DNA from: a virus
DNA length: 39,850 nt
IMG/VR virus record: IMGVR_UViG_3300026078_000050
Location: 1 to 39,850 of that record
Reading direction: 5' to 3' (one strand)
Shown here: positions 1 through 39,850 of the stretch, in pieces
Position numbering within the stretch: the first letter of the stretch is position 1
How the letters are laid out: every line of letters starts with the position of its first letter
Made by a program: the position numbers and the translations under genes
Notes under the pieces: model-generated
The model's database searches: none
What the model was told of the DNA's origin: nothing
What the model saw: the letters and a program-made list of their open reading frames with translations, nothing else

Positions 1-45
1 CCGCACTTTTAGAGTTTCTCTGGGGGAGTTCCTGATTTCGCGGTG

Positions 46-939
46 CTACAGGTCGCCCAGGTTCAGCCCGCGTGCCTCGTTGATGGCCCGTTCGGTCGCC
101 GAGGCCTTGGTGTAGCGGTCAAGCATGTCGCGGCGCGTCCAGCCGGCGACGGCCATCAGCCCGCCCTCGGATCCGCCGGCCGCGAGCCACCGCTGCGACG
201 CGGTGTGCCGGGTCAGGTGCGGGTGGAAGTTCTCGATGCCGGCCCGTTCGGCGCGGCGCGCCAGTGTGCGGTACAGCGCCTGGTAGGTGAACCGCTTCCC
301 GCGGTCGCCGAGCCACAGCGTCGGCGTGTCGGCCAGCCGGTGCGTCTTGCGCATCCGGATGTACCGGTCGATCGCGGTCGCGGTCTGCGGGCCGAAGGGG
401 ACCGCGCGGCCCTTCCCGCCTTTGCCGCTGCGGATGATCGCGTGCCCGGCCGCGAGCCGGACGTCGTCGAGCTCCATCGCGACGACCTCGCCCGCCCGCA
501 CGATGGCCTCCAGCATGAACCGGACGACCGCCTCGTCGCGCCGGTCGTGAAACGTCTTCCCGCTGCACGCCTTGATCAGGGCCCGGCACTCGTCGTCGCT
601 CAGCCGCGGTGTCACCTTCTCGTCCAGCTTCGGCGGGTTCAGCCCGAGCAGCTCGTCCCGCTCGATCTCGTCCTCGGCCTCCAGCCACGCGGAGAAGCGC
701 CGGACACCGAGCTGCCGGGAGCGCGCGGTGGACGCTTCGGCGCCGCCGTCGAGCAGCCCGGCGACGAAGGCGTTCACCGTGGGCTTGTCGAGCACCGCCG
801 GGACGCCTTCGCGGTCGCAGAAGGCGAGGAACTGGCGGACACCCTCGGTGTAGGCCTTCACGGTCTCGAAGGACTTCCGCTCGGCCCGCAGGTGCAGGCG
901 CCAGGAATCCAGCAGAGGTCTCAGATCGATGTCGGGCAT
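46..939 (-). CDS. int: Tyrosine recombinase (phage integrase)
   Basis: Site-specific recombinase expected to integrate and excise the phage genome at attP/attB. It has 297 aa, an N-terminal SAM-like core-binding domain (about residues 5-90) and a C-terminal catalytic domain (about 110-290). The catalytic set is visible: R148 in IVRAGEV, K173/K176 in SGKGGKG, the H241-L-T-R244 box, W267 and the nucleophile Y276 in DRYTKA. The length is normal for the compact XerD-like class without a long arm-binding domain. ATG start at 939; no convincing ribosome-binding site precedes it, so the transcript may be nearly leaderless. It is the first gene in the window and its 3' end is only 45 bases from the edge, the usual place for an attachment site in this layout. 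No separate excisionase is obvious nearby; the MerR-like protein at 27200-27400 is one candidate. Confidence 0.95.
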   Translation of the reverse strand: MPDIDLRPLLDSWRLHLRAERKSFETVKAYTEGVRQFLAFCDREGVPAVLDKPTVNAFVAGLLDGGAEASTARSRQLGVRRFSAWLEAEDEIERDELLGLNPPKLDEKVTPRLSDDECRALIKACSGKTFHDRRDEAVVRFMLEAIVRAGEVVAMELDDVRLAAGHAIIRSGKGGKGRAVPFGPQTATAIDRYIRMRKTHRLADTPTLWLGDRGKRFTYQALYRTLARRAERAGIENFHPHLTRHTASQRWLAAGGSEGGLMAVAGWTRRDMLDRYTKASATERAINEARGLNLGDL

Positions 940-957
940 GGCGATATCTTGACTGGG

Positions 958-1076
958 AGCGGCGTTCGGCGCAAGAATAAGGCCCCTGACCCGGAAAATC
1001 CCAGGTCAGGGGCCCTCAGGTCGAACAGTGTCAGTCCAGGTAGTCCCGCACTACGCAGTAGCGAAGCGGCGTTCGG
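958..1076. repeat. 12-bp direct repeat pair upstream of integrase
   Basis: AGCGGCGTTCGG occurs at 958-969 and again at 1065-1076, in the same orientation, on either side of the hairpin at 981-1014. Both copies lie in the integrase 5' region. They could be binding sites for the integrase or a regulator, but only the repeat itself is observed. Confidence 0.4.
981..1014 (-). terminator. Hairpin upstream of integrase
   Basis: Perfect 11-bp inverted repeat GGCCCCTGACC (981-991) / GGTCAGGGGCC (1004-1014) with a 12-nt loop. Read on the minus strand the stem is followed by TTATTCTT, so it would terminate leftward transcription arriving from the cargo block and insulate the integrase gene. Confidence 0.65.
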
Positions 1077-1142
1077 GGCCAGGTACTCACTGATCAGCAT
1101 CGAGCGCGAGGGCTGCAATACCTTCTACTGAGGAGCGCCCTC

Positions 1143-1226
1143 GTGATGGCCGTCTGGATCGTACTTATCGTCCTCGCCATGGTCGGCGCGCTGGCCGCTG
1201 CTCTGATGCTGGTGCTGGACCGATGA
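1143..1226 (+). CDS. Small single-span membrane peptide (27 aa)
   Basis: A 27-residue peptide that is nearly all hydrophobic, ending Leu-Asp-Arg; it would form a single transmembrane helix. The GTG at 1143 sits 7 nt after an AGGAG ribosome-binding site (1131-1135); the adjacent ATG at 1146 is the alternative start. Its stop overlaps the ATG of the next gene (ATGA at 1223-1226), which suggests translational coupling. Function is unknown. Short membrane peptides coupled to another membrane protein are common in actinomycete mobile elements, but I recognise no family. Confidence 0.55.
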   Translation: MMAVWIVLIVLAMVGALAAALMLVLDR

Positions 1227-1453
1227 GCCGCCACGCTCAGATCCGCGCCGCCGTGGCCCTACTGGCCGCCAGAGCCGCACTGGTCAGCTTCGTCGCTCTC
1301 GCCCTTGTGCTGGCCCCGTCGGTCGGGCACCTCGCGATCCAGGAGCACAACTGGCCGGCCCGCGTGATCATGCTGACCATCTTCGTCGGTGTGTGGTGCA
1401 GCTGCTTCGCGCTCGCCGCCGCCCGCGCACACCAGCCCAGTCCTCGAACGTAG
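1223..1453 (+). CDS. Small membrane protein, two predicted spans
   Basis: 76 aa. A short basic N-terminus (MSRHAQIRAA) is followed by a hydrophobic span at about residues 11-38 and a second at about 46-66, with a short polar tail. Starts at the ATG overlapping the stop of the preceding 27-aa membrane peptide, so the two are probably made together. It is closed downstream by the bidirectional hairpin at 1467-1505. Location in the integrase-proximal cargo block suggests expression in the lysogen. Function unknown; a role in altering the host envelope is only a guess. Confidence 0.65.
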   Translation: MSRHAQIRAAVALLAARAALVSFVALALVLAPSVGHLAIQEHNWPARVIMLTIFVGVWCSCFALAAARAHQPSPRT

Positions 1454-1466
1454 CGCCTGAGCACGA

Positions 1467-1505
1467 CGACGCCCCCGGCACCGCACGGGTATGCCGGGGG
1501 CGTCG
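1467..1505. terminator. Bidirectional hairpin terminator
   Basis: 14-bp perfect stem CGACGCCCCCGGCA (1467-1480) / TGCCGGGGGCGTCG (1492-1505) with an 11-nt loop. It lies between two convergent genes (plus-strand 1223-1453 and minus-strand 1517-1696), as expected for a shared terminator. No U tract, as is common in high-G+C actinomycetes. Confidence 0.85.
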
Positions 1506-1516
1506 CGCTGTGCGGG

Positions 1517-1696
1517 CTACGCCTGGCGCAGCTGATCGATCGCGGCCTTCCACGCCATGGCCGGAACGGCGAGCTGGCCGCCCTGGCGGTCCTTCGTGTC
1601 GCGCACACCGACCGTGGCGGACAGCTTCACCTCGACGCAGTTGTCGGTGTTTCCGCTGTAGCTGCTCGTTTTCCAGGTGTGCTTGGGTATCCTCAT
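1517..1696 (-). CDS. DUF397 domain protein
   Basis: 59 aa covering a complete DUF397 domain: W8-K-T-S-S-Y-S near the N-terminus, the conserved NCVEV segment and a VRDTKD motif, the signature of this actinomycete-specific family. Known members (for example BldB-related small proteins) are encoded beside XRE/DUF5753 regulators and are thought to work with them in development or as toxin-antitoxin-like pairs. Here the ATG at 1696 overlaps the TGA of the XRE gene (ATGA), giving tight coupling. The true start is internal to a longer open frame; the domain boundary and the overlap decide it. Role in this phage is inferred from the family only. Confidence 0.9.
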   Translation of the reverse strand: MRIPKHTWKTSSYSGNTDNCVEVKLSATVGVRDTKDRQGGQLAVPAMAWKAAIDQLRQA

Positions 1697-2571
1697 CCTT
1701 TCTCCATTTCTGCAATGGCGGCGGCGATGCGTTCGGCTGAGTCGTCCTTGCTCATCGCCGCCGCCTCCCCGGCTTCCACTGTGCGGGCGTACTCGGCCAG
1801 GTCCTCGTCGAGATCGAGGATCTGGCCACTTCGCCGGGTGTCGAGGGAGACGATCGCCAGCCCTGCGTCGTCGCGCGGGAGGATCATCGAGAAGGCACCG
1901 CTCATGCCCGGGTACCAGCCGGCGGTGTCGGGGACGACGAGGATCGTGGCGTTGCTCCACGTGGTGGCGATGTGGTGGAGGAACCGCAGCTGGTCCACCA
2001 TGACCTCGCGGCCGCCGATGTGCTTGCGGAGCGCGGCCTCATCGATCAGGGCCTTGTAGGCGACGGGCCTGCTGGTCCGGGTCGGATCGATGACGGCAGT
2101 GCGGCCGGCTCGCATGGTCACCCGGGCGTTGATCTCCGAGCGTGGGACGGTTCCGCCGGACATGACAGCGCGGGTGTAATCCGGCCGCTGGAGCAGGCCA
2201 GGGATCACGACGAGTGCGCCGTCGGTGATGGAGCGCGCGTTGGCCTCGAAATCGACGAGGGCCGTGGCCATGGCGGCCTGCTCGGAGAGGCTGGTTGCGG
2301 TCCAGGTGTGGTTCTCGTCGCCGTTGACCATGCGCATGATCGTGTCGAAGCGCTCGCGGTCCACGCCAAGGAGGGTGAACATCCGTGCCCAGTCCTCGAC
2401 CTTGAGGCTGGTGACGAGGCCGGTCTCGATCCGCGACATGTGCGACTTGGCGACGCCAACGTCATCCGCGAACTTGGTCAGCGTGATCTCGCGCTGCTCA
2501 CGCTCGGCGCGCAGGTGGGAGGCGATCTTCTTCGCCTTTGCCCTCGACACGGCGGCGTTGTTTTCGGCCAT
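1693..2571 (-). CDS. XRE-family regulator with DUF5753 domain
   Basis: 292 aa from the ATG at 2571 (MAENNAAV). An N-terminal helix-turn-helix (about residues 15-70, including ITLTKFADDVGVAKSHMSRI) is followed by a DUF5753 C-terminal domain (about 95-285), where VIPGLLQRPDYTRAVM is the typical entry motif. These WhiJ-like actinomycete regulators are usually partnered by DUF397 proteins, which is the case here. A GTG at 2625 would extend it by 18 residues, but the ATG fits the family better. It faces a divergent plus-strand operon across a 148-bp region that contains five phased GGAAC/GTTCC boxes, the likely operator. Cargo or lysogeny functions are both possible; the usual phage repressor role is not proven. 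Confidence 0.92.
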   Translation of the reverse strand: MAENNAAVSRAKAKKIASHLRAEREQREITLTKFADDVGVAKSHMSRIETGLVTSLKVEDWARMFTLLGVDRERFDTIMRMVNGDENHTWTATSLSEQAAMATALVDFEANARSITDGALVVIPGLLQRPDYTRAVMSGGTVPRSEINARVTMRAGRTAVIDPTRTSRPVAYKALIDEAALRKHIGGREVMVDQLRFLHHIATTWSNATILVVPDTAGWYPGMSGAFSMILPRDDAGLAIVSLDTRRSGQILDLDEDLAEYARTVEAGEAAAMSKDDSAERIAAAIAEMEKG

Positions 2572-2636
2572 GGAACGAGGATAGAGCAGGCGACCAGCGG
2601 ATACGTCGTCGCCCGATCGGACCACTTGCAGGGTTT

Positions 2637-2685
2637 GTTCCCATGTGTTCCACTAGTCGCGGAACGTAAGGGAACAAGACGGAAC
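2637..2685. promoter_or_regulatory. Phased GGAAC/GTTCC operator array
   Basis: Five copies of one pentamer lie between divergent genes. Two read GTTCC (2637-2641 and 2647-2651) and three read GGAAC (2661-2665, 2671-2675, 2681-2685). Within each arm the copies start exactly 10 bp apart, so they fall on one face of the helix, and the arms point at each other. TTGTTCCC (2635-2642) and GGGAACAA (2670-2677) form a longer inverted pair. The divergent XRE protein is the obvious candidate ligand. GGAAC is also the -35 box of some ECF sigma promoters, an alternative reading. Confidence 0.7.
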
Positions 2686-2719
2686 ACTCCCTATCTCGAA
2701 CTGTACCGCGGGGACGGCG

Positions 2720-2893
2720 ATGGAGATACACAAGCGCGGATGGCGCGACGAGCTCACCGCGTGGACCAAGGACACGACCGGCCAGTCCATGCCGATCGGC
2801 GAGGGGCCCTCGGCGATCCTGAAGCCCGCGGTCGGCGACAACATCGCCGCGGTGATACAGGCCCTCGACGACGCGCGGCAGGCGGGTCGATGA
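2720..2893 (+). CDS. Hypothetical protein, 57 aa
   Basis: 57 aa starting MEIHKRGWRDELTAWTKD and ending in a helical segment (AAVIQALDDARQAGR). No recognised family. The ATG at 2720 is preceded by a weak GGGGA box. Its stop overlaps the next start (ATGA at 2890-2893), making it the first gene of a three-gene coupled unit (2720-3311) transcribed away from the XRE/DUF397 pair and downstream of the phased operator array. Small genes of this kind often neighbour XRE/DUF397 loci in actinomycete chromosomes, so the whole block may have been acquired together. Function unknown. Confidence 0.65.
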   Translation: MEIHKRGWRDELTAWTKDTTGQSMPIGEGPSAILKPAVGDNIAAVIQALDDARQAGR

Positions 2894-3135
2894 GCGCGCG
2901 GATCTACGTCGACCTCGCCACGGTGCACCCGGTCATCGACGGCGAATGGCACCGAGCGGATCTGACGGACATGCCCCAGACCGGCGACACCGTCACCATG
3001 CTGTGCGGCCTCACCGCCGAGGCCGAGTACGAGAGCGTGGACCACCGGCGCGAAGGCGCGATCCCGACGTGTTGCTGGGCCTGTGACGCCGCGTACCGGC
3101 GGCAGCAGGGCATTCCCGCTCAGGCCAGCCGATGA
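2890..3135 (+). CDS. Small cysteine-containing protein, 81 aa
   Basis: 81 aa starting MSARIYVDLATVHPVIDGEW. A single Cys in TMLCGLTAEAEY and a CCWAC cluster near the C-terminus (with Arg-rich flank) suggest a small metal-binding fold. Middle gene of the coupled unit: it overlaps both neighbours by four bases (ATGA at each end). This resembles small zinc-type proteins often found beside actinomycete XRE/DUF397 loci, but I cannot name a family. Confidence 0.65.
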   Translation: MSARIYVDLATVHPVIDGEWHRADLTDMPQTGDTVTMLCGLTAEAEYESVDHRREGAIPTCCWACDAAYRRQQGIPAQASR

Positions 3136-3311
3136 CCGAGGAACACCGCCCCGCGCGCTACTACGAGGACCAGTTCCGGTTCAGCCCCAGCGGACGCCGG
3201 CTGAGCGAGCTGACCGACGCCGAGCTGGTCATTCTCGATCCCAGCCGAATCGCCCAGCTCGCCCCTCCGCCGCCTCCCGAGGAACCGGCCGACGAGCCGC
3301 ACTCCTCCTGA
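3132..3311 (+). CDS. Hypothetical protein, 59 aa
   Basis: 59 aa, beginning MTEEHRPARYYEDQFRFSPS; then an amphipathic stretch (RLSELTDAELVILDPSRI) and a proline/glutamate-rich tail. ATG at 3132 overlaps the preceding stop. Last gene of the three-gene unit downstream of the phased operator array. No domain recognised; composition suggests a small soluble protein with a disordered C-terminus. Confidence 0.6.
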   Translation: MTEEHRPARYYEDQFRFSPSGRRLSELTDAELVILDPSRIAQLAPPPPPEEPADEPHSS

Positions 3312-3398
3312 TCTGCCCGGCCGGTGCGTGCCGTCCCCCGATCGCGCATCGTCCGGGCTCCCAACTCCGCCCGTCGAGCCCCTCCCCCTGAACCTGGC

Positions 3399-3503
3399 GC
3401 CCGCCGGGTCCACCGGCTCGGCGGGCGGACCAGACCGCGCCTCGTCTCGCACGGGCGGGCGCGGAGCCGGGCCCCCCTGGGCCACCTCCCCCGGGGGCCC
3501 GGC
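3399..3503 (+). terminator. Two tandem hairpins closing the small-gene unit
   Basis: First hairpin: GCCCGCCG (3399-3406) / CGGCGGGC (3419-3426). Second and stronger: GCCGGGCCCCC (3466-3476) / GGGGGCCCGGC (3493-3503), 11 bp with a 16-nt loop. They fill the 216-bp space between the gene ending at 3311 and the gene starting at 3528. No other signal or gene is seen there. Confidence 0.6.
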
Positions 3504-3527
3504 GCCACCCAACGAGAGGAGCCGACG

Positions 3528-3653
3528 ATGAGGATCAGGCACGCACTGAACTGGTGGAACACCGGAAACGATGACGACGACGCCCACCAGGGCTCGTCCG
3601 GCGTCGAGATCGACGACGACGGCACCATCGTCGACAAGACCGACGACAAGTAG
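3528..3653 (+). CDS. Acidic 41-aa peptide
   Basis: 41 aa. A basic/aromatic head (MRIRHALNWWNTG) is followed by a highly acidic tail with ten aspartates, including a DDDD run. Clear AGGAG ribosome-binding site in GAGAGGAGCC just upstream of the ATG at 3528. It stands alone, with strong hairpins on both sides (3466-3503 and 3677-3702), so it is a monocistronic unit. Function unknown. A DNA-mimic or small-peptide antagonist role would fit the charge but nothing in the sequence proves it. Confidence 0.6.
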   Translation: MRIRHALNWWNTGNDDDDAHQGSSGVEIDDDGTIVDKTDDK

Positions 3654-3676
3654 CACGTTCACGCCGACCGCGCCGG

Positions 3677-3702
3677 CACCCGGCCCAGCCTCCGGCCGGG
3701 TG
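3677..3702 (+). terminator. Hairpin terminator after the acidic peptide gene
   Basis: 9-bp stem CACCCGGCC (3677-3685) / GGCCGGGTG (3694-3702), 8-nt loop, followed by TCCTT. Sits 24 bp downstream of the stop at 3653. Confidence 0.7.
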
Positions 3703-3753
3703 TCCTTGAGGGCAGCGGCGGCAGCCCGCGCGCCGGCCAGGGCGGCGCGCCGA

Positions 3754-3788
3754 CCGGCCCCCGGACCCCCGCACGGTTCGGGGGCCGG
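3754..3788. repeat. Inverted repeat before the membrane-anchored protein gene
   Basis: 10-bp arms CCGGCCCCCG (3754-3763) / CGGGGGCCGG (3779-3788), 15-nt spacer, 55 bp upstream of the ATG at 3844. It could be another terminator or an operator for the next gene. Confidence 0.45.
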
Positions 3789-3843
3789 CCTCGTAACGGC
3801 GACCATGATCGAAACGACGGGTTGCGAGAGGGAAGGGACCCGC

Positions 3844-4212
3844 ATGGAATTCGCACGCAGGACGTGGCTCATCGTCGCCGCTGTCGCGTTGGCCGCGATC
3901 GCGATCATCATCACGGTCGTCGTCTTCGTGACGGGCAACCCAAGCCCCGCTGCCTCCCCTGCGAAGTTCGCCACCGTGGACGAGTTCGCCACCGCCTGGA
4001 ACAAGGCAGCTGGATGGCCGGACGACGAGCCCCTGATGCACAAGCTGTCCCTGCAACTCTCGTCCGGATGCCTGGCTCAGAAAGCCGGAACGACCCCGCA
4101 GCAGATCGTCGCCAACGCGGACGACATCTGGCAGGGCATGACTCGGCGGGGCAGCATGACGCACGATCAGTTCGTTGGGCTGCTGACGGCTTCGACGGCA
4201 TTGCGCTGCTAG
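3844..4212 (+). CDS. Membrane-anchored extracytoplasmic protein
   Basis: 122 aa. A short basic start (MEFARRTW) leads into one strong transmembrane segment at about residues 8-30, then a Pro/Ser/Ala linker and a soluble domain of about 85 residues with two cysteines (CLAQ and the C-terminal RC). This is a type II membrane protein with the globular part outside the cytoplasm, where the two cysteines could form a disulphide. A purine-rich ribosome-binding region (GAGGGAAGGGA) precedes the ATG at 3844. It is the last cargo gene before the bidirectional terminator at 4234-4280. I recognise no family; an envelope-modifying role in the lysogen is an inference. Confidence 0.75.
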   Translation: MEFARRTWLIVAAVALAAIAIIITVVVFVTGNPSPAASPAKFATVDEFATAWNKAAGWPDDEPLMHKLSLQLSSGCLAQKAGTTPQQIVANADDIWQGMTRRGSMTHDQFVGLLTASTALRC

Positions 4213-4233
4213 CTACCCTCAGGTAGCGCATGA

Positions 4234-4280
4234 CGAAAGCGGCCCCCGCACGCGCTCGAGAAGCGCGGCGGGGGCCTTTC
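4234..4280. terminator. Bidirectional terminator between cargo and lysis genes
   Basis: GGCCCCCGC (4241-4249) pairs with GCGGGGGCC (4268-4276); flanking GAAA and TTTC extend the stem with a small bulge. It lies between the convergent genes ending at 4212 (plus) and 4295 (minus), so it ends both the cargo unit and the long leftward late operon. Confidence 0.85.
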
Positions 4281-4294
4281 GCGTGTGCGGCCAG

Positions 4295-4606
4295 CTACGT
4301 CAGCGGCGGCTCGTTCTCCGGGAGCACGCCGGGGCCGGACACGGTCGGCGGCGCCGACTGGGTGCGCGGGGTGTGCTTCGCCAGCCAGCCCGCCACGAAG
4401 GTGAGCGCGCCGGTGACGAGGCCGCCGACCGCGCCGGTGGCCCAGTCCGGGACGGCGCCGTGGAAGACGTACAGGCTGAGCTCGGTGGTGGCGATGCCGA
4501 CGAGGGCCGCGGTGGTGCTCGCGGCCTTCACCTTGCCCTCGACGACGTCGAGCAGCTTCGTCTCGACCTTGCCGACCTCGTCACGCCAGTTGAACGAATG
4601 TGTCAT
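4295..4606 (-). CDS. Holin
   Basis: 103 aa. An N-terminal amphipathic segment (about 1-28) precedes two hydrophobic spans, about residues 30-50 (ASTTAALVGIATTELSLYVF) and 55-76 (WATGAVGGLVTGALTFVAGW), and a polar Pro-rich tail. The two-span topology, size and position directly after the endolysin gene fit a class II actinophage holin that permeabilises the membrane to release the GH25 lysozyme. It is the last gene of the late operon, ended by the terminator at 4234-4280. The assignment rests on topology and context; no sequence-specific motif is available. Confidence 0.75.
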   Translation of the reverse strand: MTHSFNWRDEVGKVETKLLDVVEGKVKAASTTAALVGIATTELSLYVFHGAVPDWATGAVGGLVTGALTFVAGWLAKHTPRTQSAPPTVSGPGVLPENEPPLT

Positions 4607-4640
4607 GGATCTGTCCTCTTTCTGACGGTCGGTCCGTGGG

Positions 4641-5618
4641 TTACTGGCCAGCCGCCGCGGTGCTCGTCGCCGGCCCGATGTGGACCTCGCCGGTGATCTG
4701 GACGTGCTGGGCGACCGCGTCGGTGACGATCTGCTTGACCGCGTCGACCGTGATCCCCGGGTCGTGCGACAGCGCGGCCACCGCGGCGGCCAGCCCGTCG
4801 ATCGAGGCCTGCGCGGCCGTCGACCGGTTCAGCAGCTCCAGGAGCACGTCAGCGATGTTCCGGCCGCCGAAGGTCCAGACGTCCGGCGTCGCCGCGTCGG
4901 GGTTGTTCGCGTCGTGGCCGGTGGCCAGGACCTTGTACCGGACGACGTCGCGGATCGCGTCGAGGTCGGCCTGGTTGAGGGGCATGTCTTCCTCCGAGGT
5001 GGTGAGTTGGGCGGTGCCGGGTGTCTGGCCCGGCGCGCTGTAGGACTGGTTCCAGTCGACGGCGCCCGCGCTGCCCGGCAGCGTGCCGCTCGAGCTGTAC
5101 TGGTGGACGTCGTAGCGGCCGGTGTACCGGCCGCCGACCTGCGGCGCGGCGCCGTACCGCGGGGCCCAGATGACGGGGTCTTCCGGCCATTCGTCCGGCC
5201 GGCACGCCTGCAGCAGACTGAGGTCCATGTACACGGCCGGGCGCACGCCGCGAGCCCGGGCGCGGGCGCAAAACGCGCGGCCGCGCTCGGTGGCGTTCGT
5301 CGGATTCCAGCCGGCGCCCTCGATGTCCACGGCCGGCGCGACGCCGGTGCCGCCGAGCCGCTGGCATTCGCCCCAGAGCACGTCGAACGCATAGGCGCCG
5401 TCGGTGCCGAGCTCGGCGAACTCGTAGCCGCCGAACGGGATTCCCAGCCGTCGGAACAGCGCGGCGTGCGCGTCGGCGGTCCACACCTTGCCGTCGGCCT
5501 GCTTGTAGTAGACCTGGGCGCCGTCGGCCATCTTGATCCAGCCGTACTCGACGCCGGGCAGCGCCGTCACGCCGCGCTGGTAGTAGGGGTGGATGTCCAC
5601 CCCGAGACCGGTTGCCAT
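4641..5618 (-). CDS. lysA: Endolysin, GH25 N-acetylmuramidase
   Basis: Hydrolyses the beta-1,4 bond between N-acetylmuramate and N-acetylglucosamine in peptidoglycan for host lysis. 325 aa from the ATG at 5618 (MATGLGVDIHPYY). The GH25 domain spans about residues 4-193: D8 in GVDIHP, the catalytic D98-x-E100 pair in PAVDIEG, and the late VHQYSS...AVDWN motif with D188. A linker (about 195-212) joins a C-terminal region (about 213-325) with helical repeats, possibly an oligomerisation or cell-wall-binding module; no known binding repeat is visible. No signal peptide, so export depends on the holin. AAGGG ribosome-binding site just upstream. Confidence 0.93.
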   Translation of the reverse strand: MATGLGVDIHPYYQRGVTALPGVEYGWIKMADGAQVYYKQADGKVWTADAHAALFRRLGIPFGGYEFAELGTDGAYAFDVLWGECQRLGGTGVAPAVDIEGAGWNPTNATERGRAFCARARARGVRPAVYMDLSLLQACRPDEWPEDPVIWAPRYGAAPQVGGRYTGRYDVHQYSSSGTLPGSAGAVDWNQSYSAPGQTPGTAQLTTSEEDMPLNQADLDAIRDVVRYKVLATGHDANNPDAATPDVWTFGGRNIADVLLELLNRSTAAQASIDGLAAAVAALSHDPGITVDAVKQIVTDAVAQHVQITGEVHIGPATSTAAAGQ

Positions 5619-5620
5619 GG

Positions 5621-6343
5621 TCAATCCCTTCGTCGGAGTGTCGTGCCGGTCGGCAGCACGGCCGGCGGCGTGGTGGTCGGCGGCGGCGAGCTCGGTGGGC
5701 ACGCCGCGTCTCCGGCCGGGCCTTCGTCGACCGTGCGCCCGTCGGAGAAGTCGTTGTAGTTGCGGCACTCACCGGCAGCGTTGCGGGCGAAGTACTGGCG
5801 GGTCACCGACGTCCCGGTCGCGCCGTCCTTGCCGTCGCTTCCGTTCTTGCCGTCGGTGCCGTTCTTCCCGTCGGCGCCCTGGCACTTCGCCGGCGTCGAC
5901 ATGCACGGCGGCGTCTCGCCGTCCACCCCGTTCGTGCCGTTGGCCCCGTTGGTGCCGGGCTGCCCCGGCGGGCCGACACACTGCGACGCGGTGAACAGGC
6001 ACGGCGGCGTTTGGCCGTCGTGGCCGTTCGTCCCGGGCTGGACGATCGGTGCCGTGGCTGGCGGCGCGACGACCGGTGTGCCGCCGAGGTGACGGACCTG
6101 GTCCGCCAGCTGGTTGGCCTGGACGACCAGCGTGGCCGTCGCCTGGTGCTGGTCGGCCAGCTCCCGGCCCACCTCCGCGAGTTGCTGGCTCTGGCCGGCC
6201 AGCTTGGCGTTGGCGCTGAACCACATCGCACTCAGCAGCAGCGCGCCGAACAGCATGACGGCGAACGACACCCAGATCCGGCGATGACCGCCGGTGTCCT
6301 TGGACTGCTCGGCGGCACGGTCGACTTCCTCATCGAGCGTCAC
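5621..6343 (-). CDS. Membrane-anchored collagen-like protein
   Basis: 240 aa. In order: cytoplasmic N-terminus (1-23), one transmembrane span (about 24-42), a predicted coiled coil (about 45-86), a Pro/Ala linker, then Gly-X-Y collagen-like repeats (about 103-178) and a short Cys-containing domain with a Pro/Thr-rich tail. The Gly-X-Y region is interrupted twice by a related Cys pair motif: QTPPCLFTASQC (C115/C122) and ETPPCMSTPAKC (C147/C154); C193 and C215 lie beyond. It would be a trimeric type II membrane protein projecting outside the membrane. GTG start overlaps the preceding stop (GTGA). Position inside the lysis cassette suggests a lysis or envelope role, possibly spanin-like, but collagen-like phage proteins are mostly tail fibres, so the role is open. 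Confidence 0.8.
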   Translation of the reverse strand: MTLDEEVDRAAEQSKDTGGHRRIWVSFAVMLFGALLLSAMWFSANAKLAGQSQQLAEVGRELADQHQATATLVVQANQLADQVRHLGGTPVVAPPATAPIVQPGTNGHDGQTPPCLFTASQCVGPPGQPGTNGANGTNGVDGETPPCMSTPAKCQGADGKNGTDGKNGSDGKDGATGTSVTRQYFARNAAGECRNYNDFSDGRTVDEGPAGDAACPPSSPPPTTTPPAVLPTGTTLRRRD

Positions 6344-6591
6344 GAGTCGTCCACCTCCCGCAGCTTCCGGATCGCCTCGGCGATTTCCTCGGGTGTGAGT
6401 TCGCCGTCTTCGGCTGCTGTCGCGAGTTCCTTGGCGAACCGGGTCGCGGCCTTGGCGCCCTTCTTGGCTGCTTTGGGCCGTTCCTGGTTGGACGTGCGGA
6501 TCGCGGTGACGAGCCCGGCGACACCGCCGCAGATCGCGGCGACCATCCCGCCGATGGCGATGAGCAGCTGTGGGAGATCACTCACCGACAC
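6340..6591 (-). CDS. Holin-like small membrane protein
   Basis: 83 aa. One strong hydrophobic segment at about residues 6-31 (LPQLLIAIGGMVAAICGGVA) is followed by a basic/Ala-rich cytoplasmic segment and an acidic helical end (LTPEEIAEAIRKLREV). The topology is that of a one-span holin or antiholin. It overlaps the preceding gene by 14 bp and the following collagen-like gene by GTGA. Together with the two-span protein at 4295-4606 this gives the cassette two holin-type proteins, a common actinophage arrangement. Confidence 0.65.
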   Translation of the reverse strand: MSVSDLPQLLIAIGGMVAAICGGVAGLVTAIRTSNQERPKAAKKGAKAATRFAKELATAAEDGELTPEEIAEAIRKLREVDDS

Positions 6592-7099
6592 CCCTTCCGT
6601 GTCTTTCGACGGCCGCGCGCAGCACGCCGATCCGGTCCTGCGGCTTGGCTACGCGGGCGGCCGCGCGCGCGGCGCGGGCCTGGGCGACGAGCTGCTGCTT
6701 CAGCTCGATGGCTTCGGGGTGCATCGGGGACTCGTCGAGGATCCGCCGGCACGGGCCGGTCTTGGTCCGGCTGGAGATGCGGTGCCGCCACTTCGCCGCG
6801 GCGCACCGCTCGAGGTGGTCCCGCCGGGCGGTGGCGATGTCCGGCGCGTCGTGCAGCTGATGCCCGGCGGCCCAGTCCTCTTTGGTCAGGTAGGGCTCGG
6901 CGAGGACGATGTCCAGCAGGGTCGCGGTGTCGGCCGGGTCGATGCCGTACTCCGCGGCCCGCCACTCCAGCGTGTCAAGCGGGAAGACGTGTCGCAGCCG
7001 GATCGAGGTTCCGTCGTCGTGGTGCTGGACTCCGTCGACGATCCACAGCGGCTGCCCGCTCGTGGTGTCGGTGGCCACCTGGTCAATCTGCACACGCAT
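6578..7099 (-). CDS. Hypothetical tail-module protein, 173 aa
   Basis: 173 aa from the ATG at 7099 (MRVQIDQVATD), which overlaps the previous stop (TGATG). N-terminal half looks beta-rich (ATDTTSGQPLWIVDGVQHH and following); the C-terminal half is helical with an Ala/Arg-rich coiled segment (LVAQARAARAAARVAK). Sits between the receptor-binding-type gene and the holin-like gene, at the end of the tail module. I do not recognise a family; a minor virion component or chaperone is possible. Confidence 0.7.
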   Translation of the reverse strand: MRVQIDQVATDTTSGQPLWIVDGVQHHDDGTSIRLRHVFPLDTLEWRAAEYGIDPADTATLLDIVLAEPYLTKEDWAAGHQLHDAPDIATARRDHLERCAAAKWRHRISSRTKTGPCRRILDESPMHPEAIELKQQLVAQARAARAAARVAKPQDRIGVLRAAVERHGRGVGE

Positions 7100-7893
7100 C
7101 ACGACGTCCTTAGCGCCCAGTAGTGGATGATGTTCCCGGTTCCGCCGGAGATACCGACGGTGAAGCTGGTCGAGCTGGACGCGGTAATCACCCAGTAGCG
7201 ATCGGCGACGTCGCCCTGCAGTGTCACGATCGGGTGCATCGCATCGGCCATGGTGGCGCCGTACCCGTGGGTGAGCAGGATCGGCCCGGTGCCCGCGACG
7301 GCACCCCCGACGTGCACGGCGGAGTGCCCGCCGATGGTTTGGGCAGTCGCCCATTTCCCGCGCAGGAAGATGGTTTCGTCGTCGGTGAATTCCAGGTACG
7401 AGTCCGCGCCGGTGGCGCCGATCTGGTGGCCGAACACCGAGTTACCGTTGTAGAACGACACCTTGCCGCCGGTGATCGCGTGGCCAGCAATGGCCTCGCG
7501 CTGCATGACGTAGTTCCCGGCCGTCATGGACAGGCTGACCTGGTCGGTGGTGTTGTCGTCGTCGTGCAGTTCGATCCGCGGGTTCCCGGCGGGGTTGGGG
7601 TTGATCGCGACCCGGTTACCGGCCGTCGTGGCGGCCGAGATCGAGCCGAAGAGGATGTTCCCGGCGGCGTCCCGGATGCGCACGACCTGATGTCCGGCGC
7701 CGTCCGGTCCGATGTAGAGCAGCTCGTTGCCCGTCGCGCCAAGCATCTTCAGGTACGCGGCGTTGAGCAGGGTGAGGCCGCCGGCGGCGATGGAGGCCGA
7801 GGAGAGCCCGACGGACTTCCACAGGTCGCTGATCTGCTGCTCGACTTGCTTGATCCGGTCGAGCAGGTTGCTCGGGAGGTTGATCTGTCCCAT
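7099..7893 (-). CDS. Putative tail fibre / receptor-binding protein
   Basis: 264 aa. A short N-terminal coiled coil (LLDRIKQVEQQISDLWKS) is followed by long beta-rich, Gly/Ala/Thr/Asn-rich stretches, with segments such as ELLYIGPDGAGHQVVRIRD and SYLEFTDDETIFLRGKW typical of fibre shafts and knobs. This composition and its place downstream of the Gp37-like tail protein fit an adsorption protein. TGATG overlaps tie it to both neighbours. No enzymatic motif seen. Confidence 0.65.
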   Translation of the reverse strand: MGQINLPSNLLDRIKQVEQQISDLWKSVGLSSASIAAGGLTLLNAAYLKMLGATGNELLYIGPDGAGHQVVRIRDAAGNILFGSISAATTAGNRVAINPNPAGNPRIELHDDDNTTDQVSLSMTAGNYVMQREAIAGHAITGGKVSFYNGNSVFGHQIGATGADSYLEFTDDETIFLRGKWATAQTIGGHSAVHVGGAVAGTGPILLTHGYGATMADAMHPIVTLQGDVADRYWVITASSSTSFTVGISGGTGNIIHYWALRTS

Positions 7894-9029
7894 CAGGCCA
7901 CTCCGTCCAGCAGGGGCGCCATGGTGAGCTCGACGCGCTCAGCGTCCTTGCCCGGCGCGAAGGCCATGTCGACGACGCGGACGGGACCCTGGAAGCCGTT
8001 CTTGTGGAACAGGTCCCCCGGCGGGACGATCAGCCAGCCGTCGTCGCCGCGGTTGACGTCGGCCGCGGTCGGTGGGATGTCACCGCGCATGATCACCTTC
8101 GGGAGGACGACGGGCATCCGGGCGACCTGCTGATCGGCCTGGGCGTGGCCGGCGAGGGTGGTGGCGTCTTCGGCGGAGCTGTACTGGGTTTCGTTCTCCA
8201 GCAACGGGAACCCTTGGGAGTACTTCGAGGTGTCCTCGGAGACGGCGACCGGGAGACCGAGCTCGACGCCCTGCCCGGTGGCGAACGCGCGGGTGCCCAT
8301 CCGGGTGCCGTCGCTGGGCCAGCCGTAGGCGGTGACGTTGCCGCCGACCTCCCAGCGGTGCGCGGAGCCCTGCTGGCCCAGGCTCGGCGTGCCGATGCGG
8401 ATCACGCGCTGCGGCGCGCCGGTGGTGGCCGGCAGGACGTCGAACACCATGTCCGGGCCGTTGATCACGTTGCAGAGGTTGGTGAGCGCGTCCCCGACCT
8501 GGGTGAGGTTGAAGCCGGGGTAGGTGCGGTCGCGCAGCTGCCCGGACGTCGCGGTGTCGGCCGGGCTGACGAGGATGTTCCCGCCGGTGTGCGCCTGCGC
8601 AGTGGCGACCAGGCCGCGCGCGATCGCGTTCTGGTCGGTCGCCGCGTACGCCTCCGTCAGCGCGGCAACCTGGGTCAGCGTGCCGTCCGGCACGAACGTC
8701 GGCAGCACCTTGCGGTGGTCGAAGTAGCTCCACCAGTCGGCGGCGCCGAGCTGGACGGTCTTGGTCACCGAGTCGTAGTTGCGGGTCCAGATGATCCCGC
8801 CCCACATCGGCCGGGAGTCCCGGAACGCGTAGATCACCCGGCGGCACGGCATCGTCAGGTCGTACGGGTCGAACTTCTTCGTCCCCTGGGTCAACTTCCA
8901 CGTGCCGTTGAACTTGCCGCTGGAGTTGAGCGGCCGGTTGAACTTCACGCCGGTGAGCCGGATCTCCTCGAGGACCTTGTTGGTCGCGAGGTCGGCCAGC
9001 AGGTAGGTGTAAACCGGGTTGGTGGCCAT
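7893..9029 (-). CDS. Minor tail protein, Gp37-like / tail-tip hub
   Basis: 378 aa from the ATG at 9029 (MATNPVYTYLLADLATNK). The first half has the fold order seen in the Siphovirus Gp37-like family: a ligand-defining start (LLADLATNKVLEEI), a conserved W-G-G-I-I-W turn at about residues 76-81, then VQLGAADWWSYFDHRKVLP. The rest is beta-rich and ends near the PGKDAERVELTM segment typical of these hub proteins. Such proteins form the tail-tip hub between the Dit ring and receptor-binding proteins. Position in the tail module supports this. Family named from pattern, not a search. Confidence 0.75.
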   Translation of the reverse strand: MATNPVYTYLLADLATNKVLEEIRLTGVKFNRPLNSSGKFNGTWKLTQGTKKFDPYDLTMPCRRVIYAFRDSRPMWGGIIWTRNYDSVTKTVQLGAADWWSYFDHRKVLPTFVPDGTLTQVAALTEAYAATDQNAIARGLVATAQAHTGGNILVSPADTATSGQLRDRTYPGFNLTQVGDALTNLCNVINGPDMVFDVLPATTGAPQRVIRIGTPSLGQQGSAHRWEVGGNVTAYGWPSDGTRMGTRAFATGQGVELGLPVAVSEDTSKYSQGFPLLENETQYSSAEDATTLAGHAQADQQVARMPVVLPKVIMRGDIPPTAADVNRGDDGWLIVPPGDLFHKNGFQGPVRVVDMAFAPGKDAERVELTMAPLLDGVA

Positions 9030-9031
9030 GG

Positions 9032-10225
9032 CTACTGGAAGAGGTCGATCGAGATTTGCGTGGACCCGCCGCAGAAGAATGCCGTGCCGGAGTTGATGTC
9101 CTTGTGGCCAGACAGCTTCAAGGTATGACTTCCCGCGGTGGCGAGGACGACGTCCCAGCCCATGCTGCCGGGGAGGCGTGTCTCGACGGATTGAGCGATG
9201 AACAAGCTCTGCTTGGTGTGGCGGGATCCGTCGACGTAGAGCGAGCCATAGCAGTACCCGGTGCCGGTCGCGGTCAGTCGCCAGTCGAAGTCGGCGCGGA
9301 CCTTCGCCAGCGCGTTCGCGGCGACGGTGGTGAAGGTGATCGTGGCGCCCGCCACGTCGTTGTCGGCCGTGCCGATCGGCAGGTCGGAGCTGGCGATCGC
9401 GTTGTACCGCACCGGGCCTCGAGGTGCCCAGACGGTGCCGTTGTAGCGGTAGATGTTGTCGTCGGTGGTCAGGTGTGCGTACTGGCCGGTGTAGGGGTTG
9501 GTGACGTTGGCGAGCGCTGCCGTCTTCAGGAACCCCGGCGCGCGCCACGCGGTGCTGTCGTAGATCTCGATCCAGTCCATGTCCCGGCGGTAGACGTGCA
9601 TCCCGTCGAAGGGCGTGACGAGCGCGTCCCGCTCGGCCTGGTTGGCGACGGGCAGCAGACCGCCGACGGCGACCGCCGAGGGCTGGGAGACGTTGGCGAT
9701 GTTCGCCGTGACGATGGTCGTCGCGTTGGCCGGCACGGTGATGCTGGCGAGCAGGACGTAGTCGGCGCTGCCGGTCACGGTCGGGGCGACCGGTGTCCCG
9801 GCAGGGGTGCCGACGACCCGCTTGACGACCATGTTGCTGTTCGCGTCGCCGAAGTAGGCGTCGGACTGCTGGGCGATGATCAGGTCGATGCGGGCGTTTG
9901 CCGGGTCCGCGGCGGTGCCGCCGTTGGCCGGGTTGAGGACGTCGATGTCCTTGATCGCGTCCAGGACCATCGTGTAGGTCCCACCACCGCGGGAGGATTG
10001 CCGAACGTACCGGAACGGCTGGACGTGCACGAAGGTGTTCGCGGTCGGCGTGGTCTGCAGCACGCTGCCCGGCACGGCGGCCGCGCCGGTCGGGACCATG
10101 CCCGAACGCGAGGTGACCGCGCCCGCCGGCGTCCACAGCGCCGCCATCGAATGCCGGGCGTCCTCGACGGTCTGCACTCCGACGCCGGAGACCTGCTGTA
10201 CGGCCCAGGAACCTCGCTCAACCAC
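9032..10225 (-). CDS. Minor tail / host-recognition protein
   Basis: 397 aa with a GTG start at 10225 and a strong GAGGGGGAA ribosome-binding site. The N-terminal half resembles appendage-attachment domains (FVHVQPFRYVRQSSRGGGTY and AIKDIDVLNPANGG); the middle has a small domain ending AHLTTDDNIYRYNGTVW that recurs in actinophage and siphophage fibres; the C-terminal 120 residues look like a jelly-roll head (LYVDGSRHTKQSLFIAQ, SHTLKLSGHKD). This order suggests an attachment-shaft-head adsorption protein. Between the Dit-like and Gp37-like genes. Carbohydrate binding by the C-terminal domain is an inference. Confidence 0.75.
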   Translation of the reverse strand: MVERGSWAVQQVSGVGVQTVEDARHSMAALWTPAGAVTSRSGMVPTGAAAVPGSVLQTTPTANTFVHVQPFRYVRQSSRGGGTYTMVLDAIKDIDVLNPANGGTAADPANARIDLIIAQQSDAYFGDANSNMVVKRVVGTPAGTPVAPTVTGSADYVLLASITVPANATTIVTANIANVSQPSAVAVGGLLPVANQAERDALVTPFDGMHVYRRDMDWIEIYDSTAWRAPGFLKTAALANVTNPYTGQYAHLTTDDNIYRYNGTVWAPRGPVRYNAIASSDLPIGTADNDVAGATITFTTVAANALAKVRADFDWRLTATGTGYCYGSLYVDGSRHTKQSLFIAQSVETRLPGSMGWDVVLATAGSHTLKLSGHKDINSGTAFFCGGSTQISIDLFQ

Positions 10226-10237
10226 GGGAATTCCCCC

Positions 10238-11104
10238 TCACATCGACGTCGAGTAGTAGAGCGACTCGAGCAGGCCTTGCCCGTCGGCGCTGGTGAAACG
10301 GACCCGCGTGGTCGCCCCGGCCGGCAGGGTGAACCACTGGCGGGTGATCAGCTGGTTGGAGCGAGAGACGCCGTCGGTGCCCAGGACTGTGCGGTCCTCG
10401 TAGGACAGCAGCAGCTGCGCGCCCGCCGGCAGCACGTAGGCCGGATCGAACGCCAGCTGGTCGCCGGTGTCCGGGTTGGTGATGACCGGGCCGGTCGAGG
10501 TGCCGGTGATCCGGAACACGGGCTGCACGGCGGAGTTGCCGGCGTTGGTGAGCAGCAGTTCGCCGCCGGACTGCGCCGAGCCCCACACCAGCGGGTAGGT
10601 CAGCGGCCACAGCAGCCCGCCCGCGCCGGCGCCCGGTGGGCTGACGGGACCGGCGATCTGCTGCGGGAGGTGCAGCAGCCGCGGATTCGTCGCACGCCAC
10701 TGGATAGCGCCCTGGGTGTAGCCGATGCCCCGGTTGCGGGGGATCGGCAGCGAGCGGCGCACACAGCGGGCGTTGACCATGGCTTTGACGCCGTCCCACT
10801 GCACCACCAGCGGCTCTTCGATCGGGTTCTCTGTCGGCGCGGTCGCGGCGCGCAGCGCCTTCTCGGCCGCGGAGAACCCCGTCGGGTCGGTGCTGATGGT
10901 GAAGGACAGCGTGACGGTGCGGCGGTCGACGAGCAGCTGCCCCGCCTGGGAACCGTGGTAGGAGTCGAAATCCACGTCGCCGTCGCGCATGTCCGGCAGG
11001 TCCAGCCAGCCCTGCAGGTCGGTCAGCTTGTACGCCGAGCCGGCGCCGAGCAGCAGGCTCCGCCACTGCACCTGGCCGTCCTGGGTGATGAGCTCGCCGG
11101 CCAC
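10238..11104 (-). CDS. Distal tail (Dit-like) protein
   Basis: 288 aa with a GTG start at 11104, one base from the tape-measure stop. The N-terminal region (SLLLGAGSAYKLTDLQGWLD and the R61-R62-T-V-T-L-S-F strand) matches the N-terminal beta-sandwich of siphovirus Dit proteins; the second half is a galectin-like beta domain with LLLTNAGNSAVQPVFRITG. Dit forms the hexameric ring joining the tail tube to the tip hub. The position immediately after the tape measure gene is the conserved one. Confidence 0.85.
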   Translation of the reverse strand: MAGELITQDGQVQWRSLLLGAGSAYKLTDLQGWLDLPDMRDGDVDFDSYHGSQAGQLLVDRRTVTLSFTISTDPTGFSAAEKALRAATAPTENPIEEPLVVQWDGVKAMVNARCVRRSLPIPRNRGIGYTQGAIQWRATNPRLLHLPQQIAGPVSPPGAGAGGLLWPLTYPLVWGSAQSGGELLLTNAGNSAVQPVFRITGTSTGPVITNPDTGDQLAFDPAYVLPAGAQLLLSYEDRTVLGTDGVSRSNQLITRQWFTLPAGATTRVRFTSADGQGLLESLYYSTSM

Positions 11105-11105
11105 G

Positions 11106-13745
11106 TCAGCCTCCCGTCCGAGACAGCCAGTCCAGCTCTTCCGCGATGTCCGCGGGCGACGCGTTGGCCGGCGGGTTGAACGTGCCGATGTTCACCGTGG
11201 CGCGCGCGTGCCCGCCGCCCGCGCCCGCGAGCGCGGCCGCGGGCGCGACCTGAGCGCCGCTGTTGATCGCGTACAGCAGCGGGAGGTTCTTCGCGGTGGC
11301 AGCGGCGTTGACGATGAACTCCTTGTTGCTGATCGCGACCAGGTTCGCGTCGTCGCGCGGGCCACCGACGCCGCGGAAGAGGCCGCCGTCGGGGAACCGC
11401 GGCATCCCGCCGTTCGCGTAGCCGCCGACGAGGCCGCCGTCCTTGCGGGCGATGGCGGGCCCGGTGAGGCTGGAGCCTTGGCCGACGGTGCCGTAGAACG
11501 TGGTGACGGCGATGTGGACATCTCGGTCGTGCAGCGCGGCGATCCGGTCCGCCAGCACGGACACCTTCGCGGCCTCTTGGTCCGCGCTCGAGGTGATCGC
11601 GATGAACTTCCCGTCCGGGAGCCTGTAGACCGCGTGCCCTGTGCCGTCGATCGCGACCGTGAGGCCAGCAGCTCGGGCCTCGGAGAGGTTCATCATCCCG
11701 ATGCCCTGCTGCAGGGACGCGGGCAGCGCACCCTTCCAGGTATCGGCGAGGTTGACCGTCTCGCGGTTCATCGCGGCCGCCGAGATCGCGGCCTTCTCGT
11801 TCTCGGTTTTGCCGACAGCTGTGGCCGCTGCTGCCTGGCCAGCCGCGATGATCTGGCTGTGCATGGCCGACTCGGCACCTAGGAGCGCCTTCGCCTTGTC
11901 GTCCTCGCTGGCCTTGCCGTCCTTGTTGATCTTGACGTAGTCGTCGAGCGCCTTCTTGGTCTGCTCAACCGAGCTGCGGTAGCTGAGCTGTCCGCCGACG
12001 GCATCCTGCGTCGCCTGAGTGTGCTTCGTGACGGCGTCGCGTGCTTCGATCTCGGCCTGGTTCAGGCCGGTCAGGGCGTGTTCCGTCGCGATGTAGGCCT
12101 CGGCCGCCTTCTTCTGCGCGTTGATCTGCTCACCGACCGCGCCGAGCCCGTTCAGTATCTGCTCGATCTGGGTCTGCTGTGCAGCTGACAGCCGCTGCGC
12201 GGACTCGCCACTGGAGTCGTAGGACTTGCCCGCTTCGAGCACGCTGCTCTTCAGCTGGTCGTAGTTCCTGCCGGTGTCCAACGCGTTCTGGCCGAGCTTC
12301 AGGAACTCGTCGCGATTCTCCTGGACGATGCCCGCGTTATCGGCGATGCCGCGCAGCGTGGCGATCGAGGACGTGCGCAGGCTCTCGTAGGCCGTGCTGG
12401 ACCCGTAGATCGCCGCGGTCGCGGTGGTGATGTTCTGGCCGAAGCTGGAGAGGTTCGCCGCGGCGTTCTTGTCGGCCAGCGCCTGAGCGTTCTTCGCCCG
12501 CGTAGCCTCGCCCAGGACGCCGTTGTCCTGCCGAATCGCGTCCGTGAGGCCGCGGACGTTCTCTGCGTGCGCTGCGGCGTAGGCAGCGGCCTTTTCCTGC
12601 GACTCGCCGAGGATATTGAGCCCGAGCGACAGCGCCGACACCGCGATGAAGGCGGGGTTGATCGCGCCGGCTGCGAGGCCGCCCACCGCCGCGCCGAACT
12701 TGCCGGTGAGCCCCTCCGCGCCCTTGATCTTCTCTCCGAGCCCGTCGAAGCCTTTCCCGGCGTCGATACCGAACTTGGTGGCGACCATGGACGCAGCGCC
12801 GAAGGAACCTGCGAACTGGGTGACCTCGGGCGGCAGCGCGGAGACGGCGGCCAGGACGCCGTGCAGCATGGTCGCCAGGCCGGAGCCCGTCGTCGAGAAC
12901 CCCTGCAGGAAACCGATCGCGCCTGACCCCTGCGCGGTGAGGTCGACCAGGCCGCCGGTCAGCTGGTCGACGATCGTGTCGAGCGACCGCAGCGGGCCGG
13001 CTGATCCGTTGGCCACGTTGGCGAACAGCGACCCTAGGCGGCCCTCGACGGTGCGGACGGTACCGCCGAGGATGCTCAGGCCGGTGTCCGCGCCCTGTGC
13101 GCCCCTCGACGCGTTGGCGGCGAACTCGCTGATGCCCTGCCCAGCCTCGCCGGCGAACGTCCGTAGGCCCTGGAACACGGGGCCAGCAGCGCGCACGGCC
13201 GTGAGAACGCCCGGCATCGCGTTCTCGGCAAGGTCCGTCGCCGCCCCCGTCATCTCGCGGATCTGCGGCGCCGACGCCTGGACAGCGGACGCGACCTGCG
13301 GTTGTAGCCGCGTCCATGCAGCACCCACGTCGTCGATGGCACCGACGACGTCATCCTGAAGCGGCGCGGACATCGCCGCCGCATCGGACTTGAACTGGCT
13401 GGTGAGCACGCCGAGCCGGGCCTGGACGGCGTCCGACTTCGCGACGGCGCTGATGCCGAAGGCCGCGAAGCCTGCCGTCATCAGACCGAGGCTGCCGGCC
13501 ACCGCCGCTGCGCCGATGGCAGCGGCGGCCGGCAGGCCCACGGTCAAGCCCGCGAACATCTTCGGGTTGAAATTCTTTTCAACCTTCTTCGCCGTGTCCT
13601 TTGTGGACTTGTCGATCTTCTGGCCGGACTTGTCGGCCTCGTCGGCGATGTCGTCGAGGTCCCGCTTCGCCGACACCTTGGTGCGATCCCAGTCGGCCTT
13701 GTCCATCTTCAGGAAGGCGACGAGCTCACCGATGTTCAGCGCCAT
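11106..13745 (-). CDS. Tape measure protein
   Basis: Sets tail length and is ejected with the DNA. 879 aa, the longest gene of the window. N-terminal Lys/Asp-rich helical segment (about 15-60), a hydrophobic stretch of about 40 residues (about 65-105: LPAAAAIGAAAVAGSLGLMT and following) that could span the host membrane, long Ala/Gln-rich helical regions, and a compact Gly-rich C-terminus. By the usual 0.15 nm per residue rule the tail would be about 130 nm. Its start overlaps the end of the frameshifted chaperone frame by 20 bp, the standard arrangement. Confidence 0.95.
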   Translation of the reverse strand: MALNIGELVAFLKMDKADWDRTKVSAKRDLDDIADEADKSGQKIDKSTKDTAKKVEKNFNPKMFAGLTVGLPAAAAIGAAAVAGSLGLMTAGFAAFGISAVAKSDAVQARLGVLTSQFKSDAAAMSAPLQDDVVGAIDDVGAAWTRLQPQVASAVQASAPQIREMTGAATDLAENAMPGVLTAVRAAGPVFQGLRTFAGEAGQGISEFAANASRGAQGADTGLSILGGTVRTVEGRLGSLFANVANGSAGPLRSLDTIVDQLTGGLVDLTAQGSGAIGFLQGFSTTGSGLATMLHGVLAAVSALPPEVTQFAGSFGAASMVATKFGIDAGKGFDGLGEKIKGAEGLTGKFGAAVGGLAAGAINPAFIAVSALSLGLNILGESQEKAAAYAAAHAENVRGLTDAIRQDNGVLGEATRAKNAQALADKNAAANLSSFGQNITTATAAIYGSSTAYESLRTSSIATLRGIADNAGIVQENRDEFLKLGQNALDTGRNYDQLKSSVLEAGKSYDSSGESAQRLSAAQQTQIEQILNGLGAVGEQINAQKKAAEAYIATEHALTGLNQAEIEARDAVTKHTQATQDAVGGQLSYRSSVEQTKKALDDYVKINKDGKASEDDKAKALLGAESAMHSQIIAAGQAAAATAVGKTENEKAAISAAAMNRETVNLADTWKGALPASLQQGIGMMNLSEARAAGLTVAIDGTGHAVYRLPDGKFIAITSSADQEAAKVSVLADRIAALHDRDVHIAVTTFYGTVGQGSSLTGPAIARKDGGLVGGYANGGMPRFPDGGLFRGVGGPRDDANLVAISNKEFIVNAAATAKNLPLLYAINSGAQVAPAAALAGAGGGHARATVNIGTFNPPANASPADIAEELDWLSRTGG

Positions 13746-14450
13746 GGTCGTCTACCTCCTTCTTCGGTGGGGGCGTGAAGTGCCGGGTGATGCGGGTGTT
13801 GGCGGCCAGCAGGGCGACGATGCGAGTGCGGAGCCACCGCCACGAGCGGCTTTCGAGCAGGGCGTCGTCGCCGACGTCGAGGCCGTACACCTCGTGGAGG
13901 TCGGCCTCGACGAGCGGCCACTGCGCGAGCAGCTCGCGCCAGCTGACTACGTCGCCTTCGGCTTGCGCTTTCGCTTCCGGCGTGAGGTCGTACCACCGGT
14001 GGAGGCCGGTGCTGTCGTCGTAGTCGCCCCGCCCTGTGACGCCTGGCGGCGTGCCGCCCGGCTCTGGCGCGGGGCCCGGGCTTCCCCCGAGAGCGCTCCG
14101 CTTGCCGTCAGGTGGTCGGCAGCTTCCGGACCGATCGCGAAGTAGTAGAAGGCGTAGCGGGAGATTCGCTGCACCTTCACCCACGAAACGCCGTCAGCGA
14201 CGAGCTCGTCCACCGTGCGGCCGAGCACCTTCCGGATGAAGTCCTGCTCGTCGCCGTCGTCCAGGCGCAGAGCGGCGATCTCGTCCGGGGTCAGTCGCTC
14301 GCCGGCCACCTCGCGCTCGCCCAGGTTGGCGAGCGCGGTGAGCCAGAGCCCCGTCTTGGCGTCCGGCGACGCGATTCGGTACACCTTGCCGTCCACCGGC
14401 ACTTCGAGCGCATCGTCGGCGAGGAAGGCGCCGAGATCCCGGTACGCCAT
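13726..14450 (-). CDS. Tail assembly chaperone, frameshift product (gpG-T type)
   Basis: Predicted -1 ribosomal frameshift fusion of the upstream chaperone (frame from 14450) to a second frame ending at 13726. Shifting at the GGGGGAA heptamer (14082-14088) joins residues 1-122 of the first frame to about 119 residues of the second, giving about 241 aa. The second frame runs through a Pro/Gly linker (SPGPAPEPGGT) into a helical T domain (LHRWYDLTPEAKAQAEGD through RSWRWLRTRIVALLAANT). The T domain has no start of its own and overlaps the tape measure start, as in other siphophages. The product helps assemble the tape measure and tail tube and is absent from the virion. Confidence 0.8.
13947..14450 (-). 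CDS. Tail assembly chaperone (gpG type), unshifted
   Basis: 167 aa from the ATG at 14450 (MAYRDLGAFLADDALEV), overlapping the major tail protein stop (TGATG). A compact domain (about residues 1-115) resembles actinophage tail assembly chaperones: GKVYRIASPDAKTGLWLTAL and DEQDFIRKVLGRTVDELVAD. The unshifted end is a low-complexity Thr/Arg/Lys tail (RRKRKRKPKAT), typical of a frame not under selection for a fold. Produced in excess over the frameshifted form in related phages. Confidence 0.85.
   Translation of the reverse strand: MAYRDLGAFLADDALEVPVDGKVYRIASPDAKTGLWLTALANLGEREVAGERLTPDEIAALRLDDGDEQDFIRKVLGRTVDELVADGVSWVKVQRISRYAFYYFAIGPEAADHLTASGALSGEARAPRQSRAARRQASQGGATTTTAPASTGGTTSRRKRKRKPKAT
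14082..14088 (-). promoter_or_regulatory. Candidate -1 programmed frameshift slippery site
   Basis: On the minus strand the in-frame codons TCG GGG GAA give the heptamer G GGG GAA. A slip of one base back reads GGG GGA and enters the T frame without a stop. The run of G is the best slippery candidate in the overlap of the two frames; a stem from the GC-rich sequence after it may assist. Confidence 0.6.
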
Positions 14451-15226
14451 CAGCTGTAGGTGTACTTCGTCTGGGCGGTGGCGGCCGAGGCACCGGCGCC
14501 GTTGGTGACGACGACGTCGACGACGCCGGCAGTGTGCGCCGGGACGATGGCCTCGATCAGGCCGTCGGAGATCACGTCGTAGCTGGTGGCGTTGGTGGTG
14601 CCGAACTTCACGCCAGTGGCGCCCGTGGTGCCGGTGAAGTTGTTGCCCGCGATGCGGCACAGCGACCCGCCGGCGGCGAGCCCGGTGGCCGGGGTGAGCA
14701 GCGTGACGACCGGGATCACGGCACCGGTGTTCGGGTGGGTGATCGCGTTGAGGCGGCCCTGGCCGTCGAGGGTCAGGGAAACGATGTCCAGGTCGGACAT
14801 CTTGCCGCCGTCGGGCGACCAGGTGACGGCGGCGAACCCGTCGTACGCTTCCGCGCGCGGGCCGGAGGGGGTCATCTCGTAGAACCGCACGTGGACCGCG
14901 TTGTTCGGGCCCATCTGCCCGATCGCGCGGGAGCGGAGGTATTCCTGGCCCGGGTCGTAGGCGGTGGCGTCGGCCTGGGTGACCTTGCGGGCGATCTTCG
15001 CGGTGACGCCCCACTCCTCGGCGGTCTTGGTCTTCGACATGAAGCCACCGGAGTCGAAGTCCGAGTCGTCCTGCAGGGTGGGGTTGAGCTTCTGCTGGAA
15101 GTTGACGATGCCGAAGACACCGACCCAGGTCGGGGCCGCGCTGCTGAAGGCGGTGTCGACGTCGAGGTACCACTTCCGGACGGTGGTCGAGGCACCGAGC
15201 GGGACAGCGCGAGACGGAACGGGCAT
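14450..15226 (-). CDS. Major tail tube protein with C-terminal IPT/TIG domain
   Basis: 258 aa from the ATG at 15226 (MPVPSRAVPLGASTTVRKWY). The core (about 1-165) is of the siphophage tube type: WYLDVDT, then EEWGVTAKIARKVTQADAT and FYEMTPSGPRAEAYDGFAA. A proline-led C-terminal module (about 172-257: VTLLTPATGLAAGG through IVPAHTAGVVDVVVTNGAGA) has the IPT/TIG immunoglobulin-like pattern and would decorate the outside of the tube. Immunoglobulin-like extensions are common on major tail proteins and can aid weak adhesion. Followed directly by the chaperone pair. Confidence 0.9.
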   Translation of the reverse strand: MPVPSRAVPLGASTTVRKWYLDVDTAFSSAAPTWVGVFGIVNFQQKLNPTLQDDSDFDSGGFMSKTKTAEEWGVTAKIARKVTQADATAYDPGQEYLRSRAIGQMGPNNAVHVRFYEMTPSGPRAEAYDGFAAVTWSPDGGKMSDLDIVSLTLDGQGRLNAITHPNTGAVIPVVTLLTPATGLAAGGSLCRIAGNNFTGTTGATGVKFGTTNATSYDVISDGLIEAIVPAHTAGVVDVVVTNGAGASAATAQTKYTYS

Positions 15227-15237
15227 GACGAGATCTC

Positions 15238-15672
15238 CTAGGTTCGGTTGGTGCTCGGCCGGTTGACCGTGAAGTAGTAGTTGTCCGAGTGCTCCCACCG
15301 GTTCGAGTCGTCCCGGCCGAGCGGCGCACCGGAGTTGCGCAACGCCTCCACGACGTGCACGGTGCCGAGGGTGAACGCGGTCTTGCCGTGCAGCACGTCG
15401 AAAACGGCGTCGGCGACGGCCTTGACGTCGTGCGGGTCGACGCCGCCGCGGCACCGGACCTGCATCCCGATGACGGAGTCCGACAGGGACGGGTCGTCGG
15501 TGACCGGGTAGTCCGACAGCACGATCGCCCGGTCCGGTGTGGACGGCATCGCCGCGAACACGATCGCCGTCTCGTTCGTGGCGTACGCCGAGCCGTCGGA
15601 GCGGTAGGTCCCGACGCCGGCCGCCGCGAGGAAGCTGGCCAGACCGTTGAGCAGGTCGCCGGAGAAGCTCAC
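15238..15672 (-). CDS. Tail terminator protein
   Basis: 144 aa. Conserved traits of the phage tail-terminator / Phage_tail_term family: helical start (LLNGLASFLAAAGVGTYRSD), then MPSTPDRAIVLSDYPVTDDP, the GMQVRCRGG strand and a C-terminal ending in the WEHSDNYYFTVNRPS strand. Hexamers of such proteins cap the finished tail tube and join it to the neck. ATGA overlap with the preceding gp10-like gene; order neck - terminator - major tail protein is the conserved one. Confidence 0.82.
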   Translation of the reverse strand: MSFSGDLLNGLASFLAAAGVGTYRSDGSAYATNETAIVFAAMPSTPDRAIVLSDYPVTDDPSLSDSVIGMQVRCRGGVDPHDVKAVADAVFDVLHGKTAFTLGTVHVVEALRNSGAPLGRDDSNRWEHSDNYYFTVNRPSTNRT

Positions 15673-16013
15673 TGGAGCGCCTCCCGGAGCGCGGCGGCGA
15701 GGATTTCCGCAACGGTGTCCCGCTCGGCGTTCAGCGGGCCCTCGAGGTACTTCGCGGTGCGGCCGGGGGCGTGGCGGAGGTCGAGCCGCTCATGCTGGTA
15801 CCGGGCGTAGACGGTGTCGTAAGACACCGCCGCGGTGTAACCCTCGGCGCTGGCGACGCCCGAGCGTTCGAGCGTGCCTTCTTCCAGCGGCACGACCTCG
15901 CGGGACTTCTGCAGCACATGCTCGGCGGCGACCTTCAAGGCCCGCCGAGCCGCCCAAGACGCCTGCTGATCGACGTGCTCGCCGTCCCAGTGCACTACCG
16001 CGCGGATGCTCAC
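15669..16013 (-). CDS. HK97 gp10-like neck / minor capsid protein
   Basis: 114 aa, GTG start at 16013 overlapping the previous stop (GTGA). The family pattern is clear: an N-terminal helix (AARRALKVAAEHVLQKSREV), VPLEEGTLERSG, then VSYDTVYARYQHERLDLRH, the variable loop and a closing helix. These proteins work in head-tail joining (tail completion). Position between the head closure and tail terminator genes agrees. Confidence 0.85.
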   Translation of the reverse strand: MSIRAVVHWDGEHVDQQASWAARRALKVAAEHVLQKSREVVPLEEGTLERSGVASAEGYTAAVSYDTVYARYQHERLDLRHAPGRTAKYLEGPLNAERDTVAEILAAALREALQ

Positions 16014-16327
16014 GTGCAGTTCACCTCCACGTGCGAAGGCACTGGCAAGGCACCGCCATCGCGGTCGGCGGTGGTGATCACCGTGGCCACCCGGCTGCCG
16101 AGGTTGATCCGGGACTCCGGCGGGGCGACGGTTCCGGGCAGGCAGTACACAGTGGACTCCGAGACGACCTGCGACCCGTTCGGGGCGCGGACCAGCCGCC
16201 GCTTGTCGTCGCGGAAGCACGGCACGGTCACCGGCGGCCCGTAGACCGGCCCGTTGGCGCCGGTGCCCTGGAACGGCTCGATCACCACCTGGTGCTGGAG
16301 CAGGAACCGCGGGAGCGCTACAGCCAC
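16010..16327 (-). CDS. Head closure / head-tail stopper protein
   Basis: 105 aa from a GTG at 16327 that overlaps the preceding stop by ten bases. A beta-barrel-like protein with short strands: LQHQVVIEPFQGTG, VPCFRDDKRRLVRAPNG, VSESTVYCLPGT, SRVATVITTADRD. Composition, size and place (after the connector adaptor, before the gp10-like gene) fit the SPP1 gp16/HK97 gp7-type stopper that closes the portal channel. The family was assigned mainly from gene order. Confidence 0.72.
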   Translation of the reverse strand: MAVALPRFLLQHQVVIEPFQGTGANGPVYGPPVTVPCFRDDKRRLVRAPNGSQVVSESTVYCLPGTVAPPESRINLGSRVATVITTADRDGGALPVPSHVEVNCT

Positions 16328-16752
16328 GGCCGCTCCCACGAGTAGATCTGCACGACCGACCCGGGCAGCACGGTGCCGCGCAGCTCGGTCTCGGCCTGCG
16401 GCGCCAGCTGCTGCCCCGACACACCGCTGCTGGCACCACGCCCGGAGCCGCGGCGGGACAGGTTGACCGACCCGATCGACACCGTCTCGTACAGCGACAC
16501 CAGGCCCTGCTCGTCGCCGGTGAGCAGCCACCACAACGCCTGCGCGCACGTGGCCCGCCGGAACGCATCCCGGATCGCGGTGTCGGTGGGGTAGCCGGAG
16601 GTGTCGGCCTCGTAGACCGCGGTGAGCGTCGCGCGGCGGATGACGGCGCTGGCGGAGGTGAGCAGCCGTGTGGCTTCCGGATCGCTGGGCACCGTGGTGC
16701 CCGCGGGGACGTACCCGGTCAGGTCCGCCAGGGTGGCGTACACGAGGGTCAC
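16318..16752 (-). CDS. Head-tail connector / adaptor protein
   Basis: 144 aa starting MTLVYATLADLTGYVPAGTT. Helical organisation as in HK97 gp6/SPP1 gp15 adaptors: YATLADLTGYV, RLLTSASAVIRRATLTAVYE, DAFRRATCAQALWWLLTGDE, with a polar C-terminal arm. Binds the portal ring and joins it to the stopper. First gene of the neck group following the two small genes after the capsid. Confidence 0.8.
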   Translation of the reverse strand: MTLVYATLADLTGYVPAGTTVPSDPEATRLLTSASAVIRRATLTAVYEADTSGYPTDTAIRDAFRRATCAQALWWLLTGDEQGLVSLYETVSIGSVNLSRRGSGRGASSGVSGQQLAPQAETELRGTVLPGSVVQIYSWERPWL

Positions 16753-16772
16753 GGCTGCTCACCTCCTCTCGG

Positions 16773-17357
16773 TCAGCTGGCGACGACGAGCGGCGCGAAC
16801 GACTGCACCGTCGGCGTCGCGATCGTGGCCGGCGCGGTCGCGACGAGCGCGGAGCCGCTGGACTGCGCGAGGTTGCGCTCGCCGGTCAAGATCGGCTTCG
16901 GCACCAGGCAGCCCAGCAGGCTGGGCACGGTGGTGGCCTTGACCATCAGCGCGGCCCAGTACACGCCGGTCTTGCTGATCGTCACCGGCGCCGACAGCGC
17001 GAGCGTCTTCGCGGTGAACGCGGCCCACGCGGCCGTGGTCTGGTCCGCGGACTGCGCGAGCAGCGCCGGCGTGGCCTGCGTGTCGTACAGGGCGGCCCAG
17101 TAGTTCGTGGGCGTCCCGGCCGCCGTCTGTCCCGAGTGGAACGTCAGGTTCGTGACGACGTCCCCGGCCGTGAGGAACAGCGGTACCGACGTCATGACCT
17201 GCGTGACGAGCGGCGCGGAGCCGGTGTCGCCGCCGGAGTCCATCAGGCCGAGGCGCGGGAGGTTGGCACGGCCGAAGGTGCCGTTGGCCGGGCCGGCCGG
17301 GTTGAGGTAGCCGAGGGCGTCGCGGATGACGCCCTGGAACTGACCGAGCTGGCTCAT
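16773..17357 (-). CDS. Putative virion decoration protein
   Basis: 194 aa, rich in Ala/Thr/Leu and beta-strand-like: MTSVPLFLTAGDVVTNLTFH, AGTPTNYWAALYDTQATPAL and APVTISKTGVYWAALMVKAT. The pattern resembles a carbohydrate-binding jelly roll of the kind fused to phage appendages. It lies between the capsid protein and the connector gene, where decoration or head-fibre proteins are sometimes found. No family recognised with certainty; it could also be a minor tail protein out of place. ATGA overlap with the preceding gene. Confidence 0.6.
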   Translation of the reverse strand: MSQLGQFQGVIRDALGYLNPAGPANGTFGRANLPRLGLMDSGGDTGSAPLVTQVMTSVPLFLTAGDVVTNLTFHSGQTAAGTPTNYWAALYDTQATPALLAQSADQTTAAWAAFTAKTLALSAPVTISKTGVYWAALMVKATTVPSLLGCLVPKPILTGERNLAQSSGSALVATAPATIATPTVQSFAPLVVAS

Positions 17358-17710
17358 GCCGAGGTTCCTTCCTGGATCTTCGCGGCCAGCTCCTTGAGCT
17401 GGTCACGCTTGAGGTCCTTCACCTGGTCCGGGGTGACGCCGGGCAGCGTGAGGACGTGCTCGCGCCAGGCGTCCTCGGACGCGTTGCCCGGTGGCGGGGT
17501 GGCGGGGTCGTGGTCGTCGTCGCCGACCTCGGCTTCCGGCTCGGGTTCGGCCGGGAGGACCTCTTCGACGACGTAGCCGGCGTTGCGGAAGTACGCCAGC
17601 TCGGCCGGGTACGTCGCTTCGTCGACGAGCGCGTCGCCCTTGGCGAACGCGACGTCCCCGACGCTGCCGGTGTAGGCGCGGTTCGGGGCCTGGATCTTGA
17701 ATGTGGCCAT
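17354..17710 (-). CDS. Capsid-proximal protein with C-terminal HeH/SAP-like motif
   Basis: 118 aa. N-terminal beta-like part (KIQAPNRAYTGSVGDVAFAKG, LAYFRNAGYVVEE), an acidic Pro-rich linker (about 53-75), then a two-helix end (DAWREHVLTLPGVTPDQVKD and LKRDQLKELAAKI) that looks like an HeH/SAP-type fold. Similar small proteins follow the major capsid gene in many actinophages and may act in the head-tail region. ATG at 17710. Confidence 0.65.
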   Translation of the reverse strand: MATFKIQAPNRAYTGSVGDVAFAKGDALVDEATYPAELAYFRNAGYVVEEVLPAEPEPEAEVGDDDHDPATPPPGNASEDAWREHVLTLPGVTPDQVKDLKRDQLKELAAKIQEGTSA

Positions 17711-17724
17711 GGTTCTGGAGCTCC

Positions 17725-18747
17725 CTACTGGACCTTGACGCCGCGGAGGACCGCGGACGCCTTGGTGTTCTTGAGCACCATCGCGACCGGGCCCATCTCG
17801 ATCTCGCCGGACTTGACGGCGCCGGCGACGGAGAAGTCCGGCATCCACGTCTGCACCAGCTGCGAGCCGGCCACCGACGCGCCGTGCAGCGCGTCCAGCC
17901 CGAACGACACCGCGTAGAGGTCGGTGGTGTTGGTCCCGGAGATCGGGATGATCGGCCCGGAACCGTCGTAGCGGTCGCCGATGTCGATCAGCACGTAGTC
18001 GCCGTAGCGGTCGATCTGGCGGCCGAGGTCGTCCTTGTCGGAGGTGAACATCGCGGCCCACCGGGCGAGCGCACGCACACGCGTGATGCTCTTGGTGTTG
18101 CCCAAGATGGCCTTCACGCCGGCGGGCACGGAGCCGGGCGCGCCCTGGTCACCGCCACCAGTGTGCGACGGCACGAGGGTGGACAGCCAGTCGTCGAGCT
18201 CGTCCAGGCGCGCGTTCGCGATGGCCTGGGTGATGACCGTGCCCGGGGACCAGTCGGAGTTGCCAGCCGAGGTGTAGCCCGCCGTCTTCTCCGTGCTGGT
18301 GCCCGTGAGGGCCTTCGAGAGGCCGTCGAAGCCGGTGGCGTCGACCGCAGTGTCGCCGAGGATCAGCTCCTGCTGGAAGCGGGTGCGCACCGAGGTGAGC
18401 AGCTGCTGCATCTGGAAGCTGACCTCGTTCGACGCCTGCGGGCCGAGGTTGGACAGCACCCGGTCGACGGAGAACGCGCCACCCAGCGGTTTGAGGTCGC
18501 TGGAGAACCGGGCCCGGACCGCCTGGCTCGGCGTGTACTCCGAGTTGATCGCACGGAACGCGGCCGGCGCCGCAGCGGTCAGCCGCGTGTAGGCGTAGGT
18601 GAGGCTGCCACCATTGGTACCCGGGGTGACGGTGTCGTCGAAGGTGATCTGGTCCAGCAGCCACGAGTAGCGGCGCAGGTTGTCGATGACGGCGTAGTCG
18701 ACGTCCGCGGACGTGTTGACCTGCGCCTGAGCAAGGGTCACGGGCAT
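17725..18747 (-). CDS. Major capsid protein, HK97 fold
   Basis: 340 aa starting MPVTLAQAQVNTSADVDYAV. Sequence order agrees with HK97-fold capsid proteins: N-arm, E-loop-like region (TPGTNGGSLTYAYTRLTAAA), long spine helix (SNEVSFQMQQLLTSVRTRFQ), P-domain (KAILGNTKSITRVRALARWA) and A-domain (VSFGLDALHGASVAGSQLVQ). It follows the scaffold gene directly, as expected. No N-terminal prohead protease delta domain and no protease gene are seen, so assembly uses the separate scaffold. Confidence 0.93.
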   Translation of the reverse strand: MPVTLAQAQVNTSADVDYAVIDNLRRYSWLLDQITFDDTVTPGTNGGSLTYAYTRLTAAAPAAFRAINSEYTPSQAVRARFSSDLKPLGGAFSVDRVLSNLGPQASNEVSFQMQQLLTSVRTRFQQELILGDTAVDATGFDGLSKALTGTSTEKTAGYTSAGNSDWSPGTVITQAIANARLDELDDWLSTLVPSHTGGGDQGAPGSVPAGVKAILGNTKSITRVRALARWAAMFTSDKDDLGRQIDRYGDYVLIDIGDRYDGSGPIIPISGTNTTDLYAVSFGLDALHGASVAGSQLVQTWMPDFSVAGAVKSGEIEMGPVAMVLKNTKASAVLRGVKVQ

Positions 18748-18769
18748 GTCGGTGTCTCCTTGAGAGGGG

Positions 18770-19459
18770 TCAGCCGCCGAGCTGCTTCTTCACGGCTGCC
18801 ATGAGCGAGGTGGGTCGGGCGCTGGTGGAACCGGTGCCGCCCGGGTGGTCACCGCCGGACCGCGCCGCCGTCGGGGTGGTCGGCGTGGCCTTGTGCTTGG
18901 GGTGCTTGTCGACCCACACCGTGATGTGGGCCTGCAACTTCGTCCGGAACTCCGCCGACTTCGGGTCGAGCCCGATGAAGTCGTCGGACACGATGCTGTC
19001 GAGGAAGGCCGTCGAGTCGAGGAGAGCGTCCGCGTCCGCGCCGGCTGCCGTGGCGACCCGGAGGACGGCGTTCTCAGCCGCGGTCTCCCAGGCGATCGCC
19101 TGCTGGTCGGTGACCTGGGCCGCCAGGGCCTCAGGGTCGGGCGGAGCGTCGGTGCCATCGGTGGTGAGACCGAGGGCTTTCAGGACCGCGTCACGCTGCT
19201 GCTGGGCCTCCTGGGCCTGCTGGGCTGCGGTCTGCTTCGCCGTGCGATGCCCGGCGTTCTCCTTGCGGAGATCCTCGATGATCTTCTGCGCTTGCTCGAG
19301 CGTCATGCTCGAGGTGCCCTGCGGCTGCTGGGTGGCCGGCGCCTGGCCGGTTGCCTGCTGCTGTGCGGGCGGTGTTGCGGGCGGCTGGGTCCCTTGCGGC
19401 GCCTGGCCGCTGGTCCCCGCGTCGGTCGGGGTGCCTGACCCCTGCGACGTGTCTGCCAT
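18770..19459 (-). CDS. Capsid scaffolding protein
   Basis: 229 aa. Low-complexity Gln/Pro/Thr-rich N-terminus (1-50), a long coiled coil (about 52-95: LEQAQKIIEDLRKENAGHR and the Gln/Ala run), a central helical part, and a basic C-terminus (LMAAVKKQLGG) that would bind the capsid inner face. Composition, coiled coil and position immediately upstream of the capsid gene identify it as scaffold, which is lost on maturation. Confidence 0.88.
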   Translation of the reverse strand: MADTSQGSGTPTDAGTSGQAPQGTQPPATPPAQQQATGQAPATQQPQGTSSMTLEQAQKIIEDLRKENAGHRTAKQTAAQQAQEAQQQRDAVLKALGLTTDGTDAPPDPEALAAQVTDQQAIAWETAAENAVLRVATAAGADADALLDSTAFLDSIVSDDFIGLDPKSAEFRTKLQAHITVWVDKHPKHKATPTTPTAARSGGDHPGGTGSTSARPTSLMAAVKKQLGG

Positions 19460-19483
19460 GATCGTACGTCCTTCCTGGACGGT

Positions 19484-19663
19484 CTACTCGGACTTCCGCG
19501 ACTTGGCCGCTTTCGCGGCGAGTCGCCCGAACTTGGCGGGGCCGTACTTCTTGCGGCCGATGGACGCGGCGAGCGCGCCCGGGTCGCTGGCACCCTTCGC
19601 CGCCAGCTGGGCGACGAGCTTCTTGAACCTGGTGCCTGTGCCCAGCTTCGGTGTGTCGGCCAC
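19484..19663 (-). CDS. Small basic protein, 59 aa
   Basis: 59 aa with a GTG start at 19663, starting MADTPKLGTGTRFKKLVAQL and containing the compact motif ASIGRKKYGPAKFGRLAAK. Very Lys/Arg/Ala-rich. It fills the gap between the gene ending at 19675 and the scaffold gene exactly in the operon spacing used by its neighbours. Conserved small proteins with an IGRKKYG-type motif occur in the capsid region of many actinophages; function unknown, probably DNA- or capsid-associated. Confidence 0.75.
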   Translation of the reverse strand: MADTPKLGTGTRFKKLVAQLAAKGASDPGALAASIGRKKYGPAKFGRLAAKAAKSRKSE

Positions 19664-19674
19664 GGTGGGCCTCC

Positions 19675-20490
19675 CTACTTCTTTCCGAGGGACTTGAGGG
19701 CGGCCAGCTGGGCGCGCTCGCCGGGCAGGAGCCGCTTCTTCTTCTCCAGGAACGCGATCCGAGGCGCCACGCTCTCGGCGCCGTGCTGGTCCACGAAGTC
19801 CTTGGCGAGGCTGGCGAGGTCCTTCTGGGCTGGCTTGGCCGCGGGCTTCTTCGATCCGGCGCTCTGGAGCGGCGTCGGGCTCGACGTCCTCGGCGCGGCG
19901 TTGGGGTGATTCCGATCTTCGGCAAGACTGACGAGGTGGTTGGGTTCGCCGCCGATGTGGATCGCGGTGTCGTGGTCAATCTGCTTCAGTGCCTTGCGGT
20001 TGTCCTCGGGAATGATGTGGATCTTCCCTTCGCGGCTCATCCGCTTCAGGTGCTTGTCCTGCTCGGCACGGGACATACCCATCGAGTCCAGGGAGGGCCG
20101 CATGTCCGCCAGCCCGGCAGAGATGTTGCCGGTGCGCTTGGTGAGCTCCCGGATCTTGCTCGTGACGTGACTGTCGAAACGGGCTTCGGGAGTGTCGGCG
20201 GCGGGCTTGGCGGCCGGCTTCGGCGCGACTGGCCGGGCTTTGGCGATGGGCAGCTTCCCGCCCATCGCCCCCTTCTCGTGGTCCGCGGGCGACAGCTCAC
20301 CCTTCATCGAGCCGTGGCCGAGCTTGCCGCTGACGGTGGCTTTGCCGTGGTGCTCGACGGCGGCCTTCTTCTTGGCCGAGAGCTTCTTGTGTCGGCTGCC
20401 GCTGCCGAGATGGCGCTTCCCGCCGCCCATGTGCGCGAACGCGGCGCGTTTGGCGGCCGGGTCCAGGTCGTCGAAGTTGAACTTTGCCAC
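19675..20490 (-). CDS. Basic capsid-region protein with wHTH-like domain
   Basis: 271 aa, GTG start at 20490. A Lys/His/Gly-rich N-terminus (about 20-100) looks disordered and strongly basic. A central domain at about 105-190 (VTSKIRELTKRTGNISAGLA, KHLKRMSREGKIHIIPEDN) has the helix-helix-wing pattern of a winged helix. A Pro/Ala/Lys linker and a short C-terminal helical part follow. Between the MuF-like gene and the scaffold. Could be an internal head protein delivered with DNA or a DNA-binding maturation factor; no family recognised. Confidence 0.65.
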   Translation of the reverse strand: MAKFNFDDLDPAAKRAAFAHMGGGKRHLGSGSRHKKLSAKKKAAVEHHGKATVSGKLGHGSMKGELSPADHEKGAMGGKLPIAKARPVAPKPAAKPAADTPEARFDSHVTSKIRELTKRTGNISAGLADMRPSLDSMGMSRAEQDKHLKRMSREGKIHIIPEDNRKALKQIDHDTAIHIGGEPNHLVSLAEDRNHPNAAPRTSSPTPLQSAGSKKPAAKPAQKDLASLAKDFVDQHGAESVAPRIAFLEKKKRLLPGERAQLAALKSLGKK

Positions 20491-20501
20491 CGGAGTACTC
20501 C

Positions 20502-21632
20502 TCAGCGGGCCGTGCCGATCCGCTCGCGGTGGGGCTGGCGGAACAGCTGGGTGGGTGCGTTACGGATGTGCTCGCGGATCTCGGCCTGCGTGGCGCGGAC
20601 CTTCGCCTCGTACGAGCGCTTCGCGGCGGGGTCGAGCGCGGCCGCGGCCTGGAGCTTGTCCTTGCGGACCTTCCGCTCGAGCGCGCGGAGCTGCTGCCGG
20701 GCCTTGTCGCCTTCGGGGTCGGCGGTGTCGGTCGGCAGCCGGGTGACGCCGGGCAGGTACGCGGAGAGGGAGTGCCGGCAGTTCGGGTGCATCAGCCCGG
20801 CGGCGACGGCCTCGCCGACCGTTCCGGCGACGTGCACGGTGACGTTGCGGTCCTGGGTGCCGTGCAGCGCCTGGACGCGGCGCTCGCCGGCCGGGCCGGA
20901 CCGGGCCAGCACCTTGCCCTCCCACGGGCGGCAGCGTGCGCACTCCTGCGGGGCGTTGGAGACGACCACGAGATCGATCCCGGCCGCGCCGAGCCGGTCG
21001 AGGCCGCCCTGCACCGCGGCCTGGGCGGTACCGGTGCGGGAGGCCATCTCCACATAGGACGCGAGGTCCCACCGGCGGCCGCGCTTATCGACGAACCCGG
21101 TGATGCCGCGGCTGAGCAGCTCTTCCCAGGCGCGCTGGGCGCTGCGGAGCCGGGTTTCCCGCCCGGTGAGCGTGCCCGTCAGCAGCGTCTTGGCCATGAC
21201 CTCGCGGTAGGCGTCGAGGTCCCACCGGAGGATCCGCACGTGCGTGCCGAGCAGCTTCGAGGTGAGCGCGTACACCATGCGCTGGATCGCGCCGAGCTGC
21301 GGCAGCTGGCGGCGGAGGTCGGCGAGCATCGCGTCCGTCATGCCCGTGCGCTTGGCGAGTTCGGCTGTCGCGGCCTCGCCGCCGCGGTGGTAGGCCAGGA
21401 CGACGGCCTGCTCGACGGTGCCGGTCAGGTCCCGCTGGATCTGGTTCAGCAGCGACCGGGCGCCGCGGGAGAGGATGCCGAGCGCGGCCAGCTGCTTCTC
21501 CGCGTCCGGGGGTTCGTCGATGCCGGCGCGCAGCTGGCGGGAGATCTGGTCGGCCAGCTGGACCTCGAGCCCGTGGTAGAGCTCGGCGATCGTCCCGGCG
21601 ATGTCCGCGCCGAGCGTCCGGTCGACCGGCAC
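20502..21632 (-). CDS. MuF-like minor head protein (Phage_min_cap2 family)
   Basis: 376 aa starting MPVDRTLGADIAGTIAELYH. N-terminal helical part with an amphipathic pattern, middle part (SRGITGFVDKRGRRWDLASY, VEMASRTGTAQAAVQGGLDR), then the zinc-like signature NAPQECARCRPWEGK with a later MHPNCRHSLSAYLPG. This C-x-x-C...H-P-N-C-R-H order is the hallmark of the Phage_min_cap2 group. It sits inside the capsid near the portal. Directly downstream of the portal gene. Confidence 0.88.
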   Translation of the reverse strand: MPVDRTLGADIAGTIAELYHGLEVQLADQISRQLRAGIDEPPDAEKQLAALGILSRGARSLLNQIQRDLTGTVEQAVVLAYHRGGEAATAELAKRTGMTDAMLADLRRQLPQLGAIQRMVYALTSKLLGTHVRILRWDLDAYREVMAKTLLTGTLTGRETRLRSAQRAWEELLSRGITGFVDKRGRRWDLASYVEMASRTGTAQAAVQGGLDRLGAAGIDLVVVSNAPQECARCRPWEGKVLARSGPAGERRVQALHGTQDRNVTVHVAGTVGEAVAAGLMHPNCRHSLSAYLPGVTRLPTDTADPEGDKARQQLRALERKVRKDKLQAAAALDPAAKRSYEAKVRATQAEIREHIRNAPTQLFRQPHRERIGTAR

Positions 21633-21636
21633 AGGG

Positions 21637-23202
21637 CTACCCGGCCGCCGGCGGCTGGTCGGCTGGCGGTGTGGTGTCGCCGGTGAAGGTGGCCGGGTCG
21701 GTCAGCGGCGGCGGCGTGCCCTCGGCCGTGATCCGCTTGACCTCCTCGCCGACCTGGGTGTCGTCCCAGTCGGGGTGGAACATCTTGACCTTCGTCTCGG
21801 TGGACGCGGCGCGTGCGGTCTCCAGCAGCGCGAGCGTCTGCGCCAGGCTGGCCGAGTCCTGTTGGACGGCGTCGGGGAAGTTCACCGTCGGCGGGGTTGC
21901 CGGATCGACGGACCATCCGAAGTGGACCTGCCCGATCTTCAGCAGGGCCTGGAGGATCTCGCCCAATCGGGGACGCACGTACTTGATCTTCTTGTCCCGG
22001 GTGATCAAGCTCTTCCGCTCCCGCGCGGCGACCTCCGTCGCGGTGACCGCTACGTCGCCGCTCAACCCGAACGTCTGCTGCGAGTAACCCGCCGTCGTCA
22101 CGACCCGGCCGATCAGGCCGAGCATGGTCTTCTCGTGCTCGTCGACCCGGATCGCGAACTGCTGCATGGTGAGCCCGGTGCTGCCGTCCGATGCCGGGAT
22201 CATCGACAGGCCCTCGTAGGCCTCGCGGTCCGGGTCGAAAAGCGCGCCCTTCCCGGGACCTCTGTCTTGCAAGAACGCCTCGGGGACGATCACGCGGGCC
22301 TTGGCCAGGCGGAGGTCACGCATCCACGAGGTCATCGTCTCGTCGAGCGCGTCCATCAGCCCTTCGGAGCCGTCGAGGTCCGACCGGCCGAACGGCGCGC
22401 ACGCCGGCGAGGACCGCCACAGCCGGTTCGGTTTGATGTTCGGGTAGTAGACCGCGGTGAGCTGGTCGATTCCGGTGGCGATGGTGTCGCCCTGGTCGAC
22501 GACGTCGGCGAGGTTCAGCGTCTCCTTGTACTGGTTGAGCGGCACTTTGCGGCCCAGTTCGGTTTCGCTGCCTTCGTAGACGCCGTGCAGGATGTAGCCC
22601 GGTTCGTGCCGCTCGAGGTGCCGGACAACGAGCGTCTTCTCCGACGCCAGCTGCCGCACGAACGTCACCGCGGAGAGCTTCCCGTACTGCCACTCCGGCA
22701 CCGCGGCGTCGGCGTGCACCGCGGACAGCCACGGCCCGTCCGGGTTGACGTCGGTGTCCCACACCACCCGCAGGTACACACCGGACAGTGCCGCGGCGAC
22801 CTCGGCGGATTCGAGCAGCGTGGCGTGCAGCTCGTCACCCAGCAGCTCGTCGAGCTTGGTCTGGGTGCCGGCGTGGTCGGAGGTGAGGGTGATTGGCTCG
22901 CTGAACAGCAGATCGGCGGACGTGGCGGCGATGTCCGCGGCGAGCGGCACATGCACCTTGGTCCGCTTCTCGCCGGGGGTGATCGGCTGGCCCCAGAACC
23001 ACCTCGCCACCGTGCCGACCAGGCCGCCGCGCATCTGCGACGGGCGGACGTGCGGCCGGTTGACGAGCTGCTGGCCCTGCAGCTGGTACACCAGCGACAG
23101 TTCGTCGGGGTTGCCGGAGTACCAGGCCGACCAGGCGCGCATCGCGTCGAACGCGTCGACGTACTCCTTCGGCGGCCAAGGACCACCATCGGGCAGCGGC
23201 AC
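21637..23202 (-). CDS. Portal protein (SPP1 Gp6-like)
   Basis: 521 aa, GTG start at 23202. Dodecameric ring at the unique capsid vertex through which DNA is packaged and ejected. Typical landmarks: early YVDAFDAMRAWSAWYSGNPD, LAADIAATSADLLFSEPITL, KTLVVRHLERHEPGYILHGV, SEGLMDALDETMTSWMRDLR (stem/wing helices), and the helical VTATEVAARERKSLITRDKK crown-proximal segment. Length and order match SPP1-type portals. Flanked by MuF-like and terminase-side genes as expected. Confidence 0.92.
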   Translation of the reverse strand: MPLPDGGPWPPKEYVDAFDAMRAWSAWYSGNPDELSLVYQLQGQQLVNRPHVRPSQMRGGLVGTVARWFWGQPITPGEKRTKVHVPLAADIAATSADLLFSEPITLTSDHAGTQTKLDELLGDELHATLLESAEVAAALSGVYLRVVWDTDVNPDGPWLSAVHADAAVPEWQYGKLSAVTFVRQLASEKTLVVRHLERHEPGYILHGVYEGSETELGRKVPLNQYKETLNLADVVDQGDTIATGIDQLTAVYYPNIKPNRLWRSSPACAPFGRSDLDGSEGLMDALDETMTSWMRDLRLAKARVIVPEAFLQDRGPGKGALFDPDREAYEGLSMIPASDGSTGLTMQQFAIRVDEHEKTMLGLIGRVVTTAGYSQQTFGLSGDVAVTATEVAARERKSLITRDKKIKYVRPRLGEILQALLKIGQVHFGWSVDPATPPTVNFPDAVQQDSASLAQTLALLETARAASTETKVKMFHPDWDDTQVGEEVKRITAEGTPPPLTDPATFTGDTTPPADQPPAAG

Positions 23203-23203
23203 G

Positions 23204-23374
23204 TCAGACCTTCTTTCGGATGCCCTTGCGGGGCGGGAGCGTCTTGAATGGACGGCTGGCTTTGTTGGTCTCGGCCCAGCGCTTCACCCAGCCGCCGTGG
23301 CCGAACTTCGCGTGCGCCCAGCGCCACTGCGCGCGCGAGACGAACTCGTGCTGACCGTTGCCGCGCCCGGGCAC
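23204..23374 (-). CDS. Small basic Trp-rich protein, 56 aa
   Basis: 56 aa from a GTG at 23374. The motif FVSRAQWRWAHAKFG followed by WVKRWAETNKASRPFKTLP is that of a widespread small phage protein found next to portal or terminase genes (SxAQWRW...A...WA.ET pattern). The stop is one base from the portal start. Function unknown. Confidence 0.75.
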   Translation of the reverse strand: MPGRGNGQHEFVSRAQWRWAHAKFGHGGWVKRWAETNKASRPFKTLPPRKGIRKKV

Positions 23375-23376
23375 GG

Positions 23377-23460
23377 TCAGCCCTCTTCGACCTTGTCGGC
23401 GGCCGCGCGCAGGGCGGCCGCGATCTGGATCACCGGGACTTTCGCCTTCATCTCGGCCAC
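23377..23460 (-). CDS. Possible 27-aa peptide
   Basis: 27 codons from a GTG at 23460 (MAEMKAKVPVIQIAAALRAA) with start and stop each one to two bases from the neighbouring genes. The spacing and an amphipathic helix-like content argue for a real gene, but it is too short for certainty. Confidence 0.4.
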   Translation of the reverse strand: MAEMKAKVPVIQIAAALRAAADKVEEG

Positions 23461-23461
23461 G

Positions 23462-23740
23462 TCAGATCTCCTGCTTGGAGACGGCGTACCGGGCGGCGTC
23501 GAGGCGGTCACCGACGGCGAGCTGCCGCATCCGTTCGAGCGCCTCGTCGACCTGCGTTCTGTTCCAGCACGGCGGGAAGGTCGCCGGGTCGTGCTCGCAG
23601 CCCTGGCAGCCGTTGCGGTGGCCGCGCGCCGACCGGTGGGTGTCGCACAGCCGGTCGGAGGTGATCTGGCCTTCGCAGTCCTCGTTGTTGAAGCGGCACG
23701 GCACGTAGACCTCTTCGGACACGAGCGGGCGGTCCCACAT
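23462..23740 (-). CDS. Cys/His-rich zinc-binding protein
   Basis: 92 aa starting MWDRPLVSEEVYVPCRFNNE. Cys and His residues are spaced like zinc ligands (VPCRFNNEDC, LCDTHRSARGHRNGCQGCEHD, FPPCW), suggesting two small zinc sites in the first 60 residues; the C-terminal third is a helix (VDEALERMRQLAVGDRLDAA). Similar Cys-rich small proteins occur in actinophages near packaging genes. Function unknown. Confidence 0.75.
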   Translation of the reverse strand: MWDRPLVSEEVYVPCRFNNEDCEGQITSDRLCDTHRSARGHRNGCQGCEHDPATFPPCWNRTQVDEALERMRQLAVGDRLDAARYAVSKQEI

Positions 23741-23925
23741 CAGACTTCCTCCTCGACGGTGATCTTCACCAGGGCGTCGACGGGGACGTGCAGCTCGGCG
23801 AGGCCTTCGAGCGCGGCCATCGCGAGGTCTTCCCAGCTGATGTCGCCGTCGTTCTCCTGGCGCATGTGGTGGGCCATCCGCTCGGCCAGCTCGGCCCGGG
23901 TGGCGTACCGACGGCGCGTGACCAT
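23740..23925 (-). CDS. Hypothetical protein, 61 aa
   Basis: 61 aa from the ATG at 23925 (MVTRRRYATRAELAERMAHH), with overlapping starts and stops on both sides. Mostly helical with an acidic centre (QENDGDISWEDLAMAALEGL) and an acidic end. The start chosen is decided by the overlap with the next gene's stop. Unknown function. Confidence 0.68.
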   Translation of the reverse strand: MVTRRRYATRAELAERMAHHMRQENDGDISWEDLAMAALEGLAELHVPVDALVKITVEEEV

Positions 23926-24455
23926 CAGGCTTCTCCCGCTCGGCGCCAACGAACTCGGCCGTTCTCGAACTCGAACGCCAGACCCGAGCGCTGCTCGATC
24001 GTCTGCTTCACGGCCTCGTCGAGCTCCGGGTCGCTCAGGTGGATCGTGTAGAACTTCGCGTGGTGCTTGGGGCGTGTCCCGAAGTAGACGAACGACGGGG
24101 TGCGGTCGCGGTCGAAGTACCCGTCGCGTCGCACCACCTCGAGCTGCTCGGCCGTCAGCGCGTCCCAGGCGATCCACTCCACGGTGTAGCCGGTGGGCAC
24201 GCTCGGCCCCCAGCTGGAGCCGATGACGTACAGCCGCTCAGGGGCCTGGTTCGCCACGTCGACGTAGAACTTGTGCGGCCACCCATACTTCTGGTCGGCC
24301 CAGTTCGGTAGCCAACTCGGCTCGGCGGCCAGGTCCTCGGGGTGGATGCTGCCGCACCACGAGCAGCGCCGGAAGTGCTCGCCGTGCTCCGGCTCGCGCC
24401 AGGACCAGTCGAGTCCGCGCACCATCGCGTCGGGATGGACCTCTTGCGCGGCCAT
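23925..24455 (-). CDS. Hypothetical protein with CxxC motif, 176 aa
   Basis: 176 aa from the ATG at 24455 (MAAQEVHPDAMVRGLDWSWR), overlapping the Acb2-like gene's stop (TGATG). A single CSWCGSIHPED motif (about residues 31-41) suggests half a zinc site. The rest is rich in Trp/Tyr/Phe (LPNWADQKYGWPHKFYVDV; TPSFVYFGTRPKHHAKFYTI), a compact mixed alpha/beta domain. It could be a partner of the preceding gene, but there is no family to say so. Confidence 0.7.
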   Translation of the reverse strand: MAAQEVHPDAMVRGLDWSWREPEHGEHFRRCSWCGSIHPEDLAAEPSWLPNWADQKYGWPHKFYVDVANQAPERLYVIGSSWGPSVPTGYTVEWIAWDALTAEQLEVVRRDGYFDRDRTPSFVYFGTRPKHHAKFYTIHLSDPELDEAVKQTIEQRSGLAFEFENGRVRWRRAGEA

Positions 24456-24778
24456 CAGCGCGGGCCGGCCTTGATCGCGTCGCCGATCGGGTCGGCGGGC
24501 TGGAAGACCGCGCGGTTGAGGTGGTAGAAGGCGTACTCGAACTGGGTGCGGGCCATCGCCAGCTGGCGCGGGTCGACCGGCACGCCGGCGTCCAGGTACC
24601 GCTGGAGGAACAGGGCGGTGCGCTCCTCGTGCGACTTGACGAAGTTCACCAGCTCCAGTGCCTCGACGGTCTGCGGCTTGTAGCCGGTGACGTTCTGGCT
24701 GCCGGTGTCGACCAGCTCGCTCAACGGTGGGCACTGCTCGTCGTTCTGGCTGTCCGCCTCGATCTTCTCGTCGCTCAT
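24455..24778 (-). CDS. Acb2-like cyclic-nucleotide sponge (putative anti-CBASS)
   Basis: 107 aa. From about residue 31 it follows the Acb2 family pattern: a G-Y start (TGYKPQTVEA), helix LELVNFVKSHEERTALFLQ, then the best-conserved block DPRQLAMARTQFEYAFYHLN ending RAVFQPAD. In the family this is the D-P-R...A-R-T...F...L-N-R-A-V...P signature. Acb2 proteins are small helical hexamers that bind the cyclic oligonucleotide signals of CBASS (and related nucleotides) and so block that abortive defence. As I recall, Y11 and K26 are key in the PaMx33 protein; Y33 and K48 here have the same 15-residue spacing. An N-terminal extension of about 25 polar residues is not part of the family core. Expressed in the packaging operon, ATGA overlap with the 54-aa gene. 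Confidence 0.72.
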   Translation of the reverse strand: MSDEKIEADSQNDEQCPPLSELVDTGSQNVTGYKPQTVEALELVNFVKSHEERTALFLQRYLDAGVPVDPRQLAMARTQFEYAFYHLNRAVFQPADPIGDAIKAGPR

Positions 24779-24939
24779 CGGGCCTGCTCCGGCCCGTCGA
24801 GCGGCACGATGGCGTCGATGTCCGCGCCGTGCTTTGCGAGTGCGTCGAGCACGGCGTTGGCCGCGTCCACGTGGACGTACTCGGGGGCGAGGATGGCGAC
24901 GACCTGGTCGCGGGTCGCGAACTTCTTCGGCTGAGTCAC
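24775..24939 (-). CDS. Hypothetical protein, 54 aa
   Basis: 54 aa from a GTG at 24939 (MTQPKKFATRDQVVAILAPE). Overlaps both the terminase stop (GTGA) and the Acb2-like start (ATGA), so it is coupled to both. Amphipathic helix pattern; no family recognised. Confidence 0.72.
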   Translation of the reverse strand: MTQPKKFATRDQVVAILAPEYVHVDAANAVLDALAKHGADIDAIVPLDGPEQAR

Positions 24940-26240
24940 GCTGCCTGTCCTTCCTGGACGTAGGGGCGCCAGAGCGCCTCGGTGGTGTGGATGCCGTACC
25001 GGCCGCCGTCGAGCGAGTGGTCAGCCGCCTTGATCGGGGCGTCTTCGCCCTTCTCGGCCTTGTCGGGGTCCCAGCTGTAGCCGCCGACCTCGGAGATCCA
25101 GCCTTCGCAGGACTCGTGCACCCGCAGCAGATCGCGGGCGAGCAGCGAGCTGACAGTGCGGATGCCGTCGAGGACCTCGTTCCGCGCGAGCGTCGGCGTG
25201 AGGCCGTCGCGGTGCAGCTGCTGAACGAACGACGCGGCCGAGGGGTCGACGACCGTCCACTCGGGCCAGATGCCCTTCGCGGCCTCGAAGTGCGGGTGCG
25301 GCAGCTCGCCGAGCCAGCTCCGAAACTTCTCGCTGTACTCGACGTCGGTGAGCGCGCGGCGCTGGTGCTTGCTGTCCCATCGCCACTCGTGGGTGAGGTA
25401 CAGGCGTCGGGTGCCGTCCTGCTCCGGGTGGGCCAGGCCCAAGATGAGCGCGGCGAACGGGTTCGTGGTGCCGTAGTCGATGCCCGCGCTCAGCCAGCGG
25501 TCGATCTGCGGGAGCTCCTTGACGACGTGCCGGGCCGGGTCCCACATGTCGTACACCGCGCCCTCGGCCAGGCACCACTCGCCGAGGATGAACCGCCGGT
25601 ACCAGAGCCCGACGTACTGCCGCTTCAGCAGCGCCACGTACTGCGGGTCGAGGCTCGGGTTGTCGTCGAGGGTGAAGTGCCACGAGCGGAGCCCGACCTC
25701 GGCCGCGCGGAGGATGAAGTCCTTCCGCAGCCAGTGCGCCGGCCCGTCCGGGTTGGTGGTGGCGAACAGCTTCGCGCCCGGCACCCGCAGCCGGGACAGC
25801 AGCATCATCCAGAACCCGCGGGGCAGCAGCGTCGCCTCGTCGGCGTAGGCCAGCGACACCGTCGCGCCACGGATCTTGCCCTCGGCCTTGACGTCGTTCG
25901 CGCCGACGATGTGCACCGTGCGGCCGAGGATCGTCGCTATCCCGGCGCCGCGGGTGTGGTGCACGTGCTTGGCCAAGGCACCGAAGATCTCGACCGACTG
26001 CAGCGGCTCGATCAGGTTCCGCTCGATCGTTTCCTTGGTCTTGCCGCTGATCACGATCAGCCCGCGCGTGGGCGCGTCGGCGAGGGCGATCAGGAAGGCC
26101 AGCAGCGACGCGATGGTCTTGCCGGAGGACACCGCGCCGGACCAGAGCGCGATCTGCGGTGTCTGGCCGGACTCGACGATGGAGCGGATCTGGTTCCGCG
26201 ACATGGTCGAGAGCAGGTGGGAGAAGTCAGGCGCCGGCAT
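24936..26240 (-). CDS. terL: Terminase large subunit
   Basis: Packaging ATPase and nuclease. 434 aa. ATPase domain: Walker A SGAVSSGKT (residues 34-42), Walker B VSLAYADEAT (128-137), and coupling motif TTNP (161-164). RNase H-like nuclease domain with likely metal ligands D255 (GIDYGTTNPF), D332 (VVDPSAASF) and D407/D411 near the end (AADHSLDGGRYGI). Length normal for the Terminase_6/PBSX-like type. Overlaps the small-subunit gene by 14 bp. Confidence 0.96.
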   Translation of the reverse strand: MPAPDFSHLLSTMSRNQIRSIVESGQTPQIALWSGAVSSGKTIASLLAFLIALADAPTRGLIVISGKTKETIERNLIEPLQSVEIFGALAKHVHHTRGAGIATILGRTVHIVGANDVKAEGKIRGATVSLAYADEATLLPRGFWMMLLSRLRVPGAKLFATTNPDGPAHWLRKDFILRAAEVGLRSWHFTLDDNPSLDPQYVALLKRQYVGLWYRRFILGEWCLAEGAVYDMWDPARHVVKELPQIDRWLSAGIDYGTTNPFAALILGLAHPEQDGTRRLYLTHEWRWDSKHQRRALTDVEYSEKFRSWLGELPHPHFEAAKGIWPEWTVVDPSAASFVQQLHRDGLTPTLARNEVLDGIRTVSSLLARDLLRVHESCEGWISEVGGYSWDPDKAEKGEDAPIKAADHSLDGGRYGIHTTEALWRPYVQEGQAA

Positions 26241-26757
26241 CCTCGGCCGGGCCTTCCGCCTCCATGTGGTCGTACGCGGCCTGCAGCCCGGCGGCGAGCG
26301 CGCCGATCATGCTGCGCGCCTCGTCGACGTCGTCGCCGACGGTGTCGTGGTCGTCGAGCCGCATCGAGGTGGTCGCCGCGGCGGTGGCCGCCTGCATCAG
26401 CTTGAGCTTGTCGACCGGTGTCGGCTCGTGCTGCGTCCAGGTCTGGCGCACGAACTCCTTGCCACCGTGGTCGATGTAGGTGTGCGGCATCCAGATCTGC
26501 TCACGCAGCCGCTCTGCATCGTCGAGCAGGTGCAGCTGCAACGCGGCCCGGCGTGCGCGGGCGTCGGCAACCTTGGCCTCCGTGGCGGCCTTCACGCCCT
26601 CGCGGTCGAAGCTCAGGCCTTCCTCGTCGGCGATCTTCGACACCGTGGCGCCGGAGCGGCCGATGGCCTTCGCGATGGCGTTGCGAGTCTCGCCGGCGGC
26701 GTGGAGGTCACGGACCTTACGCCGGTCCTCGTCGGTGATCGGGCGCGCTCGTGCCAC
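26227..26757 (-). CDS. terS: Terminase small subunit
   Basis: 176 aa, GTG start at 26757. N-terminal HTH (about residues 8-48: TDEDRRKVRDLHAAGETRNA, AKAIGRSGATVSKIADEEG) for recognition of the packaging site, a central helical coiled oligomerisation part (about 55-85) and an acidic C-terminus that would contact TerL. Position immediately before terL and first gene after the 323-bp non-coding interval supports it and suggests the packaging site is close by. Confidence 0.88.
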   Translation of the reverse strand: MARARPITDEDRRKVRDLHAAGETRNAIAKAIGRSGATVSKIADEEGLSFDREGVKAATEAKVADARARRAALQLHLLDDAERLREQIWMPHTYIDHGGKEFVRQTWTQHEPTPVDKLKLMQAATAAATTSMRLDDHDTVGDDVDEARSMIGALAAGLQAAYDHMEAEGPAEDAGA

Positions 26758-26862
26758 GCGATCACCTCCAGCTGGTCTCGGGGATTGCCCTCCACGTCCT
26801 GCCCGTGTGCGAGCGTGGGCCGAGGGCTCTCGTCGACTCCGCCGGCGAGCCCCGGGTACAGC

Positions 26863-26897
26863 GCAGCCCCCGCCGGATCACGAACGGCGGGGGCTGC
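26863..26897. terminator. Strong hairpin terminator upstream of terS
   Basis: 13-bp perfect stem GCAGCCCCCGCCG (26863-26875) / CGGCGGGGGCTGC (26885-26897), 9-nt loop. It would stop leftward early transcription before the packaging operon, implying that the late genes have their own promoter or antitermination. Confidence 0.82.
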
Positions 26898-26950
26898 GAG
26901 GTCCCGGAGCCGATCCCGGGTAACGGCGCTCATCAAAGGGGTAGATCGAA

Positions 26951-26988
26951 ACGCCCGAGGGCGTAAGGCCAGGGCTACTCACCCTGGC
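26951..26988. repeat. Tandem small inverted repeats
   Basis: ACGCCC (26951-26956) / GGGCGT (26959-26964), then GCCAGGG (26968-26974) / CCCTGGC (26982-26988). Two adjacent hairpins in the candidate packaging/promoter region. They could be terminase binding features or part of a leader RNA. Confidence 0.45.
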
Positions 26989-27080
26989 GTGGTCCGGCGG
27001 GCATAGCTCCGCCCAAGATCAGCGTGACACAGCGCTTGAGCTGGGCGCAACTCGCCCCGCCGACCGGTCGCGACCGGTGG

Positions 27081-27203
27081 TCACTGCGGGAGTCGGACGG
27101 CTTCGATCGCGGCCACGCAGCCGGGGCAGAGGATGCCGCCCGGGCCGGCCGGGTTCTCGCCGCACTTCGAGCAGGTCGGGCCCTCGGTCGTCTCGTCGCT
27201 CAT
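27081..27203 (-). CDS. Zinc-ribbon micro-protein, 40 aa
   Basis: 40 aa from the ATG at 27203. Four cysteines as CSKC and CPGC separated by 11 residues (CSKCGENPAGP then CPGCV) form a complete zinc-ribbon core. ATGA overlap with the preceding gene. Last gene of a three-gene mini-operon. Possibly a DNA- or protein-binding regulator; function unknown. Confidence 0.8.
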   Translation of the reverse strand: MSDETTEGPTCSKCGENPAGPGGILCPGCVAAIEAVRLPQ

Positions 27204-27400
27204 GCCTCGATCACACCATCCCTACGCTCGAGGTACGCGAGGACCTCGCCGAGGTCGTAACCGCCGTCACCTCGGGTGAGGTGGCCGCGCTGGACCCACT
27301 TGCGCAGGGTGGCCGGCCGGACGCGGTAGCGCTCGTCGCCGCGGGCGTCGGCTTCCTGGTGGAGCAGCAGCAGGGCCAGCGCGGCCGGGACGCGCTTCAC
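27200..27400 (-). CDS. MerR/excisionase-like HTH protein
   Basis: 66 aa from a GTG at 27400. The second half reads YRVRPATLRKWVQRGHLTRG followed by DLGEVLAYLERRD: a winged helix-turn-helix of the MerR/AlpA/Xis type, where R-x-A-T-L-R-K-W-V-x-R-G-x-L is the recognition helix and turn. Such proteins act as excisionases or regulators. Overlaps both neighbours by four bases. It is the best candidate for the missing directionality factor, though it is far from the integrase on this map. Confidence 0.78.
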   Translation of the reverse strand: MKRVPAALALLLLHQEADARGDERYRVRPATLRKWVQRGHLTRGDGGYDLGEVLAYLERRDGVIEA

Positions 27401-27600
27401 AGCAGCCCGAGTCGCCGCGCGTCCTTCCGGTGCGCGGATAGTGCGACGAGCGCGCCGACCAGGACGAGGGCGGCGCCGAGTGCCTGCGGGCCGAGGTTCC
27501 ACCAGACCCCGTCGGGGTCTCCGGCGAGCAGCAGCATGCCGGCGAATACGAGTGCCCCGCCGATGTAGATCAGCACGTACGCGACACGGTGTCGACTCAT
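27397..27600 (-). CDS. Two-span membrane protein, 67 aa
   Basis: 67 aa from the ATG at 27600 (MSRHRVAYVLIYIGGALVFA). Two hydrophobic spans (about residues 7-26 and 34-55) and a basic C-terminal tail (AHRKDARRLGLL). First gene of the mini-operon 27081-27600, which begins downstream of a 16-bp inverted repeat and a strong hairpin. Function unknown. Confidence 0.72.
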   Translation of the reverse strand: MSRHRVAYVLIYIGGALVFAGMLLLAGDPDGVWWNLGPQALGAALVLVGALVALSAHRKDARRLGLL

Positions 27601-27636
27601 GGTCCGAGGGTAGGCCACCGGTCGGCCGCGGGTGGT

Positions 27637-27708
27637 GCATGCCGCACCGGCCCGCTCTCCACCGCGCGATTGCGGCTTCTCCTGGGTTACGTGGCCGGTG
27701 CGGCATGC
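27637..27708. repeat. 16-bp perfect inverted repeat
   Basis: GCATGCCGCACCGGCC (27637-27652) and its exact reverse complement (27693-27708), separated by 40 bases. Lies in the leader of the mini-operon starting at 27600. The long spacer fits two operator half-sites or a large stem-loop leader better than a plain terminator. Confidence 0.7.
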
Positions 27709-27714
27709 TGTTCT

Positions 27715-27749
27715 GGTGTCGGGCGGACCTTCCCCGTCCGCCCGACACC
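27715..27749. terminator. Strong hairpin terminator of the early operon
   Basis: 14-bp perfect stem GGTGTCGGGCGGAC (27715-27728) / GTCCGCCCGACACC (27736-27749) with a 7-nt loop, 41 bp after the stop of the gene ending at 27791 in the direction of transcription. It would end the long leftward early operon. No U tract. Confidence 0.8.
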
Positions 27750-27790
27750 GGACACAGTAGAACAGGTGTTCGACCGTCCGCAAGGCTCTC

Positions 27791-28033
27791 TCAGCGCTTG
27801 CCCGTCCGCCAGCCGACGTACCGCCGCAGGATCGCCCCCGCCGCGACCCCGCCGAAGAACAGGGCGGCGCCGACAAGGAACGCGGCCGCCCAGCCGTTGC
27901 CGTGCGGCGCGAACGGCCATACGAGCAGGCACAGCACCTCGACCGCCCAGCCCGCCGTCATGACCTGGAGGCAGCGCCGCTCCCAGAGCGGCATCGGCGC
28001 GGCGGCGGTGTCCTTGTCCATGGCGCCCATCAT
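27791..28033 (-). CDS. Membrane protein, about 80 aa
   Basis: 80 aa from the ATG at 28033, with the ATG at 28030 three bases later as alternative; an AGGAC box 8 nt upstream supports the first. A polar N-terminus, two hydrophobic spans (about 25-40 and 51-70) and a basic end (RRYVGWRTGKR). Last gene of the early operon before the hairpin at 27715-27749. No family recognised. Confidence 0.65.
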   Translation of the reverse strand: MMGAMDKDTAAAPMPLWERRCLQVMTAGWAVEVLCLLVWPFAPHGNGWAAAFLVGAALFFGGVAAGAILRRYVGWRTGKR

Positions 28034-28689
28034 GCCGCAGCGTCCTGTGCCTGCTGAAGCTTCAGCAGGCCGAAACCCACGTACGGCCGGTCGCATTCTC
28101 CGCAGCGGCCGCCGGCGCCGGCCGCGACGACCTGCCCGGTGCAGCCGAGTGCCAGGCAGTCGCCGAGGGAGGACTCCGGCCGGTCGTGCGCCAGCCCCTG
28201 GACCCGGCGGTGGAGCTCCTGGACGGCGTCGGCGACGTCCCCGAACCCGTCCTGTCCGGCGGCCCACTGCAGCTGGGTGAGTACGTACCAGAGGCCCCGG
28301 GGCTTCTCGCCGCGCTCCTGGGCGATCCAGGCGGCGATCCGGTCGAGAGTGCCCCAGATCGACCACACGTCATCGTCCGGCGTCGGCAGCGTGCGCGGGT
28401 CGAGCGCGGCCAGCACGTCCAGCCTAAGCGGCGGCCGCGAGCCGTACCCGGGCGAGCCCCGGCCGGCCGATCCGCGGATCGGCTCCTTCATGTGCCACAG
28501 CACGCCGGTGTACTCGCCGAGCTCGCGCAGCTGCTGCCCCAGCTCGGTCACGCACTCGGGGCACGCGTGTCCGGTGTAGACCGAGCGGGTGCAGCCGCGG
28601 ACGACGCACACCGCCGCGGCCGTAGAACGCGCGAGAGCCGCGCGCGACCGGTCGCGCGGACCGGTCGCCGGGGCGGACGTCACGGTCAT
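28030..28689 (-). CDS. Zinc-binding early protein, 219 aa
   Basis: 219 aa. An N-terminal Cys cluster (CVVRGCTRSVYTGHACPECV, about 28-47) and a C-terminal one (CLALGCTGQ and RCGECDRPYVGFG) suggest two zinc sites flanking a helical middle domain with the motif YGSRPPLRLDVLAALDPRTL. Proteins with this order are frequent in Streptomyces and other actinomycete phages, where they are called hypothetical. Nucleic-acid binding is a reasonable guess. GTGA/ATGA overlaps with neighbours. Confidence 0.78.
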   Translation of the reverse strand: MTVTSAPATGPRDRSRAALARSTAAAVCVVRGCTRSVYTGHACPECVTELGQQLRELGEYTGVLWHMKEPIRGSAGRGSPGYGSRPPLRLDVLAALDPRTLPTPDDDVWSIWGTLDRIAAWIAQERGEKPRGLWYVLTQLQWAAGQDGFGDVADAVQELHRRVQGLAHDRPESSLGDCLALGCTGQVVAAGAGGRCGECDRPYVGFGLLKLQQAQDAAA

Positions 28690-28937
28690 GGCTGCTGCTC
28701 CTTCGCCAGTCGGATGCCGACCTTGAGGGTCTCGACGAGGTCCTGCGCCCGGTGCGGGTCCTTGGGCGCCATGAGCAGCAGGTAGCCCTCGACCGCCTGG
28801 ACGTCACGGGCCTTGAGCGCCCGGTGCACGCACTTCTCCAGCTGGTCCGGCGTGAGCGCGCGGAGCTCGGCGTCCGTCGTCAGCTGTGGACCGCCGAGGA
28901 ACGCGTGGGCACGGTCGAGGCGCGGATCGGCGGTCAC
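28686..28937 (-). CDS. Hypothetical protein, 83 aa
   Basis: 83 aa from a GTG at 28937, overlapping both neighbours (GTGA and ATGA). Nearly all helical: LTPDQLEKCVHRALKARDVQ and LVETLKVGIRLAKEQQP. One Cys. Its start MTADPRLDRAHAFL resembles the start of the next upstream gene (MTADPRIEQIRAVL), so the two 5' ends may be related by duplication. Function unknown. Confidence 0.7.
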   Translation of the reverse strand: MTADPRLDRAHAFLGGPQLTTDAELRALTPDQLEKCVHRALKARDVQAVEGYLLLMAPKDPHRAQDLVETLKVGIRLAKEQQP

Positions 28938-29254
28938 GGCTGGACCTCGGAGCGGACGGCGCGGGCCCGGTCGACAGCGGCCTGCCACTCCTCCGGAGAC
29001 GGCACGTGCACCTCGACGAACGGGACGCCCACGCGGGCCATGCCTTCGCTGGTGTGCGCGTCGGGCACCCGGAACGGGCTGCCGTTCTTCGAGGTGATCA
29101 CGGCGCCGACGGGCACCTCGTCACCCGCGAGGAATACCCGGGGCGCGGGCGGGGCGCTGTCCAGGATCGCCCGGATGCGGCGAGCTGCTCGCGCGTTCGG
29201 GCCTTCGCTGTCGAGCACGGCGCGGATCTGCTCGATGCGCGGGTCGGCGGTCAC
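28934..29254 (-). CDS. Hypothetical protein, 106 aa
   Basis: 106 aa from a GTG at 29254. Helical N-terminus (IEQIRAVLDSEGPNARAARR), then a beta-type middle (VFLAGDEVPVGAVITSKNGS) and a helical C-terminus (EEWQAAVDRARAVRSEVQ). Four-base overlaps with both neighbours. No family. Confidence 0.7.
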   Translation of the reverse strand: MTADPRIEQIRAVLDSEGPNARAARRIRAILDSAPPAPRVFLAGDEVPVGAVITSKNGSPFRVPDAHTSEGMARVGVPFVEVHVPSPEEWQAAVDRARAVRSEVQP

Positions 29255-29532
29255 GGTGCCTCCAGAGCGGTGGTGATGGCGTTGACGGTCGCGCAGGGGT
29301 ACTCGCGGTACTCGCCGGCCGCGTTCAGGCAGCCGGTGCAGACGAGTCGCGTGCCGGGCGGGTACTGCGGGCCCTCGTCCTCCGGGGCGTGCTCCTCGAG
29401 GACGGCGCGCAGTGCGGCGATAGCTTCGGGCGCGAACGTCTCGGCGGTGTCGTCGAAGCTGACGACGTCGACGTGGTCGGGCAGCGGCCTGGCCGCGTAG
29501 GCGTCGAGCAGCTCGCGTGCGCGGTCAGCCAC
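29251..29532 (-). CDS. Hypothetical protein with CxxC motif, 93 aa
   Basis: 93 aa from a GTG at 29532 (MADRARELLDAYAARPLPDH). Helical first half with an acidic segment (EEHAPEDEGPQ); the CTGC motif (about 65-68) followed by a Cys at 80 gives three possible zinc ligands. GTGA overlap with the next gene and an eight-base overlap with the preceding one. Unknown. Confidence 0.68.
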   Translation of the reverse strand: MADRARELLDAYAARPLPDHVDVVSFDDTAETFAPEAIAALRAVLEEHAPEDEGPQYPPGTRLVCTGCLNAAGEYREYPCATVNAITTALEAP

Positions 29533-29713
29533 GGTCGGCCTCCCCGGTGGGCAGCGGGTCACTCGGCGCGCCGGCTTCGACGTACACCCGGCCGAGCCGC
29601 GAGTCGCCACGGTTCGGACGGAAACTGGACACTTCCAGGACAGCGAAGCCCAGGCGCAAGACCTTGACGGCGTCGTCGCATTCCCGCGGGGTGCCCATGA
29701 TGCGGATCTTCAC
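29525..29713 (-). CDS. Hypothetical protein, 62 aa
   Basis: 62 aa from a GTG at 29713. Compact beta-alpha-beta pattern: MKIRIMGTPRECDDAVKVLR, LGFAVLEVSSFRPNRG, RLGRVYVEA. Small proteins with this fold and the KIRIMG start are common in actinophage early regions; function unknown. Confidence 0.72.
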   Translation of the reverse strand: MKIRIMGTPRECDDAVKVLRLGFAVLEVSSFRPNRGDSRLGRVYVEAGAPSDPLPTGEADRG

Positions 29714-30498
29714 CGGTCCTCCTCGGCGGGCTGGTCGCCCTGCAGCGCGGCCAGGCGGGTTTCGACGCCGATGGTCAGGGCGGCGTCCTGGCGGAGGTGG
29801 CCGGCCATCTCCTCGATGAGCTTGATCGCGTCGTCGAGCCGGGCGTACAGGCCTCGGGTCTCGGCGAGCTTGTCCTCCCACGTCACCACGTGAGGCGGCT
29901 TCCGGCCGGCGCGGCGCCAGGTCTCGTCAGCCCAGTTCGTGCACGGGTGGCAGTCGCCGCACGGCAGGGTGAGCTTGTGCTGCAGCTCGGCGTGCAGCCA
30001 GACCGCCAGGTCGAGGTCGGCCGCGGCCTTCTCCGCGACGTGCGGGATCGAGTAGTGCACGCCCGGGGTGTGGTAGCGGTGACCGAGGGCCGCGTCGACC
30101 TGCTCGACGCAGTCGTCGGTCTGGGCCCGCACGATTTCGAGCACCTGTTCCTGGGCACCGAGGGCCTCGCGGGCGGCGCGGACCGCGGCTTTGAGCCGGG
30201 CTTTGACCTTCGCGCCGTCCTGGACGGTGCAGCCGCCGCGGACCTCGCCGTCGGGGATGGCTCGGTTGGCGGCCAGCGAGGCCATGATCAGTTCCTGGGT
30301 GACGCCGAGGTTCGGGTGCTCGGCGGCCAGCTTCGCGGTCGCGGCCCGGACGATCTCGCCGAGCGCGGCCTGGCCGGCCTCGTCGAGCGGCTTGCCGCCG
30401 TGGACGCGGACCGTTGCGCCGTCGACGTCGTAGGCGCGGCAGGAGTCCTCCGTCGGGCGTGGGGTGCGGCGCACGGCGCCGGCAGCATCGTCAGCCAC
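29710..30498 (-). CDS. Hypothetical early protein, 262 aa
   Basis: 262 aa starting MADDAAGAVRRTPRPTEDSC. An N-terminal regulator-like segment, long helices (VKARLKAAVRAAREALGAQE), a central GVHYSIPHVAEKAAADLDLA, and the zinc-type motif LPCGDCHPCTNWADETWRR. The C-terminal 70 residues look like a coiled coil (AETRGLYARLDDAIKLIEEM). Largest unassigned gene of this part of the early operon. No family recognised. Confidence 0.7.
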   Translation of the reverse strand: MADDAAGAVRRTPRPTEDSCRAYDVDGATVRVHGGKPLDEAGQAALGEIVRAATAKLAAEHPNLGVTQELIMASLAANRAIPDGEVRGGCTVQDGAKVKARLKAAVRAAREALGAQEQVLEIVRAQTDDCVEQVDAALGHRYHTPGVHYSIPHVAEKAAADLDLAVWLHAELQHKLTLPCGDCHPCTNWADETWRRAGRKPPHVVTWEDKLAETRGLYARLDDAIKLIEEMAGHLRQDAALTIGVETRLAALQGDQPAEEDR

Positions 30499-30826
30499 CG
30501 TGCACCTCCGCCGAGCGCTCAGCCTCGGTGATCTCGGCGTGCCGGTCGGCGCGGCGTTCCGCGTCTTCGTCGTCGTGCGGCCGGGCCTCGGCCTCCGCGC
30601 GCTCCTCCCGCTCCGCGGCGGCGTCGAACAGCGCTCGCCGACGCGCGGTCGACGCCATCGCCTCGAGCGACTGCGTCGCGTGCGCCAAGGCGACGAAGCC
30701 GTGCCCGATCGTCGCGGCGGCCCGAGCGAACTCGGCGTCCGACAGGTGGTCCTCGCAGGAGTCGAGCATCTCGGCGGCGCGGTTGAGCCAGCCGCGGCCG
30801 GCGTGGAGGTCCTCCTGGGTGGTCAT
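30491..30826 (-). CDS. Hypothetical helical protein, 111 aa
   Basis: 111 aa from the ATG at 30826 (MTTQEDLHAGRGWLNRAAEM). All-helical, with a long highly charged C-terminus rich in Glu/Arg (about 72-108). Overlaps its neighbours by four to eight bases. The conserved-looking core is the first 70 residues. Function unknown. Confidence 0.7.
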   Translation of the reverse strand: MTTQEDLHAGRGWLNRAAEMLDSCEDHLSDAEFARAAATIGHGFVALAHATQSLEAMASTARRRALFDAAAEREERAEAEARPHDDEDAERRADRHAEITEAERSAEVHGG

Positions 30827-31014
30827 GGGGTGTCCCTTCGTGGTTGGGGTTCGGCGTAGGGGCCGTGGAGCTTCGCTTCGAGTCGGGCGGGGGCGAGGTG
30901 GGGCTTGCAGATCAGGCAGGGCTTCAGCGGCGGGTCGGCGTCCCGGTCGATCCAGCCGCCGTCGCAGTGGTGCTCGTCCGGCTCGACCAGCTCGCCGGTG
31001 CGGTCGTGGGCCAT
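30823..31014 (-). CDS. Small Cys/His protein, 63 aa
   Basis: 63 aa from the ATG at 31014 (alternative GTG at 31017), TGATG overlap with the methylase stop. HHCDGGW and CLICKPHL supply a C...CxxC set with nearby histidines, a likely zinc site. The rest is basic. Possibly a nucleic-acid-binding partner of the methylase, which it directly follows. Confidence 0.65.
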   Translation of the reverse strand: MAHDRTGELVEPDEHHCDGGWIDRDADPPLKPCLICKPHLAPARLEAKLHGPYAEPQPRRDTP

Positions 31015-31865
31015 CACGGCGCACCTCGTGCGACTCGTTGGGCCTCGAGGCCCAGCGAGCCGAAGAGGGTCGGCTCGGCGAGCCGGTTGGACCACAGGAC
31101 CTCGGTGCGTTCCTGCCGCGTGCCGCCTTGGCCGGTCGTGGTCTCGATCCGGGTCACGTGCCAGCCCGGATAGAGCTCGGCGTAGAGCGGCGAGTCGTAG
31201 CCGGACAGCACCACCGCGGCGCGGCACGACTGCAGCGCCTCGGCCAGCGCTCGATGCTCAGGCTCGCCCTTCATCTCGTGTCGGTACCCGCCGGAGAAGC
31301 GCGTGGTGCCGAGGTAGGGCGGATCCACGTAGAGCAGCACGTTCGGGCTCTTGCCGTACCGGGCGATGAGCTCGAGCGCGGGCTGGCACTCGAGCGAGAC
31401 TCCGGCGAGTCGAGCGGCGGCCGGTGCCATGCGGTCGACGTATCCGGCGAGGTAGCCGGGCATCGATGCGCTCGAGCCGGCGGGGTCGACGTAGTGGCGC
31501 CAGCCGGTTCGGAGCAGCGTCCCGGAGCGGGACTGTGTCAGCCGCACCCAGATGCGGCGGGCGCGCTCGATGTCGTCCGGGTCCTCGAGGCCTAGTGCGT
31601 ATGCCTCGAGGAACTCGGCGCGGCTGTGCGGGGTGAGCGCGCAGACGCGGGCGAGCTCGTCGGGCCGATCGCGGAGGACGCGCCAGAAGGTCTGTAGGTC
31701 TTGGTCGAGGTCGTTGACGGTCTCCATCCGGCTGCGCGGCTTGGCCAGCAGCACGGCCAGTGACCCGGCGTACGGCTCGACGTAGTGCTCGTGCGGCGGG
31801 AACGCGGCCGCGATCTGCTCGGCGAGCCGAGTCTTGCCGCCGAAGTATGCGAACGGTGGTTTCAC
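31014..31865 (-). CDS. D12-class N6-adenine DNA methyltransferase
   Basis: Transfers methyl from S-adenosylmethionine to adenine N6 in DNA. 283 aa from a GTG at 31865. Motif X PFAYFGGK (residues 4-11), motif I YVEPYAGS (28-35), NDLD (51-54) and catalytic motif IV DPPY (181-184) are all present, giving the D12/Dam architecture. No restriction endonuclease gene adjoins it, so it is an orphan, likely protecting phage DNA from host restriction or marking replication or packaging. Target sequence cannot be read from the protein; a GATC-like site is the family default. Overlaps both neighbours by four bases or less. Confidence 0.93.
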   Translation of the reverse strand: MKPPFAYFGGKTRLAEQIAAAFPPHEHYVEPYAGSLAVLLAKPRSRMETVNDLDQDLQTFWRVLRDRPDELARVCALTPHSRAEFLEAYALGLEDPDDIERARRIWVRLTQSRSGTLLRTGWRHYVDPAGSSASMPGYLAGYVDRMAPAAARLAGVSLECQPALELIARYGKSPNVLLYVDPPYLGTTRFSGGYRHEMKGEPEHRALAEALQSCRAAVVLSGYDSPLYAELYPGWHVTRIETTTGQGGTRQERTEVLWSNRLAEPTLFGSLGLEAQRVARGAP

Positions 31866-32629
31866 GAAGCCTCCCTCGTGGTCGCACGGCGGCAGTGCGC
31901 GCAGGTGGCGGACTTGCCGGTGTCGGGGTGGGTGAACCGGCCGCCGTCGACGCCGTGCTCGCAGCGCTGGCGCGGGTCGCGGCGGGCGTCGTCGATGGCT
32001 TCGGCGATCAGGGCGCGACGGGTGTCGGCCGTCGCGTCGTGCGTCTCGGCGCGCCGGCGGGCTTCGCCGCAGGCGCCGCACGGCGGCGGGTGCTCGTCGT
32101 GCTCGTGCTTCGAGCAGCGGGGGGAGGGGCGTTCGGACGCGGGGCGCGCGGTGGTGACGGGCTCTACGGACCCTTCCCCCTGTTCTTGGGTGAGGGTGAG
32201 GGTGAGGGAGTCGTGAACGTTCGCCGCAGGTTCGGGCGAAGTTCGGTCGGACGTTCGCTGTTTGTTCGGGCGAACATTTCCCGAACGGATGCGCTTCATT
32301 CGGTCCCTGGCCTTGGCTTTCTCGTCCTCAATGGACGCTGCGGAGCGTTGCTCGTCGAGCCAGTTCGCGTACTGCCAGCCGGTCACGCCGTTGCGCTTCT
32401 CGGGGGTCCAAAGGCCGACCTCGACGAGCTTCGCGGCGAGCTTTTTTCCGCCCGGCCAGCTCATGACGTAGTGCAGCGGGACCCAGCCGTCGGTCAGGTG
32501 GGCGGGGTTCATGCACCAGGAGCCGGCTGCCGCCCAGAGCCCGAAGGCGGCGATTCCGGCCGCGCGCAGCTGTTCGCTTTCGGCGGCGGTGTCGGGGACA
32601 CGGAAGTCGGGGATTGGGCTCACCTCCAA
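31862..32629 (-). CDS. Putative replication-associated wHTH protein
   Basis: 255 aa if read from the TTG at 32629; a GTG at 32623 (MSPIPDFRVPD) is equally possible. N-terminal 115 residues have the pattern of actinophage proteins annotated as DNA-binding or replication: LWAAAGSWCMNPAHLTDGW, VLHYVMSW-like centre and LVEVGLWTP, which together suggest a winged helix domain. A charged helix (EDEKAKARDRMKRIR) and a disordered Ser/Thr/Pro region follow, then a C-terminal zinc part (HPPPCGACGEARRR; CEHG; CAHCRRA). It could be the origin-binding or replisome organiser protein; no helicase or primase is otherwise visible in the window. Confidence 0.65.
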   Translation of the reverse strand: MEVSPIPDFRVPDTAAESEQLRAAGIAAFGLWAAAGSWCMNPAHLTDGWVPLHYVMSWPGGKKLAAKLVEVGLWTPEKRNGVTGWQYANWLDEQRSAASIEDEKAKARDRMKRIRSGNVRPNKQRTSDRTSPEPAANVHDSLTLTLTQEQGEGSVEPVTTARPASERPSPRCSKHEHDEHPPPCGACGEARRRAETHDATADTRRALIAEAIDDARRDPRQRCEHGVDGGRFTHPDTGKSATCAHCRRATTREAS

Positions 32630-32640
32630 AATGTGAGGCC

Positions 32641-32679
32641 GCCGGCCGGGCTGGTGGGGAAGGGACCAGCCCGACCGGC
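32641..32679 (-). terminator. Hairpin inside the early operon
   Basis: Stem GCCGG plus CGGGCTGGT (32641-32655) pairs with ACCAGCCCG plus CCGGC (32665-32679) with one C/A mismatch and a 9-nt loop. It lies in the 83-bp gap between 32713 and 32629. It could be a partial terminator or processing site that lowers expression of the genes after it. Confidence 0.6.
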
Positions 32680-32712
32680 GACGGATGCGGGGTCGTGCGG
32701 GGGCAGCGCGGG

Positions 32713-33018
32713 CTACTCCTGCTGGACCTCGGAGGGCGGGAACGGCAACTCGTTGCGGCCGGTGCGCTGTGCGTACTGCCGGCGCATGATCTGCTGCAGC
32801 TGCTTGCCGATGGCCGAGTTCGACTCGAAGGCCTCGACGCCGAGGATCCGTGCGGTGGGCACGACGTCGCCGGTGTCGACTTTGGTCGTGATCTTCGAGC
32901 AGTCGACGGCCGCGACGACAAGCTGGACGGCCTCCGGGTCGTCAACGAGCGCGGCCGAGATCGCGCCGATGCCGTTCCGGTCGTCGTTGGGGAGGCCGCT
33001 GCTGAGGGTGACGCTCAT
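32713..33018 (-). CDS. Hypothetical protein, 101 aa
   Basis: 101 aa from the ATG at 33018 (MSVTLSSGLPNDDRNGIGAI). Segments AVQLVVAAVDCSKITTKVDT, GDVVPTARILGVEAF and AIGKQLQQIMRRQYAQRTGR give a mixed alpha/beta protein found repeatedly in actinophage early regions near recombination or replication genes. Function unknown. The operon hairpin at 32641-32679 follows it. Confidence 0.75.
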   Translation of the reverse strand: MSVTLSSGLPNDDRNGIGAISAALVDDPEAVQLVVAAVDCSKITTKVDTGDVVPTARILGVEAFESNSAIGKQLQQIMRRQYAQRTGRNELPFPPSEVQQE

Positions 33019-33173
33019 GCCGGGGGTTCCTTTCCTTCGGGGTTCAGGTCGTCCTCTTCCGTTTCCCAGCCGCAGGCGTATTCCCAGTCGTCGTTGTCGC
33101 GGAGGGTCCAGCTGACCGACGAGTGCCGGAAGACGTAGCGGAGCCAGTAGGCGATCGTCCGAAGTGTCCGCAT
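33015..33173 (-). CDS. Hypothetical protein, 52 aa
   Basis: 52 aa from the ATG at 33173. Basic aromatic N-terminus (MRTLRTIAYWLRYVFRHSSV) and acidic C-terminus. ATGA overlaps tie it between the LuxR-type gene and the 101-aa gene. The N-terminal helix could associate with a membrane. Unknown. Confidence 0.65.
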   Translation of the reverse strand: MRTLRTIAYWLRYVFRHSSVSWTLRDNDDWEYACGWETEEDDLNPEGKEPPA

Positions 33174-33553
33174 CAGGCGCCGCCGAGGATGCCGCGCTGG
33201 TGTGCGATGTGGACGGCGTGCGCCCGGCTCCGCGCCACCAGCTTCCGGTAGATGTGCTTGTTGTGGGCCCGGACCGTCTCGACGGAGACGCCCAGCAGAC
33301 CAGCGATTTCCGGGTTCTCGTGGCCTTCGGCGAGCAGCTTGACGACCTCGATCTCCCGCTTGGACAGGTCCGGCCGCGGGGGCAACTCTCCGGGCGTGAG
33401 CTCGAAGCGCGGCACACGGTCGTGGGCGACCACCCGGGTGGTGGTGAGCCCGGACATCGGCAGCCACCGCGCGAAGGCCGGCCATGCCTCGGGGCGGACC
33501 AGCAGTACGGCTTCGTAGACCGGCGGAAGTGCAGGACGCGCGGCCGCCGTCAC
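33173..33553 (-). CDS. LuxR-type HTH regulator without receiver domain
   Basis: 126 aa from a GTG at 33553 (GTGA overlap). N-terminal 60 residues have no phosphoacceptor Asp pattern of response regulators. The C-terminal 65 residues form a complete LuxR/GerE HTH: LSKREIEVVKLLAEGHENPE, IAGLLGVSVETVRAHNKHI and YRKLVARSRAHAVHIA. It would bind DNA as a dimer without phosphorylation control, probably as a phage transcription activator (for example of late genes) or a regulator of a host target. Confidence 0.88.
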   Translation of the reverse strand: MTAAARPALPPVYEAVLLVRPEAWPAFARWLPMSGLTTTRVVAHDRVPRFELTPGELPPRPDLSKREIEVVKLLAEGHENPEIAGLLGVSVETVRAHNKHIYRKLVARSRAHAVHIAHQRGILGGA

Positions 33554-34287
33554 GACTTCCACCCAGCCTTCTTGGCTTCGTCGCGGATCCGGCCGAGGAG
33601 TTCGGCCCACGGCTCCGGAGCGGACGGTTCGACGGCCTCGGTCACGATGACGGCGCGCGGGTAGGGCTGGCCGCACTCGCACGGCCGCGGCTCGGTGCCC
33701 GGCGCCTCCACCACGTAGCGGTGGTGGTGCGCCGGCGTGGCCTGCTCGGCGGCCAGCTTGGCGCGGAGCTCGTCGACGGTGGTGTGCAGCTGGGCGACGT
33801 CGGCGTCGCGGCGTTCGATGATCGCGCCGCGGGCCTGCACCTGACTGTCCAGTTCGGTCACGTGCGCGGTGAGGCGCTCGACGTCGGCGCCGGCCGCGGC
33901 GAGCTGCTCGCGCGCGGCGGCGAGGTCCTTCTCCAGCAGCTTGAACGCGGCGACGCGCTCCTCGAGGGACGCGGTCCGCTCGGCGACCTGCTTGTGCAGC
34001 TCGGCGATCTCGCGGCGCCGGCCGTCGATCACCTTGGCGCGCGAGTCGGCCTGCTTGCGGAGTTCGTCTGCGAGGTCCTCGAGGCGCTGCTTGTCGGCCA
34101 GCAACTGCTTCACCTGGACGTCGTCGACCGGCCCGGCGGGCGGCTGGCCGAGCAGCGGCCGGACGGCGGCGATGATCTGCTGCAAGTACGCCGGTGCGGC
34201 GGGCTCGTCGCCGTGGCGGCTGGCCCAGCGGGCGTCGGCGCGGCGGATGACGCCGTCAAGGTCGGCCGGGGCGATCGTGGCCGTCAT
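33550..34287 (-). CDS. Long coiled-coil protein, 245 aa
   Basis: 245 aa from the ATG at 34287 (MTATIAPADLDGVIRRADAR). A short N-terminal domain, a heptad-rich coiled coil from about residue 55 to 185 (LEDLADELRKQADSRAKVID; AAREQLAAAGADVERLTAHV), then a small C-terminal part with a CECGQPYPRA motif. The RLTAHVTELDSQV region is a continuous helix. Possibly a structural scaffold for a recombination or replication complex; no family recognised. Confidence 0.75.
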   Translation of the reverse strand: MTATIAPADLDGVIRRADARWASRHGDEPAAPAYLQQIIAAVRPLLGQPPAGPVDDVQVKQLLADKQRLEDLADELRKQADSRAKVIDGRRREIAELHKQVAERTASLEERVAAFKLLEKDLAAAREQLAAAGADVERLTAHVTELDSQVQARGAIIERRDADVAQLHTTVDELRAKLAAEQATPAHHHRYVVEAPGTEPRPCECGQPYPRAVIVTEAVEPSAPEPWAELLGRIRDEAKKAGWKS

Positions 34288-34667
34288 GGCCAGACCTGCC
34301 CGGCGGCGAAGACCTCGTCGTGCCACTGGGCGAGCAGCACGCACACGAGACGCATGTCGCCGGTGGCCAGCTGGGGCCGGAACTCGTTGGTGTAGGCCTC
34401 CGTCGACGCGGTGGCGTAGCACCTGCTGCCGAGCAGCGCGCAGTTCCCGACGAAGCTCTCCGGGATGCCGGGGCGGGATTTCGGCGAGTGGACGGTCACC
34501 ATGCCGCCGGCCGGGCCGGGGTCGTCGCCGACCGGCCAGGACAGCTGCACGGCGCCGTTCGCGTTGTGCGCGGTGATCGACACTTCGCCGTCGGAGATCT
34601 GGCCGCGGAAGGACAGACCGGGGATGTAGAAGGTCTTCGGGACGAGATCGTCCACTGTGGTCGTCAC
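34284..34667 (-). CDS. Hypothetical protein, 127 aa
   Basis: 127 aa from a GTG at 34667 (GTGA overlap). Beta-rich: TFYIPGLSFRGQISDGEVSI, AVQLSWPVGDDPGPAGGMVT, then a helical end with ALLGSRCYATASTEA. No cysteine cluster, no motif. Between HNH nuclease and coiled-coil genes. Unknown. Confidence 0.7.
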   Translation of the reverse strand: MTTTVDDLVPKTFYIPGLSFRGQISDGEVSITAHNANGAVQLSWPVGDDPGPAGGMVTVHSPKSRPGIPESFVGNCALLGSRCYATASTEAYTNEFRPQLATGDMRLVCVLLAQWHDEVFAAGQVWP

Positions 34668-35107
34668 GATGCCTCCTGGGCGGTGTCGAAGTCCTCCGCG
34701 GGCTCGCGGTGGAAGTGGTAGTCGCCGGCGTCGTCGAGCCGGACCATGCCGAGCCGCCAGTGCAGGACCGGGATCTGCGCGGGGTCGTCCCACGAGTTCA
34801 CGACCCAACCGTTCTCGTAGTGCTCCGGCTGCGGGTCGGTGACCTCGCGGTGGCACGGCTTGCAGAGCCGGAGCCCGTTCGACGGCGCCCACGGGCCGCC
34901 GCGCGAGCGGAGCTTCCGGTGGTGCCATTCGAGCGGGCCACCGGCGCCGCAGGCCTCGCAGCAGTCCGATCGGGCGTTGACGACCTTGCGAGGCCTGCGG
35001 CGCCGGTGGACCGGCGTCCGGGCGCCTGGCCGGCGCGTGCGGCGCTGCGCGAGCGGCTTGCCGCGGGGCAGGAACGTCTTCCGCTTCAGCGGTCCGCTGC
35101 GCTTCAC
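34664..35107 (-). CDS. HNH endonuclease
   Basis: 147 aa from a GTG at 35107. Basic N-terminus (VKRSGPLKRKTFLPRGK) and an HNH core: C50-C-E-A-C54-like pair CEACGAGG, the His pair H62-H63 (EWHHRKLRSRGG), N77 and the CKPCHRE finger (C82, C85, H86). This is a metal-dependent DNA nuclease module. In many phages an HNH nuclease helps terminase cut DNA; here it lies in the early operon next to the annealing protein, so a role in recombination is equally likely. Confidence 0.9.
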   Translation of the reverse strand: MKRSGPLKRKTFLPRGKPLAQRRTRRPGARTPVHRRRRPRKVVNARSDCCEACGAGGPLEWHHRKLRSRGGPWAPSNGLRLCKPCHREVTDPQPEHYENGWVVNSWDDPAQIPVLHWRLGMVRLDDAGDYHFHREPAEDFDTAQEAS

Positions 35108-35769
35108 GTGATCCCCAGGTGTTCCTTGTAGGCCAGCAGGACGTGCGCAGGTGCGTCGCGGAACTCGTGCTCGCCGTGGCACCACTTCCGGAACGCGCCG
35201 ACGAGCTGGCCGAAGTTCTTGGCCTTGCGGTGGAAGTGCCGTTTGAGCTCGTCGCGCAGCTCCTTCGCGCGCCGCGGGTCCTCGTCGGGCGCGGGCGTAG
35301 CGGAGACCGTGCCGGGGGTCTTGCGCTTCCACATCTCCAGCGCCACCCCGAAGTTCTGGGCGGCGTTGCGGAACGCGTTGCTGATCGCGACCTTGACGGC
35401 GTTGCTGCCGTAGGTGTCCGGGGCGTCGCCGTAGCCGAGCGTCGACCGGCCGCCGATGGTGAGGCGGATCCAGAGGCCGCCGTGCTTGTCGAGCAGCGGG
35501 AGGCCGCGGTCGTCGCCGGCGAGCGGTTCCCAGGACCAGTCCTCGTCGGCTTCGGTGAAGCGTTCGCGGATCCAGGCGTGGCCGATGTACTCGTGGTGCT
35601 CGTGGCCCTCCGGGGCGAGCTCGCCGCAGGTCTCGCAGAGCACCGCGGGGTGGTGCTTCTCGCACACGACGTCAGTGCCCTTGCACGCCGGGCAGGTGAC
35701 GACCGGGCGGAGCCCGACCGCCTCCGGCGGGAAGGGCTCGCGCAGCTTCTCGCTGACGCCCGGCTTCAC
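35104..35769 (-). CDS. Rad52-like single-strand annealing protein with zinc finger
   Basis: 221 aa from a GTG at 35769. N-terminal zinc region: CPAC (C26/C29), C36, CETC (C45/C48). The central part follows the Rad52/Sak-type annealing fold: HEYIGHAWIRERFTEADEDW, WIRLTIGGRSTLGYGDAPDT and AVKVAISNAFRNAAQNFGVA, where the closing FGV-L-W helix (residues 140-147) is the hallmark. The C-terminal 60 residues are a helical tail. It would pair complementary single strands in phage recombination or replication. No 5'-3' exonuclease partner is evident. Confidence 0.8.
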   Translation of the reverse strand: MKPGVSEKLREPFPPEAVGLRPVVTCPACKGTDVVCEKHHPAVLCETCGELAPEGHEHHEYIGHAWIRERFTEADEDWSWEPLAGDDRGLPLLDKHGGLWIRLTIGGRSTLGYGDAPDTYGSNAVKVAISNAFRNAAQNFGVALEMWKRKTPGTVSATPAPDEDPRRAKELRDELKRHFHRKAKNFGQLVGAFRKWCHGEHEFRDAPAHVLLAYKEHLGIT

Positions 35770-36338
35770 TCGCCGCCGTCCGGGGCGTCCGGGACGTCGA
35801 GCAGGTCCGGCACCTTCACGGCGCCGCTGCGGATCAGCTCGGTGATCGTGAACGCGGCCTCGTCGGACGGGCGGAACGACACGTGCGACGTCGAGGACGC
35901 CGACATGACGATGCCGGGGACGTCCAGCTCGTCGCTCGGCCCGGCGGGCTCCTTGGCGGCGTTCGAGGCCTCCAGCACCTTCGCGCGGAACGCGGGCTTG
36001 ACGACCTCGTACAGCTTCACGAGGTGCTTGGCGTGCTGGTAGAGCACGGCCTTGACCTCGTCGTCCGGGCCGACGATCTCCATGTCCCAGTCGACCTCGT
36101 CCGGGTAGGTTCCCTTCACCCACTCCAGGAACGCCTCGGCGTCGCCGATACCGGCGGTCTTCTCCGGGTTGCTCTTCGACACCGCGCCGAGGTAGATCTT
36201 CCGGGCCGGGTCGTAGACGCTCTTGCGGTCGGCGCGGTCCATCACCTTGTCGGCCTCGGCGCGCACGGCGTCGTAGGCGGCCTCGGCGCGGTCCTTGATG
36301 AGCTTGTGCGCAGCGAGGCGCAGCCAAAGGTCGGTCAC
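35766..36338 (-). CDS. Conserved partner of the annealing protein, 190 aa
   Basis: 190 aa starting MTDLWLRLAAHKLIKDRAEA. A helical N-terminus, a short beta part (KIYLGAVSKSNPEKTAGIGD), AFLEWVKGTYPDEVDWDME, then a long acidic C-terminus. The order is one I recognise from actinophage proteins encoded next to single-strand annealing genes. It overlaps the annealing protein gene by GTGA. Function unknown; an accessory to recombination is the inference. Confidence 0.7.
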   Translation of the reverse strand: MTDLWLRLAAHKLIKDRAEAAYDAVRAEADKVMDRADRKSVYDPARKIYLGAVSKSNPEKTAGIGDAEAFLEWVKGTYPDEVDWDMEIVGPDDEVKAVLYQHAKHLVKLYEVVKPAFRAKVLEASNAAKEPAGPSDELDVPGIVMSASSTSHVSFRPSDEAAFTITELIRSGAVKVPDLLDVPDAPDGGE

Positions 36339-36604
36339 TTCGGGGTGTCCTTTCTGGACTGGAATTCGGCGTAGACCTTCGAGAGGTCGGCCCAGCTGCC
36401 GTCGGTGTGCTGCTCGTAGAAGTCGGCGAAAGCCGGCGCGTCCTCGTTGGCGGCCTGGTAGTCGCCGGCGGCGACGCGTTCCGCGATGCGGCCGAACGCG
36501 TATCCGAGCGCGATCGTGCGGGTCCGGACGGCTTCGCGTTCCTGCTCGAACCGTTCGTGCAGCTGCCGGACGTACGCGACGACCGGGTCGTCGGCGACGG
36601 TCAT
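36335..36604 (-). CDS. Hypothetical helical protein, 89 aa
   Basis: 89 aa from the ATG at 36604 (MTVADDPVVAYVRQLHERFE). All-helical with a coiled-coil start, ALGYAFGRIAERVAAGDYQA in the middle, and DGSWADLSKVYAEFQSRKD at the end. Four-base overlaps at both ends. Unknown. Confidence 0.72.
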   Translation of the reverse strand: MTVADDPVVAYVRQLHERFEQEREAVRTRTIALGYAFGRIAERVAAGDYQAANEDAPAFADFYEQHTDGSWADLSKVYAEFQSRKDTPK

Positions 36605-36768
36605 CGCTGCATCGCCTCGGCGCCGCACCAGGTGGTGGGCTCGTCGCAGGTGGCCTGCACGAGCGGAGGCGGGGTCGGGCCGGTCGGGCCGACGGCGGGG
36701 CAGCCGGCGGTTCCGAGCGCCATCGCGCCCAGGACAGCCGCCAGCAGGAACCGGTTGGTACCGCGCAC
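36601..36768 (-). CDS. Small lipoprotein, 55 aa
   Basis: 55 aa from a GTG at 36768. A basic start (VRGTNR), hydrophobic core and lipobox LGTAGC with the lipidated Cys at residue 23, then a short Pro/Thr-rich mature part of 33 residues with two more cysteines (ATCDEPTTWCGAE). It would be exported and anchored on the outer face of the cell membrane. A lipoprotein in a phage early operon is unusual and suggests superinfection exclusion, in which surface proteins block DNA entry by related phages. Confidence 0.78.
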   Translation of the reverse strand: MRGTNRFLLAAVLGAMALGTAGCPAVGPTGPTPPPLVQATCDEPTTWCGAEAMQR

Positions 36769-36770
36769 GG

Positions 36771-37217
36771 TCAGAACCTCGTTTCGAATTTGGACCAGCG
36801 GCCGTCGCGGCCGAGGTGCTCGACGTGGATGTCCCGGCCGTCGTAGGCCTCGCGCTCCAGGCGTTTCATCAGCGGCTCGGCGATGGCGCGCGGCCCGGGA
36901 CCGGGACCCCAGAGGCAGCACCAGCAGGCCTCGACGAGGTCGGTGAGGACGCCGCCGGGCGGGCACGGGCCCGGGTCGAGCGCCGGGTAGGCGCGCCAGC
37001 GGACGACGTGGCCGCGGTGCTGACACCACGGGCACGGCTGCTTATCGCCCTCGTGCGCGACGGCCTCGTAGGTCTGGAGGTACTCGCCCAGCGCACCGGC
37101 GGAGCCGACCAGCGCCGGAAAACCGGCGACAGCCGCCGCACCCAGCTCAACCGCCGCGCGCACGGCGCGCTGCAAGACGTCGGTGGGCAGGGTCAGCAGC
37201 ACGGTGGTGGCGGACAT
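36771..37217 (-). CDS. Zinc-binding protein, 148 aa
   Basis: 148 aa from the ATG at 37217 (MSATTVLLTLPTDVLQRAVR). N-terminal helical part with a hydrophobic stretch (AAAVAGFPALVGSAGALGEY), then a zinc site built from CPWCQHRGH and CWCC (about 67-105), and a C-terminal ERE...GRDIHVEHLGR segment. TGATG overlap with the preceding gene. No family; zinc-stabilised, probably nucleic-acid or protein binding. Confidence 0.7.
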   Translation of the reverse strand: MSATTVLLTLPTDVLQRAVRAAVELGAAAVAGFPALVGSAGALGEYLQTYEAVAHEGDKQPCPWCQHRGHVVRWRAYPALDPGPCPPGGVLTDLVEACWCCLWGPGPGPRAIAEPLMKRLEREAYDGRDIHVEHLGRDGRWSKFETRF

Positions 37218-37981
37218 CAGCCGATCACCAGCCAGGCCACGCTCCAGGTCGCGACGGCGGTCACGGCGACGGCGACCAGGACGGCGGCGTGCTGCGTGAC
37301 GTGGCGGTGCCACCAGCTGGGCTCGTCGCCGAGGTCGGCGGCCAAGGCCTGCCATCCGGCGGTGGAGACGGCAGCCAGCTCGGCCAGCTCCTCAGCGGTG
37401 GGCGTCGCCTTGAGCGCCGCGAGCAGCCGCATGGCGCTCTCGTGGTCCGGCTCGTCGGGCTGTGCGCGCTCGACGATGGGGAGGCCGGGCAGCGTGCCGG
37501 TGAAGGGCAGCGGCGCGGTTTCCTCGACACGGGGGATTGCCGCGGTCGGCCGGTCGTCGGCCGGGACGACGCGGTGCCGGCCGGTGCTCTCCGAGCGGCC
37601 CTCGGCGCGACGGTCGAGTTCGTCCTGGCAGGCCTCGAGGTCCGCCAGGGCGCGCTCACGCAGCTCGTCGCCGAGCACCGGGGCTTCGGTCTTGAGCGCC
37701 CAGATCGAGTTGAGCAGCTCGGCGTCGGTCGCGAACCTGATGAAGTCCTCGGTGCCCGCGGCGTCCTTCGCGCGGCTGATGACGACGTCCCGGCCGTCGT
37801 CGGTGATCTCGTAGCCGCAGTCGGGAGTCCACCGCGCCAGCCCGCCGCACTCGAGGTCCTCGAGGACCTCGATGTCGCGGGCGACCGGCGGCCGGTACAG
37901 CCCACCGCCCGGGGTGGTGTCGGCCAGGAGGGCGTCCAGCTGATCCAGCTGGGCGCCCGTAAGATCCGTGGTGGAGATCAT
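37217..37981 (-). CDS. Tail-anchored membrane protein, 254 aa
   Basis: 254 aa from the ATG at 37981 with an AGGA box before it. N-terminal wHTH-like part (LTGAQLDQLDALLADTTPGG; CGYEITDDGRDVVIS) followed by helical and Pro-rich regions and a single C-terminal span (about 232-253: LVAVAVTAVATWSVAWLVIG). Only the C-terminus is hydrophobic, so the main body stays in the cytoplasm. First gene of the tightly coupled part of the early operon. Function unknown; a membrane-tethered DNA-binding protein is possible. Confidence 0.7.
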   Translation of the reverse strand: MISTTDLTGAQLDQLDALLADTTPGGGLYRPPVARDIEVLEDLECGGLARWTPDCGYEITDDGRDVVISRAKDAAGTEDFIRFATDAELLNSIWALKTEAPVLGDELRERALADLEACQDELDRRAEGRSESTGRHRVVPADDRPTAAIPRVEETAPLPFTGTLPGLPIVERAQPDEPDHESAMRLLAALKATPTAEELAELAAVSTAGWQALAADLGDEPSWWHRHVTQHAAVLVAVAVTAVATWSVAWLVIG

Positions 37982-38023
37982 GAGGAGGTCCTTTCCTCTG
38001 GTCGAGCCCTCTCGGGGGGCGTT

Positions 38024-38064
38024 GCCTGCTCCGCGCCCAGCACGGCGCGGGGCAGGCCTTTTTC
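38024..38064 (+). terminator. Intrinsic terminator reading rightward
   Basis: 14-bp stem GCCTGCTCCGCGCC (38024-38037) / GGCGCGGGGCAGGC (38044-38057) with one G-U pair, a 6-nt loop and a CTTTTTC tail (38058-38064). The U tract follows only on the plus strand, so it terminates rightward transcription, opposite to the surrounding early genes. Confidence 0.75.
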
Positions 38065-38121
38065 GTGGGGGTGGAACACCGGCGAGGCGGAGGGTCGAGG
38101 GGGGAGAGCCCCGCCGGCTGA

Positions 38122-38496
38122 TCAGGAGGCCTTGCGCTTCGCGCGGGCCTTCGCCGACTTCAGGGCGAGGGCGAGGAAGTAGGCCTTCCTCGCGTGCTGT
38201 GCCCGGAGTGCTCGCTCGGCCGGGTCGAGCTGTCCGTCCGGATCGACCTGGCGTTCGAAGCGGTCCAGGAACGCCTTCGTGCCCGGCGCCGTGCGCGCGG
38301 TCCGGTCGGTGGTGTTCGCCCAGCTGGTGTGAACTGCGACGCGAGCGGCGAGGGACCGCTGCTCCTGGCTCCGCACACGCGGGCTCGACCTGGTCGGCCG
38401 AGGCGGCGCAACGGGCCGCTCGGGGCGAGGGTGGGTCGTCGGGTACGCCGGACGCGTGGGCGGCGGCGGGGTCGAATCCGGCTGAGGTGATGTCAC
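38122..38496 (-). CDS. Conserved actinomycete protein, 124 aa
   Basis: 124 aa from a GTG at 38496. Pro-rich disordered N-terminus (1-45), then a strongly conserved C-terminal block: VAVHTSWANTTDRTARTAPG, DRFERQVDPDGQLDPAERAL and ARKAYFLALALKSAKARAKR. This pattern is widespread in actinomycete genomes and integrated elements, where it is uncharacterised. Overlaps the HTH gene by GTGA, so it is co-expressed with the regulator at the head of the early operon. Confidence 0.78.
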   Translation of the reverse strand: MTSPQPDSTPPPPTRPAYPTTHPRPERPVAPPRPTRSSPRVRSQEQRSLAARVAVHTSWANTTDRTARTAPGTKAFLDRFERQVDPDGQLDPAERALRAQHARKAYFLALALKSAKARAKRKAS

Positions 38497-38726
38497 GCGG
38501 CCACGTCCTCGCGCTCGATCAACTGCGTCGTCGGCACCTCAAGGACTCGGGCAATCCTCGTGAGGGACTCCCAGGTGGTGCGAGGACTGAATCCGCATTC
38601 GAGGTTGTAGATGGTGACCCAGGCGAGCTCGGCGCGTTCAGCGAGCGTGCGCCGGGTCATGCCCTTCTCTACTCGTGCGGCCGTGATCTCGGTTCCCCGA
38701 GGCTTCGGGCCTGGAACTTTCGCCAT
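38493..38726 (-). CDS. Small XRE-family HTH regulator
   Basis: 77 aa from the ATG at 38726 (GTG at 38735 also possible). Complete Cro/CI-type HTH at about residues 12-70: ITAARVEKGMTRRTLAERAE, LAWVTIYNLECGFSPRT, SLTRIARVLEVPTTQLIE. First gene of the leftward early operon, facing the plus-strand HTH gene at 38834 across 98-107 bp with repeated operators, one of which overlaps its own start. Likely autoregulated early switch protein (Cro- or CI-like). Confidence 0.88.
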   Translation of the reverse strand: MAKVPGPKPRGTEITAARVEKGMTRRTLAERAELAWVTIYNLECGFSPRTTWESLTRIARVLEVPTTQLIEREDVAA

Positions 38727-38734
38727 GCAGAGCA

Positions 38735-38810
38735 CTCTAGGACTCTATAGGACTCTTGACAAGCCTCAATAAGTCACGAGTTAATGTCTAGGGCCGATAG
38801 AGTCCTAGAG
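38735..38810. promoter_or_regulatory. Mirror-image operators of the early switch
   Basis: CTCTAGGACTCTAT (38735-38748) and its exact reverse complement (38797-38810) face each other 62 bp apart centre to centre. A second TAGGACTCT (38748-38756) repeats the first (38738-38746) at a 10-bp step. Each copy contains TAG-N4-CTA symmetry. They flank the promoters of two divergent HTH genes. Confidence 0.75.
38756..38787 (+). promoter_or_regulatory. Candidate rightward promoter
   Basis: TTGACA at 38756-38761 is a consensus -35; an AT-rich GAGTTAATGT region (38778-38787) could hold the -10 at an 18-20 bp spacing. The -35 abuts the TAGGACTCT repeat and the start site would fall before the 38797-38810 operator, so it could be repressed by its own product. 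Confidence 0.5.
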
Positions 38811-38833
38811 AACTTTCACGGTAGGGGGATGAC

Positions 38834-39355
38834 ATGCGACACGTCCGAAGGATCAGCAGGTCAAGACCCAAATGCCGCGTAGACAGCGCCCGGCCAGTCG
38901 GCCATGCTGTCCATGTGGCCGAAAGAGACCTAAAGAGGTCGCGACTACGGAGCGGGGTCCTCTCTGCGCGCGAACGACTCCAGGTCACCCAGGAGCAGTT
39001 CGCCACCCGTGCCGGCTTGAGTCTGAAGACCGTGCAGCGCGTTGAGCTGGCGACGGCCACGCCCCGCGCGCACACCTTCGTTGGCCTCGACACTGGCGCC
39101 GGATGGGAGCCAGGGAGTGCCCGCGCGCTGTACGAGACCGGCCAGGAACCGACTCTCGCGGCCGGCCCGTGGACGGCGGTGCTGTCTGACGAGAAGATCA
39201 TCGCGATGGACAGTCGCGGTCTCGCCGATCACTACATCAGGACCGAGCGCGAATACGGCAGCGACGCGGCCGAGGACTGGCTGTTTCACGCGATCGTGGT
39301 CCGGCGCGACGCTCGACGCGCGGCCGGGCGCACTTTGGCCGCCGACGGGTCCTAA
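38834..39355 (+). CDS. HTH regulator of the divergent switch
   Basis: 173 aa. AGGGGG ribosome-binding site 5 nt before the ATG at 38834. After a basic, poorly conserved N-terminus (1-40), an XRE-type HTH lies at about 44-85 (ERLQVTQEQFATRAGLSLKT, VQRVELATATPRAHTF); the rest is helical (GLADHYIRTEREYGSDAAED). It runs away from the early operon and shares the mirror-image operators with the small XRE gene, so the pair resembles a CI/Cro switch. Which one is the repressor of lysogeny cannot be told from sequence; the larger one is more CI-like. Confidence 0.8.
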   Translation: MRHVRRISRSRPKCRVDSARPVGHAVHVAERDLKRSRLRSGVLSARERLQVTQEQFATRAGLSLKTVQRVELATATPRAHTFVGLDTGAGWEPGSARALYETGQEPTLAAGPWTAVLSDEKIIAMDSRGLADHYIRTEREYGSDAAEDWLFHAIVVRRDARRAAGRTLAADGS

Positions 39356-39521
39356 TTCGGTCACCTTGCGTGGTTTGCTACCGCCAGGTTGGGCCAGGTA
39401 GGTGGCATCTAACGGACATCGCTGGTGCGTTCGGATGATATGCGCCGACTGGCATGCGATCGGTTCGCGATTATTCCAAGATGGCGCGGGGGACTACTCC
39501 AAACAGTCCAATGGAGGGACC

Positions 39522-39788
39522 ATGCGTCGTGATTTCCCGTCAAGACGTGCGCGAACACTCGCCTGGGCGGCCGGCCTGCTGACCGTCGCCGCCCACGCCG
39601 TCATCTACGGCCTCGCCCACACCCCGCCCGGCTTCTTCAGCCTCCACCTCGCCGCCGGCCTCGCCATCCTGATCGTGGCCCGTGACCACCGCGAAGCCGC
39701 CGACCGCCGGGCCGCCTTCGACGCCGGCCGCGGCGAGAACATTGCCGGCCAGATCGACCGCCTCGAGCAGCGCATCGACAGAACCTGA
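39522..39788 (+). CDS. Two-span membrane protein, 88 aa
   Basis: 88 aa from the ATG at 39522, with a GGAGGG ribosome-binding site. Two hydrophobic spans (about 12-30 and 36-53) and a charged helical tail (DHREAADRRAAFDAGRGENI). It follows the HTH gene after 166 bp in which I see no gene or clear signal. It could be co-expressed in the lysogen. Function unknown; superinfection exclusion is one option for such proteins. Confidence 0.72.
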   Translation: MRRDFPSRRARTLAWAAGLLTVAAHAVIYGLAHTPPGFFSLHLAAGLAILIVARDHREAADRRAAFDAGRGENIAGQIDRLEQRIDRT

Positions 39789-39791
39789 AAA

Positions 39792-39828
39792 GGGCGTCGG
39801 GAAGGGAGGGGAAAGCGCAGAGACGCCC
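39792..39828 (+). terminator. Truncated hairpin at the window end
   Basis: GGGCGTC (39792-39798) pairs with GACGCCC (39822-39828), just after the stop at 39788; the 3' arm runs into the terminal C run where a U tract would be expected. Confidence 0.5.
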
Positions 39829-39850
39829 CCCCCCCCCCCCCCCCCCCCCC
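39826..39850. other. Terminal poly-C run (probable artefact)
   Basis: 25 consecutive C residues to the last base. No biological element of this composition is known in such a setting; it begins within the hairpin's 3' arm and looks like a contig-end artefact (poly-G reads) rather than genome sequence. Confidence 0.8.

Follow-up and report, generated by a model that had tools for sequence, protein, structure and literature searches.

The product of the gene at 24455-24778 is an Acb2-family sponge by homology, and the gene lies between terL and the portal gene, in an interval that is a variable accessory slot in related phages. The window, namely the stretch of DNA analysed here, is the whole 39,850-base virus record, with a GC content of 70%. 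The assignment would place an anti-CBASS-type sponge in a temperate actinomycete phage, and nucleotide-signalling defence and its inhibitors have been little studied in such phages. The family, the monomer fold, the conservation of the ligand-associated residues and the placement in the slot were computed in this work.

Gene, operon and host

The genes concerned are located on the minus strand in the operon order terS-terL-54aa-acb2-176aa-61aa-92aa-56aa-portal, and a head gene follows the portal gene. The features are as follows.

26227..26757, minus strand: HTH protein of 176 aa, probable small terminase (Pfam HTH_38 1.3e-6, PHROG 5536 3.9e-57)
24936..26240, minus strand: terL, upstream border of the slot (Pfam Terminase_6N 6.5e-11, PHROG 2 2.1e-40)
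24775..24939, minus strand: 54-aa protein between terL and acb2 (ORF; 4-nt overlap with acb2)
24455..24778, minus strand: acb2, 107-aa Acb2/Tad1-hairpin protein with an ATG start; hairpin at residues 32-93
23925..24455, minus strand: 176-aa orphan phage protein, whose start overlaps the acb2 stop by 1 nt (TGATG)
23740..23925, minus strand: 61-aa small protein (MVTRRRYATRAELAERM...), also found in the slot of relatives
23462..23740, minus strand: 92-aa cysteine-rich protein in the slot (ORF)
23204..23374, minus strand: 56-aa small basic protein at the portal end of the slot (ORF)
21637..23202, minus strand: portal, downstream border of the slot (Pfam SPP1_portal 2e-10, PHROG 533 6.9e-111)
20502..21632, minus strand: minor capsid / head morphogenesis protein, after the portal (Pfam Phage_min_cap2 9.7e-52)

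We infer that 26227-26757 encodes the small terminase because it is located directly upstream of terL. The 54-aa protein showed no significant match in Pfam, PHROG or NCBIfam, and no match was obtained for acb2 and its neighbours in NCBIfam or PADLOC.

An earlier reading of the DNA letters (hereafter the sequence-only reading) had proposed a 107-aa frame in a packaging operon, overlapped by its neighbours. The frame starts with ATG on the minus strand, and its GC by codon position (0.68/0.39/0.97) is coding-like and typical of the phage. The location in the packaging operon is also as proposed. The overlap of acb2 with the 54-aa gene before it amounts to 4 nt, and a single nucleotide is shared with the 176-aa gene. 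According to these overlaps, acb2 and its neighbours look translationally coupled. The stretch 23740-24455, however, had been taken as one gene and is actually two, encoding the 176-aa protein (23925-24455) and the 61-aa protein (23740-23925). The quoted sequence blocks are all present (G32-Y33, V44-N45-F46-V47-K48, D69-P70-R71, L73-A-M-A-R-T78, F84 and L87-N-R-A-V-F-Q-P94). The extra polar stretch described at the N-terminus is present as well, but compared with close homologues it is really an insertion between MSDEKI and DTGSQN. The insertion site reads MSDEKIDTGSQNVTGY in the relative L015 and MSDEKIEADSQNDEQCPPLSELVDTGSQNVTGY in the window, and the inserted segment is disordered by prediction. 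The Acb2 relatives at the same position are 69-77% identical to the window protein.

At 46-939 the window encodes an integrase and at 1693-2625 a DNA-binding/repressor-like protein; genes for an endolysin, a major head protein and a tape measure protein are present too. With these genes, a temperate phage is probable. Among the named relatives, the nearest is a prophage-like contig of Amycolatopsis taiwanensis DSM 45107, in which terL is 71% and Acb2 is 74% identical. The integrase, the repressor-like protein, the 70% GC and this terL identity support the earlier view of an actinomycete prophage.

SMODS CD-NTases are found in 22 of 250 Amycolatopsis-family genomes, this family being that of the nearest named relative. 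Relevance of the sponge to the host is therefore plausible. The A. taiwanensis genome gave no match for a SMODS-type CD-NTase. Thus there is no direct pairing of prophage and target in this strain, where the sponge may act on a signalling system of another kind. A. taiwanensis has one more Acb2-hairpin gene, different from the first (L130, 1443-1707); it is located in another prophage-like region, right after an endolysin-like gene. Likewise, the Acb2 homologue of Pseudomonas phage 5400 (L010) adjoins an endolysin.

Family membership and predicted fold

The window Acb2 matches Pfam PF24729 (Acb2/Tad1 hairpin) over positions 1-58 of 58, with 45.9 bits against a cut-off of 27 bits (E 6.3e-12). 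Since this match, at such an E-value, extends across the full 58-position model, the quoted blocks are not a chance resemblance. PHROG 717 was matched at 6e-8. T4 Vs.4 was already found by a single-sequence search of the PDB (E 0.003). A profile of 23 sequences, the window protein and relatives gathered from IMG/VR, gave E 9e-13 for T4 Vs.4/Acb2 (7uq2), and 1.6e-11 (8h2j) and 2.2e-11 for the structures of Pseudomonas Acb2 p26. The same profile gave only E 0.37 for Tad1.

The AlphaFold2 monomer shows a confident helical hairpin (helices 38-62 and 70-91) with core pLDDT above 90, and residues 1-30 are modelled mainly as coil of low confidence. The model has the architecture of Acb2, in which a short N-terminal segment is followed by two long antiparallel helices. 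According to the Foldseek comparison with the PDB, ranks 1-8 are all Acb2 chains (probability 0.75-1.00), and rank 9 is ColE1 Rop (probability 0.20). For a protein of this size with two helices, weak Foldseek E-values are to be expected (best 0.035). Membership of Tad1 was rejected, since the model contains no N-terminal beta domain and the sequence match is not significant (E 0.37). These results agree with the Acb2 identity proposed before: the family profile is matched, the protein is closer to the solved Acb2s than to Tad1, and at the monomer level the Acb2 chains are the only good matches in the PDB.

Ligand-associated residues

In the 23 aligned sequences, G32, Y33, K48, E51, F84, R89 and A90-P94 are invariant. 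As for the residues associated with the ligand, Y33, K48 and F92 are conserved in 23 of 23 sequences, and T78 in 22 of 23. Window K48 is aligned with K26 of Pseudomonas Acb2 and K23 of T4. This lysine, K26 in the Pseudomonas protein, is presumably ligand-contacting, as stated in the sequence-only reading. The 15-residue spacing noticed in the sequence-only reading holds, since Y33-K48 corresponds to Y11-K26 of PaMx41 (8h2j) and to Y8-K23 of T4. Y8, T68 and F82 of T4 are aligned with window Y33, T78 and F92. In T4 Acb2, the binding of dinucleotides is disrupted by Y8A; F82 makes a base-stacking contact with the bound dinucleotide, and its replacement in F82C lets the phage escape (PMC12657218). 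T68M lowers the affinity (PMC12657230).

The terL-portal slot in relatives

The best 80 terL relatives in IMG/VR were surveyed, and the distance from terL to portal was measured. Among these 80, the interval varies from about 0 to 4.3 kb. An Acb2 homologue is located in the interval at six of the 80 loci (L012, L014, L015, L016, L024 and L052). Slot Acb2s are also present in the window, in the A. taiwanensis prophage (L006) and in a further genome of the same family (L129). As L014 and L024 are identical in sequence, there are eight distinct slot Acb2 sequences.

In the Acb2 tree, the proteins of the window, L014, L015 and L006 form one group (100/98), L012 is grouped with relatives from other contigs (97/93), and L052 and L129 fall in the Pseudomonas type (94/98). 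A single clade of all slot Acb2s, a group defined by position, was rejected for these short proteins (AU p 1.6e-5) in a test that followed the viewing of an earlier tree. The slot Acb2s are of at least two lineages. Between L012 and the window, terL is 93% and the 176-aa protein is 87% identical, whereas Acb2 is only 45% identical. This difference looks like gene exchange in place.

In L016 (IMGVR_UViG_2868041214_000003), whose terL is 84% identical to that of the window, a gene for Tad2, an anti-Thoeris sponge, is located directly before acb2 with a 4-nt overlap (7302-7520, plus strand, 72 aa; PF11195 92.1 bits, PDB Tad2 2e-15). Tad2 is found in only one of 250 Amycolatopsis host-family genomes, and PF24729 is matched in five of the 250. 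Therefore, the pairing of Tad2 and Acb2 in L016 is unlikely to be due to chance.

The Pfam search of 42 representative slot proteins gave mostly unknowns. The named matches are Acb2, Tad2, RyR, HNH_3, DUF7218, DUF7701, an Rv2179c-like exoribonuclease and a PnuC-like NMN transporter. As several of these named occupants are not obviously anti-defence, the slot is not purely anti-defence. A PnuC-like membrane protein is encoded in the slot of L078 (2768-3022); we take it as the slot protein matching PF04973 (NMN transporter), and it is possibly tied to NAD-depleting defence. A protein of 107-138 aa (IGRIVHY...VLLDGNDSLWVTSR) is present in the same slot of phages with no Acb2 (L013, 1449-1772; L017; L056, 7265-7681), and is a candidate for slot cargo.

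The slot is marked by known sponges, namely Tad2 and Acb2s from two or more lineages, so that this fixed and exchangeable position in the packaging operon is worth mining for further counter-defence genes. That the interval is a dedicated site for counter-defence cargo, which would also hold unrecognised inhibitors including the 176-aa protein, seems rather doubtful. We found no description of the slot in the open-licence literature.

The 176-aa neighbour

The 176-aa protein (23925-24455) has 10 relatives in IMG/VR and belongs to a small phage family, in which a CxxC motif and the block KYGWPHKFYVD are invariant. No match was obtained in Pfam (above the cut-off), PHROG, NCBIfam or the PDB sequences. 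The AlphaFold2 model is confident (pLDDT 83.7, pTM 0.74), and its comparison with the PDB folds gave no match (best probability 0.05). The gene is located beside acb2 in three slots (the window, L015 and L012). It is absent from the acb2-bearing slots of L006, L014, L016 and L024, and L093 and L094 carry it in other settings with no nearby Acb2. Because of this patchy co-occurrence, the co-function of the neighbour with acb2, which had been suggested from the overlap, is not supported so far.

Proposed mechanism and alternatives

Acb2 proteins are hexamers that sequester the cyclic di- and trinucleotides of CBASS without cleavage (review PMC12043709). We consider it very probable that the window gene encodes an Acb2-family sponge that acts by sequestration and is exchanged through the terL-portal slot. 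The assembly, the ligand and the target system proposed below are those of the characterised members. About six copies of the window Acb2 would form the hexamer, with the dinucleotide pockets between subunits. Tyr33 and Phe92 would stack on cyclic dinucleotides, Lys48 and Thr78 would help to hold them, and cyclic trinucleotides may occupy a separate central site. Then the second messengers of the host CD-NTases would be withheld, uncut, during infection or prophage induction, the CBASS effectors would stay untriggered, and the phage cycle would be completed. To judge from the operon, acb2 is presumably coupled in translation to the packaging genes and would be made in the late phase. The slot would swap such genes among phages, and different phages would carry different sponges. 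Acb2 can also be a liability, because the Panoptes defence is triggered by Acb2 (PMC12657218, PMC12657230).

The hairpin might instead be a sponge for a mainly non-CBASS ligand, such as the gcADPR of Thoeris (Tad1-like) or the cyclic oligoadenylate of type III CRISPR. The hairpins of Acb2 and Tad1 are joined in one Pfam family, A. taiwanensis has two hairpin genes and no SMODS CD-NTase match, the Tad2 gene is located in the same slot of L016, and the hairpin tip of the window Acb2 is short; all of these are consistent with such a ligand. However, the sequence is far nearer to Acb2 than to Tad1 (9e-13 vs 0.37), the model, largely coil of low confidence up to residue 30, has no N-terminal beta domain of the Tad1 type, and the Tyr, Thr and Phe of Acb2 are retained. 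We regard this ligand type as improbable.

It is very unlikely that the protein reuses the hairpin fold for an accessory role in structure or packaging, for instance as a connector or a chaperone. Most terL relatives carry no Acb2 in the slot (present at 6 of 80 loci), homologues are located beside lysis genes in other phages or prophages (L010, L130), and the ligand residues are conserved, although the tight overlap with the packaging genes and the place between terL and portal would suit such a role. A decayed or inactive remnant of Acb2 is hardly credible. Its N-terminal insertion might be read as decay, and nothing points to decay directly. On the other hand, the ORF is intact with phage-typical codon-position GC, every family-invariant residue is kept, and relatives at the same place are 69-77% identical. 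An Acb2-family sponge acting by sequestration thus remains the reading that we prefer.

Comparison with known sponges

T4 Vs.4 (7uq2) and the window protein share the hairpin and the pattern G-Y...N-x-x-K...A-K/R-T...R-A-V-F-Q-P, with Y8/K23/T68/F82 corresponding to Y33/K48/T78/F92. T4 Vs.4 differs in its length of 88 aa, in a tip about 15 residues longer and in having no N-terminal extension. The two proteins are 36% identical overall, and the gene context of T4 is unrelated. The Acb2 of PaMx33/PaMx41 (p26; 8h2j, 8h2x, 8ixz) likewise has Y11/K26 at the positions of Y33/K48, and is matched by the profile at E 1.6e-11. In contrast, its tip is about 18 residues longer, and it belongs to another clade, which is joined by L052 and L129. 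Tad1 resembles the window Acb2 in the C-terminal two-helix hairpin and in the shared Pfam family, whereas it has an N-terminal antiparallel beta domain and a sequence match of only E 0.37. In Caulobacter phage Jess A, gp16 (L008, 3710-4276) has an Acb2-type hairpin fused to an N-terminal domain, about 100 aa long, that is uncharacterised.

The tyrosine and the threonine are 45 residues apart in the window protein, against 60 in T4 and 63 in PaMx41. These values indicate that the hairpin tip of the window protein is 15-18 residues shorter. Thus, the protein may differ from the solved Acb2s of T4 and Pseudomonas in the range of its ligands and in the central trinucleotide site. A short tip is common among the relatives, and the homologue of Pseudomonas phage 5400 has one too, so this feature is not specific to the window. 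Such a hairpin could serve as a minimal Acb2 in studies of what hexamer formation and trinucleotide binding require.

The family is already known in actinobacteriophages, and covers proteins named by their authors as Acb2/Tad1-hairpin or as cyclic-oligonucleotide sequestering proteins. Such proteins are annotated in Microbacterium phage Statler (PMC13348362) and in Mycobacterium phages Xandras and BigBubba (PMC11953737), and BFVD has entries of this kind for Mycobacterium phage MalagasyRose and Streptomyces phage KimJongPhill. The passages of PMC13348362 and PMC11953737 make no mention of the terL-portal slot or of the Tad2 neighbour. As far as these passages go, the annotated hairpin proteins are like the window protein in the family and in the actinomycete hosts, and unlike it in the phage types. 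The window protein adds one member to this family, and the added value lies in the exchangeable terL-portal slot, the two kinds of sponge in it and the neighbour with an orphan fold.
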